From assembly GCA_002762795.1 (NCBI GenBank), contig PCYA01000017.1:64801-108648 (forward strand): a stretch of DNA of 43,848 nt, read 5' to 3'. The position numbers were made by a program, and so were the translations under genes. Numbering within the stretch: position 1 is the stretch's first letter; each line of letters begins with the position of its first letter. The DNA comes from Candidatus Woesearchaeota archaeon CG10_big_fil_rev_8_21_14_0_10_37_12 (lineage in GTDB: Archaea > Nanobdellota > Nanobdellia > Woesearchaeales > ARS49). The notes under the pieces are model-generated. The model was not told the DNA's origin. It worked only from the letters and a program-made list of their open reading frames with translations, and did not search any database. Below, piece by piece: positions 1-43,848 of the stretch.

Positions 1-348
1 TATGCTTAAAGTGACAAATGTGAAGAGGGCTTGCAATGCAGTCCAGCCATTTGAAACAATCAAACCAAGGCTTGCACCAACACCAACAAACAATGCCACT
101 GCTGCTAAAATCAGACTAAGAATTCCTGCAGACAAAGGTTTTGCAAACGCAATAAGCCAATGAATGATGACTCCGCTGCCAATACCGAGAAGTACAGCAG
201 AGATAATTACAAAAAAAGCAACAGCAAGATTTGCAGCAAAAGTTTCCTGAAGAGATTTTACTGGCAAACCAATCAATGCTTTTGAAAGAATAGAAAACAC
301 TAAACCAAGCGCAAAAAATAAAATTCCTGTGAACACTGATTTTCTCAT
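1..348 (-). CDS. Membrane protein, C-terminus beyond window edge
   Basis: An open reading frame starts with ATG at 348 on the minus strand and runs off the left edge, so only the first 116 residues are visible. They begin MRKSVFTGILFF and contain three to four hydrophobic stretches, at roughly residues 5-25, 38-62, 70-95 and 98-116, rich in Gly, Ala and Leu. It is therefore a polytopic inner-membrane protein. It lies 37 bases downstream of the next minus-strand membrane protein gene, so the two are probably co-transcribed. No family signature is visible in the fragment and I assign no function. Confidence 0.6.
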   Translation of the reverse strand, partial: MRKSVFTGILFFALGLVFSILSKALIGLPVKSLQETFAANLAVAFFVIISAVLLGIGSGVIIHWLIAFAKPLSAGILSLILAAVALFVGVGASLGLIVSNGWTALQALFTFVTLSI

Positions 349-385
349 ACGAACTATCAATTTTGTTTGCTTTTTAAACTCTTCG

Positions 386-1051
386 TTATTGCTGAAATCT
401 TCTTAACCATTTATTCTGTTCAAAAAACCGTTTTAATAATCTATTGATGATAAAACCCTTCTTGCCAAATTTAATGTAAAAGAAACCTGCAATAGCAATA
501 ATCAACGCGCCAATCACATCAGCAACTAAATCGCCCATTGTGTCAAACAAACCAGATTTTTGCAAATTAGTGCCAAATGATACGTCAATAGAAAATTCTG
601 CGATTTCCCACAAGCTACCCAAAGCAATTGCGAAACAAAAAGAGAATAAAGCAATAACAAATGGGCTGGCCTCAATTTTGTTTTCATGGTATAGTATGAA
701 CATGATAAGAAAACCAATAAAGCCAAGTCCCACGCCCGATATGCTATGCAATAAAATATCCCACCACCAAAAAAATATGTAATAACTATGAATTTCTCCC
801 AAAAACAGACCTGCGTAAACAAACAAAACCATTAACAACTCAATTTCTGTAGGAATAATTATCTCGTATTTTTGCTCGATAATTGCAGGAAGAAATGTTA
901 GACTTAAAGTCAAACAACTTACAAATAAAACAGTCCATCTGTTGTTAGTGATGGCGCTGATTGCAGCAACAATTAAACTTATGCGCAATATGTGTGAAAT
1001 AATTATCTGTGTCTTGTCAACTAAACTTAATTCTTGACTTAGCAACTTCAT
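386..1051 (-). CDS. Polytopic membrane protein, DUF2238/YjdF-like
   Basis: A 221-residue protein with about six hydrophobic segments. The central and C-terminal parts carry WWWDILLHSISG, then GSLWEIAEF, then FDTMGDLVADVIGA. Aromatic-Asp, His, Trp-Glu and Asp-Thr-x-x-Asp groups placed around membrane helices in this order resemble the DUF2238 (YjdF) family, whose function is unknown; the assignment is from memory of the motif pattern. The reading frame is open upstream to 1126, but the extra 25 codons lie wholly inside repeat element E1, so I place the start at the ATG at 1051 (MKLLSQELSL). The insertion ends 5 bases upstream of this ATG and must have replaced the native leader or promoter. 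Confidence 0.65.
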   Translation of the reverse strand: MKLLSQELSLVDKTQIIISHILRISLIVAAISAITNNRWTVLFVSCLTLSLTFLPAIIEQKYEIIIPTEIELLMVLFVYAGLFLGEIHSYYIFFWWWDILLHSISGVGLGFIGFLIMFILYHENKIEASPFVIALFSFCFAIALGSLWEIAEFSIDVSFGTNLQKSGLFDTMGDLVADVIGALIIAIAGFFYIKFGKKGFIINRLLKRFFEQNKWLRRFQQ

Positions 1052-1055
1052 GTTG

Positions 1056-1216
1056 ACATGTCGGAATGCCACTCGTGATAAACACGAGTGGTTTACTGGA
1101 GCGAGTGGCATTCCGAGCATGATCAAGAACCACTAGTCATATTTTTCTTATGATTTTCTGAACAGTCATGCCACTGGTGTTGAGCACCGCAGTGCGATCA
1201 CCAGTGGTTCTTGACA
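1056..1216 (+). mobile_element. E1 palindromic element, copy A
   Basis: A 161-bp element beginning ACATGTCGGAATGCC and ending CACCAGTGGTTCTTGACA. The left half contains a perfect 14-bp inverted repeat (CGGAATGCCACTCG and its complement) and, inside it, CCACTCGTG facing CACGAGTGG. The right half contains CCACTGGTG facing CACCAGTGG, and CCAGTGGTTCTTG pairs with an internal CAAGAACCACT. It encodes no transposase. It is nearly identical to copies at 6183-6441 and 39067-39228. Subterminal hairpins, no direct terminal inverted repeat and no obvious target duplication resemble the non-autonomous relatives of IS200/IS605 elements. It sits between the starts of the DUF2238-like gene and the SET gene. 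Confidence 0.75.
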
Positions 1217-1335
1217 GATCTAATGGAGTGCCATAAAAAGGTATCTTTTGCAAGTTTACTATTTAGCACTCACAACATAAATCATATAAATGATTGCAGG
1301 GAAACACGAACACCATTGCGAATGAGGAGGCCATA

Positions 1336-1857
1336 ATGACAAAACAAACTATATCTGAATGGGCTGCAGTAAAAAAATCAAAAATTGACAACAAAGGAAT
1401 GTTTGCTACAAAAGACATACCAAAAGGAACACTTATTATTGAATATGCTGGAACCAGATTAACAAAAGCACAATCTGAAAAAAGAGCTGATGAAATCATA
1501 GATGAAGCAAAAAATAAGTTTGGGAAGGCAGACTCTGTTTATATTTTTGAGCTAAATAAAAGATATGATGTTGACGGAAGCCCCTTGTGGAACACTGCAA
1601 GGTACATTAATCACAGCTGCGATCCAAATTGTGAATCAGATATTATCAAAGGAAAAATCTGGGTGAAATCAATCAGAGATATCAAAAAAGGAGAAGAATT
1701 AAGCTATGATTATGGCTATGATATTGATGAGTATGAAGATCACCCATGCAAATGCGGTGCCAGTAAATGTGTAGGATACATTGTTTCACAGGATGATTGG
1801 GAAAAATTGAAGCGAAGACTTGCACGAAAAAGGTTAAAAAGAATGCAAAAAAACTAA
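1336..1857 (+). CDS. SET-domain protein methyltransferase
   Basis: A 173-residue single-domain SET protein, expected to transfer a methyl group from S-adenosylmethionine to a protein lysine. The SET core runs from about residue 10 to 130, with GMFATKDIPKG near the N-terminus (substrate/SAM strand), the pseudoknot motif NHSC at 92-95 and the catalytic-Tyr region YDYGY at 124-128. A post-SET zinc site follows (CKCGASKC, 138-145), with Cys95 as the likely fourth ligand. The C-terminus is Lys/Arg-rich. I choose the ATG at 1336 because AGGAGG lies seven bases upstream; an in-frame ATG at 1294 would add 14 weak residues. The substrate is unknown; archaeal SET proteins can methylate chromatin or ribosomal proteins. 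Confidence 0.85.
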   Translation: MTKQTISEWAAVKKSKIDNKGMFATKDIPKGTLIIEYAGTRLTKAQSEKRADEIIDEAKNKFGKADSVYIFELNKRYDVDGSPLWNTARYINHSCDPNCESDIIKGKIWVKSIRDIKKGEELSYDYGYDIDEYEDHPCKCGASKCVGYIVSQDDWEKLKRRLARKRLKRMQKN

Positions 1858-1875
1858 CAAACCAGCAAAGAATCA

Positions 1876-2280
1876 TTAATTTTCTAAAAAAGTATTAGCC
1901 TTTTTTAATATTTTTTTTGAATTTTCATATGTTAACTTATTTAATGCTTCACTAAACTCAAGCCAGATAAAATCTGTTAGTTCATCACAAATTGCAACAT
2001 CTTTTGTGCTTGTTTCGCAGATAAAATACACAACTGTTTTGATCACATCCTTTGCAGGAGAATAAACCACTTTTTCTCTGAACCCATCAATTACTGTTAC
2101 ATTCAGTTTTGTTTCTTCTTTAATTTCCCGCAAAGCAGTTTCTTTTTCTGATTCACCAGACTCAACGTGACCCTTTGCAAAATCCCAATGATGGCCATTC
2201 GCGTGCTTTAGCAACAAATATATGATTTGTTTACTTTCTTTGAAGAATATTATTCCGCCACAACTCTTTTCTTGTTTCAT
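1876..2280 (-). CDS. Nudix hydrolase, Ap4A hydrolase-like
   Basis: A 134-residue Nudix protein. The Nudix box reads GHVESGESEKETALREI followed by KEET, matching GX5EX7REUXEE with all catalytic glutamates. The context KGHVE, the short length and the early MKQEKSCGGIIF resemble asymmetric diadenosine-tetraphosphatases (NUDT2 type), which hydrolyse dinucleoside polyphosphates, though substrate cannot be fixed from sequence. The start is taken as ATG at 2280; the frame is open to a TTG at 2295, which would overlap the upstream gene. It follows the 2288-2992 gene by seven bases on the same strand, suggesting a two-gene operon. Confidence 0.85.
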   Translation of the reverse strand: MKQEKSCGGIIFFKESKQIIYLLLKHANGHHWDFAKGHVESGESEKETALREIKEETKLNVTVIDGFREKVVYSPAKDVIKTVVYFICETSTKDVAICDELTDFIWLEFSEALNKLTYENSKKILKKANTFLEN

Positions 2281-2287
2281 CAATAAA

Positions 2288-2992
2288 TTAACCAAAACGA
2301 ATTTTGTTTAACCAATTGACAACAATAAAGCCTTTTTGTTTTTTCTTTTGCTTCTTTGAATGATCTTTCTTTTTATTACTACTATTGCTTTTTAATTGTT
2401 CAACTGGCTTAACACTTATTTTTTCTTTAACTTGTTTTTTATTAACCTTGGCATTTTTCTTAACAGTAGCTTTTTCTTTCTTTATAGTAACCTTTGGTTT
2501 TTCAACTTTAATTACCACTTCTTCAGGAATATCAACTGAAATCTGAGGGCCATCAAGCAAATCCTGAGCGTTCGGCTTTTGCTTTAAGTTTGGCTTCACG
2601 GCAACTTCTTCAGAAACTTGTTGAACATTATTAAGCTGTGTTTGCTGTTCTTTAGGTAAAAACTCAATGCCTATTTCTTGCGCAATACCTTTGCAAAAAT
2701 GCAACACTTTCGCCTCTATTTCATCAGATTCATACGGAAATGCATCCGCAGCAAGCTCAAATAATTCAATTGTTTGCAGAATTTCATTTGCAAATTCGTT
2801 CTTAGGAACCCCTAAAATAAACTTCGCGCGCATAGATGTGGATAATTCTTTTACTTCCTTCAAAACATTGCGAGAAACCTGCTCGCTTTGCTCCCAGCCA
2901 GACTCTATCCTGCTTTCCAGCCATGACAAATACGGAGCTATCCGACGGGAAAATACATTCATTCCAAATTCAGTAATTGCATCTTGAGTCAT
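2288..2992 (-). CDS. Hypothetical protein with Lys-rich C-terminal tail
   Basis: A 234-residue protein I do not recognise. Residues 1-115 look like a compact, largely helical domain with regular hydrophobic spacing (IAPYLSWLESRIESGWEQ). Residues about 115-225 are low complexity, dominated by Lys, Val, Gln and Ser, with runs such as KKKDHSKKQKKKQK, and the end is hydrophobic and aromatic (GFIVVNWLNKIRFG). The basic tail could bind nucleic acid or the ribosome; that is inference. It is transcribed away from the DUF1385 gene and lies directly upstream of the Nudix gene. Confidence 0.6.
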   Translation of the reverse strand: MTQDAITEFGMNVFSRRIAPYLSWLESRIESGWEQSEQVSRNVLKEVKELSTSMRAKFILGVPKNEFANEILQTIELFELAADAFPYESDEIEAKVLHFCKGIAQEIGIEFLPKEQQTQLNNVQQVSEEVAVKPNLKQKPNAQDLLDGPQISVDIPEEVVIKVEKPKVTIKKEKATVKKNAKVNKKQVKEKISVKPVEQLKSNSSNKKKDHSKKQKKKQKGFIVVNWLNKIRFG

Positions 2993-3095
2993 ATTTCGAC
3001 TGAGACAGGCAATAGGATATAAACTTTACGGCCACGGTAAGTTTTAAATACTGTTAAAGTAGTAGGATAACTGTGGCTTTTTTTGGAGTTTATCT

Positions 3096-3986
3096 ATGAA
3101 ATTGATTAAAAAATTACAGAAAGCACTCGTACAACCAGCTTTGATTCTCGCCAAAGTTAAGCCTTTGGGAGGCCAAGCAATTATTGAAGGGGTAATGATT
3201 AAAGCAACAGATAATGTGAGCATGGCGGTTCGTTTGCCAACTGGAAAAATAAAAACTAAAAAAACAAAACAAAAAGCACTTACGCAAAGATACAAAGTAC
3301 TAAATGTTCCTTTTATCCGAGGAGTAATTAACATTCTTGAAATGTTTGTCATTGGAGTTCATGCACTTACGTGGAGTGCAAACCAGCAAGGAGAAGATGA
3401 ACAACTCGGTCCATTAGAATGGTTTTTTACATTTGCAATGGCTATCTTGCTTACGATTGGTTTGTTTATCATTTTACCTTATTACGCTGCAAAGCTTGTT
3501 TTTAGTCCGGAAACAATTCTTTTTGGGTTATTTGATGGCCTTTTACGCTTAATTGTTTTTGTGCTCTACTTATGGGGAATCAGTTTTATGAAAGACGTTC
3601 AACGATTATTTGAATATCATGGAGCAGAACACATGGCAGTACATTGCTATGAACACAACCAAAAACTCTCTGTCGCAAACGTTAAACAATTTCCTCCAGA
3701 ACATCCGCGATGCGGAACAAGCCTGTTATTGTTTGTTGTCGGTGTAAGCATCATACTGTTTTCAATTGTCAGAACACCGCACTGGTATTTCAACTTGTCA
3801 GCACGAATACTGCTCATTCCTGTTGTAATGGGCATATCATTTGAGTTGCTGAAGTTAAGCGCGCGATTTAATTGTATGAAATGGTTAACATTTCCAGGAA
3901 TATGGACGCAAAAAATCACAACAAAACAACCTGCTGCAGACCAAATAGAGGTTGCAATCTCTGCAGTAAACCTTGCAAAAAGATAA
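3096..3986 (+). CDS. DUF1385 family membrane protein
   Basis: A 296-residue integral membrane protein of the DUF1385 family (COG3872), whose biochemical role is not established. Family hallmarks are GGQAIIEGVM at 25-34, FEYHGAEHMAVHCYE in the middle and HPRCGTS after it. The conserved His, Glu and Cys suggest a metal-dependent activity. Four hydrophobic segments lie around residues 110-135, 145-170, 210-228 and 235-255. GGAG stands 9 bases before the ATG and a TATA-like TTTTAAATACT lies at about 3046-3056. Better known from Gram-positive bacteria, it is one of the bacterial-type genes here. A 53-residue membrane protein follows six bases after its stop. Confidence 0.88.
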   Translation: MKLIKKLQKALVQPALILAKVKPLGGQAIIEGVMIKATDNVSMAVRLPTGKIKTKKTKQKALTQRYKVLNVPFIRGVINILEMFVIGVHALTWSANQQGEDEQLGPLEWFFTFAMAILLTIGLFIILPYYAAKLVFSPETILFGLFDGLLRLIVFVLYLWGISFMKDVQRLFEYHGAEHMAVHCYEHNQKLSVANVKQFPPEHPRCGTSLLLFVVGVSIILFSIVRTPHWYFNLSARILLIPVVMGISFELLKLSARFNCMKWLTFPGIWTQKITTKQPAADQIEVAISAVNLAKR

Positions 3987-3992
3987 AATACG

Positions 3993-4154
3993 ATGAAACT
4001 CAAAAAAATTATTGGTGGAGGAGGAGCTATTCTAGGAGTTTTGTTTCTCTTGTTAGTTGCGTTCAGGATTATTGGCTGGAAACTATTTTGGATAGGCATT
4101 TTAATTCTGGCAGTCATTGCATATTTTGTGCTGCCAAGAATGAAAGAATCATAG
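3993..4154 (+). CDS. Small membrane protein (53 residues)
   Basis: ATG at 3993, six bases after the DUF1385 stop, opens a 53-residue frame beginning MKLKKIIGGGGAILGVLF and ending YFVLPRMKES. It contains two closely spaced hydrophobic segments (about 7-25 and 29-47) separated by RIIGWK, so a two-helix membrane hairpin is likely. Its stop overlaps by six bases the convergent nucleotidyltransferase gene. Position and hydrophobicity support a real gene co-transcribed with DUF1385. Function unknown. Confidence 0.6.
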   Translation: MKLKKIIGGGGAILGVLFLLLVAFRIIGWKLFWIGILILAVIAYFVLPRMKES

Positions 4155-4853
4155 CTTTAATTGTTTAGCAAGTTTCTGAGCATCTTCTAATTGTTCTTTT
4201 GTACCAATATCTATAATGTGCTTGCTTATTTCGTATTCAAAATCAAACCCGTTGTTTATTAACAACTGAATAGCGTCAGTAACCCAATACTCTCCTGTCC
4301 TGCTTTTTTCAATTTTTTTGCACGCATCAAATATTTCTTTTGGAAATATCCACACACTAAAATTTGCAAGATTGGTAGGCGGAACGTCTGGCTTTTCAAC
4401 AATTTTTTTTACTTTGTTGCTTTCTGTTACTAAAATACCATATCTTGTTGGATTCTCTACTTTTTTGCAAGTGAAAACTCCAGGAGATTTGTGATTTAGA
4501 AGACGGTTGAGTAAACTGGTTTCAAACAAAGAATCACACGCAATACAGAAAAATCTGTTTTCTTTTATGAACTGCTCTGTTTTTAACAAGGCATCAGCAT
4601 TTCCTGCAAGTTCTGTTTGCTCAGCATATGTTATATTAACACCAAACTGTTTGCCATCTTTGAAATAGTCAATCAGTTTATCTTTCAAATAATGCACTAC
4701 AATACAAATGTCTGTTACATTGACTGATTTTAATTGCTCAATAAGTATCTGCAACATGGGCTTGTTGTTAATTAAAATCATCGCCTTAGGAACTGAATTT
4801 GTTAAACTTTCTAAACGCTTGCCTCTGCCGGCTGAAAGAATAACTGCTTTCAC
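4149..4853 (-). CDS. Sugar-phosphate nucleotidyltransferase, paralog 2
   Basis: A 234-residue NTP_transferase-family protein, expected to make an NDP-sugar from a sugar-1-phosphate and an NTP. The N-terminal signature AVILSAGRGKRLESLTN followed by VPKAMI is the nucleotide-binding loop and catalytic Lys; an Asp in CIACDSLF is the probable metal ligand. The length matches the bare catalytic core, with no acyltransferase beta-helix, so it is shorter than RmlA-type enzymes (about 290). The start is GTG at 4853, overlapping the TGA of the upstream paralog as GTGA, which implies translational coupling. The C-terminal half keeps NLANFSVWIFPKEIF and a final DIGTKEQLEDA. Sugar specificity cannot be read from the sequence. 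Confidence 0.85.
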   Translation of the reverse strand: MKAVILSAGRGKRLESLTNSVPKAMILINNKPMLQILIEQLKSVNVTDICIVVHYLKDKLIDYFKDGKQFGVNITYAEQTELAGNADALLKTEQFIKENRFFCIACDSLFETSLLNRLLNHKSPGVFTCKKVENPTRYGILVTESNKVKKIVEKPDVPPTNLANFSVWIFPKEIFDACKKIEKSRTGEYWVTDAIQLLINNGFDFEYEISKHIIDIGTKEQLEDAQKLAKQLKL

Positions 4854-5545
4854 TTTTCATCTCCTGACGCTTCTGCGAAAGATAGGTCTTCTTTTGTGCC
4901 AATGTCAAACCAAGTATCAAGTTCTTCAAAATCAAATATTAACCCTTGAGTGATGAGTAACTGTATTGCTTCAACAACTCGAATTTCTTTTCCATTTTCA
5001 CTCTTTAGCTGATTACACGCACCAAAAATTTTCTTCGGCAAAAAGTGGATGCTTGTGTTTGCTAAATTTGAGGGAGGATTTGGACTTTTTTCAATGATTT
5101 GCTTAATTATGCCGTTTTCATGCAGAACTACTCCGAATCGTCTTGCATCACTTACTTTACATACTGAAAGAGTTCCATCTGTTGTATGAGTGATTAACTT
5201 CTTCAAATGACCATCTTTAAAAAAACTGTCACAGTAAATTAATAAAAATTTATCATCTGTTACAAATCTTTCTGCATAACGTAATGCATCAGCATCACCA
5301 TTAAGTTTTTTCTGCTCGGCATATTTTATTTTAATCCCCTGGTATTCATTGCCGAGTTTGTTTTTTATCAAATCACCGAAGTGATGAACGACTATCAAAA
5401 CAGCAGTAACACCCACATCTATCAACTGATTTAAAATGCGAACAATTATTGGTGTTCCATTGACCTTAATTAATGCTTTAGGGATATGCTCAGTTACAGG
5501 TAACAACCGTGTACCTTTACCTGCTGCTAAAATAACTGCCTGCAT
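4850..5545 (-). CDS. Sugar-phosphate nucleotidyltransferase, paralog 1
   Basis: A 231-residue NTP_transferase-family protein, first of a tandem pair. It has AVILAAGKGTRLLPVTEH and IPKALIKVNG at the N-terminus, YCDSFF as the metal-binding Asp region and the ending DIGTKEDLSFAEASG, parallel to its neighbour. The two share the same order of motifs and the phrase NPPSNLAN/VPPTNLAN, so they arose by duplication and then diverged. Pairing in one overlapping operon may mean two sugar substrates or a heteromeric enzyme; this is inference. ATG at 5545 is preceded by a T-rich leader without a clear Shine-Dalgarno site. Confidence 0.85.
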   Translation of the reverse strand: MQAVILAAGKGTRLLPVTEHIPKALIKVNGTPIIVRILNQLIDVGVTAVLIVVHHFGDLIKNKLGNEYQGIKIKYAEQKKLNGDADALRYAERFVTDDKFLLIYCDSFFKDGHLKKLITHTTDGTLSVCKVSDARRFGVVLHENGIIKQIIEKSPNPPSNLANTSIHFLPKKIFGACNQLKSENGKEIRVVEAIQLLITQGLIFDFEELDTWFDIGTKEDLSFAEASGDEK

Positions 5546-5809
5546 ACAACTTTGTTTTTCAGTGCTTTATTAAATCTTTTTGGGTTAGAAACCGAATTAC
5601 TTATAAGGGATGACTTATTTCATTAAGGTTATGGTCTTTTTTCGCTCTTTTTTACTGTACAAAAGAGCAATATAAGCAGAGGTACGCCATATTGTGGATC
5701 GTAATGAATGCGAGAACACAAAAATCAAAACATGAAAAGTTTTTCTGCAAACAATACATTAATAACATTCATTTTGATCAGAAAATCGGGAGAGGACGCG
5801 TAGACATTT

Positions 5810-5935
5810 ATGGCAAACTATAGAATAGTTAAAGACTGCAGATTATGCAAAAAACGCATGTTGTTAGAGAAATCACAGTCTAAGTTGACCTATTGTGAAC
5901 TGTGCCAAAAAAAATTTGAACGAACAAAAAACTAA
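5810..5935 (+). CDS. Small zinc-ribbon protein (41 residues)
   Basis: ATG at 5810 opens a 41-residue frame beginning MANYRIVKDCRLCKKRM. Two CxxC knuckles, CRLC at 10-13 and CELC at 29-32, are 15 residues apart, the spacing of a zinc ribbon. The protein is basic (pI clearly high from Lys/Arg count), so nucleic-acid or ribosome binding is plausible but unproven. A purine-rich GGGAGAGGA lies about 15 bases upstream, farther than usual. A second frame (5704-5823) overlaps its start; the cysteine pattern makes this one the likelier gene. Confidence 0.5.
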   Translation: MANYRIVKDCRLCKKRMLLEKSQSKLTYCELCQKKFERTKN

Positions 5936-6000
5936 AAGGTAAACTCGTTTGTAGATAAAAATTCAGATTTTTTGGAAATTAAATATGACCTTGGAATTAA

Positions 6001-6181
6001 CAGAAATTCTCAAGGGATGATATTTGGGGCGAGGCAACCCACAAAACCAAATTTTGATAGAGAATTCTGGAAGACTTCGTAACCTCATACCATCGCGGTT
6101 TTGCTAACTTTGCGTTAGCAAAGTTGGGTGAATCACAACCACTATTTTGTTGAGCCATAAAACAGCTGTTATATGCTTTTT
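6001..6181 (+). ncRNA. Candidate structured RNA of unknown type
   Basis: No convincing protein is encoded here. A TATA-like ATTAAATAT with a purine stretch before it lies at 5978-5986. The following DNA can fold: CAGAAATTCTC at 6001-6011 faces GAGAATTCTG near 6060-6069, enclosing ATTTGG/CCAAAT, with GATGAT and TTTGAT in the asymmetric internal loop, which recalls a kink-turn. A second hairpin, AACTTTGC-GTTA-GCAAAGTT, lies at about 6107-6126, and the stretch ends in a T run at 6176-6182 where E1 begins. The TATA-to-helix spacing is shorter than normal, which weakens the case. It could instead be decayed mobile-element DNA. Confidence 0.2.
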
Positions 6182-6182
6182 T

Positions 6183-6441
6183 ACATGTCGGAATGCCACT
6201 CGTGTGTGTCAAGAATTGTCAATAATGATATTATTTTGTGACAATTCTTGAGCACGCCAAAATTCCACTCAAGATAAATATTGAATTGGTGGAATTTTTA
6301 GCGTATCACGAGTGGTTTACTGGAGCGAGCGGCATTCAGAGCATGATCAAGAACCAATGGTCATATTTTTCTTATGATTTTCTGAACCGTCATGCCACTG
6401 GTGTTGAGCGACGAAGGAGTGATCACCAGTGGTTCTTGACA
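6183..6441 (+). mobile_element. E1 palindromic element, copy B (interrupted by E2)
   Basis: Same ends and hairpins as copies A and C, but 259 bp long because a 97-bp E2 element (6207-6303) sits in the loop of the left hairpin, between CCACTCGTGTG and TATCACGAGTGG. Removing the insert restores the exact continuous sequence seen in copy C, with no duplicated bases. Outside the insert this copy has a few mismatches, including GAGCGAGCGGCATTCAG where the others have GAGTGGCATTCCG. Its right loop reads GACGAAGGAGTGATC, as in copy C and unlike copy A. Confidence 0.8.
6207..6303 (-). mobile_element. E2 palindromic element nested in E1
   Basis: Read on the minus strand, the element starts CGCTAAAAATTCC and ends CAATTCTTGACA. 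It has two hairpins: an AAAATTCCAC/GTGGAATTTT stem enclosed by CGC and GCG, then CAAGAATTGTCA facing TGACAATTCTTG. A second copy with the same ends and layout but a different first stem lies at 7698-7784. It encodes no protein. It shares the terminal TTCTTGACA with E1. The insertion point inside the hairpin loop of another element is typical of single-strand transposition, which is inference. Confidence 0.75.
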
Positions 6442-6552
6442 AAGTAAAAAATTAGACGAGAGAAATGAGGAAAAGGTCGTGAGGGGGCAGTAAAAACAAG
6501 CACAAAGGGTTTTCTAACGTCTAAGTTGACATTCATTCACTACGTTCGTTCA

Positions 6553-6623
6553 TGGGACTGGGAAGAATCAAACTCCCGTCATACCCACCCCAAGGGTATA
6601 GCCTATCACTAGCAGACAGCCCC
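6553..6623 (-). tRNA. tRNA-Pro(GGG)
   Basis: A 71-base cloverleaf on the minus strand. The acceptor stem GGGGCTG pairs with CAGTCCC (one G-T pair) and the discriminator is A. The anticodon stem TACCC/GGGTA carries the loop TTGGGGT, giving anticodon GGG and G37. The T stem GGGAG/CTTCC holds the loop TTTGATT. The D stem has three pairs and the loop AGTGATA. Thus position 56 is T rather than C and position 19 is A rather than G, so the tertiary pair G19-C56 appears replaced by A19-U56. CCA is not encoded and there is no intron. I see no TATA box at the usual distance, so a decayed copy cannot be excluded. Confidence 0.75.
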
Positions 6624-6707
6624 GATTCGTTATCAGTGGGCAGTTTGCAGTTCACAGAAAAGTCATATCTGCTTACTACAAACTGTTAACTGTTTACTGG
6701 ACACATA

Positions 6708-6718
6708 ATATTTAAATA
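6708..6718 (+). promoter_or_regulatory. TATA box for the 6741 gene
   Basis: The sequence ATATTTAAATA stands 23 bases before the ATG at 6741, the distance expected for a leaderless or nearly leaderless archaeal transcript. No Shine-Dalgarno site lies between. The box is nearly palindromic. Confidence 0.55.
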
Positions 6719-6740
6719 CCTACGCCATTTAAAGTAACAT

Positions 6741-7391
6741 ATGAAAAAGAGGTTGTTGGTGTTTACGCTAGGAGTATTGCTTTTAGCACAACTTGTTATT
6801 GGCGAGTCAGTATTTGGTAATTCTGCACTGGATCAAACAAATGAAACAAGAGGAACACCACAATACCACGATTTTCCTCTCGACAACATTCACATTCTTA
6901 GATTACAAGAAGCATCACGGTCACTCAATGATAATGTTACTTCGCTCAAAAATGATTTGTTTGGCTATCAAGAAGTACAAACACGAGAACTTGCAGGACT
7001 GGAAGCGAGAATGACATCGATGCAAACAGATGTTTTGTCACAATTACGCGCAATACAAAGTTTATTGCACAATTCTCAGCAACAAAATGCGCCACAAATA
7101 CAATACCCTGCAACAATAAGTATTCCTCCACATCTTTCAATGCTGCTTATTTTCAACACAGTACTTATACTATTTGTTCTCGCAGCGTTATTCTGGTTCA
7201 AAGAACAACAAAAGCAAACAATACAAGTTCACGACGAAAAATACACTCATGTGCCAACAAGCCTTGTTGATTATTTGCAAAAACACATGGGCAAAAAAAA
7301 TCTTCATGAATTACGCATGGAGCTCGTAACAAAAGGATGGACACCATCCATTATAGAAAAAGCAATTGTGCTGGCCAAAGAAGACGAATAA
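6741..7391 (+). CDS. Secreted-anchored coiled-coil protein with C-terminal helical domain
   Basis: A 216-residue protein. It starts with a signal peptide or anchor (MKKRLLVFTLGVLLLAQLVIG). Residues about 50-115 are heptad-like and probably coiled coil (ARMTSMQTDVLSQLRAIQSL). A transmembrane helix spans about 133-155 (LLIFNTVLILFVLAALFWF), followed by a soluble domain at 165-216 with LVDYLQKHMGKKNLHELR and a final TKGWTPSIIEKAI. This last helical motif with Gly-Trp recurs in archaeal membrane proteins and looks like a small three-helix fold. The likely topology is outside coiled coil and cytoplasmic C-domain. Function unknown. Confidence 0.7.
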   Translation: MKKRLLVFTLGVLLLAQLVIGESVFGNSALDQTNETRGTPQYHDFPLDNIHILRLQEASRSLNDNVTSLKNDLFGYQEVQTRELAGLEARMTSMQTDVLSQLRAIQSLLHNSQQQNAPQIQYPATISIPPHLSMLLIFNTVLILFVLAALFWFKEQQKQTIQVHDEKYTHVPTSLVDYLQKHMGKKNLHELRMELVTKGWTPSIIEKAIVLAKEDE

Positions 7392-7405
7392 TCAGATGTT
7401 TGAGA

Positions 7406-7621
7406 TCAATCATACTTACTATTTGATAAAAAAGGAACGTCGCTTTTATGCCAACTTTTTATTTGCAGTGCATATTCGATATTGGTGACAATATCGCTAA
7501 ATGTTCTGCGAAAATCACGTAATATTTTGTACAATCGATAAGCATTAGAAACTTCTATATCAAAACTAAAACCAAATCCGCCTTGATGAAAGGTGACAAA
7601 CAAAAATTGTGAGCCAAGCAA
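7406..7621 (-). pseudogene. Remnant of an Lrp/AsnC-type regulator C-terminal domain
   Basis: An open stretch of 71 codons bounded upstream by a stop and lacking an ATG (the first possible start is TTG at 7621). The translation FDIEVSNAYRLYKILRDFRR followed by FSDIVTNIEYALQIKSWHKS matches, by my recollection, the pattern of the effector-binding (RAM) domain of archaeal Lrp-like regulators: a strand with xFxIEV, a helix, then a strand ending in E and H/Y residues. The DNA-binding half is absent; the DNA upstream leads into element E2 at 7698. I read it as a 5'-truncated relic rather than a functional gene. Confidence 0.4.
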
Positions 7622-7697
7622 AGGTTAGTGAGTGTTTGTTAATCTATAGCAAATTGCCTTAAATATTGAACAATTTAGCAATTTATTATATTTGAAA

Positions 7698-7784
7698 CGC
7701 TAAAAATTCAGTTATTTTAATAGCTGAATTTTGGCGTGTTCAAGAACTGTCACAATTATTGATTATTTTTGACAATTCTTGACA
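7698..7784 (+). mobile_element. E2 palindromic element, free copy
   Basis: An 87-bp element starting CGCTAAAAATTCAG and ending CAATTCTTGACA. Hairpin 1 is AAAATTCAGTTAT facing ATAGCTGAATTTT, flanked by CGC and GCG. Hairpin 2 is CAAGAACTGTCA facing TGACAATTCTTG. It matches the E2 copy nested in E1 at both ends and in layout, while the stem of hairpin 1 differs and stays paired. It lies 83 bases upstream of the RelE-like fusion gene. Confidence 0.7.
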
Positions 7785-7867
7785 TTCGCAACTATTTGTT
7801 CGATTTCTTGCGAATTTCATTATAGAAAAGCAATAATGTTTTAAATTGCATCTGGTTTAACTATCTC

Positions 7868-8755
7868 ATGGATGCACTTGAAAAAAGAATAGTTATTGAT
7901 AAAATAACAGAACTACAAACATTGTTACAAGATATTATTCAAATTGATCTTGTTCTTATTGGAGAAGTTCAAGAAATAGAAAGGCAATCAAGAGTAATAA
8001 CGCACAAACCTTTATTTTTTAAGAAATTAGTAAATATAGACTTAACGAAGATTAATGCTGGCGCGCTTGAAAGAATCGTTCAGCACTCTTCTAGGCTTGC
8101 TGATTTCGAGTCAGAACTTATTCGTAAGCAGTATTCTGTGGAACTCGTAGTAGGCTTCAAACAAACAGCAGAAGATCAATCATTTCTCGAGCACTTCAGA
8201 AGAGAACTTGGCAGATTAATAAGTTCAATAAAAGCAGTAAAAACACACGGACAAGATATCTTGGATATCCCTTCGATATATGACAAAGAAACACATTCAC
8301 AACTTACACCTGCTGAGCAAGCAGAATGGAAAGAGTGTATTGTGGCTCTGCAGGACAATTTGAATAGCATTCACGAATTCTGTTCAGAAGTTCAGCAGTA
8401 TTCAGATTACATTAAAACGCGAGTGGAGCAAATATCTTATCTTGACGCGCACACGATTATAAAAAAGCAAGCCTACAAGGAATTTTATAACTCTCTGAGC
8501 AACACGAGAGTTCGCAAAAAAATAATTGAAACAGAGAAAAAGATAGAAAAATGGCCAGAATTCTCAAAAAAACTTCATGAACCTTTAAAAAATTGCATTG
8601 CAAAAGGAGCTCTGGGTAATTTACGCGTTTTGCATGCTCGCATAGATATGAATTTAAGGATATTGTATGTTTGGCATCCAGAAACAAAAACACTTATTTA
8701 TCATTCTATTCTTGAACATCATGATGTTGATAAGATAAGCGAAATTAAATATTAA
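7868..8755 (+). CDS. Coiled-coil protein with C-terminal RelE/ParE-like domain
   Basis: A 295-residue soluble protein. Residues 1-200 are almost entirely charged helix with coiled-coil spacing (ITELQTLLQDIIQIDLVLIG; FRRELGRLISSIKAV). Residues about 215-295 resemble the RelE/ParE toxin fold: WPEFSKKLHEPLKNCIAK is the helix and loop before the sheet, NLRVLHARIDMNLRILYVW gives two strands ending in the RILY-like motif, and TKTLIYHSILEHHDVDKI is the last strand and His segment. RelE toxins cut mRNA on the ribosome, but this one is about three times longer and no antitoxin-like small gene precedes it. The domain may be only structural. It overlaps the next convergent gene by four bases. Confidence 0.6.
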   Translation: MDALEKRIVIDKITELQTLLQDIIQIDLVLIGEVQEIERQSRVITHKPLFFKKLVNIDLTKINAGALERIVQHSSRLADFESELIRKQYSVELVVGFKQTAEDQSFLEHFRRELGRLISSIKAVKTHGQDILDIPSIYDKETHSQLTPAEQAEWKECIVALQDNLNSIHEFCSEVQQYSDYIKTRVEQISYLDAHTIIKKQAYKEFYNSLSNTRVRKKIIETEKKIEKWPEFSKKLHEPLKNCIAKGALGNLRVLHARIDMNLRILYVWHPETKTLIYHSILEHHDVDKISEIKY

Positions 8756-9174
8756 TTCACATCAAGCACTTTTTTTAATTTGTCATAAACGCCATCTAAA
8801 TTTTCAACTGTTTTTTGGCATAAGCGGAGAGTAACTTCTGCACCCTCAATGTCTGGACTTATTGGTCTTACAGGCGGTTCAACATATAACGAAGATAATC
8901 TTTCTGCCTCTGAATCAAAACGGTCAGAAAGAACTCTCACTTCAATGGAGTATGGTGCATCATCAAATTTAGAAATCGTGACTTTGTTACCATGTTCAAA
9001 ACTGGCTATTTCATATTTTCGTCCTTCAGCAGTTCCATTTTGATAAGAACAAACAGTTTCTTCTCGTTCACCGTAAATACTAAAACCATGGTCTGTTGGC
9101 GCACGTTCTGTTTGAACATCTAATTCTGAACAAGCTTCATTAAATAAGGTCTCTAAATCTGTTTCCAAACTCAT
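8752..9174 (-). CDS. Hypothetical soluble protein
   Basis: A 140-residue acidic protein I do not recognise. It starts MSLETDLETLFNEA (ATG at 9174; a TTG nine bases upstream is also in frame). Alternating strands such as KYEIASFEHGNKVTISKF and PYSIEVRVLSDRF suggest an alpha-beta fold, and the C-terminus is helical (CQKTVENLDGVYDKLKKVL). TTTATAAATAG lies about 35 bases upstream on the same strand. It converges on the RelE-like fusion gene with a four-base overlap. No signal peptide is seen. Confidence 0.6.
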   Translation of the reverse strand: MSLETDLETLFNEACSELDVQTERAPTDHGFSIYGEREETVCSYQNGTAEGRKYEIASFEHGNKVTISKFDDAPYSIEVRVLSDRFDSEAERLSSLYVEPPVRPISPDIEGAEVTLRLCQKTVENLDGVYDKLKKVLDVN

Positions 9175-9225
9175 ATTTGTCAATCACGTAATGCTATTTA
9201 TAAAGCTTTCTTTTTTTGTTACTTT

Positions 9226-9639
9226 TCAGTGGTTTAATAATTCTTTTAGTCTCGGTAAGACTAATCTCAAATCAGAAGAAATAGACTCTTTCTCAAGGTC
9301 TTCATATGATGACCACTTAAAGTGCGAAAACCCTTCCGGTTCATTCACTTTTGGACTACCGGTAATTTTTGCAGTAAATTTATGCGCAACAGCAAGCTTT
9401 CCAGAACACGTCGTGAATTTAACATTGCCAAAATACGTCACATCTTGAACAATTATATCGCTGCCAAGCTCTTCATACGCTTCTCTGACAGCAGCAAATT
9501 TAAGCTCATCAATTGGGGGATTCAATGGGTCTTTGCACTCAGCTGCTTCAATTTTACCACTAGGAGTCTCATAATGCTTATGATCTTTTCTAAAGGCAAC
9601 TTTGAATTTGTCAGTTTTTTGGTGAATGGCGTGAACGCC
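9226..9639 (-). pseudogene. 5'-truncated Nudix hydrolase
   Basis: The frame is open from 9639 to the stop at 9226 and encodes KVAFRKDHKHYETPSGKIEA, then FAAVREAYEELG, a Nudix domain whose box is interrupted by about 14 extra residues between the Gly-x5-Glu part and the REUxEE-like part. An in-frame TAG stands immediately upstream (9640-9642), and the first possible start codon in frame is a TTG at 9525, in the middle of the Nudix box. The gene has therefore lost its N-terminus. Just upstream lies the palindromic element E3 (9673-9772), which may have caused the truncation. A start at a rare codon is possible but unlikely. Confidence 0.55.
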
Positions 9640-9672
9640 CTATGATTTTTGTCGTCGATATTCAAAGTTGGC

Positions 9673-9772
9673 TTAGGGAACGCTAGAAAAATCAGGGATT
9701 TTTCTGCGCACAAAAAAGCTTTGCTTTTTTAGTGCTTTGACTCAATTAAAATAGTTTTTCAAAGTTCCCTAA
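9673..9772. repeat. E3 nested palindrome
   Basis: A 100-bp unit bounded by a 9-bp inverted repeat, TTAGGGAAC at 9673-9681 and GTTCCCTAA at 9764-9772. Inside are two adjacent hairpins: AGAAAAATC-AGG-GATTTTTCT capped by CGC/GCG with a bulged T, and AAAAAGC-TTT-GCTTTTT capped by GCAC/GTGC with a bulged A. The cap-bulge-stem-triloop geometry is the same as in the hairpin ladder at 36346-36480, and the CGCTA start resembles E2. The rest of 9640-9892 holds only the promoter of the next gene. Confidence 0.55.
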
Positions 9773-9892
9773 ACAGTAACGAAACTTGTTTCTTGTCATT
9801 CAAGATCAAACAACCAGATACGATAGTTATTTTTCCAACCATGGGATTATACTCTGGAAAAACATATAAATATCTTCCTGAAAAATAATTGT

Positions 9893-10420
9893 ATGACAAA
9901 AATAGTCCTTATTCAAGGAAGCATGAACCAAAAATCGCGAACAGCGCTTGTTGTAAATGCGTTTGCACGACACTTGCAAGAAAAGCAGATAGACTTTGAT
10001 ATTATTGATTTACGTAAAACGAACATGGAATTCTGCGACGGAAGACCTTTGGAAGAATACCACCAAGATATTCAAGACGCATACGCTGTTTTGGAGACAG
10101 CAGACGCAGTTGTTATAGGCATGCCTGTGTACCAAACATCAGTATCAGGACCACTCAAAAACTTCCTCGACATAACATCAGGAGCAATTGAACAAAAATT
10201 TTTTGGAATCGTTTGCAATTCAGGAGGAACACGCTCTTATTTTGCAGCTGCAGACTTAATGAAAATACTATCATTTGAAGTAAATGCAATGCCCTTGCAA
10301 CCAGTTGTGCACAGCTGTGCAGAAGACTTTGAAAATGGAATGATTTCCAATGATGCAGTGCACAAAAGAATCGCTAAATTAACTGAAAATTTGCTTAAAT
10401 ATGCTTCTCTAAATGTATGA
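9893..10420 (+). CDS. NADPH-dependent FMN reductase family protein
   Basis: A 175-residue flavodoxin-fold protein of the NADPH-dependent FMN reductase family. The N-terminal phosphate-binding loop is QGSMNQKSRTALVV (residues 8-21), and the flavin-binding loop reads GMPVYQTSVSGPLKNFLD (about 82-99). The segment VCNSGGTRSYF corresponds to the third flavin contact. Such enzymes reduce flavin, quinones or azo compounds using NAD(P)H, in the cytoplasm. A TATA-like ACATATAAATAT ends 20 bases before the ATG, so the message is probably leaderless. Full length for the family. Confidence 0.85.
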   Translation: MTKIVLIQGSMNQKSRTALVVNAFARHLQEKQIDFDIIDLRKTNMEFCDGRPLEEYHQDIQDAYAVLETADAVVIGMPVYQTSVSGPLKNFLDITSGAIEQKFFGIVCNSGGTRSYFAAADLMKILSFEVNAMPLQPVVHSCAEDFENGMISNDAVHKRIAKLTENLLKYASLNV

Positions 10421-10475
10421 GTAATATATGCAAAGTTTTTTAAACCTATTATTTTTGCTACTGTTTGGTGAGTAA

Positions 10476-11360
10476 ATGACAAATCCTGCACTGTTTTACC
10501 TTTGGACACACAGCAACATCGACCAGTTAGACACACTTGCTTTTGAAGACCCTTTTTGCAGAGCAAACAAAGTCTTTTTTGAACTAAACGGCCCAGAACG
10601 CGAAATGAGATCTGCTCAAGATGTACTTAACGCGTATATTGCACGCGGAGAAAGAACTGACTTGTTGGAAGACGTCTTGTGTGCGCATGAAGATCTTAAC
10701 ATATTGGCAGAACGAATGCGTGACACAGAAAAACGATTTGTTATTGAATTGGCAGACGAACCTGATTTTGACTATTATGGAATAAGACTTGCTGCGCACA
10801 ATAAATTCTATACGTCAGATGACTTAGAAGCTGCAATGTCTGCAGAAGCAGAATCTTTAAGTCGTCAATGGGCGTTTCAAATCCCTAGAGAAACAGCCGT
10901 GGCTGAATCCATTATTGCAATTCCAGACACGACATTAGTTATTTTTGGATCAGGACATACGCCTTCACTCCCTGGAAAAGTCGCAGCACACAGACCAATA
11001 GAACTACATCACCCGTATGAAGGATACCCTTTAAGCTATGAAACTCAACTGGCGCATTCATACCTCAAAACAGGAAAAATTGACAGAGCATTATTCTTAA
11101 GAATGCACATGGAACACCTGGCAACACGCGCTCTCAATGGAATAATTGATAGAACTTCTGTGCAGGATTTTGAACAGGCAATAGGTGTGCTTGCACACGA
11201 CTATGCAACATTGTTTACTGAAGACCAAATTTTCGCTTACAGAAAATCGTTCATTGCAGGAAAAAAATTTGACTTATCTGATGCCGTGCTTTTCAGATCT
11301 TTTCTAGAGAAACATGAACTTCCTCTTGTGAGCAGCAGATCACACTATTGGTTCGGATAA
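10476..11360 (+). CDS. Hypothetical protein with a conserved-looking GSGHT motif
   Basis: A 294-residue soluble protein not recognised. The centre carries TTLVIFGSGHTPSLPGKVAA (about residues 152-171), a strand-turn motif reminiscent of TraB/EreA-like hydrolases, followed by a helical second half rich in His, Arg and Glu (LFLRMHMEHLATRALNG). The first 100 residues are helical and charged. The resemblance is weak and I assign no activity. GGTGAG lies five bases before the ATG. It starts 56 bases after the flavin reductase. Confidence 0.6.
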   Translation: MTNPALFYLWTHSNIDQLDTLAFEDPFCRANKVFFELNGPEREMRSAQDVLNAYIARGERTDLLEDVLCAHEDLNILAERMRDTEKRFVIELADEPDFDYYGIRLAAHNKFYTSDDLEAAMSAEAESLSRQWAFQIPRETAVAESIIAIPDTTLVIFGSGHTPSLPGKVAAHRPIELHHPYEGYPLSYETQLAHSYLKTGKIDRALFLRMHMEHLATRALNGIIDRTSVQDFEQAIGVLAHDYATLFTEDQIFAYRKSFIAGKKFDLSDAVLFRSFLEKHELPLVSSRSHYWFG

Positions 11361-11434
11361 TTGTAATAAATAACTGCTCCAGTCTATAAATACTTATAAA
11401 ATGATTTTTTACTGTTTGCGCAGGAGGTGCAAGT

Positions 11435-11605
11435 ATGCCAGAAGATGAAGAATTTGCAGATGATGAATCGGACTTTGATGAAGATGATGAAGACTTAGAT
11501 GATGATGCAGTAGACGAAGAAAATCAAGAATTTGATTTTGAAGATGATGAAACAGGAGATAAAAAATCCAGTGATGCAACAGACGATGAATTAGATGAAG
11601 AATAA
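11435..11605 (+). CDS. Very acidic 56-residue protein
   Basis: AGGAGG lies eight bases before ATG at 11435, and TCTATAAATAC stands further upstream as a TATA box. The product begins MPEDEEFADDESDFDEDDED and ends in DELDEE; well over half its residues are Asp or Glu, with almost no hydrophobic core, so it is likely disordered. Such proteins can mimic nucleic acid or bind basic partners or metal ions; that is inference. It is followed by a strong bidirectional hairpin. Confidence 0.65.
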   Translation: MPEDEEFADDESDFDEDDEDLDDDAVDEENQEFDFEDDETGDKKSSDATDDELDEE

Positions 11606-11623
11606 TTTTATTTTTATTTCTGT

Positions 11624-11679
11624 AGAAAAACGCACGATAAATACCCCGACCTTCAGGTCGGGGAATAGTGCGTTTTTCT
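11624..11679. terminator. Two-tier hairpin between convergent genes
   Basis: A perfect 12-bp outer stem (AGAAAAACGCAC at 11624-11635 with its complement at 11668-11679) encloses a perfect 8-bp GC-rich stem, CCCCGACC at 11644-11651 and GGTCGGGG at 11656-11663, with loop TTCA. T runs follow on both strands. It sits between the stop of the acidic-protein gene and the convergent coiled-coil gene, so it can terminate transcription in both directions. The CCCCGACCTTCAGGTCGGGG core also resembles end hairpins of IS200/IS605-type elements. Confidence 0.6.
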
Positions 11680-11940
11680 TTATTTTTTGTTTAACAATTC
11701 TTTCAAGAGTTTTGCTTTTTTAGCAAATAAATCAATATTCTCCGCAATATCATCAACATTGCCTGCATTAACTTCCTGCAAATATCCTTCTAAAAACTGC
11801 AATTCAAGCTGTAACTCCATTACTCTTCTTTCTTTCAATGCTTGCTCTTTTTCTGCTTTATATTTTGCAAGCAAAACATCAGAAGACTCTTTTAACTCAG
11901 CAATATATTTTTGCTCTTCATTTGAAAGCGGCTTTGCCAT
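11680..11940 (-). CDS. Small coiled-coil protein
   Basis: An 86-residue protein, helical throughout, with heptad spacing (YIAELKESSDVLLAKYKAEK; QLELQFLEGYLQEVNAG). It is highly charged, has no membrane segment and no cysteine, and ends in LLKELLNKK. It likely forms a dimeric coiled coil. It faces the acidic-protein gene across a shared hairpin. No specific family recognised. Confidence 0.6.
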   Translation of the reverse strand: MAKPLSNEEQKYIAELKESSDVLLAKYKAEKEQALKERRVMELQLELQFLEGYLQEVNAGNVDDIAENIDLFAKKAKLLKELLNKK

Positions 11941-12030
11941 AAACAGCTTTTTGATGTTTTATTATTTAATTGTTCCCATACAAAACAAATAAATAGCCTT
12001 CTCAATTAAACAATTAAAAAAAGAGGCAAA

Positions 12031-13848
12031 ATGAAGAAATATATTGTTTTCACAATTTTATTAAGTATTTTATTAGCTTGCGAAGAACAACAAACTGCGA
12101 AACCAGTTATTTCCGACCCTGCTCAACAATATCAGCCTCAACAAACAGATTATGATGATTATAAAAAAGATCCATTCAAAACACCTCTTGCAAAAGACTG
12201 CAAAGACGAGTGCACAAGAGGACAAAAACAGTGCGTAGGAGAATATTACCAGACTTGCGGAAATTTTAATGAAGATTCTTGCATAGAATGGAGTCCTGTA
12301 TTTCCATGCGACCCTGGAAAAACATGCCAGCAAAACGAATGCGTATCAAAAACACTGTCTTCAGTAACAAGTTGCGGAAATATTGATGCAAACACTTGTG
12401 ACGAAAGAAACAAACCGTATTATTGCGCTAATGGAAATTACATACAGAATTGTTTAATTTGCAGTTGTCCAGATTGTTACACGTGCAGAGAAGACGGAAC
12501 TTGCCAAGAAGTCATTGGCTGCACCTTGCAAATAAATGCAACGCAAAATGTCACTCCTTCAAATATAACGCCAAATGTTACTCAATGTATTTCAAGAAAC
12601 TGCACTGAAAAAAACATTCAATGCGGACAAACAACAGACGGGTGTGGCAACACACTTCATTGCGGAACGTGCATGACTGGACAATGTGTTACGGGACAAT
12701 GCACACAAACAACTGACACTGCAATCTCAGCATGCAGAACTATTACCCAACCAGGAGACTACACATTAACAAGAAACATAGCAGGATCACAAAATCATTG
12801 CGTGCACATACAAAATACCAGAGATGTTACTTTGAACTGCCAAGGTTATAGTATTACAGGAGGCGTTGATCATCGTGCAAGTGGTTTAGTTCTCACAAAC
12901 GTATCAAACTTTGAAATAAGAGACTGTGCTGTTTATACAAGCAATTTGAATGAAGTTTGGACGTATATTGTTCAAATAATAAATAGCAGGCAAGGAATCA
13001 TTCAAGAAAACCAGTTTGGAAACCATTTGGCAAGCGTAATTGATGTCCGAAATACAAGCAACTTACAAATTTTACGTAATTCTATTAATGCATCATACCA
13101 GCAAACGAATTCAGATAACAACAGAATAGAGAATAATTGGTTCAATCCAGCACTTCTTCGAAACATGACAGGACCTTGCGTTGTCATATCAATAACGGGA
13201 AGTTCAAACAGTGTTGCTCGAAATGTGATAGACGGCAAATCAAACGGCATTTTTGATTGGCAAAATAACATTGGCTTTGATGATGGTGTTTGTCTACAAG
13301 ATTCCTCACGTGATATTATAGAAGATAATACAATCAGCAACGTCTGGGATTGCGGAATAGAAACATTAGGGCTTATTTCAGACGCTGAAATCAACAGAAA
13401 CACAATCGTTAATACAGGCCATTGTGGAATAGGAGCGTGGCATTGGTCAAGCTGGAGAAATAACGATGTGAAAAATAATTATGTTGACGATTCTCCAAGC
13501 CTGTTTGACTTTTTCAGAGATTATGGATTGCGCCCAGGAGAAACAACTTACTATTTTGAAGACAATTATTTTGAAGGAAACAGACTAACAAATCCTGAAA
13601 CAAACAGCGCATTTCCCGCGCGACCTGCACAATTTAATTTAGATACAAATGGTGTAAGAGTTTCCTCAATACAAGGAGAACGACTTGTAGCTCCACAGCA
13701 AATGCAATTTGCTAACAACGTCCTACGAAATAACGTTTTTACCGGACCAACTTTCCCTCTGCTTAAACCACATTATGCATTTGTAGATGGCGGTGGAAAC
13801 ACTTGTCAACAATCAACAGAACAAGGATACCCAATACAATGCAGTTAG
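12031..13848 (+). CDS. Large lipoprotein with Cys-rich and beta-helix domains
   Basis: A 605-residue extracellular protein. The signal peptide MKKYIVFTILLSILLAC ends in a lipobox-like LLAC with Cys17, so membrane anchoring through a lipid is likely. Residues about 50-230 are rich in paired cysteines (CTRGQKQCVGEYYQTCG; CLICSC-like clusters), probably disulfide-bonded repeats. A Thr/Asn-rich linker with NVT/NIT sequons follows. From about 250 to 600 short repeats such as NCQGYSITGG, NFEIRDCAVY, RQGIIQENQFG, DIIEDNTISN and DAEINRNTIVN mark a right-handed parallel beta-helix (PbH1 repeats), as in NosD-like and polysaccharide-binding or cleaving proteins. Probably a cell-surface glycan-interacting protein. 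AGAGG stands seven bases before the ATG. Confidence 0.8.
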   Translation: MKKYIVFTILLSILLACEEQQTAKPVISDPAQQYQPQQTDYDDYKKDPFKTPLAKDCKDECTRGQKQCVGEYYQTCGNFNEDSCIEWSPVFPCDPGKTCQQNECVSKTLSSVTSCGNIDANTCDERNKPYYCANGNYIQNCLICSCPDCYTCREDGTCQEVIGCTLQINATQNVTPSNITPNVTQCISRNCTEKNIQCGQTTDGCGNTLHCGTCMTGQCVTGQCTQTTDTAISACRTITQPGDYTLTRNIAGSQNHCVHIQNTRDVTLNCQGYSITGGVDHRASGLVLTNVSNFEIRDCAVYTSNLNEVWTYIVQIINSRQGIIQENQFGNHLASVIDVRNTSNLQILRNSINASYQQTNSDNNRIENNWFNPALLRNMTGPCVVISITGSSNSVARNVIDGKSNGIFDWQNNIGFDDGVCLQDSSRDIIEDNTISNVWDCGIETLGLISDAEINRNTIVNTGHCGIGAWHWSSWRNNDVKNNYVDDSPSLFDFFRDYGLRPGETTYYFEDNYFEGNRLTNPETNSAFPARPAQFNLDTNGVRVSSIQGERLVAPQQMQFANNVLRNNVFTGPTFPLLKPHYAFVDGGGNTCQQSTEQGYPIQCS

Positions 13849-13907
13849 AAGTATGAAGTCAAGAGTGAAGAGTTTAGAAAGAAAAATAAAAAAGAAAAAA
13901 TAGATAG

Positions 13908-14505
13908 TTAACAAAACTCGGTTGCGTATTCACCATACAACAGATGCCTGTTAAATGTTAATTTAAAGCTATCTCCTGCATCATAGTCTAACTGATTATA
14001 TAACGCATCAATTTCTTTATCCCCTGAAAAAGGCTTGCTCTCAGTTAGCATACGACCGTATCTGCCTGGAACAAGTTCTCTTCTCAAATCTGTCTTGAAA
14101 CCGCCAACATTAAACTCATCAAATGCGTTAACTAACCCACGTTCTACGCGAGGGTTTTGCGTATACGTTACAAACCGATCAAGACCTTCCCTAATACCAA
14201 AACGTATTCTCTGATCATTAAACTCTCTATAAACGCCAAAGACCTTGCGCAGAAGGATGCACTGCTGCACCAACAAGATCAACATGATGTTTTGTTAAAT
14301 TTACAGTTGCAAATCCCACAACAGCAGCATCAATGCAAGCAATATACAATTGATCTACGGGCAGCACGTGTTCTAAAATTTCTTCTGGACTCATTCCAGG
14401 ACCAAATGCTGCAAGCCCTGTTTCAACAATTCCTTGTTTTATGCTTTCTGTTAATTTTTCTTTTTGCTCGTCTCGAGCTAGCGCTATATAGTTTATTTTT
14501 TTCAT
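13908..14505 (-). pseudogene. GNAT acetyltransferase with a single-base frameshift
   Basis: Two minus-strand frames join into one GNAT-like protein. The first part (ATG at 14505, with GGAGGAAA upstream) gives MKKINYIALARDEQ to VDLVGAAVHPSAQG; the second, in another frame, gives FGVYREFNDQRIRFGIREG to the stop at 13908. On the coding strand the junction reads GGTCTTTGGCGTTTAT. Removing one T yields G-L-G-V-Y, so that HPSAQGLGVYREFND matches the acetyl-CoA-binding motif A (Q/RGxGxx). With that correction the protein has about 198 residues. It may be a recent pseudogene, an assembly error or a slippage site at TTT. The 220 bases upstream hold no gene I can see. Confidence 0.65.
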
Positions 14506-14742
14506 TTTAATTTCCTCCATAATTTAAGATCGTATTCTTTATTTAAGAAATAATCAACACCAATGACATTTAGTAGACTTTGGTCTTTTGTAAAATTTGA
14601 TTTTATAAATTAAATTTACAATTAACTTAAAGAATTGTTGACGTATGCCAAAGGCAACCACCACGCTTGGTTGGTGTCATAATTATTTGGAAAGCTAACT
14701 AGTATAAAAAACATTCTAAACACAAGTAAGAAAAGACGAATA

Positions 14743-15900
14743 TTATTTATTGTTTATTTCCCAAGCAGCAGCAACTGCTTTTGCAACAACATCAGCAACA
14801 CCTTTATCAAGCGCGTATGGAAGAATGTTATTTTCGGTTGGTTCTACTAACTTTGCAAGTGCCTCTGCAGCAGCAATCTTCATTTCTTCTGTAATTCTTG
14901 TTGCACGAACTTGGAGTGCTCCTTTGAATATTCCTGGAAAAGCTAAAACATTGTTTATCTGATTTGGAAAATCAGACCTTCCTGTTGCAACGATTTTGGC
15001 ACCAGCTTCCTTTGCAACATCAGGCAAAATTTCAGGATCAGGATTAGCCATAGCCATAACAATCGCATCTTTGTTCATTAACTGCACCATTTCCTTGCTC
15101 AATGCATTTTTAGAGGATACACCAATGAACGCATCAGCATGTTTTATTACATCAGCTAATGTTCCTTGTGTTTTGTTCGTGTTGGTTATTTTTGCTAACT
15201 CTGCTTTGTTAAATTTCAAATCAGACATGCCATCAAAAATAACACCTTGTCTATCACACACAAACGTATTCTCTGATTGCAATCCGTAACTGAGCAATAA
15301 TTTAGTTATTGCGGTGCCAGCAGCACCAGCACCATTAATGACGACTTTTACATTTTCAATTTTTTTGTTCACAACTTTTAATGCATTAATCATTGCAGCA
15401 AGCACAACAATAGCTGTTCCATGTTGGTCGTCATGCATAACGGGAATGCCAAGATCCTGCAATGCTGCCTCTATTTCAAAACATTCAGGAGCTTTGAAAT
15501 CCTCGAGATTAATGCCCCCAAAAACAGGCGCGATATTTTTTATTGTTTTAATTGTCTCTTGCGTATCTTGTGACGCTAAACAAATAGGAAACGCATTAAC
15601 ACCGCCAAGCTCTTTGAAAAGAATTGCTTTACCTTCCATAACTGGGAGCGCTGCTTCAGGACCAATGTTTCCTAAACCCAGAACTGCACTGCCGTCAGAA
15701 ATTACTGCAACAGTATTTTGTTTGATGGTATATTTGTATATGTTTTCTTTATCTTTTGCAATAAACCTGCATGGCTCAGCAACGCCTGGTGTGTATGCTA
15801 GAGAAAGATCTTTTCTTGTTTTCAAAGAAACTTTTGATGTAATTTCCAGCTTGCCTTTAAATTTTTCATGAAGTCGCAAAGATTCTTCTTGAAGAGTCAT
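14743..15900 (-). CDS. NAD(P)-dependent malic enzyme
   Basis: A 385-residue malic enzyme that decarboxylates malate to pyruvate with reduction of NAD(P). The N-terminal malic domain contains LSLAYTPGVAEPCRFIA with the catalytic Tyr, and AVISDGSAVLGLGNIGPEA; the Lys of MEGKAILFKE and the metal ligands around LEDFKAPECFEIE are present. The dinucleotide-binding loop reads VVINGAGAAGTAI. Length and layout match the short bacterial/archaeal type without a phosphotransacetylase domain. I start at ATG 15900 because the 25 upstream codons in frame run back into the pyrophosphatase gene. It follows that gene by four bases, so the two form an operon. Confidence 0.88.
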   Translation of the reverse strand: MTLQEESLRLHEKFKGKLEITSKVSLKTRKDLSLAYTPGVAEPCRFIAKDKENIYKYTIKQNTVAVISDGSAVLGLGNIGPEAALPVMEGKAILFKELGGVNAFPICLASQDTQETIKTIKNIAPVFGGINLEDFKAPECFEIEAALQDLGIPVMHDDQHGTAIVVLAAMINALKVVNKKIENVKVVINGAGAAGTAITKLLLSYGLQSENTFVCDRQGVIFDGMSDLKFNKAELAKITNTNKTQGTLADVIKHADAFIGVSSKNALSKEMVQLMNKDAIVMAMANPDPEILPDVAKEAGAKIVATGRSDFPNQINNVLAFPGIFKGALQVRATRITEEMKIAAAEALAKLVEPTENNILPYALDKGVADVVAKAVAAAWEINNK

Positions 15901-15904
15901 ATGC

Positions 15905-16447
15905 TTACTTTCCAAACTTTTCCTTGTACAATTTTTGACCTTCAGCAACTTTCTTGTGCGCTTCTTCCTTGCCAAAGAATTTTTTTACTTCTGTTAATTT
16001 TTTACCAGGAGCTTTCAATTCTTTGTATCGTTCGAAAAAGAATTTTATTTCATCAAGCAAAAAAGGTGCAAGGTCTTTTAAATCATGTATGTTGTCAAAG
16101 TATTTGTCATCATTAGGGACACAGAGTAATTTGTCATCCACTTCTCCGGAGTCAATCATTTCAAAACCGCCAATAACTCTGCCCTCGACAAGCACTCCTG
16201 GATGCAATGCTTCTCTTGTAAGAACTAAAGCGTCAAGAGGATCTCCATCAGGCCAGTGTGTTCTTGGCACGAATCCATAATCTCCTGGGTATGCAATAGG
16301 CGAGTGTACGTATCTATCAAATTTTATCAAGCCAGTTTCTTTGTCAAGCTCATATTTGTTTCTTGTTCCTTGCGGTGTTTCAATAATGATATTAACAATT
16401 TCAGGCGCTTTCTCGCCAACAGAAATATCGTGTAATAAGTCAGTCAT
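15905..16447 (-). CDS. ppa: Inorganic pyrophosphatase, family I
   Basis: A 180-residue soluble pyrophosphatase that hydrolyses PPi to phosphate and so drives nucleotide-consuming biosynthesis. It has FDRYVHSPIAYPGDYGFVPR, then DGDPLDALVL (metal-binding aspartates) and a later EVDDKLLCVP, all family I hallmarks. The start is ATG at 16447 (MTDLLHDISVG) because GGAGG lies six bases upstream; a longer frame begins at 16501 with a weak hydrophobic leader. The malic enzyme gene follows at once. Confidence 0.93.
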   Translation of the reverse strand: MTDLLHDISVGEKAPEIVNIIIETPQGTRNKYELDKETGLIKFDRYVHSPIAYPGDYGFVPRTHWPDGDPLDALVLTREALHPGVLVEGRVIGGFEMIDSGEVDDKLLCVPNDDKYFDNIHDLKDLAPFLLDEIKFFFERYKELKAPGKKLTEVKKFFGKEEAHKKVAEGQKLYKEKFGK

Positions 16448-16545
16448 GGTTATTCCTCCAAAGAAAAAAGCGACACTTTCCATATATAAGCTTTTAGGCA
16501 TTCGCTAACGAAACGTTTATAAATGGAAGCCTTGCTTTTTGGCAT

Positions 16546-16944
16546 ATGGCATTTAAACTCGTCATAGGAACCAAAGACGGCAAATCCGCACAAAAAGAAG
16601 TGCAAGATCCAGAAGCGAAAACGCTCCTTGGCAGAAAGTTAGGGGAGCAAGTTAAAGGAGATGACTTGGGATTTGCAGGATATGAGTTCTTAATCACAGG
16701 CGGATCTGATCATTGCGGTTTTCCAATGCGAAAAGACCTTGACGGGACAGGAAGAAAAAGAATACTTGCAGTACAAGGAATAGGGTTAAAGAAAAAAAGA
16801 AAAGGCTGCAGAGTACGAAAAACAATGTGCGGCAATACTATCCACGAAAAAATTTCTCAGATAAATTTGAAAGTTACCAAAGAAGGCAAAGAATCTTTAA
16901 TCGCACCAAAAGAAACAGCAAAAGCTGAAGAGAAGAAAGAATAA
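16546..16944 (+). CDS. rps6e: Ribosomal protein eS6
   Basis: A 132-residue protein of the archaeal/eukaryotic small ribosomal subunit. It begins MAFKLVIGTKDGKSAQKEVQ and contains ITGGSDHCGFPMRKDLDG and the basic KKKRKGCRVRKTMCGNTI, the standard eS6 signatures. The C-terminal tail is Lys/Glu-rich and lacks the long phosphorylated eukaryotic extension. TTTATAAAT lies about 30 bases upstream. Its presence establishes the archaeal nature of the window. Confidence 0.95.
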   Translation: MAFKLVIGTKDGKSAQKEVQDPEAKTLLGRKLGEQVKGDDLGFAGYEFLITGGSDHCGFPMRKDLDGTGRKRILAVQGIGLKKKRKGCRVRKTMCGNTIHEKISQINLKVTKEGKESLIAPKETAKAEEKKE

Positions 16945-16947
16945 ATT

Positions 16948-17463
16948 TCATAACTTCAAAAAATTCTCAATAATATTTTCATTCAACACTTCAGGATGGA
17001 ACAAACAACCATACAATTTTTTCTTTGGATGCTTGAACAGCACAGGAATATCATCAACTTGCGCCAGTGCTTCAAGACCAAAACCAACTTTGGTCGTCAA
17101 AAAATAAGCAGTGAAATCATCTCTTACCAATTTATTTTCTTTCACAATTTCTACTTTGTGTGGGCCAATAAGTGAAATATTGGAAAGTTCAACGTCAAAC
17201 TCTCTTAAAATCACTTGCATTCCTGCACACAAGCCAAGCACAGGAACATTTGTGACTTTTAACCATGACCAATCTGTTGCAAAATAATCAAAATCCTTCA
17301 AAGCAGTTCCTGTGATGATGATTTTGTTTGCAGAAGGAATGTCTCTTTTGTTCAGATTGGTACAGTGTACTATTTTGCATTCATGTTTGATTAATTTTTG
17401 AACAGGCAGTACGTATTCCAACTCACTCAGACGCTCTTTGCACGTGCTAATGATTAATATCAT
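16948..17463 (-). CDS. Class I glutamine amidotransferase-like protein
   Basis: A 171-residue protein with the triad-type glutaminase fold. The nucleophile elbow is VLGLCAGMQVI with Cys at about residue 78, and CLFHPEVLNENI near the end supplies His and Glu. Length equals that of the free-standing glutaminase subunit of archaeal GMP synthase, but the sequence around the elbow and the missing substrate loop differ, so it need not be that enzyme. Its ATG overlaps the TGA of the Dph6-like gene (ATGA), so the two are translated together. It may supply ammonia to that ligase; this is inference. Confidence 0.7.
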   Translation of the reverse strand: MILIISTCKERLSELEYVLPVQKLIKHECKIVHCTNLNKRDIPSANKIIITGTALKDFDYFATDWSWLKVTNVPVLGLCAGMQVILREFDVELSNISLIGPHKVEIVKENKLVRDDFTAYFLTTKVGFGLEALAQVDDIPVLFKHPKKKLYGCLFHPEVLNENIIENFLKL

Positions 17464-18140
17464 TTTTTCACCAGTTTAGCATCGATTATTGCGTATGTTC
17501 CTGAGTAGTTTTCGTACAAAGTTTCTGCTTTTTCAATTTTGATTTTTTTCTTGAACAATGGGCAATCAAGTACTGTTGTTTCTATTTCGCCGCCTTCGCC
17601 TGCTGCATTAATTTTGTGCGTTTCTGCCAGATTTTTAAGTTTGTCAACCATTTTTTTATCAATTTCTTTTCCCAGAAATAATTCATCGAGATGTTCTGCA
17701 AACACACCGCCAATAATCGCTTTGATTTTACTTTGCAAAACTTCATCAAGAAGTTCTCCCTGATCTTTTAACCACAATGGGTTAAAGCACCACAAATCAA
17801 GTTCGTGACAAATACGTTGCATTCTGCTTGCTTGATATGTTGATCGAACAGCGCCTGTTACAATGCCCCCGATCTTGTGAATTTTTTTGGCTTGTTGAAT
17901 TGCTTGTTTAAGCTGTACGAGCTCTTTTTCTTTCTCGCCTTTTGTCTGCACTTGAACCAACTGTAAGCCCATTGCTTTTGCTTGCAGTTCAGTCATGTGA
18001 ATGTTTGGTGTTTGAAACATAAAACTGTGCGGGTTTTCAGAAACAACAGTTATGAGACAGGCTATCTCGTGGTTTTTTCTTGCTTTGACTAATGCAAGCG
18101 TAGAATCTTTTCCTCCAGAGTACAAAATACCAAGCTTCAT
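17460..18140 (-). CDS. dph6: Diphthine-ammonia ligase (Dph6-like)
   Basis: A 226-residue ATP-pyrophosphatase of the Dph6/ATP_bind_4 family, which amidates diphthine on elongation factor 2 in the last step of diphthamide synthesis. The PP-loop is YSGGKDSTLAL (7-17). The conserved centre GGIVTGAVRSTYQASRMQRI, then NPLWLKDQGELL, and the closing GEGGEIETTVLDCPLF are characteristic of the family. The start is ATG at 18140 (MKLGILYSGG); the frame is open further upstream but that part is hydrophobic and reaches the next divergent gene. A glutaminase-like gene overlaps its stop. Confidence 0.88.
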   Translation of the reverse strand: MKLGILYSGGKDSTLALVKARKNHEIACLITVVSENPHSFMFQTPNIHMTELQAKAMGLQLVQVQTKGEKEKELVQLKQAIQQAKKIHKIGGIVTGAVRSTYQASRMQRICHELDLWCFNPLWLKDQGELLDEVLQSKIKAIIGGVFAEHLDELFLGKEIDKKMVDKLKNLAETHKINAAGEGGEIETTVLDCPLFKKKIKIEKAETLYENYSGTYAIIDAKLVKK

Positions 18141-18209
18141 AGCTTGCTTGTTTGAAGAAAGCTTTTTATAGCTTTCCTGCTCATAAACATAAAAAAGGTG
18201 AAAAATTAT

Positions 18210-18710
18210 ATGAAAAAAGGACATCTGGAAGCTACAATAATTGTTATTACTCTGTTCGTTGCAGTTATTGCAATTTATTTTCTATTTAGCACAACAGGAA
18301 AGGCATCAGCATACCAATATGAATGTTTGCCGGATTGTCAACCAACAAGGCCTGTGCAGGCAGAATATTATGTAACAAACTCTGCACAAGAAGCACAAAC
18401 GCTCTGCAATGAATATGCACAACGTGTTTGCAGTCCAGGACAACCAAGCAGAGTAGTAAGCACGCTAATAACAGGACAATTTGCGGTTTCAGGAGCAAAA
18501 CAATATGGCGGAGCAATAAGAGGATTAACAGATCCAGAAGCAAGATCATTCTCAGGTAGAGCAACAGATGTTTCAAAACAACAAGGAGATTGTTACGCGT
18601 GCAGTTGTTTAGCTCAGGGCATCACCTCACAAACGCAAGAAACAGCATCACGAGTGTGCAGAGATAATTGCGGCGGAACAATCACAAATGTAAAGATTGG
18701 CATTTGTTAA
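18210..18710 (+). CDS. Secreted or membrane-anchored Cys-rich protein
   Basis: A 166-residue protein with a single N-terminal hydrophobic helix (ATIIVITLFVAVIAIYFLF, about residues 8-26) and a mostly polar extracellular part. Cysteines are paired (CLPDCQP; CYACSC; CRDNCGG; a final C), suggesting disulfides outside the cell. I choose the ATG at 18210, preceded by AAAGGTGAAA; a GTG four codons upstream is also in frame. The short N-terminus before the helix (KKGHLEAT) resembles archaeal pilin-like class III signal peptides only loosely. Function unknown. It converges on the next gene with four bases of overlap. Confidence 0.65.
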   Translation: MKKGHLEATIIVITLFVAVIAIYFLFSTTGKASAYQYECLPDCQPTRPVQAEYYVTNSAQEAQTLCNEYAQRVCSPGQPSRVVSTLITGQFAVSGAKQYGGAIRGLTDPEARSFSGRATDVSKQQGDCYACSCLAQGITSQTQETASRVCRDNCGGTITNVKIGIC

Positions 18711-19384
18711 TTTGTTTTCTTTTTAATCGTAAATAAACAAGCAGCATTAGGGCCATTATTTTGAACAACAACTCCATCTGATTGAATTTTAACGTCAAGT
18801 CCATAAGTCAAATCTGAAGCGCCGTTTACTGTAACTGAAAAACCAGTCCCGTTAGCGTATTTTCTGACACGTCCTTCATTTGTATTGCACATATAATATT
18901 CGTTATCTAATAGACCTTGATTAAACGTAGTGAGTTCACTGCCAACTAAACAAACAGATTCTGGACGAAGTATTTCTGTTCCAACATGCAATTCAAAACC
19001 ATTTGTAAATACATCTTCAATAAAACTTGTTTCTCTTCTTGGCGGCAACATTATTCTTGGTACATGACTTCCAGTCATGTTTGCAACAGCAAGAACAGCT
19101 GAATAATCTAAATATCCATCAGCAGTCATAATCACGCCAATAGGATGAAAATAAAGCCCAGTAATTCGTTGCTCATGTGTTCTATCAAATGCAATCTGTA
19201 ACAACCATGCAAGATCGTAGCCATCATTCTTATCAACAAAAATTGCTTCACTCACCGCACTGTCACCAGAACAGCGCAATCCTTGTTTTAAGTAGTCCAG
19301 TGCTGCAGAAACCCTATCACTCGTTTGAAAACTCTGCGGATCATTAATTAATCGCTGTGCTAAATCGTAATCGCTGTTTGACAT
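18707..19384 (-). CDS. Hypothetical protein next to kinase gene
   Basis: A 225-residue protein I do not recognise, with no signal peptide or membrane segment. The first 90 residues are mixed alpha-beta (SDYDLAQRLINDPQSFQTSD). The middle has GYLDYSAVLAVANMTGSHVP, and the last 60 residues look like beta strands (GFSVTVNGASDLTYGLDVKI). It lies 55 bases downstream of the protein kinase gene on the same strand, so it is possibly co-transcribed and could be a substrate or regulator; this is inference. Confidence 0.6.
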   Translation of the reverse strand: MSNSDYDLAQRLINDPQSFQTSDRVSAALDYLKQGLRCSGDSAVSEAIFVDKNDGYDLAWLLQIAFDRTHEQRITGLYFHPIGVIMTADGYLDYSAVLAVANMTGSHVPRIMLPPRRETSFIEDVFTNGFELHVGTEILRPESVCLVGSELTTFNQGLLDNEYYMCNTNEGRVRKYANGTGFSVTVNGASDLTYGLDVKIQSDGVVVQNNGPNAACLFTIKKKTN

Positions 19385-19439
19385 AAATTGAACTGTGGAA
19401 ATAACGCATTTAAAAAATTATTTGGTAAAAACTAAGAAA

Positions 19440-20363
19440 TTAAAGAGTGTACTTATTGTCTTTATACGCTTTATCAAATGCTTCCTTCATCTCTGCAGGA
19501 GTGCTAAACCTTTCTTTTCTATCGGGATGAATTGCTTTTTTAACAACTTGTGCTAATGCAGGTCTAACTTCTCTGTTTATTTGCGAAGGATCCGGAATAT
19601 TTCCTCTAGCAGCAGCATCACTTTGTCTCTGATTTATACTTCGGTTGTCATCATTTCCATACGGAAAATTCCCGGTTAGTAAGTAATACAGTGTAACTCC
19701 TGCACTAAAAATATCAACACGAACATCCTGATCTCCAAAATTATACAATTTTTCAGGCGGACTGTGTCCCGGAGTTTCTAAAATTTGTGCATTACGTTGC
19801 AGATTGTCATCCAACGCTATCGTGTCAGGATTTCTTCCAAAACCATAGTCACACAACTTCACATTCAAAATATAGGGATTTTTTAACAAATCTACAGTCA
19901 TTCTACTTCCATCACGCGAATAAACAATGACGCAGTCATCTTTCATATCATTATGGACAACACCTTTTTCAGAGCCGTGTTGTAGTGCATCAAGAACTTC
20001 CCTAAAAAGTTGTATTTCAAGCGGGTGAAATCCTTTTTGGCGTCTTCTCAACCGGCAAAATAAGTTATAAAAATCAACACCAGGAACGTACTCAAGAACA
20101 ACACACTTGTTTTCACCATTCTGAATAGCTTCAACACGAACAACATTTGGATGCCCTCCATTTTCATTCACTCTTCTTAGCGAAGAACTTTCTCTCGTAA
20201 AATATTCTTCTTGATCTGGCTCGTTAGGGAAAAACTTTGCCACAACAAATCTTTCTGAGCCTGCAACACGTGCTTTCCAAACATATTTTCTACCTAATTT
20301 TTGCTCAAGTTTTAATTCCAAACTATCTAAGGTCACAATAGTGCCTTTTTTGTATTTTGCCAT
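19440..20363 (-). CDS. Divergent Hanks-type Ser/Thr protein kinase
   Basis: A 307-residue soluble kinase domain with no membrane segment. VVAKF carries the ATP-binding Lys43, with Glu58 in helix C. The catalytic loop reads VVHNDMKDDCV (135-145), keeping Asp139 and Lys141 but with Cys144 where kinases have Asn. The metal motif is CDYGFGR (Asp172), Tyr replacing Phe of DFG. SPPE (201-204) replaces APE, and DVRVDIFSAGVTLYYLLTG is the helix F region. The Gly-rich loop is reduced to LEQKLGRKYVW. Most catalytic residues are present, so activity is possible, but loss of the Mg-binding Asn may reduce it. Targets are unknown. Confidence 0.85.
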   Translation of the reverse strand: MAKYKKGTIVTLDSLELKLEQKLGRKYVWKARVAGSERFVVAKFFPNEPDQEEYFTRESSSLRRVNENGGHPNVVRVEAIQNGENKCVVLEYVPGVDFYNLFCRLRRRQKGFHPLEIQLFREVLDALQHGSEKGVVHNDMKDDCVIVYSRDGSRMTVDLLKNPYILNVKLCDYGFGRNPDTIALDDNLQRNAQILETPGHSPPEKLYNFGDQDVRVDIFSAGVTLYYLLTGNFPYGNDDNRSINQRQSDAAARGNIPDPSQINREVRPALAQVVKKAIHPDRKERFSTPAEMKEAFDKAYKDNKYTL

Positions 20364-20443
20364 TCTTCTTTCTGCTGAGAAGTATTTTAAAAAAGTTTTT
20401 TATGAAAAGTACGAAGATTAAGCAAATTTAGTAAACACTTTTA

Positions 20444-21970
20444 CTATGCTGAACGTTTTGCTTCTGGATCGTAATCAGGGCTTTCAAAACACTCTTCCTT
20501 CTTATGCAACGGTTTCATAAATGGAAAGAGCATAACATCTCTGATACTGCTGTTATCTGTGAAGAACATTGTCAAACGATCAATACCAATGCCAATACCG
20601 CCCAGAACAGGCATTCCATATTCTAATGCTTCAATAAAATCTTCATCTAATGGGTGAGCTTCTACATCACCATCGCGCATTGCCTGCTGCTCACTCTCAA
20701 ATCTGTTTCTTTGATCAACAGGGTCAATAATTTCAGACCAACCGTCACCCAACTCCATACCATCAACATAGCATTCAAACCGTTCAACCCAACCATCTTT
20801 AGAACGGTGCGGCTTAGATAACGGAGATATTTCTTTAGGATAATCAATGATCCAAAGAGGACCTGCTAACTTATCTGTTACCATTTTTTCAAAAATAGCA
20901 TTAATCAAAATACCTCTGGATGCTTGACCCCTATGATCAAAACCACGCTCATCAACAAACGCCTTTAATTCATCATCAGACATTTTCTCAACATCAACCT
21001 TTGCATAATCTTTGATCGCATCAATCATAGGTATGCGGGGCCAGTCTCCTGATAAATCAATAATTCTTCCATTTTTAGGAACTTTCAATTCACCAAACAA
21101 TTTTTTTGCAATTCGCTTATACATTGATTCAGCAGTATTCATCATAACATGATAATCTGCGTATGCCTCATAAAATTCAAGCATGGTGAATTCAGGATTA
21201 TGCGTTAAATCAGCACCTTCATTTCTGAAATTTTTAGCAACCTCGTACACTTTACCAAAACCACCAACAACTAATCGCTTTAAATATAACTCGGGAGCAA
21301 CACGCAAGTACACATCTTCCTTAAACGCATTAATGAATGTCTTAAACGGCTTTGCGTTTGTTCCACCATACAACGGCTGCAAAACAGGCGTTTCAACTTC
21401 AGTAAACCCGCGCTCATTTAACTCATTTCTCACTTCATTAAGAATGATTGCTCTCTTTCTGAATGTTTCTTTCACTGTGGGATTCATAATTAAATCAAGG
21501 TATCTTTTTCTGTATCGCAACTCTTTGTCTTTCAAACCGTGCCATTTCTCAGGCATAGGGCGAATTGTTTTACAAAGCATTTCAAAATGTGCTGCGTTAA
21601 CTGTTAATTCTCCAGCTTTTGTTTTGAAAACAGTTCCTTCTACACCAATCCAATCGCCAAGATCAAATAATTTTAAAAGCCTATATTGCTCGAGCATGTT
21701 TTCTTCACTTACAAATACTTGCAATTTGTGTGTTTCATCGAGAATGTGCATGAATGTTACTTTGCCCATTCTTCGCATACTTACAATTCTTCCTGCAATT
21801 TTTACAGAATCTTTTGTGCTTTCATCAGCGTTTAACTTCTGATATTTAGTGTGTATGTCTTCATTTTTATGCGTTCGATCATACTTGTACGGGTAAGGAT
21901 TAATTCCAGCAGTAATTAACTCGTCTCTTTTTCTTTTTCTCTCTGCAATTAGCTCTTCTTCACTTGGCAT
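20444..21970 (-). CDS. lysS: Lysyl-tRNA synthetase, class II
   Basis: A 508-residue enzyme that charges tRNA-Lys. An N-terminal OB fold (about 60-150; VKIAGRIVSMRRMGKVTFMH) binds the anticodon. The catalytic domain has motif 2, FRNEGADLTHNPEFTMLEFY, and motif 3, GIGIGIDRLTMFF, with CYVDGMELGDGWSEI between. It is a class II, bacterial/eukaryotic-type LysRS, whereas many Euryarchaeota use class I. The start is ATG at 21970; a GTG two codons earlier is in frame. A TATA-like GGTTTAAAAG lies about 20-30 bases upstream, so the message may be leaderless. Confidence 0.95.
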   Translation of the reverse strand: MPSEEELIAERKRKRDELITAGINPYPYKYDRTHKNEDIHTKYQKLNADESTKDSVKIAGRIVSMRRMGKVTFMHILDETHKLQVFVSEENMLEQYRLLKLFDLGDWIGVEGTVFKTKAGELTVNAAHFEMLCKTIRPMPEKWHGLKDKELRYRKRYLDLIMNPTVKETFRKRAIILNEVRNELNERGFTEVETPVLQPLYGGTNAKPFKTFINAFKEDVYLRVAPELYLKRLVVGGFGKVYEVAKNFRNEGADLTHNPEFTMLEFYEAYADYHVMMNTAESMYKRIAKKLFGELKVPKNGRIIDLSGDWPRIPMIDAIKDYAKVDVEKMSDDELKAFVDERGFDHRGQASRGILINAIFEKMVTDKLAGPLWIIDYPKEISPLSKPHRSKDGWVERFECYVDGMELGDGWSEIIDPVDQRNRFESEQQAMRDGDVEAHPLDEDFIEALEYGMPVLGGIGIGIDRLTMFFTDNSSIRDVMLFPFMKPLHKKEECFESPDYDPEAKRSA

Positions 21971-22212
21971 AATCACAGGACTTAATCAGGAACTTTTAAA
22001 CCTTTTGTTGGAAGTCAGATTGTTTCAGTGATTTTTTGTTAATTGACTTATCTTTTTTTAGAGCATCTACAATGCTTCTTTTGCTTCTCAAAACAAAAGG
22101 CAAAGTAACATTTTTAAGGCCTGCTATCAACTATTTATCGTAACAGAACTTTAATTAGCAAAGCATTTAACATTAGAGAATATTTATTAACTATTTATAC
22201 AAGCTCTTATTT

Positions 22213-22908
22213 ATGAAACACATTCACCACTGGACACTCAAGTTTATAATCTTGGTATTCCTTATTTTCTTTGGCCTTGTTTTTTCTCAATTATATTTTT
22301 CATCAAGCATAACAATAGACACAATACAACAATTTGTAGCATCATTTGGCTTCATAAGCTCGCTGTTATTTTTGCTCATATGGATACTAGCATCAATACT
22401 TTCATTTCCAGGAACAATAATCGTTCTGCTAGGAGCATTGCTTTTTAGTCTCTGGACAGCTTTTTTTCTAAGCATTGCAGGATCTATGCTTGGAGCAATC
22501 GTTTGTTTCTACATTGCAAAATATCTCGGCAAAGATTTTGTACAATACTTTTTGCACAACAGACTACTATCTTTCAGAGAAAAATTATCTGGTAAAGGAT
22601 TCTATGCAGTATTCATTTTACGTTTGCTCCCAATAGTTCCATTGTTTGCACAAAATTACCTTCCAGGACTTACAAAAATATCATTCAAAGAATACTTTTT
22701 CGCTTCACTCTTAGGACTTATTATCCCAACATTTCTTTACACATATTTATTTGCAGAACTCGGAAAACAAGTATTATCAATAAACTTTCAAATATACCAG
22801 TTGGTAACTGTGGATATTATCTTGCCTATAGTGTTGCTACTTCTGATAACAGCACTGCCAATATTCTTTCAAAGAAAAGTTCTGAATATGATAAAGAGAA
22901 GTGATTAA
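22213..22908 (+). CDS. TVP38/TMEM64 (DedA-like) membrane protein
   Basis: A 231-residue integral membrane protein of the SNARE-associated/VTT family (TVP38/TMEM64, related to DedA), members of which act as lipid scramblases or flippases. Hallmarks are GSMLGAIVCFYIAKYLGKDFV (about 95-115), the re-entrant RLLPIVPLFAQNYLPGLT and SFKEYFFASLLGLIIP. Six hydrophobic segments are visible. Full length. It is a single-gene unit with a T/A-rich leader (TATTTATTAACTATTTATAC) directly upstream. Confidence 0.85.
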   Translation: MKHIHHWTLKFIILVFLIFFGLVFSQLYFSSSITIDTIQQFVASFGFISSLLFLLIWILASILSFPGTIIVLLGALLFSLWTAFFLSIAGSMLGAIVCFYIAKYLGKDFVQYFLHNRLLSFREKLSGKGFYAVFILRLLPIVPLFAQNYLPGLTKISFKEYFFASLLGLIIPTFLYTYLFAELGKQVLSINFQIYQLVTVDIILPIVLLLLITALPIFFQRKVLNMIKRSD

Positions 22909-22949
22909 AAACAAAAAACATAACATTTATATACTCTCGTATAGCTAAC

Positions 22950-22958
22950 CTTAAATAC
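22950..22958 (+). promoter_or_regulatory. TATA box for the 22982 gene
   Basis: CTTAAATAC stands 24 bases before the ATG at 22982, and a strong GGAGGGG Shine-Dalgarno site lies between them (22969-22975). A second AT-rich box, ATTTATATAC, lies at 22925-22934 and could serve instead, leaving a short leader. Confidence 0.45.
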
Positions 22959-22981
22959 AATACTCAGTGGAGGGGTAAAAA

Positions 22982-23419
22982 ATGAAAACAGCATTATTCG
23001 CACTATTATTTTTGTTATTGGCTAGTATGGTAGCAGCAGAAGTTTTAGAGCTTCCAAAAAATCCGGAATCTCAAAAGACAAAGATTGTTGTACAATACGA
23101 TCCATTAACTGGCGTATTTACTAAGCACGTTGTAAATTTGCCAAGCAGAGTTTCTCTTAACCATGATAAATTTGGTGGATACTCAGCAGGTGTTCATAAA
23201 CGTGGAGGCGCCCAAAGAACAATTACTGGCGCAGTAATAGCAGATGAACAACCAATTGTTGGCGGAAAATATTACACTCAAAGAGCAAACCAGCAAGTTT
23301 TTGTCGGATCACTTGGTGTTTATGAACTAGGACCAAGAGACGTACAAAGCAGTGAACAAGTAACTGCACGTGCAGTAGGCGGTTCAAAACAACCAGTTCG
23401 TGTAATCAAATGGGGTTAA
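22982..23419 (+). CDS. Small secreted protein
   Basis: A 145-residue protein with a clear signal peptide (MKTALFALLFLLLASMVAAE, cleavage probably after Ala-Ala). The mature part has no cysteine and is rich in Val, Gly, Gln and Arg, with motifs TKIVVQYDPLTGVFTKHVV and YYTQRANQQVFVGSLG, suggesting a beta fold. The strong Shine-Dalgarno site implies good expression. No family recognised. A secreted structural or surface-layer associated role is possible. Confidence 0.65.
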   Translation: MKTALFALLFLLLASMVAAEVLELPKNPESQKTKIVVQYDPLTGVFTKHVVNLPSRVSLNHDKFGGYSAGVHKRGGAQRTITGAVIADEQPIVGGKYYTQRANQQVFVGSLGVYELGPRDVQSSEQVTARAVGGSKQPVRVIKWG

Positions 23420-23722
23420 ACCCACTTTTTTCTTTTAATCTCTTTTTTTGAAAAATTTTGCAACACGTTTAATTCCTCTTGTTTTATCTCTCACACAACT
23501 AACGCGCACACCATGTGATTCTTGACAACTCTAAATTGTCAGCCAAAGTACGATCCTGCCAACGGCCAAAATAGCTTGCCGTTGACAAAATAATTGCAAT
23601 ATTCAAAAACTCAAAATGACTTTGAATTTTCTTCTTCCAACGAGTGTAAGGCATGATATTGATGTGTGGTTATTAGTTAAATATGTTTTTATGAAAGCAT
23701 AAGATATTAATAGTTAATCAAA
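23420..23722. other. Intergenic region with short hairpins
   Basis: No secure gene is seen in these 303 bases. TTGACAACTCTAAATTGTCAG at about 23522-23541 contains TGACAA facing TTGTCA, and CAACGGC facing GCCGTTG lies at about 23563-23586. GATTCTTGACA, the end shared by E1 and E2, occurs at 23518-23528, so this may be a worn palindromic element. On the minus strand a 51-codon frame (23499-23654) and a 29-codon Lys/Arg-rich fragment are open but lack supporting features. A promoter for the 23723 gene is probable in the AT-rich end. Confidence 0.35.
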
Positions 23723-23965
23723 ATGAAAACAAATATGCCTTTAGAAACAATTTCTCCAATGATGTTTGTTTGGCTCATTCCGTTAATTGTCTGGTCAATC
23801 ATCTGGAAAGGATATGCACTCTGGAAGTGCGGCAGAAACAACCAACCAGCGTGGTTTATTGTAATTCTGATTTTAAACACAGCAGGGATACTGCCAATCG
23901 TCTATTTAGTTTGGTTCCAGCACAGAAAAGTTAGGAAGATTGATGTGCAACGTAAAAATAGGTAA
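23723..23965 (+). CDS. DUF5652 family membrane protein
   Basis: An 80-residue protein with two membrane helices (about 12-32 and 43-63) joined by KGYALWKCGRNNQPAWFI. The pattern W-IPLIVWSIIWKG, ALWK.GRNNQ..WF and LNTAGILPIVYLV is that of DUF5652, a family of unknown function common in small-genome bacteria and archaea. The C-terminus is strongly basic and cytoplasmic. It is alone between two intergenic stretches. Confidence 0.75.
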   Translation: MKTNMPLETISPMMFVWLIPLIVWSIIWKGYALWKCGRNNQPAWFIVILILNTAGILPIVYLVWFQHRKVRKIDVQRKNR

Positions 23966-24061
23966 TCCGCAAAAATTATATTTTTTTCTCGTATAAAACT
24001 CAATCAATTTTTCATGATTTTTCGACAATAAATTCACAAATACTAGATCTCTTTTCATTTA

Positions 24062-24152
24062 TGGGGTTACCCGGATTCGAACCGGGACGACGTGGTAATT
24101 TGCCTTTGCAGGACCCAAACCACGCATCATAACCAAGTTAGATCATAACCCC
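24062..24152 (-). tRNA. tRNA-Pro(UGG) with 17-base intron
   Basis: The minus-strand acceptor stem GGGGTTA pairs with TAACCCC, with discriminator A. The T arm is CCCGG-TTCGAAT-CCGGG. The anticodon stem CGTGG/CCACG encloses TTTGGG, an insert, and a final A, giving anticodon TGG with T33 and G37. The 17-base insert (24097-24113) is a canonical 37/38 intron: TTTG pairs with CAAA to form the 4-bp central helix, flanked by the 3-base bulges GGT and TTA, with a CC/GG intron helix. Splicing after the second bulge base restores the loop TTTGGGA. CCA is not encoded. The mature length is 74. Confidence 0.92.
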
Positions 24153-24441
24153 AACAAATTTTTTCCCTTCGGAAAAAACTTTGATCAAAAGTGCTCGTTA
24201 CACTTCGCTCGAGAAACAATTCATGAAATATTTGTTTCGCAAATATGTTTGTTTCTTTTCTCTCGCTACGTGTGATCTCACGAACCTAGCCAAGATATCA
24301 GCAGGCCAAGAAACCAAGCGTTTTCAACACAAAATCACCACAAACAGTTTAAAAAGGTTTTGGCAGTTTAGGCTCTATCTTAAACCATGGCAAAAGTTAA
24401 AATAACTCGCGCGCCTGCTATGTGCATGCAAGTTATTTTAA
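24153..24441. other. Intergenic region rich in inverted repeats
   Basis: No secure gene is seen. Hairpins occur in series: TTTTTTCC-CTTC-GGAAAAAA just upstream of the tRNA, then ATATTTG facing CAAATAT at about 24229-24247 inside a larger GAGAAAC/GTTTC fold, then TTAAAATAACT facing AGTTATTTTAA at about 24398-24441, which runs into E4. A 42-codon frame (24387-24515) starting MAKVKITRAPAM reads into E4 and is probably accidental. The clustering suggests accumulated mobile or structural DNA. Confidence 0.4.
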
Positions 24442-24558
24442 TTTGTTATGATGCTCCGCTCCTTGGGGCGGTTGGGTTCGTCCTTGTTTTTCTTACCATT
24501 GATGGGGTATCATAACTTTAAAAATACCTCGCTGCTTGCGGTGGTTGGGATTTTTATT
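24442..24558 (+). repeat. E4 repeat, short copy
   Basis: A 117-bp sequence closely matching 36265-36512 at both ends. The first block runs from GTTATGATGC to GGTATCATAAC, an 8-bp terminal inverted repeat (GTTATGAT/ATCATAAC) around GGGGCGGTTGGGTTCGTC and a T-rich stretch. After ACTTTAAA it joins directly to the end block CTTGCGGTGGTTGGGATTTT. The other copy carries a 130-bp hairpin ladder at exactly this junction. It lies 71 bases before the DoxX-like gene. Confidence 0.65.
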
Positions 24559-24629
24559 TTAAGATTTTGAACGCCGCTACTAACTGTACGTTACCTTTAA
24601 ATAATCAGCAATCAAGTTGTTTTTAAAAG

Positions 24630-25064
24630 ATGGCACTTGTTTACTTTGTTCCTGGACTTAGAATAATTTTAGGTTTGTTATTTATTGGGAGTTCTGTTTT
24701 GAAGCTTCCTGATTTGAATGGTTTTTCTGCAGCTGTTGCCTCGTTTAACTTGTTTCCTAGGTGGGCGGTAAAACCTATTGCATATACTATTCCGTTTGTT
24801 GAGTTTATTGTTGGGTGGTGGGTGTTGTCTGGAAAATCTTTGCTTTACGCAGCGTACACTGGTTTAGTTATTATGCTTGTTACAACATTAGTTATTTTTA
24901 TCGCATTGCTGTTAAAAAGAAAAGTGAAAAATTGCGGTTGTTATGGTACAGTAATTGTTGTTCCGCTAACATGGAACAAATTTGTTGAAAATATTATTTG
25001 GACAATTCTTTTTGTTCTTCTTATTTTTGGCACAAAAGATCTTATGTTGTTGGGAATTATTTAA
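24630..25064 (+). CDS. DoxX/MauE family membrane protein
   Basis: A 144-residue protein with four membrane helices (about 7-25, 45-65, 72-95 and 120-140). RIILGLLFIGSSVLKLPDLN is the DoxX-type first helix, and KNCGCYGTVIVVPLTW carries the CxC motif of the MauE branch, which supports disulfide or cofactor chemistry at the membrane. It is full length for the family. It ends eight bases inside the convergent dehydrogenase gene. Substrate unknown. Confidence 0.75.
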   Translation: MALVYFVPGLRIILGLLFIGSSVLKLPDLNGFSAAVASFNLFPRWAVKPIAYTIPFVEFIVGWWVLSGKSLLYAAYTGLVIMLVTTLVIFIALLLKRKVKNCGCYGTVIVVPLTWNKFVENIIWTILFVLLIFGTKDLMLLGII

Positions 25065-26061
25065 CAACGTTCTGCGATTTTCCTTTAAGAAATGCGTTAA
25101 TATTGTCTATTGTTGTGTTGATAATTCTGTGAAGAGCTTCTTTTGTATTGAATGCATTGTGTGGTGTGATTAACACGTTTTCATGCTCAAGCAGCAAGTG
25201 ATCTTGAAGTAATATTTTCAAGTCGCATTTTTTTCCTTTTTCACCGATTAATAATTCTTTTTCTTCTTTTATTTCACATTCGCCTTCTAATACATCAAGC
25301 CCACAGCCTGCAAGAATGCCTTTGTTTAATCCAATAAGTAATGCTTCTGTCTCCACTATTCCTCCGCGTGCAGTGTTAATAAGTACGCAACCTTTTTTGA
25401 TTTTAGTGATGTTTTTTTTGTTGATCAAATGGTGCGTTTCAGGAGTTTCAGGCACGTGGATGCTGATAACATCAGATTGTTTCAAGAGCGTATCAAGGTT
25501 TACATTTTTGATTTTGTTTTGTTTTAGATATGCTTTGTCTGATTTTCTGCTATTCGCTATAACTTTCATACCGAAAGCGCTTGCATATTTTGCCATGTGT
25601 TTTCCTATTTTTCCCAAGCCGATAATTCCGATTGTTTTTCCCTGTAGATCAAATCCGCGAAGGTCATCATAACTGAAATCGCACCGTCGTGTTTTTTCAA
25701 CAGATTGTACGATTTTGCGCGATACTGCGAGCAACAAAGCCATTGCGTGTTCTGCTACAGTGTTATCGCCATAAGCTGGCACGTTGCAGACAATAATGTT
25801 TCTTTTCTTGCAGGCCTTTAGGTCTATGTGATCGTAACCAGTCGTCATGGTTGTGATGAGCTTTACTTTTTTGCATTTTTTTAGAAACTGTTCTGTTATT
25901 TCTGAGTAAACAAATGGTGCAATAATATCTGCATCTTTTATTTTGCTGATCGGGGTTTCTTGTATTTTTTTGTCAGTGAAAATGAGTTTGTGCCCTTTAA
26001 GTTTCTTTTTGACAAGCTCTTTTTCCCAAGGTTCAAGTTGTACAAAAACAATTTTTGCCAT
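25057..26061 (-). CDS. D-2-hydroxyacid dehydrogenase
   Basis: A 334-residue NAD-dependent D-isomer-specific 2-hydroxyacid dehydrogenase, interconverting a 2-keto acid and a D-2-hydroxy acid. TTGYDHIDLKAC is the substrate-domain hinge, GIIGLGKIGKHMA the dinucleotide loop, NTARGGIVET carries the catalytic Arg, and LITPHNAFNTKEA the catalytic His. LDVLEGE provides the acidic partner. The closest type by length and motifs is fermentative D-lactate dehydrogenase, which would fit a pathway with GAPDH next door, but the substrate is not certain. Confidence 0.85.
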   Translation of the reverse strand: MAKIVFVQLEPWEKELVKKKLKGHKLIFTDKKIQETPISKIKDADIIAPFVYSEITEQFLKKCKKVKLITTMTTGYDHIDLKACKKRNIIVCNVPAYGDNTVAEHAMALLLAVSRKIVQSVEKTRRCDFSYDDLRGFDLQGKTIGIIGLGKIGKHMAKYASAFGMKVIANSRKSDKAYLKQNKIKNVNLDTLLKQSDVISIHVPETPETHHLINKKNITKIKKGCVLINTARGGIVETEALLIGLNKGILAGCGLDVLEGECEIKEEKELLIGEKGKKCDLKILLQDHLLLEHENVLITPHNAFNTKEALHRIINTTIDNINAFLKGKSQNVVK

Positions 26062-26164
26062 GATTTTATATTGATAAATGAACTATATAAGGTGTGTGTA
26101 TGTACAAAAAAGTTAAAAAGAATTAAATAACAGAACAATAAGTACTTATAAAAAAGAGGAGATT

Positions 26165-27175
26165 ATGAGAAAGATTCGTGTTGCAATTAATGGTTTTGGC
26201 AGGATTGGCAGGCAGGTTTTGCAGGCGGGTATTGCCGATAAAAATATTGAGTGGGTTGCTGTGAATAATCGCTCTGCGGATATTCCTTCTCTTGCTTATT
26301 TGTTAAAGTATGATTCTGTGCATGGCAAATCCCCCTACAAAGTAAGCTACGACAAAAAACATGTTGTTTTGAATGGCAAGAAGATTCTTGTTTTGAGCGT
26401 GGATGATCCTGCAAAATTGCCTTGGAAACAATTGAAGATTGATGTTGTTGCTGAATGTACAGGTGCTTTTACTGACAGGGAAGGTGCTGCAAAGCACTTG
26501 AAGGCAGGTGCTAAGAAAGTTTTGATTTCTGCGCCTGCAAAAAATCCTGATATTACTATTGTTAAGGGCGTTAATCATGAAAAATATGATGCGAGCAAAC
26601 ATCATGTTGTTTCTAATGCGAGTTGTACAACGAATTGTTTGGCTCCGCTTGTGAAAGTATTAAATGATGCGTTTGGTGTGAAGCACGGTTTTATGAATAC
26701 AGCTCATTCATATACTGCTGATCAAGCGTTGGTTGACGGACAGCATCATAAAGATCCTCGTCGCGGGAGAAGCGCTGCAGTGTCTATCATTCCTACAACT
26801 ACTGGTGCTGCGAAAACAGTTGCAGAAACTATTCCTGAGTTGAAAGGTTTGCTTGACGGTCTTGCGATTAGAGTTCCTTGTCCTGATGGTAGTATTGCGA
26901 ATTTTGTTGCTGATTTGAACAAGAAGGTTACGATTAAGCAAATAAATGCTGTTTTCAAAAAAGCAGCGCAAACAAGCTTTAAAGGAATTATTGAGTATTG
27001 CGATGAACCAATTGTTAGCAGAGATATTATTCATAATTCTCACAGTTGTATTTTTGATGCATTAACAACAGATGTAGTTGATGACACGCTTATTTCTGTG
27101 AACGGTTGGTATGATAACGAGTGGGGTTATTCTTGCAGAATGGTAGATGTGATTAAATTGTTGATGAAGAAGTAA
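26165..27175 (+). CDS. gap: Glyceraldehyde-3-phosphate dehydrogenase, class I
   Basis: A 336-residue phosphorylating GAPDH of bacterial/eukaryotic type. INGFGRIGR (9-17) is the nucleotide-binding loop, SNASCTTNCLAP carries the catalytic Cys154, and NTAHSYTADQ His181. NGWYDNEWGYS near the C-terminus is typical. Most archaea have an unrelated class II enzyme. Positions 35-36 are Asn-Arg (VNNRSAD) where NAD-specific enzymes have Asp-Leu; loss of the Asp that excludes the 2'-phosphate suggests use of NADP as well. GAGGAG lies five bases before the ATG and CTTATAAAAA slightly upstream. Confidence 0.95.
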   Translation: MRKIRVAINGFGRIGRQVLQAGIADKNIEWVAVNNRSADIPSLAYLLKYDSVHGKSPYKVSYDKKHVVLNGKKILVLSVDDPAKLPWKQLKIDVVAECTGAFTDREGAAKHLKAGAKKVLISAPAKNPDITIVKGVNHEKYDASKHHVVSNASCTTNCLAPLVKVLNDAFGVKHGFMNTAHSYTADQALVDGQHHKDPRRGRSAAVSIIPTTTGAAKTVAETIPELKGLLDGLAIRVPCPDGSIANFVADLNKKVTIKQINAVFKKAAQTSFKGIIEYCDEPIVSRDIIHNSHSCIFDALTTDVVDDTLISVNGWYDNEWGYSCRMVDVIKLLMKK

Positions 27176-27192
27176 GTGATTGGCAGAAATAA

Positions 27193-27993
27193 TTATTGAT
27201 TTTTAGGAGGTCCGCCAGGTTCTTCACCATGTTCTCTTCTGTAATCTTCACGTAATTTTCTAGCAGTTTTTAGTCCTATTTTTTGCGGGCGGTCTTCTGA
27301 TTCTGATGCAGCACGTTCAAATGCTTCACGGCTTTTTGCAACTTCGTTTGGGCTTGCTTGTTCTGCAAGTTTCATTAAAACAGTGTCTTGAGGTTCTCGC
27401 TGGTATGCTGCTTCAAATGCACTTATAGGCTTTTCTGCAGCATAAGCTTGCCTTATTGTTTGTCCAAATTCGGGTTCTACTATGTCAACATACTCTGTTT
27501 CATTATAGGCTTTGTCAGGGTCTAATAATAATTTTTCTTTTGCGGTTTCAAGTAGTAGGTTGTCTCTTAAATCTTTTGCAGTTCTGTACGCCATTGCTGG
27601 TGTTTTCTCTGCGTAAGTGTTTCGTGCTTCTTGTTGTAAAAATCCATCATTTATGTGTAGTGATTCTATGTACGCAAAAGCAGGATCTTTTTCAAAGAAT
27701 TTTCTTATTTCAGTTTCAAGTTGTCCTGATTCTTTTAGTTTGTTTCGTGCTAATTCTGTAAGTGTTTCGTCTCTACGCCTGTGCCCTGTTGTATATGCGT
27801 TTTCTGGTTCTTGTTTCGCAAATGCTTGTCTTGCTGCTGGAAGCAAGTCTTCTCTTTTTTCATATTTTGCAAGAGTATATCCGAACGATCCATTTTTTGC
27901 AGTAATTTGTTCAAATAATTCAGCCTCTCTTTGTGTGTCTCCTTCTTTTTTTGCAGTTTCATAGGCTGTTATTAATTCTGATAAGTTTACCAT
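27193..27993 (-). CDS. Helical-repeat protein with Ala-Tyr motif
   Basis: A 266-residue soluble protein built of a degenerate repeat of about 28-35 residues: a helix, then P-x-x-A/M-(Y/F)-x-x-A/E, a charged turn with Asp, and a second helix ending in Ala-x-x. Examples are PENAYTTGHRRRDETLTELA, PAFAYIESLHINDGFLQQEA, PAMAYRTAKDLRDNLLLETA and ISAFEAAYQREPQDTVLMKLA. This resembles TPR or similar solenoids but is not a standard TPR. The C-terminal 50 residues are charged and end in Gly-Pro. The start is ATG at 27993; a longer frame to 28032 adds an unlikely leader. Probably a protein-binding scaffold. Confidence 0.65.
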   Translation of the reverse strand: MVNLSELITAYETAKKEGDTQREAELFEQITAKNGSFGYTLAKYEKREDLLPAARQAFAKQEPENAYTTGHRRRDETLTELARNKLKESGQLETEIRKFFEKDPAFAYIESLHINDGFLQQEARNTYAEKTPAMAYRTAKDLRDNLLLETAKEKLLLDPDKAYNETEYVDIVEPEFGQTIRQAYAAEKPISAFEAAYQREPQDTVLMKLAEQASPNEVAKSREAFERAASESEDRPQKIGLKTARKLREDYRREHGEEPGGPPKNQ

Positions 27994-28090
27994 GAGTCTT
28001 ACTCTTGCCTTGCTGTTTATAAACCTTTCCAAAAGTTATTACTAAAAAAAGACGAAAACCTAACAATTCTGTGTTAGTCTGTTGTAACAC

Positions 28091-28816
28091 TTATTTTATT
28101 TTTTCTCCCACAACTTTTGCCCGTTCTATGACGATTGGCTCTAATGGTCTGTCCATTGGATCTGTAGCGACATTTCCGATCATTTCAAGAACATCAATGC
28201 CCTGAGTTACTTCGCCAAAGATTGCGTGTTTGCCGTCCAGCCATGGTGTTGCTGCTAATGTAATGAAGAATTGGCTTCCGCCTGTGTTTGGTCCTGAGTT
28301 TGCCATACTCAAAAGACCTTTTTTAGTATGTTTTAACGCGAGCGCGCTTGTTTCATCTTTTATTTTGTATCCTGGCCCGCCTGTTCCCCACAAATTCTTT
28401 TTGCTGTCATCTTTTGTTTGCGGATCTCCTGCTTGTATCATGAAATCTTTTATAACGCGATGGAATTTGGTGTTATCATAAAATCCTTGTTCTACTAATT
28501 TTTTGAAATTGCCTGCTGTTTCTGGCGCTTTGTCAGTGTACAAATTAAGGTACATTAATCCTTTGTTTGTTTGTAATTCAATGATTGTTTCCATTTCTCC
28601 CTCCAGTTGATCTTGTTCTTGGGTTATTTCCTCTTGATTTTTAATTGTTTCTTCTTTTGTTTCAATAATTTCAGTTGTTTGATATCCATTTTTTATTGTT
28701 GTGTTTTCTGAGTCATTAATCTGGTGTATTATCAAGTCATTTTCAAGACTTCCTTTTTGCGGTTGGCAACTAACTAAAACTAAAAAAACACAAAGTATAA
28801 TAATTATTTTTTTCAT
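28091..28816 (-). CDS. Cyclophilin-type peptidyl-prolyl isomerase lipoprotein
   Basis: A 241-residue extracytoplasmic foldase. The signal peptide [17 protein letters not shown] ends in a lipobox with Cys17. A Glu/Gln/Thr-rich linker (20-85) leads to a cyclophilin domain at about 85-241, with [15 protein letters not shown] (catalytic Arg), [10 protein letters not shown] and [17 protein letters not shown] lies six bases before ATG 28816, inside the end of the upstream methyltransferase gene, from which it is separated by a single base. It should help fold exported proteins, of which this window has many. Confidence 0.9.
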
Positions 28817-28817
28817 G

Positions 28818-29768
28818 TTAATCCTCCTTTCTGAATCCTGCAACGAAAAATCCTTCTGTGTCATTATTTTGTGGCCATAATCGTAAGCACGCATGTACTT
28901 CTTTATTATATTTTTCGCCTGCAAATTCTGTTACAGCTTGTCCGCGTTCAAGTGGCAAGTCTATTTCTAAAGGTTTTGCATTAGAATGTTTGTTAAGAAA
29001 CTGACTGATAATGCCTTCATTTTCTTCTGGTTCTAAACTGCACGTGCTGTACACAAGTGTTCCTCCTGGTTTTAAGACAGACCAGGCTGTTTCTATGAGT
29101 TGTTTTTGTAGTTTTGTTAAGTGTGATAATGAGTTTGGATTCCATATGTTGATTGTTTTTGGTGATTTTCGTATTGTTCCTGTTCCTGAACAAGGCGCGT
29201 CTAACAAGACTCTGTCAAATTGGATGTTTGCTCTGGCAAATGCTTGTCCTTGCATCATTGTTGTGATTGCGTTGTGTACTCCCATGCGTTGTAAATTAAT
29301 ACCGAGTGCTGCTAATCGCATTCCTTTGACGTCGTTTGCAATCAATACACCCTTGTTTTGCATGTATTGTGCGATTTGTGATGTTTTGCTTCCTGGCGCT
29401 GCTGCCATGTCAAGGATTGTTTCGCCTGGTTGCGGATCTAAAACAAGCGGTGGAATCATTGATGCTGCTTCTTGGACGTAATAATGGCCAAGTGCGTGCT
29501 CTATGGTGTTGCCTACATCAAGTCTGCCTCTTTTGTGTTCAATAAAAAATCCTTCTTTGCACCAGAGTACGGGTTCTAATTCCCAGTCTTTTTGTAATCG
29601 TTTTACAACTTTTTCCGTTGTAGTTTTGATGGTATTTACTCTGATTGATTTGCGCAAGAACGATAAGCTGTATTTTTTGAATTCTTCCCAATCCGTTAAT
29701 GCGCTGTATCTTTCAATAAATTTGTCTTTAAATACGTATTTGTTTGCGTCTGGAAAAGGCTTTAACAT
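28818..29768 (-). CDS. RsmB/NSUN-family RNA m5C methyltransferase
   Basis: A 316-residue S-adenosylmethionine-dependent RNA cytosine-5 methyltransferase. The N-terminal part (1-100) is the RNA-binding portion with [12 protein letters not shown]. The Rossmann domain carries [20 protein letters not shown] (SAM site), [13 protein letters not shown] with one conserved Cys, and [15 protein letters not shown] with the catalytic Cys. No PUA domain is visible. The target could be rRNA or tRNA. It is translationally close to the cyclophilin gene. Confidence 0.9.
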
Positions 29769-29897
29769 ATATCATCGAGAATAATGTTTGTTTATAAAAG
29801 TTGCTTTGGGAAAGTCGTAAAAATTGCAAAGAGTCCCGTAATGTTTATGAGTTTTGTACCGCAAGGCTTCTTAATAGTAAAATAAATAAAACCTTGT

Positions 29898-30004
29898 GCC
29901 CGGATCGCGTAATATGGTATCGCGGCGGACTCAAGGCCGGTTTAGCGGATGAGAACTCCGCTTGATCTCCCAAGGTCTTTCGGGGTTCAAATCCCCGTCG
30001 GGCG
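29898..30004 (+). tRNA. tRNA-Leu(CAA) with 20-base intron
   Basis: The T arm is CGGGG-TTCAAAT-CCCCG. A long variable arm (GATC/GGTC) fits Leu. The anticodon stem GCGGA/TCCGC surrounds CTCAAG, a 20-base insert (29936-29955) and C, giving anticodon CAA. The insert is a 37/38 intron: CTCA pairs with TGAG as the 4-bp central helix, with bulges AGG and AAC and a CCG/CGG intron helix. The acceptor stem is irregular: GCCCG pairs with CGGGC, but position 6-7 against the 3' strand is one base out of register, unless the molecule starts at T29897 (TGCCCGG with TCGGGCG). CCA is not encoded. Confidence 0.88.
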
Positions 30005-30019
30005 TAGTATTATTTTGCA

Positions 30020-30547
30020 TTATTTAAGTTTTGTGAAACTCTCAGGCAACTCATCAATCCCTTCAAATTCTTTAACAACAATAGATTTTATTTTCTTTTT
30101 GATATTTGGTTTAATATTTGTTATTGTCATTTCTTTTTCTCCACCAATACTTTCGCAATCATCTTCTATCAAAACATTTGGTTTTATTCTTTCTGCAACG
30201 TTTGCGTAACTCTCGTGTGTTAAATTTTTTGCAAAAATGGTTTTTGAGAGCAAATTTCGACTTTTTCTGAACTCTAATTTACCATTTGGAAATTTACATT
30301 TTTTGAGAACTGTTTTTATTGCATTTATTTCAGTTGGTTTTGCTCGCGAGGTCAAATATATTATTTCAATTCCTTGATTTTTCCATTTTTGTAACTTTTT
30401 TGTCGCATTACCAATAGGGACATAGTTAGCATAATCTTTTACAGATTTTTCTTTATTTTTTACTTGTTTTACTATTTCTTTTCTTGTTTTTCCTGCTGCA
30501 TTTTTGTGCATCAGGATTGTTCCTTCAGTGAAGATGAAGAGTTTCAT
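30020..30547 (-). CDS. HAD-like protein without the nucleophile Asp
   Basis: A 175-residue protein resembling the HAD phosphatase fold. The first strand ends in FIFTEGTILMH, where active HAD enzymes have DxDxT; IEIIYLTSRAKPTEI is motif II, with conserved Thr-Ser, and NVLIEDDCESIGG is the acidic motif IV. The first Asp is replaced by Thr-Glu, so classic phosphoryl transfer is doubtful. The ATG overlaps the Elp3 stop (ATGA), so it is translated together with Elp3; a link to tRNA modification is inference. Confidence 0.55.
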   Translation of the reverse strand: MKLFIFTEGTILMHKNAAGKTRKEIVKQVKNKEKSVKDYANYVPIGNATKKLQKWKNQGIEIIYLTSRAKPTEINAIKTVLKKCKFPNGKLEFRKSRNLLSKTIFAKNLTHESYANVAERIKPNVLIEDDCESIGGEKEMTITNIKPNIKKKIKSIVVKEFEGIDELPESFTKLK

Positions 30548-32190
30548 AATTCCTTACTCACATAAACTCCATCTTTTTTATAACCAAGTTTGTAATAATA
30601 CTCGCGCACACCAATACCACTGATTACGAGAATTTTCTTGCAACCAAATTCCTCGCGAGCAATTCTTTCTGCTTCTGCCATTAGTTTTTTGCCCATTCCT
30701 TTGTGTTGTACGTTTCCTTCTTCTCCGAGCGCAATTGCTTGTCCGTAAACGTGTAATTCTCTTATTGCTGCACTATTTGGTAGGACTTCTTTGCGATGAC
30801 TTTCTGGGATGATGCGTAGTCTGCAAAATCCTAGCAGCAAATCGTTTTTTGTGTCTTCAAATGATAAGAATATTTCTTTGCCGTGCGCGTCATAATCTTC
30901 GCGTAGTAATTTTACTTGTTCCCAACTGATTTGTTTATTGCGTGGTTCTCTGCACCGTATGCATCTGCATTTCATTCCTTTTTCTTTTAACTTTTTTTCA
31001 ACTAATTGGCGCATGTTTGTCATGTTTGGTCCTGCATCAATAACTGTGCTTGGTATGTCTCGTTGTACTCGCATAATTCTGCACCATTTTGGCATGTGTT
31101 TCTTTGCTTCAACAATGATTTCTGCTGCGTCGTCTGTTGTTAATGGAACATATTTGCCAGCTTTCCACATGCCGTAAAGTCCTGTTCCTTTCATGACGAC
31201 TGTTGGATAAATTTTGATTGCGTCTGGTTTGTAATTTTCGTTTTCAAATAATTCTTTGTAATCTTCAAGATCCATTTCTTTTGTCATCCCTGGCAAGCCG
31301 GGCATCATATGATATCCTATTTTTAAGAGGCTGTTTCGCATGAGTTTTGTTGCTTTGACTGCATCTTGTAATGTGTGCCCCCTGTGTGTTTTTTGCATGA
31401 CTTCTTCACGTAGTGCTTGTACTCCCATTTCTACGCGTGTTGTTCCTAAACGAAGCATGTCATCTATATGTTTTTCAAAACACCAGTCAGGTTTTGTTTC
31501 AATACATAATGCAACGCAGCGTATTTTTGTTGTTTCGTTGCGTTGTTGTTCTTTTTCTAATGTTGTTGCTCCTTTGATTGCAAGTTCTTTTTCTTGTATT
31601 TTCTTTTGTCGAGTATCGTTCCCTTTTTCTCCTGGCATTTCAAAAAATTTACAGAATTTATTTAAATTTAGTTCAGGTGTATAAAACAAATCTCCAAAAT
31701 CATTCATTGCTTTAAGCGCGTAAGTGATAAAATCTTCTTGATATTTCTCAGGCAATGCTGGGAAAGTTCCTCCTTGTACGATGACTTCTGTTTTGTCTGG
31801 GTGGTGTCCTGTTGCAACAAGTTGTTGTAATCTGTTGAACACGATCAAGTAAGGATCATAATTGTTCCTGATGCCTCGCATCGTGCTTGGTTCTTTGCCA
31901 GTGTAACTTTGTGGCACATTGCCAAATGCACTTCCTGGCCCTCCTGGGCAATAGACACATTTGCCGTGCGGGCACGCAAATGGTGCAGTCATTAATGCAA
32001 GTGGCGCTACTCCTGATTGTGTGCGCATGGGTTTTGTTTGTAATCTAATGCCTGTTTTAAGGTAAATATCTACATCTGTTGGTGCTTTTGGCAGGTGATA
32101 TTTTCGTGAAAGTTTTACTTTTAGTTTAGAAAGTTCTTCTCTTGTTTTTCCTTCTGCTTCCTGTTTAAAATCTGAGTAAAATTGTTCCAT
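30544..32190 (-). CDS. elp3: Elp3, tRNA U34 carboxymethyl-modification enzyme
   Basis: A 548-residue radical-SAM/acetyltransferase enzyme that installs the cm5 group at wobble uridine 34 of tRNAs. The iron-sulfur cluster motif is CPHGKCVYC (Cys73, Cys78, Cys81). Other archaeal/eukaryotic Elp3 marks are CPGGPGSAFG, the tRNA-contact GHTLQDAVKATKLM and MMPGLPGMTKEMDLEDY. The C-terminal lysine acetyltransferase domain (about 450-548) has LHVYGQAIALGEEGNVQHKG and GKKLMAEAERIA. In archaea Elp3 works without the rest of Elongator. A HAD-like gene overlaps its end. Confidence 0.95.
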   Translation of the reverse strand: MEQFYSDFKQEAEGKTREELSKLKVKLSRKYHLPKAPTDVDIYLKTGIRLQTKPMRTQSGVAPLALMTAPFACPHGKCVYCPGGPGSAFGNVPQSYTGKEPSTMRGIRNNYDPYLIVFNRLQQLVATGHHPDKTEVIVQGGTFPALPEKYQEDFITYALKAMNDFGDLFYTPELNLNKFCKFFEMPGEKGNDTRQKKIQEKELAIKGATTLEKEQQRNETTKIRCVALCIETKPDWCFEKHIDDMLRLGTTRVEMGVQALREEVMQKTHRGHTLQDAVKATKLMRNSLLKIGYHMMPGLPGMTKEMDLEDYKELFENENYKPDAIKIYPTVVMKGTGLYGMWKAGKYVPLTTDDAAEIIVEAKKHMPKWCRIMRVQRDIPSTVIDAGPNMTNMRQLVEKKLKEKGMKCRCIRCREPRNKQISWEQVKLLREDYDAHGKEIFLSFEDTKNDLLLGFCRLRIIPESHRKEVLPNSAAIRELHVYGQAIALGEEGNVQHKGMGKKLMAEAERIAREEFGCKKILVISGIGVREYYYKLGYKKDGVYVSKEL

Positions 32191-32264
32191 GGTGTTATTT
32201 TTAAAAGGAGGGTTTATAAGTCTTTTTGCAGGATTTATTCAGATGGTCTTAGTGATTAATTTGA

Positions 32265-32804
32265 TTATTTCTTTAGCGTTGCATACCTTATCTCATTAAT
32301 ATTTAAATTCGTTCCCGGTTCAATAATCACTTCCAATTTTACTTTCTCAGTTGTAAAAACAGTTCTGTCAAGTGAGCAACTTTCAATACACTGGTTTTGA
32401 AATACTTCTGGAACTGCAAGATAGTCATCTTCAACTGTTTCTATTTTGTTTATGGTTTTTCCTTGTGTTACAGCAAGTTCGTTTGTTGCAAGGCCCGTGA
32501 TGCTTGTCATGCTTCTGTCTCTTTTTTGTTTGTTCGAATATACTAACCATTTGTTTTGTCCTGCAACAAAGTACACGTTTACAAGTCCTGTGCCTTGTAC
32601 TTGTCCGCTTAAGCTTACTGCAAGTAATTTGCTAGGTGCAGTTTGCCAGGAAAGATCTAGTTGTTGGCTTTCATCCACAGTGATGTCAAGGTTTTGGTAG
32701 TGTGTTTCTGTTGCAACATATCCTGTGATGCTTGGTCTGCTGAACAACACAAAGACGACTATTGCAACAACTGTGATGCTGAGAATTATTCTATGTGTGT
32801 TCAT
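32265..32804 (-). CDS. Membrane-anchored extracellular protein, C-E-S-C domain
   Basis: A 179-residue protein with an N-terminal membrane anchor (MNTHRIILSITVVAIVVFVLF) and an extracellular beta domain. The domain pattern LLAVSLSGQVQGTGLVNVYF, later NQCIESCSLDR and a final LNINEIRY is repeated in the 33412-34275 protein (LTKLAVSGYWNGLGNVQIW, NHCIETCELP). The paired cysteines probably form a disulfide. It is the last gene in a run of four minus-strand envelope genes. Function unknown; a surface or glycan-binding role is plausible. Confidence 0.65.
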   Translation of the reverse strand: MNTHRIILSITVVAIVVFVLFSRPSITGYVATETHYQNLDITVDESQQLDLSWQTAPSKLLAVSLSGQVQGTGLVNVYFVAGQNKWLVYSNKQKRDRSMTSITGLATNELAVTQGKTINKIETVEDDYLAVPEVFQNQCIESCSLDRTVFTTEKVKLEVIIEPGTNLNINEIRYATLKK

Positions 32805-32818
32805 ATGTTCTAGTTATC

Positions 32819-33430
32819 TCATAGTTGCTTATAAATGTTCTCGATTTCTTCAAGCTCGGTACTGTCTGCTTCAGACGCTTCACTTTCTAATTTAGACTTG
32901 TTATTCTTTACTCTTAACTCTTCACTATCTTCTGTAAGTTCGTTGAAGTGTTGTGCTTGTTCTGTTGGAGGGGTTTCATCAAGCTGTTCTTCCTGAATTT
33001 TTTCTGTTGTTTGTTCCTCTTTCTTCTTTTTGAACGGAAAGAGGCAGGTTATTTTCTCGTAAAAACTTTTTGCTTTCTCTGTTGTTGTTGGTTCTGCTTC
33101 AACATGTAATGTGCCTGTTTCTTTCCATTTGCTTGCAGCTTCGTGTAAGTTTTGGATTATTGAATGATGTTCAAAGCCATCTTCTGTTTCTTGTTCCTCA
33201 GAAATTATTTCTTGTTCTTCTTCTGTTTCATATTTAGCTTCTTGTTTTTCAGCAGTTTCTGTATTTTCTAGTTTCTTATCTGCTAACTCAAACTTATCAC
33301 TTTCAACTTCTGACTGTAAACTGCTGACTGTTAATTCATTACGTTCTTCTTCTGGCTCTGCAACGATTTCTTTGAGCGTTTTTGTTAAGTCAGAAAAAAT
33401 GTTGTGTTGTTTTATTTTCTTTTTCGCCAT
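32819..33430 (-). CDS. Acidic low-complexity protein
   Basis: A 203-residue, Glu-rich, probably disordered or coiled-coil protein (TKTLKEIVAEPEEERNELTV; EEEQEIISEEQETEDGFEHH). A basic stretch, FPFKKKKEEQ, stands near residue 135. It overlaps the stop of the upstream membrane gene by 19 bases, a tight coupling that suggests the two products work together, perhaps at the cytoplasmic face. No membrane segment and no known domain. Confidence 0.55.
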   Translation of the reverse strand: MAKKKIKQHNIFSDLTKTLKEIVAEPEEERNELTVSSLQSEVESDKFELADKKLENTETAEKQEAKYETEEEQEIISEEQETEDGFEHHSIIQNLHEAASKWKETGTLHVEAEPTTTEKAKSFYEKITCLFPFKKKKEEQTTEKIQEEQLDETPPTEQAQHFNELTEDSEELRVKNNKSKLESEASEADSTELEEIENIYKQL

Positions 33431-34275
33431 TTCTTTTCAACTTCTTCGAGGTCATTCCAAATGTTTACGTGAGTAGTTTGTTGTACAGGTAATGTTGATT
33501 TTTGAGAAGTAACAAGTTTTTCCTGAATAGAGTTAAGAGCGTTATGTTGTTTTATTTCTATTGCTGCAACAACGAAAAGAACAATTAAGCTTAAAGCTGA
33601 TAAAATGCTTGCACTCTGTTTTACGAGTGTTGTTGCTGCTCCAGTAGGTGCTGCCATGTTAAAACTAAACAATATGCCGAGCACAACAAATGAGCTGATG
33701 AATAATATTGCGAATGCTTTTTTTGTGCCGATGTTTGGACTTTTGTGATGAAGCACGTGTGCTCCTATGATTGTTATTGCAAGTAGTAATGCTGCAAGGA
33801 ATAGTGTGTGGTCTGGAGAGTTTGTTTGTTGGTTTTTGCATCCTGGGCAGACAGCAAGTCCTGTTGGGTTTGTTGGTTTTGTCACATGATATGTGTTTAT
33901 GTGTAGTGTTGCTGGTCCTGATGGGTGGATTGTTAACATATTTACATTGCTGATTGGCAGTTCACAGGTTTCTATGCAGTGATTATAAAATGGAATTCCG
34001 TATCCAACAGATGGTAAATTGTTTGTATCAAATGCAAGATAATTTTTTTCTTGTGTGTGCATCCAGATTTGCACGTTTCCAAGTCCGTTCCAGTAGCCAG
34101 AGACTGCGAGTTTTGTGAGTTGCGTGTTAACAGGTATTATTCTGGGCGAGTTTACGAATGTGTTTGTTGGCTGATTAATTTCTTGGATGGTTATTGTTTC
34201 TGATTTGATAGCGCTTGCTGTGAGAATTAGTGTAAGTATTATTGTTGTTAGTATCACCCCTTTTGTCCAGTTCAT
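33412..34275 (-). CDS. Membrane protein with extracellular C-E-T-C domain
   Basis: A 287-residue protein. A signal sequence (NWTKGVILTTIILTLILTAS) is followed by an extracellular beta domain of about 110 residues with LAVSGYWNGLGNVQIWM and HCIETCELPISNV, homologous in pattern to the 32265-32804 protein. Then come CPGCKNQQ and three membrane helices (about 152-170, 180-200 and 215-240), and a cytoplasmic tail ending EEVEKKWRKRK. Its ATG overlaps the stop of the upstream gene by four bases. Function unknown; a surface sensor or assembly factor is conceivable. Confidence 0.65.
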   Translation of the reverse strand: MNWTKGVILTTIILTLILTASAIKSETITIQEINQPTNTFVNSPRIIPVNTQLTKLAVSGYWNGLGNVQIWMHTQEKNYLAFDTNNLPSVGYGIPFYNHCIETCELPISNVNMLTIHPSGPATLHINTYHVTKPTNPTGLAVCPGCKNQQTNSPDHTLFLAALLLAITIIGAHVLHHKSPNIGTKKAFAILFISSFVVLGILFSFNMAAPTGAATTLVKQSASILSALSLIVLFVVAAIEIKQHNALNSIQEKLVTSQKSTLPVQQTTHVNIWNDLEEVEKKWRKRK

Positions 34276-34829
34276 TGTACGATTGTTTTGATTAACTCAA
34301 AGTATAAGTTGTTTTTTTCTTCGCAGACATTGTTGCAGTCTACGATTGCTTGCCATGCTTTTTCTGCTTTTCTGTTTGTTGTTTGTTCTATTTGTGTGTT
34401 TGCAATACTCATCGATTTGGAAAAATCTAGTACTTTTTCTTCGTTGCCCCAGTATTTTGCTGTTGCAATTAAGTTAATTAGTAATCTGCTTTGTGGTATG
34501 TCTGGTTCAAATGCAGATGTTATGATTAAGATCATGTCAAGGTATGCTTCATCTGGGCAAGCGGTTGGCATGCAATCCATCATGCGTTCCCATTGATTAA
34601 TGACTTCTTCACTGTCTGATTCTATTACAAGATCATCTAATTTTGTGATCAGGTTTGCTTTTTGCAATGATGTTTCTGCGTTTCGTAAGTCAACAGTTAT
34701 TGTGATGAGTTCATTAACAGGTGGTTCTTTTATGAGTACTTTCACGAGAATGATTGCAACAGCAACAATGATAATGATGCCAACAATGGAAGCAACAATG
34801 CTGCCAATGCCACGAGACTCTTTTTTCAT
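34272..34829 (-). CDS. Membrane-anchored helical protein
   Basis: A 185-residue protein with one membrane helix (IVASIVGIIIIVAVAIILVK, about 9-28) and an extracytoplasmic helical domain. Two Cys pairs occur in similar contexts, MDCMPTACPDEAYLDMILI and VDCNNVCEEKNNLYFELIK, so the domain may be an internal duplication. The start is ATG at 34829 because a TATA box stands 20-31 bases upstream; the longer frame to 34874 would start upstream of the promoter. It is the first gene of the envelope run. Confidence 0.65.
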   Translation of the reverse strand: MKKESRGIGSIVASIVGIIIIVAVAIILVKVLIKEPPVNELITITVDLRNAETSLQKANLITKLDDLVIESDSEEVINQWERMMDCMPTACPDEAYLDMILIITSAFEPDIPQSRLLINLIATAKYWGNEEKVLDFSKSMSIANTQIEQTTNRKAEKAWQAIVDCNNVCEEKNNLYFELIKTIVQ

Positions 34830-34848
34830 AAGAAAGTAAAATACAATA

Positions 34849-34860
34849 CTATATTTAAAG
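34849..34860 (-). promoter_or_regulatory. TATA box for the envelope gene run
   Basis: On the minus strand CTTTAAATATAG stands 20-31 bases before the ATG at 34829, so transcription should begin at or very near the start codon. It fixes the start of the gene and separates the envelope run (34829 down to 32265) from rpl11. Confidence 0.5.
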
Positions 34861-34874
34861 CTTTTTGGAAGCAA

Positions 34875-35624
34875 TTACTTTTTCTTTCCTGCATCTTTAG
34901 CAGGTGCTGCTCCTTTGGCTGCTGTTGCTGCAGTTTCTGCAGGCAGTAGTGGTTCGTAGATTGTTGCAGGTACTTTTGCTTCGATGAGTTTTGCTTTGAG
35001 AACTCCCCTTGTTTGTCCTGCGTTTTGTTCAATGATTGCTTTTGCTTGTGCTTCGTATGCTGCTTTTCTCTTTTCAATGTCTGCTGTGAGGGCTTTTTTC
35101 TTTGTTTCTAGTTCTTTCTTTGCTTCTTCGCTTAATTCTGTTCTTCCTGATTTGATTGCTTCATCGAACATTCCAGAGTCAATATCTGTTATTGATTCTA
35201 TTGCTCGTTTTCCTTCTATCATTACACCCATGCTGTTGCATGTTCCTGCTATTTCTTTTACTCGTGCGAACATATCTTTGCCGAATAGGTTGTCTTGTTT
35301 CATTTTGGCAATTTTAATGACTTGTTCTATTTTGATATCTGCTACTAAGTCTGTTTTGACGCTTCCGCTTCCTTTTTCTATGTGAGCTTCTTGTTTGATT
35401 AGTGCGCTTGCCGGTGGCGTTCCTACAGTAATTTCAATATTTTTGTTTTCATCTACGATGATTTTGACAGGTACTTGTACTCCTTTGAAATCTGCTGTTT
35501 TTTTGTTGATGTCTGCTATGACTTGGCCTATGTTTATGCCTAATGGTCCAAGAGCTGGGCCTAATGGGGGTGCTGCTGAGGCTTTTCCGCCTTCTACTAA
35601 TGCATCAACAATTTGCTTTGCCAT
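34875..35624 (-). CDS. rpl11: Ribosomal protein uL11 with long C-terminal extension
   Basis: A 249-residue protein whose first 160 residues are a normal archaeal uL11: GGKASAAPPLGPALGPLGIN, then GTPPASALIKQEA and GTCNSMGVMIEGK. uL11 organises the GTPase-associated rRNA centre and the stalk base. The usual archaeal length is about 160, so about 85-90 residues are extra: a charged helical segment (LSEEAKKELETKKKALTADI; KRKAAYEAQAKAIIEQ), then KVPATIYEPLLPA and an Ala/Lys tail. It follows spt5 by 23 bases, as in many archaea, but rpl1 is not next. Confidence 0.95.
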   Translation of the reverse strand: MAKQIVDALVEGGKASAAPPLGPALGPLGINIGQVIADINKKTADFKGVQVPVKIIVDENKNIEITVGTPPASALIKQEAHIEKGSGSVKTDLVADIKIEQVIKIAKMKQDNLFGKDMFARVKEIAGTCNSMGVMIEGKRAIESITDIDSGMFDEAIKSGRTELSEEAKKELETKKKALTADIEKRKAAYEAQAKAIIEQNAGQTRGVLKAKLIEAKVPATIYEPLLPAETAATAAKGAAPAKDAGKKK

Positions 35625-35647
35625 GTTTTTTATCCCCTAAGTACTAT

Positions 35648-36250
35648 TTAAAAAGCTTTCTCCTCTGCAGGTTGTTCTTCTTTTTCTCGTCTGATGACTT
35701 TTACCGCGTCCATTTTTACAGTGATTGGAATTGGTACTGCTGCTCCGAGCAACTCAACTACTACTTCTTCTTTGCCTTGGTCTATTCTTGTTACTTTTGC
35801 TTCTTCGCGTTTGAACGGTCCGCTGATAATTTCTACAATATCATTCTTTTTGATGTTCATTTCGCGTTTGACTTGTTCCAGCATATGTTCTATTTCTTTG
35901 TATTGTATTTCATTTTGCAGGACTCCTCGTGCATATGGCACGTTAAAACCTGCTTGTTCTGCGCTTTGTCTGTTTGCTGCTTCGACAAAAATGTAGCCTC
36001 TTAGACCGTGTGGTCTGATGATCGCGTACACTGGCAGTTTCTTTTTTCTGATATTGCTTGATAAGAAATCCATGACTTGGTCTTCTCTGTTTGCTGTTGT
36101 TCGTAATGCAAAAATGTGTGTTGTTAATGCGTCTTCTGCTTTTTTCTCTTCTTGTTTTTCTTCTTTTTTTGTTTCTTTAACGATGTCTTCTTTTTGCATA
36201 GCACCTGCTATTTGTGGTACTGTTAATCCTTGTTTTTCTTCATCTGCCAT
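35648..36250 (-). CDS. spt5: Transcription elongation factor Spt5
   Basis: A 200-residue Spt5 (NusG homologue), which binds the RNA polymerase clamp and promotes processive elongation. After an acidic and Lys-rich N-terminus (1-42) the NGN domain follows (HIFALRTTANREDQVMDFLS; GYIFVEAANRQSAEQAGF), then a KOW domain (KKNDIVEIISGPFKREEAKV). The N-terminal extension of about 40 residues is unusual, as archaeal Spt5 is often near 150. It heads the spt5-rpl11 unit, and repeat E4 stands directly before its start. Confidence 0.93.
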   Translation of the reverse strand: MADEEKQGLTVPQIAGAMQKEDIVKETKKEEKQEEKKAEDALTTHIFALRTTANREDQVMDFLSSNIRKKKLPVYAIIRPHGLRGYIFVEAANRQSAEQAGFNVPYARGVLQNEIQYKEIEHMLEQVKREMNIKKNDIVEIISGPFKREEAKVTRIDQGKEEVVVELLGAAVPIPITVKMDAVKVIRREKEEQPAEEKAF

Positions 36251-36264
36251 TTTGCTATTCTTTA

Positions 36265-36512
36265 TTTGTTATGATGCCCAGCTCCTTGGGGCGGTTGGGT
36301 TCGTCTTTGTTTTTCTTGCGATCGATGGGGTATCATAACTTTAAACCCGAGAAAATTTGAAAAATTTTCTGGGCACAACAAAATTTTCAATTTTGTGTGC
36401 AGGAAATCACCATGATTTCCTTGCACAGAAATGCTTTGCATTTCTTGTGAATACAAAGAAAAGCAAAGCTTTTCTTGTACCCCACCGCTTGCGGTGGTTG
36501 GGATTTTTATTT
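36265..36512 (+). repeat. E4 repeat, long copy with hairpin ladder
   Basis: The left block (GTTATGATGC to GGTATCATAAC) and the right block (CACCGCTTGCGGTGG, then TTGGGATTTTTA) match the short copy at 24442-24558. Between them this copy has about 130 extra bases made of five hairpins. It separates secE from spt5, genes usually adjacent, and covers the expected promoter region of spt5. No transposase or protein is encoded. Confidence 0.65.
36346..36480. repeat. Ladder of five tandem hairpins
   Basis: Five hairpins stand head to tail: AGAAAATTT-GAA-AAATTTTCT (36350-36370), CAAAATT-TTC-AATTTTG, GGAAATCA-CCA-TGATTTCC, GAAATGC-TTT-GCATTTC and AGAAAAGC-AAA-GCTTTTCT. Each has a 7-9 bp stem and a three-base loop, and most are closed by a 3-5 bp outer stem (GCACA/TGTGC, TGCA/TGCA, CACA/TGTG, TACA/TGTA) with one bulged base. 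The sequences differ, the geometry does not. Neighbouring outer stems share junction bases, so they compete. Confidence 0.7.
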
Positions 36513-36645
36513 CCCGAAATGGAAGATACTCAGAAGTTTTAATTTCTGAAGGTCTGCCATTGTAATGTTTTCTTCACAGTAAGTCTTTTTTTCATGTTCT
36601 GAGAAGAATGAAAGTAAGAATCAAGTAGTCCTTTTTAAAGGTTTC

Positions 36646-36696
36646 TGTCAAGAACCGCTGGTGTTGAGCACAGCAGTACGGTGACCAATGGCTTCC
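36646..36696 (-). mobile_element. E1 element, partial copy D (right hairpin only)
   Basis: A 51-bp piece equivalent to the right hairpin of E1, ending on the minus strand in CAGCGGTTCTTGACA. The loop (GTTGAGCACAGCAGTACGGT on the plus strand) is closest to copy A but inverted relative to the terminus. Stem mismatches show decay. It lies just after the secE stop. Confidence 0.55.
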
Positions 36697-36703
36697 AACG
36701 TGT

Positions 36704-37042
36704 TTAAAAAAGTAGTTCTTTGATGAAGTACACAATAAAGCCAATAAATCCGATTAAAGCCATTCCTGCCGCGCTTATTTTTACTATGGTTTTGTATTCT
36801 TCTTTGTCTGGTTTTTTTGTAACTCTTAAAACGCGCAGACATTCTTTGCTGAATTGTTTTAATCGTTCCCATCCTGCAGGTATTTTTTCTCTTAATCCTG
36901 AACCGATTCGTTGTGTTTGTTGCACGAGTTTGTTCGGGACTTCTGCTTGTGGTATTTCTGGTTCTGTGCTCTGAGTTTCTTCTAGTACTGGTTCATAATT
37001 CTTGTTAGAATTGTGTTCTTGCTCGTGTTTATCCTCAGCCAT
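36704..37042 (-). CDS. secE: Preprotein translocase subunit SecE/Sec61-gamma
   Basis: A 112-residue protein. After a polar, disordered N-terminus of about 45 residues comes the amphipathic helix of SecE, GWERLKQFSKECLRVLRVTK, the conserved KPDKEEY and one membrane helix (AAGMALIGFIGFIVYFI) at the C-terminus. It is a core part of the SecYEG channel. It follows ftsZ, a common archaeal arrangement. Archaeal SecE is usually near 60 residues, so the N-terminal extension is long. Confidence 0.93.
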   Translation of the reverse strand: MAEDKHEQEHNSNKNYEPVLEETQSTEPEIPQAEVPNKLVQQTQRIGSGLREKIPAGWERLKQFSKECLRVLRVTKKPDKEEYKTIVKISAAGMALIGFIGFIVYFIKELLF

Positions 37043-37077
37043 TTTGTTAGTTCACGAGGCGGGGTTTATTAAGTTTA

Positions 37078-38202
37078 CTAGTATTCCACAAAATCTATGC
37101 CTAATTCTGTGGATAATTCTTCTTTGGTTGCTTTTGATAAGCTTCTTCCTCTGCCGAAGATTTGTGGTGATTTAACGCCTGTTACGATAAGCATTGTTTT
37201 TATTGTGCTTCCTAAATCCTCATAAATTTGTGCGCCCCAGATTATTTTGGCATCATCTGATAATTTTTCTGAAACTGCTTCTACAACTTTTCGTGCTTCG
37301 TTTAGTGTCATGTCTTTGCTTCCTGCAACGTTAATCAATGCTCCTGTTGCGCCTGATATGTCAACATCCAAGAGAGGGTTGTTGATTGCTTTTTCTACAC
37401 TTTCAATTGCTCGGTTTTCTGAGTCTGATTCTCCTACTCCAATCAAAGATACTCCGCCGTTTTTCATAACTGCGCGTATGTCTGCAAAGTCTAAATTCAC
37501 AAGTCCTGTTTTTGTTACAAGTTCGGCTATTCCTTTGACTGCGTTTGTTAGGATTTCATCTGCTACTTTGAATGCAGTGTGTAATGGTAAGTCTGGTGCT
37601 AATTCCAGTAATTGGTCGTTTGGCACAACGATTAGTGTGTCAACATTTGCTTGTAATTTTTCTAAACCGATGACTGCGTTTTCGTATCTTTTGTTGCCTT
37701 CCATTGTGAATGGCATTGTTACTATTCCTACTGTTAATGCTCCATTTTTTTTGGCTATTTCTGCTACTACTGGTGCGCTTCCTGTTCCTGTTCCTCCTCC
37801 TAAACCGCAGGTGACAAAGACCATGTCTGCACCAGAAAGCGATTGTTTGATGTCGTGTTCATTTTCCCTTGCTGCTGCTTCGCCGACTTTTGGGTCGCTT
37901 CCCGCGCCCATTCCTTTTGTTGTTTCTCTGCCAATCAAAATTTTCTTATCAGCATTTGTGTAAAGCAGGTCTTGTGCGTCTGTGTTAATGCCGATTGTTT
38001 CTGCTCCGTGTACGCCTACTTCTGTAATTCTGTTGATTGTGTTTTTTCCACCGCCTCCGCATCCTATTACTTTGATGCTTGCGCGTTGTTTTGCAAGAAT
38101 TTGCTCAAGCTCAGCGTCTATTTCGTGGTGTTTTCTTGGCGCTTGAGCTGTTGGTTGCGGTCTTGGTACATCTATATTTTCAGATCGTCTAATAAAATCC
38201 AT
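37078..38202 (-). CDS. ftsZ: Cell division protein FtsZ
   Basis: A 374-residue tubulin-family GTPase that forms the division ring. [17 protein letters not shown] (43-59) and the tubulin signature [11 protein letters not shown] (135-145) bind [14 protein letters not shown] is the T7 loop that triggers hydrolysis in the next subunit. The N-terminal 40 residues are polar and extended, and the C-terminus is short without an obvious FtsA-binding peptide. It is upstream of secE in the same direction. Confidence 0.96.
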
Positions 38203-38314
38203 ATCCTGTTCACCTTTTTGCTGTTTTTATAATTAAAGATTGTTATTTAAACATTACGAGACAATATCATATAGGTTAAGAACTGAGTATTTGAGCTAAG
38301 GATTTAACAAAAAA

Positions 38315-39019
38315 TTAATTTTCTTTATTTGCGTTCTCTTTACTTTTTTTCGTCAGGTCTATTTTCTTTTCGCTTTTGTTTTCTTTTGCTGTTATTTCCA
38401 CTTCTATTTTTGCGAGTTCACTTATTTTTTTACCAAGTTGTTTGCTTATTTGCTCTGGAATTTTTCCTGGCAGTTCAACGATTGCTTTGTTGCCCGTTAT
38501 TTTTGTGTCGATGTTTATGCTTAACAAAGTTCGGAACAAAGAATCTATTTGTTCTTTTTTATCCTCTATAATTCTATTTAGTTTAATGTCGTAAACAAGT
38601 TCTTTGCCGGCTAATGGGTGGTTAAAGTCGAGAATAATTCTGCCGCCGCTTGCGCTTTTGACAGTTGCAACGTGGCCGTCAATATTCAATCGCAGTCCTG
38701 GTACTGGCTTGATATTTTGTTCTTTAAACTTGCTAATTGGAAGGATTTTTACAAGTTCTGGGTTTTTCTTTCCGAATGCTTGCTCTGGCGTTAGATCGAC
38801 AGTGTGCTTACCCAAGTCTTTCCCTTCAATAAAAGAATCTATGCCTGGAAGAATATGTTGTTCGCCAACGCAGATGATAATTGGTTTGTATTCTGCTTTT
38901 TCTGCAAAGATGTTTGCTTTTTTGGCTTCTTCTTTGTTTGTTGTGTCGAATACTTCTCCAGAGTCTTTGAGTTTGCCTGTGTATTCTATTTCTACAAAAT
39001 CGCCTTTTTTAACTGTCAT
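38315..39019 (-). CDS. FKBP-type peptidyl-prolyl isomerase, SlyD-like
   Basis: A 234-residue long-type archaeal FKBP. The FKBP core (VKKGDFVEIEYTGKLKDSGE; ILPGIDSFIEGKDLGKH) is split by an IF domain (AFGKKNPELVKILPISKF; HVATVKSASGGRIILDFNHPL) that gives chaperone activity. A C-terminal domain of about 85 residues ends in a Lys/Asn-rich tail. No signal peptide, so cytoplasmic. It lies upstream of ftsZ on the same strand with about 110 bases between. Confidence 0.92.
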   Translation of the reverse strand: MTVKKGDFVEIEYTGKLKDSGEVFDTTNKEEAKKANIFAEKAEYKPIIICVGEQHILPGIDSFIEGKDLGKHTVDLTPEQAFGKKNPELVKILPISKFKEQNIKPVPGLRLNIDGHVATVKSASGGRIILDFNHPLAGKELVYDIKLNRIIEDKKEQIDSLFRTLLSINIDTKITGNKAIVELPGKIPEQISKQLGKKISELAKIEVEITAKENKSEKKIDLTKKSKENANKEN

Positions 39020-39066
39020 TCTTTTTCGAGAATAGGGATTGTTTTTAAAACTTTGGGGTTTTGTTC

Positions 39067-39228
39067 ACATGTCGGAATGCCACTCGTGTGTATCACGAGT
39101 GGTTTACTGGAGCGAGTGGCATTCCGAGCATGATCAAGAACCACTGGACTATATTATCTTATAATTTTCTGAACAGTCATGCCACTGGTGTTGAACGACG
39201 AAGGAGCGATCACCAGTGGTTCTTGACA
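39067..39228 (+). mobile_element. E1 palindromic element, copy C
   Basis: A 162-bp uninterrupted copy starting ACATGTCGGAATGCC and ending CACCAGTGGTTCTTGACA. Its left hairpin loop CCACTCGTGTGTATCACGAGTGG is the intact form of the site disrupted in copy B. Its right end reaches into the cytidylate kinase frame on the minus strand and provides the last codons and TGA (39210-39212). It separates the cytidylate kinase and FKBP genes. Confidence 0.78.
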
Positions 39229-39764
39229 AACTCCACAATTTCTTTAACGATTTTTTCAGGAGTTTTATTGCTTGTATCAACAATTAAATCATAGTTTTCT
39301 TTTGCAACGTAGTCGATATTATAATGCTGCTTGTATCTACTGATATCTCTGGCTAATCTATCTTTCACACTCTTAATTGCATCATCCAGATTGTGAATGT
39401 CTTGTTCTTGCCCTCTTCGTTGTTTTTGTACGTCGCCAAATATTCTTTCTGCTGCAACTTCTGGCTTCACTGTCAAGAAAATTTTGATTGCGCTTGGAAT
39501 AAAATGAAAAGCCAATCTTGAATCGATGATAAAGTTATCTTCTTTTTCAGCAAGTTCTACAGTTCTTTTGTCTGTTTCTTTATCTATTTCTCCGCCGTCT
39601 AGTGCAGCAAGTTGTTGTAATTCTGCTAACTGCATCTCGCGTTCTTCTGCAATTTTCCGCATAAAATCTCCTGCAGAGTAATGATTTAACTTGAGTTCTT
39701 TAGCAATGAGTTTTGCTACTGTGCTTTTTCCGCTGCCCGGCGTTCCGCTTATCGTGAGGATCAT
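39210..39764 (-). CDS. cmk: Cytidylate kinase, archaeal type
   Basis: A 184-residue kinase that phosphorylates CMP/dCMP. The P-loop is SGTPGSGKSTVAKLIA (6-21); HYSAGDFMRKIAEERE is the NMP-binding part of this short archaeal family, and NFIIDSRLAFHFIP follows. The lid region has QKQRRGQEQDIHNLDDAIKS. The last five residues, VKNHW, and the stop codon lie inside E1 copy C, so the native C-terminus has been replaced or the gene ended close to the insertion site. Confidence 0.93.
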   Translation of the reverse strand: MILTISGTPGSGKSTVAKLIAKELKLNHYSAGDFMRKIAEEREMQLAELQQLAALDGGEIDKETDKRTVELAEKEDNFIIDSRLAFHFIPSAIKIFLTVKPEVAAERIFGDVQKQRRGQEQDIHNLDDAIKSVKDRLARDISRYKQHYNIDYVAKENYDLIVDTSNKTPEKIVKEIVEFVKNHW

Positions 39765-39869
39765 ATTTTTTGATTTCGCTTGTTGTATTTTTAAGTGTTG
39801 TGAAAGCTTTAAGTATTCGTTGTTACTCCATAAAGACTAGAAAGCAACGCTTTCTGTGTGAGTGAGATT

Positions 39870-40265
39870 ATGGGAACAACCAATAATGGAGAAGTAACTG
39901 TACAATATATTTTAAGCCCTGATAAAGGAGAAACAGCCTATAAAGGTGATGTTCAACAATTAGTCTGGTATGCTGGGCTTAAGAACGGCATGTATCAGAG
40001 AGGTTGGAATAACCAGCAAGCCCCACAATCAGCAATTGATCGTTTTATCAAGGCAGGTGCGGCATTTGAGTTACCACAACCAGTTGAGATTAGCACTGAT
40101 CAAAACATTTATTTTGGGAGATCAGGTGTAGTGTATGTTGGAGCAAGAGTGAAAAACAAAGAAACGTACCCTGCACAAGACATGGCAAATCCTGATCAAA
40201 TAACACTTGGAAAGATTGTTGGTGAGCAAATGATTTGGGTAAACCGCGAAGAACTAGAGAACTAA
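39870..40265 (+). CDS. Hypothetical soluble protein
   Basis: A 131-residue protein I do not recognise. The sequence NGEVTVQYILSPDKGETAYKG and VYVGARVKNKETYPAQDMA suggests a beta-rich fold with two short helices; no signal peptide, membrane segment or cysteine is present. I use ATG at 39870; a GTG four codons upstream is also in frame. A TATA-like CTTTAAGTATT lies about 50 bases before. Possibly in an operon with the next gene, 34 bases later. Confidence 0.55.
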   Translation: MGTTNNGEVTVQYILSPDKGETAYKGDVQQLVWYAGLKNGMYQRGWNNQQAPQSAIDRFIKAGAAFELPQPVEISTDQNIYFGRSGVVYVGARVKNKETYPAQDMANPDQITLGKIVGEQMIWVNREELEN

Positions 40266-40299
40266 CTTTTTTCTTAAATTTGTAGCAAAAGAATTTAAT

Positions 40300-40932
40300 A
40301 TGTGTAGTTCGTACGATGCTGCCATGACTCTTGATGTTGATGCTGAATTTAAACACGTTGATAGATTGCTTACTGTTAATGATTATGCATTGCGGGTTAC
40401 TCTAAAATCAGACGGGAGGAAAGAGTGTATTACTGCGTGGTATGTTAGTTTATCAGAGCTGGCAAGACAGGTAGCAATAAGAGGCGGAAGTACTGATCGC
40501 GATAATTTGCTTGAATTGACAAAAACAGGTCAAGTAGATGATGACGATAAGCTTGATGAAACTGCAAAAAGCCACCTGTCAGTTTACCCAGCAACTCCTA
40601 ATTATGCTGCTGCGAAACGAGGCAATGGTCATTATACGCATCGTGTGCACAGTGCAATTATTGCTGCAACACGCGCAGCTGAAAAGTCAAGAGGAGATCC
40701 TTTAGAAGGTATCAATTACGCCGCTGAATATAGTGATAAAGTGCCAAGAACAGGCTTAGATGATGTTGTGGAGTGCGGAAAAGATTTGTTTTTTGTTAAC
40801 ACAAGTTCTGGTATTCGTGCAGAAGTGCTTACTCGCGGTACATTGCCTGAAATTTACGCGTTCAGCATGCAAAGGTCATTTAAGGAAGTTTATGATGAGT
40901 TTGTAAGTGATGCTGAACAAAGTACATTTTAG
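40300..40932 (+). CDS. Hypothetical soluble protein
   Basis: A 210-residue protein, not recognised. It opens MCSSYDAAMTLDVDAEFKHV, has an alpha-beta first half (DYALRVTLKSDGRKECITAW) and a helical second half with HYTHRVHSAIIAATRAAEKS. No signal or membrane segment is visible. It ends 60 bases before the thermosome gene, which has its own TATA box, so the two are probably separate units. Confidence 0.55.
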   Translation: MCSSYDAAMTLDVDAEFKHVDRLLTVNDYALRVTLKSDGRKECITAWYVSLSELARQVAIRGGSTDRDNLLELTKTGQVDDDDKLDETAKSHLSVYPATPNYAAAKRGNGHYTHRVHSAIIAATRAAEKSRGDPLEGINYAAEYSDKVPRTGLDDVVECGKDLFFVNTSSGIRAEVLTRGTLPEIYAFSMQRSFKEVYDEFVSDAEQSTF

Positions 40933-40950
40933 CTTAGCAATTCCATAATC

Positions 40951-40959
40951 TATTTAAAC
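40951..40959 (+). promoter_or_regulatory. TATA box for the thermosome gene
   Basis: TATTTAAAC lies 33 bases before the ATG at 40993, with GGGGAG as a ribosome-binding site eight bases before the start. The arrangement gives a short leader and agrees with strong expression of a chaperonin. Confidence 0.5.
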
Positions 40960-40992
40960 AACCTCTTTTATCTTTATTGCAGGGGAGTTACA

Positions 40993-42621
40993 ATGTCAAA
41001 CAAAGAAATTCAACCAATTTTTATCATGTCAGAAGGCACGCAGCGCACTACTGGAAAGAATGCGCAAAGGAACAATATTCTCGCTGCAAAACTTGTTGCA
41101 GAAACAGTGCGTACAACCCTTGGCCCTAAAGGAATGGATAAAATGATTGTTGATTCCATGGGCGATATTACTATTACTAATGATGGTGTAACCATATTGG
41201 AAGAAATGCAAGTAGAGCATCCTGCTGCAAAAATGATTGTTGAGATTGCAAAAACACAAGAGACTGAAGTAGGAGATGGTACAACAACAGCAGTTGTTAT
41301 TGCAGGCGAACTGTTAAAACTTGCAGAGGATTTGTTGAACCAAAATGTGCATCCAACTGTTATCGCAAAAGGTTTCAGAATGGCTGAACTAAAGGCACAG
41401 CAGTTGCTTCAAACAATCGCTGCTCCTGTCACACAGCAAGATACTGATATTTTGCAAAAGATTGCAGCAACAGCCTTGACTGGCAAGGGTGCTGAGAGTG
41501 CTAAAGAAGTCTTGTCAAAGATAGCAGTTGAAGCTGTTAAGCGAGTTATGGAAACTAATGGTGAAATTTCTTTTGATCGTGATCATATCAAACTTGAAAA
41601 ACAAACTGGCGAGCCTGTCGAGAATACGAGACTCATAGAGGGCGTAGTAATTGAAAAAGAGGCAGTACATCCAGGAATGCCAAAGAAAATACAGGATGCA
41701 AAGATCGCGCTGCTTGATGCTGCTGTTGAAATCAAAGATACAGAAGTTGATGCAAAAATTCAAATTACTGACCCTGCTCAAATGCAGGCATTTTTGAATC
41801 AAGAAGAACACATGCTTACCGAAATGGTGAACTCAATTGTAAAGTCTGGTGCAACTGTCGTGTTTTGTCAGAAAGGTATTGATGATCTTGCACAACATTT
41901 TCTTTCAAAGAAAGGTATTTTTGCTGCACGACGCGTGAAAAAAAGCGATCTTGAAGCATTATCGCGCGCGACAGGCGGCAGAATCGTTTCGTCTATTCGT
42001 GATTTAACAGCAGACGACCTCGGCAATGCCGGTTTAGTGGAAGAAAAAAAGATCGGTCAGGAAGATATGACTTTTGTTACTGGTTGTAAAAATCCTAAGT
42101 CTGTAACTATCCTTGTCAGAGGAGGAACAGAGCATATTGTAGATGAAGCAAAACGTGCATTGGTTGATGCAATTGGTGATGTTGCTGCTGCACTAAAGAA
42201 TGGAAAAATTGTTGCTGGTGCAGGAGCGTCTGAAATTGAAGTTGCAAGAGGGCTCAGAGCATACGCTGAAACTTTAATTGGTAGAGAACAGCTTGCAGTA
42301 CGCGCGTTTGCTGAAGCGCTGGAAGTTATTCCAAGAACGCTTGCTGAGAACGGCGGTCTTGATCCTATTGATATGCTTGTTGAATTAAAAGCAGCGCATG
42401 ATCGCGGAGAAAAATGGGCTGGTGTTGATGTATTCCAAGGCAAAGTTGTTGATGCTTGGGCAGCAGGAGTTATTGAACCATTGAAAATTAAAACACAAGC
42501 TTTAAGTTCAGCATCAGAGGTTGCGCAGATGATATTGAGAATTGACGATGTTATTGCTGGCGGTTCTTCAAAATCACAAGCTCCTATGCCAGGAATGCCT
42601 CCTGGTGGAATGGAGTATTAG
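40993..42621 (+). CDS. thsA: Thermosome, group II chaperonin subunit
   Basis: A 542-residue subunit of the archaeal double-ring chaperonin that folds proteins with [17 protein letters not shown] (41-54) and NDGVTIL (63-69) are equatorial ATP-binding motifs, [15 protein letters not shown] (94-108) the catalytic loop, and [18 protein letters not shown] is near the end. The C-terminus has the flexible [10 protein letters not shown] tail. Length is standard. Only one subunit gene lies in the window. Confidence 0.96.
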
Positions 42622-42661
42622 TTTAACAACATTTATAAAATAACTATTTGTTTCATACATT

Positions 42662-43174
42662 ATGGAACCAGATCAAATTCTCAAAAAGTTAGAAACAGAT
42701 TTCAATAAAGTTAAAAAAGAATTAAAGATCAAACAATCTTTAGACGAATTAGACAACTTGTTTTCAGTCAGAGAGATTGTACTGGATAAAGGTCGTGTTC
42801 CGTTGGATCTTGGAAGATCATTGGCATCTATTGCAGTAAATTTTTACATGGGTTGGTATAATTATCTGAATGGTTTAATCATGCCAAATCCTGGTTTTAT
42901 TGCGAGTATGAATGAAAGCAGCATTTTTTCTGAAGAAGATAAAGATAAAATTCATATTTTGATGAGCAAACTTATGGCATTGAGTAGTTTGAATGGCAGA
43001 ATTACAACGTCAAAAGATAAAAAATTAGCAGCAGAAGTGATTGATCGTGCAATTGCCTTATGGCCTGAGTTTTCCAAAGAGGTTGATGAACTGCTGCAAA
43101 GAGTTAACGCAATGTGGGAAAAGCGCAGCAAAGATCAGCCTCAGAAGAAAAGACCGCAGTCGCATTATGGTTAA
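42662..43174 (+). CDS. Hypothetical helical protein
   Basis: A 170-residue, largely helical soluble protein (ILKKLETDFNKVKKELKIK; IHILMSKLMALSSLNGRI). The middle FYMGWYNYLNGLIMPNPGF is hydrophobic and aromatic and may be a buried helix or a membrane-touching one. The C-terminus is basic and polar (KRSKDQPQKKRPQSHYG). It starts 41 bases after the thermosome stop, with ATTTATAAAATAAC between, so it has its own promoter. No family recognised. Confidence 0.55.
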   Translation: MEPDQILKKLETDFNKVKKELKIKQSLDELDNLFSVREIVLDKGRVPLDLGRSLASIAVNFYMGWYNYLNGLIMPNPGFIASMNESSIFSEEDKDKIHILMSKLMALSSLNGRITTSKDKKLAAEVIDRAIALWPEFSKEVDELLQRVNAMWEKRSKDQPQKKRPQSHYG

Positions 43175-43237
43175 ATAGGTAAAACATTTATATACTGAAG
43201 CATCTACGTGATATATAATAATAAAAAAGGTGATCCC

Positions 43238-43834
43238 ATGACTGATGAGAAAAAGTCTCCAGAGCATGACGAGTACGAGTTATTGCCCCATAGAGAAATT
43301 GAAGATTTAAAGTCTGAGCTGGCGAAATTAAAAGAATTTGAGATTGCACCAAGCAAGCGATTGCAAGTTTCTTTGTTAGAGCTTAATACAAAGCTTGACA
43401 AATTAATAACTATTTTTGAAGATGCGACGCACGAGCTGCGCATTGAAGAAGGTGGTTTGAGTTTTTCAGAAAAAATGCGTCCGATGCTTGACAAGATGAA
43501 TAAGATTCTCGAGCAGAATTCAGAGATCGCATCTGCTGTTCTTACGCTTGCTGATATGGTGAAGGGAAAAGGACCAACATCTTCAAGAAGTTTGAGTCCT
43601 GAATTTCCGCCGTTAGAGCGAGAGTCTTCGCTTCCCCCTTTGCCAAAACGGTTTGAAGCTCCTTCATTTGAAGAAGGTCCAGAACTTCCGCCTCTTCCGT
43701 ATTCAGAAAACGAAGGTTTAGCTCCTCCTTTTGGAAGAGAATTTCCGGGGTCATCAGAAGATATGATTGTCCCTGGTGTTCCTCCTGGACCGCCGCTTCC
43801 TCCGTTGCCAAGAAAGAGAACTTTTGGTCTGTAA
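43238..43834 (+). CDS. Coiled-coil protein with Pro-rich tail
   Basis: A 198-residue protein. Residues 1-115 are charged helices (EIEDLKSELAKLKEFEIA; LDKMNKILEQNSEIASAVL), likely coiled coil. Residues 120-198 are Pro-rich with repeated PPLP blocks (FPPLERESSLPPLPKRF; PGPPLPPLPRKR), resembling ligands for polyproline-binding domains. The start is ATG at 43238, with AAAGGTGAT six bases upstream; a longer frame to 43208 is less likely. ATTTATATAC at 43186-43195 is the probable TATA box. Function unknown. Confidence 0.6.
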   Translation: MTDEKKSPEHDEYELLPHREIEDLKSELAKLKEFEIAPSKRLQVSLLELNTKLDKLITIFEDATHELRIEEGGLSFSEKMRPMLDKMNKILEQNSEIASAVLTLADMVKGKGPTSSRSLSPEFPPLERESSLPPLPKRFEAPSFEEGPELPPLPYSENEGLAPPFGREFPGSSEDMIVPGVPPGPPLPPLPRKRTFGL

Positions 43835-43848
43835 AATATGAAACCGCT

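What the first reader, a model, noticed from the sequence alone, without database searches (positions are those of the whole stretch)
6183..6441. Clean nested insertion of one palindromic element (E2) in the hairpin loop of another (E1)
Copy B of E1 differs from copy C by a 97-bp E2 sequence placed exactly in the loop of the left hairpin. Deleting 6207-6303 restores CCACTCGTG-TGTAT-CACGAGTGG as in copy C, with no duplicated target bases. This is direct evidence that E2 moved after E1 was in place, and its absence of target duplication plus the hairpin-loop target fits single-strand (HUH/Y1) transposition. Family assignment is inference.
Basis: partly seen in the sequence, partly recalled or inferred. 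Interest (0 to 1): 0.6.

Follow-up and report, generated by a model that had tools for sequence, protein, structure and literature searches.

The report
Nested double-hairpin mobile elements in archaea
A 97-base, gene-free DNA element that folds into two hairpins has jumped into the middle of a relative of itself without duplicating any bases, and it belongs to a large, apparently undescribed set of such elements spread through one archaeal order, whose moving enzyme is not visible in this genome.

Summary
Copy B of E1 (6186-6441) contains a 97-bp E2 (6207-6303); removing it gives the loop of copy C exactly, with no target duplication. E1 and E2 are the same kind of element: two hairpins, usually TG-TC[hairpin U]GA-G-CATG-C-TC[hairpin D]GA-CA. 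The host genome (1.35 Mb, archaeal) gives 47 E1 hits, several broken by other elements at exact, repeated sites. A related E2-type element at 7698-7784 sits in another repeat whose predicted empty site exists uninterrupted elsewhere in the genome. The linker core occurs in 89 of 288 sampled genomes of the order (340 places; backwards control 6). In 74 elements oriented by stem sequence alone, A-N-A precedes the U side in 66, against 12 of 74 on the mirrored D side. The D end is TTGACA, which fits the same target consensus. This polarity, without duplication, resembles IS200/IS605, PATE and REPIN transposition. But the genome has no Y1 transposase (even at E up to 10) and no TnpB, and other well-assembled carriers also lack Y1. 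The hairpin loop is not the target rule; the short motif is. Verdict: real mobile elements with an IS200/REPIN-like insertion pattern, mobilising enzyme unidentified.

The parts
6180..6185 (+). Target flank TTTACA directly 5' of E1 copy B (fits TTNACA, the E1 form of the target motif)
   Evidence: flank statistics
6186..6441 (+). E1 copy B, double-hairpin element U1-D1 (TGTCGGAATG...GGTTCTTGACA), interrupted by E2
6207..6303 (-). E2, 97-bp double-hairpin element U2-D2 (read on minus: CGCTAAAAATTCC...TTCTTGACA) inserted in the U1 loop of E1 copy B
6304..6309 (-). Target motif of E2: GTGATA on the minus strand, directly 5' of the element
   Evidence: same target in L026
6347..6441 (+). Hairpin D1 of copy B with the right end TTGACA
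1059..1216 (+). E1 copy A, uninterrupted; target flank TTGACA
39070..39228 (+). E1 copy C, uninterrupted; target flank TTCACA; gives the empty site for E2
7698..7784 (+). E2-type element (U2-D2) inside another palindromic repeat, target TTTGAAA
7645..7697 (+). Left half of the host repeat (E5), ending TTTGAAA
7785..7825 (+). Right half of the host repeat (E5), beginning TTCGCAA; joined to the left half without insert in L243 and L244

Best explanation
E1 and E2 are small, gene-free mobile elements of one architecture: two hairpins, usually with TC...GA at each base, joined by a palindromic linker (GAGCATGCTC and variants), with left end TG (or CG) and right end TTGACA. They insert as one polar unit directly 3' of a short motif, roughly TTRAHA with core A-N-A, without duplicating bases. 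The right end TTGACA fits the same consensus, so an excised circle would carry TTGACA|TGTC, the same kind of junction as target|element. The most likely mechanism is cutting and rejoining of one DNA strand by a hairpin-recognising nuclease of the IS200/IS605-RAYT (HUH Y1) type acting in trans, probably on exposed single-stranded DNA. E2 entered E1 because the E1 loop contains GTGATA on one strand. Shown: ends, target polarity, absence of duplication, paralogous empty sites, nesting, order-wide spread. Inferred: single-strand chemistry, circle intermediate, enzyme class. Unknown: the enzyme.
For: Exact empty/filled pairs without duplication: window B against copy C; E3 in two E1 subtypes at the same GGTGATC| site (L038, L045); E1 in a D2-type hairpin at TTCTTGRCA|ATTCC (L041; unfilled paralogue L004); the E5 host repeat, whose predicted empty site (two flanks joined) was found uninterrupted in L243 (98%) and L244 (96%) and filled in L245, L246, L249, L252. 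Polarity: in 74 elements oriented by stem letters only, A-N-A precedes the U side in 66/74, mirrored D side 12/74; position -1 is A in 71/74. Right end TTGACA in 73/74, TTGACG in one. Stems are kept although their sequences differ between elements, and folds exceed shuffles (z -5.7 to -8.4). Linker core in 89/288 genomes of the order, 340 places, backwards control 6 places.
Against: No Y1 transposase in G000 even at E up to 10, none in carriers G110, G185, G205, and no convincing TnpB in G000 or 11 other carriers. Carrier status and Y1 presence are only weakly associated (odds ratio 1.8, p = 0.02 for at least one copy; not significant at higher copy number; relatedness not corrected). Y1 loci examined have ends of another kind. 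The ends are partly inverted repeats (TGTC/GACA), unlike classical IS200/IS605, and TTGACA overlaps the D stem. No guide tetranucleotide was identified. E3 uses GATC rather than A-N-A.
Confidence: 0.6

Rival explanations
1. The elements are moved by an enzyme that is not of the Y1 type, for example a tyrosine recombinase acting on folded DNA or an uncharacterised archaeal nuclease, as was left open for the Haloquadratum small mobile repeats.
For: No Y1 in G000, G110, G185, G205; no TnpB; ends partly inverted repeats and a palindromic junction TTGACA|TGTC; Haloquadratum SMR-A share short size, inverted ends, no duplication, preference for palindromes, and have no known mover (PMC3119063). G000 has two tyrosine recombinases.
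Against: The target/right-end agreement and the one-sided target motif are the pattern expected of Y1 elements; two tyrosine recombinases is an ordinary number and neither was shown to lie in such an element.
Confidence: 0.27
2. The nesting comes from replication errors at palindromes (template switching, slippage) or from gene conversion among dispersed hairpins rather than from transposition.
For: Hairpin modules are shuffled between elements (U2 with D2 or D4, U1 with D1 or D4), and inner hairpins are found inverted (L045), so recombination between palindromes also acts.
Against: Whole elements of fixed ends appear at dispersed sites, always on the same side of a short motif, with exact empty sites; slippage gives no such polarity or spread.
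Confidence: 0.08
3. The elements are functional regulatory or RNA structures (for example terminators) that are conserved in place, and the nested case is an old composite.
For: They lie between or at the ends of genes in the window (copy C overlaps the 3' end of the cytidylate kinase ORF).
Against: No Rfam match in the window; dispersed near-identical copies (86-97% among E1 copies) next to unrelated flanks; exact filled and empty paralogous sites.
Confidence: 0.05

Closest known systems
REPINs / BIMEs (REP doublets, thought to be moved by RAYT = TnpA_REP)
   Same: Two hairpin units in inverted orientation forming one short gene-free replicative unit, extragenic; the RAYT would act in trans (PMC3116915).
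   Different: Conserved foot is TGTC...GAGCA, not GT[AG]G; no RAYT here, and only the IS200 subclass of Y1 proteins was reported from archaea (PMC6006769).
PATEs and IS200/IS605 elements
   Same: Near-terminal palindromes, no target duplication, insertion beside a 4-6 base target, with an equivalent short sequence at the element's right end (PMC3119063; PMC6006769).
   Different: Ends here are partly inverted repeats; hairpins fill almost the whole element; no Y1 or TnpB in this genome; local IS200 ends do not match.
SMR-A small mobile repeats of Haloquadratum walsbyi
   Same: About 110 bp, inverted ends, no duplication, often inserted in near-terminal palindromes of other elements, mover unknown (PMC3119063).
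   Different: Here hosts and guests have the same architecture, a target motif is defined, and the elements occur across an order; sequence comparison with SMR-A was not possible.
Mitochondrial double-hairpin elements
   Same: Short gene-free elements made of two hairpins (named in papers found; details from my own knowledge).
   Different: Organelles, other sequences; no end or target comparison was made here.
MITEs of DDE transposons
   Same: Short non-autonomous elements that rely on an enzyme in trans.
   Different: No target duplication and a one-sided target motif.

Membership tests
IS200/IS605 (and derived PATEs) | Y1 HUH transposase in the genome or a matching autonomous copy | tested here: not met
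   PF01797 absent from G000 at E up to 10; Y1 loci of relatives that were checked have other ends
IS200/IS605 (and derived PATEs) | No target duplication | tested here: met
IS200/IS605 (and derived PATEs) | Insertion directly 3' of a short conserved target, with an equivalent sequence at the right end | tested here: met
   A-N-A on the U side 66/74 against 12/74; right end TTGACA in 73/74
IS200/IS605 (and derived PATEs) | Subterminal hairpins with a guide tetranucleotide at the foot | tested here: inconclusive
   Hairpins present; no guide identified
IS200/IS605 (and derived PATEs) | No terminal inverted repeats | tested here: not met
   Ends TGTC...GACA in most elements
IS200/IS605 (and derived PATEs) | Single-stranded circular intermediate | not testable with these tools
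   needs reads or experiment
REPIN / BIME | Two inverted hairpin units as one unit | tested here: met
   TGTC[..]GAGCA / TGCTC[..]GACA layout
REPIN / BIME | GT[AG]G tetranucleotide at the hairpin foot | tested here: not met
   foot is TGTC/GACA
REPIN / BIME | RAYT gene in the genome | tested here: not met
   PF01797 covers this protein superfamily (my knowledge); none found
Haloquadratum SMR-A | Short, inverted ends, no target duplication, insertion in palindromes of other elements | tested here: met
   definition; the inverted ends are only about 4 bases
Haloquadratum SMR-A | Sequence relatedness | not tested
   SMR-A sequences were not on hand
DDE MITE | Target duplication | tested here: not met

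The most novel reading that the evidence does not exclude
An order-wide class of archaeal double-hairpin elements with its own target rule is moved by an enzyme that is not a Y1 transposase, or by the host's own replication machinery, making it a distinct transposition system.
Probability: 0.25. Interest if true: 0.82.

Novelty: new variant of a known kind. Interest (0 to 1): 0.6.

Why it matters
Tiny gene-free elements that amplify in small archaeal genomes without a visible transposase raise the same open question as the Haloquadratum small mobile repeats: what moves them. Here the ends, the target motif, the empty sites and the host range are now explicit, so the mover can be sought by co-occurrence over the order and tested in vitro with short oligonucleotides. 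The elements also shuffle hairpin modules and can add new ends to genes.

Tried and rejected
Hairpin loop as the target rule: rejected, since E1 sits in a stem in L041/L083. Y1 transposase in the own genome: none. TnpB: none convincing. Matching ends at Y1 loci of relatives: none (only hairpins near the gene were examined, so a distant end could be missed). The genome-contig scan with the neighbouring nucleotidyltransferase gave only distant bacterial relatives and no empty site or organism name. The one viral hit of the linker pattern lies in what looks like coding sequence and is not an element. Hits L101, L115, L119, L122, L124 of the pattern searches look like chance matches without hairpins. 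Independent origin of the two E2-in-E1 cases could not be decided: the E1 parts of B and L026 are close (96%), while their E2 parts differ strongly. Literature: searches found no description of these elements in DPANN or Woesearchaeota, but only open papers are held.

Full report
Observation. The window carries three E1 copies: A 1059-1216, B 6186-6441 and C 39070-39228. Copy B contains E2 (6207-6303), and with E2 left out copy B matches copy C exactly through the loop. The finding is exact. The window is G000:C12:64801-108648 of a 1.35-Mb genome, 99% complete.

What E1 and E2 are. E1 gives 47 hits and E2 15 hits in the genome. Reading them shows one architecture: TG-TC[U]GA-G-CATG-C-TC[D]GA-CA, with variants CGTC/CGCT at the left end and TGATC or CGTGCTC in the linker. 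Left and right hairpins are exchanged between elements: U1 occurs with D1 and D4, U2 with D2 and D4, U5 with D1 and D4. As single-stranded DNA four examples fold into two hairpins, all better than 200 shuffles (z -5.7 to -8.4). No Rfam family matches the window.

Nesting. Exact nested cases in the own genome are: E2 in the E1 loop twice (window B; L026); E3 (TGTCAGAAATC...CTATG) in the D1 hairpin of two different E1 subtypes at the same site (L038, L045); E1 in a D2-type hairpin (L041/L083); and short A-rich hairpins after CAAG or GGCA in several copies (L026, L030, L032, L037, L038, L039, L045). The related E2-type element at 7698-7784 lies in a further repeat. I predicted its empty site by joining the two flanks, and the genome holds it uninterrupted at C16:11290-11383 (98%) and C19:106595-106688 (96%), while other copies are filled with U2-D2 or U4-D2 elements at the same base. 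None of these shows a target duplication. Whether the two E2-in-E1 cases are separate events is undecided.

Spread and rule. The linker core TTCYTGAGCATGCTCARGAA with up to two mismatches occurs in 89 of 288 genomes of the order, 340 places in all, against 6 places for the same pattern read backwards. From 82 parsed elements, 74 could be oriented by stem letters alone. On the U side the flank reads T-T-R-A-H-A: position -1 is A in 71/74 and -3 is A in 68/74. A-N-A is present in 66/74, but on the mirrored D side only in 12/74. The right end is TTGACA in 73/74 and TTGACG in one. Copies within a genome are not independent, and E3 with GATC is an exception. Because nested cases show the motif in the host sequence before insertion, it is a target and not an element end.

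Mechanism. A polar element, no duplication, a short target on one side only, and a right end that fits the same consensus are what cutting and rejoining of one strand by a hairpin-recognising nuclease predicts. In this model E2 entered the minus strand of E1 at GTGATA|CACACGAG. The hairpin loop is not needed, since E1 in L041 sits in a stem. The strand chemistry and the circle are inferred.

The enzyme. G000 has no PF01797 protein, also at E up to 10; carriers G110 (13 linker matches), G185 (11) and G205 (9) have none. Over 288 genomes, 40 of 89 carriers have Y1 against 61 of 199 non-carriers (p = 0.02, uncorrected for relatedness; not significant for carriers with two or more copies). TnpB is absent or unconvincing in 12 carriers. 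G000 has two tyrosine recombinases. Either the mover was lost, is too divergent to be seen, or is of another kind.

Known relatives. Architecture is closest to REPINs (two inverted hairpin units, PMC3116915), the insertion rule to IS200/IS605 and PATEs (PMC3119063, PMC6006769), and the ecology to the Haloquadratum SMR-A repeats, whose mover is also unknown (PMC3119063). It fails the REPIN test on the GT[AG]G foot and the RAYT, and the IS200/IS605 test on the transposase and on the partly inverted ends. I therefore call it a new variant of the known kind of small hairpin-ended mobile elements, not a member of any named family.

Noticed in passing
window 39210-39228: The right end of E1 copy C overlaps the 3' end of the archaeal cytidylate kinase ORF (39210-39764, minus), so the element supplies the last codons and the stop.
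   Followed up: partly
window 6553-6623: A tRNA-Pro (ggg) gene on the minus strand lies about 110 bases from E1 copy B.
   Followed up: no
window 24438-24559 and 36261-36512: Another repeat pair with palindromic ends (GTTATGATGC...GTATCATAAC), 92% alike over 85 bases.
   Followed up: no
window 36655-36691: A worn remnant of a D1-type hairpin without its partner.
   Followed up: no
L026, L037, L038, L039, L045: Short A-rich hairpins (CCAAGAAAATGC...GCATTTTCTTGG) sit after CAAG in the D stem of several elements: a further, smaller class of nested insert.
   Followed up: partly
L045 1501-1561: The inner part of the U1 hairpin is inverted relative to other E1 copies, which suggests flipping between palindrome arms.
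   Followed up: no
window 24061-24153: ARAGORN reports a tRNA-like gene with an uncertain four-base anticodon.
   Followed up: no
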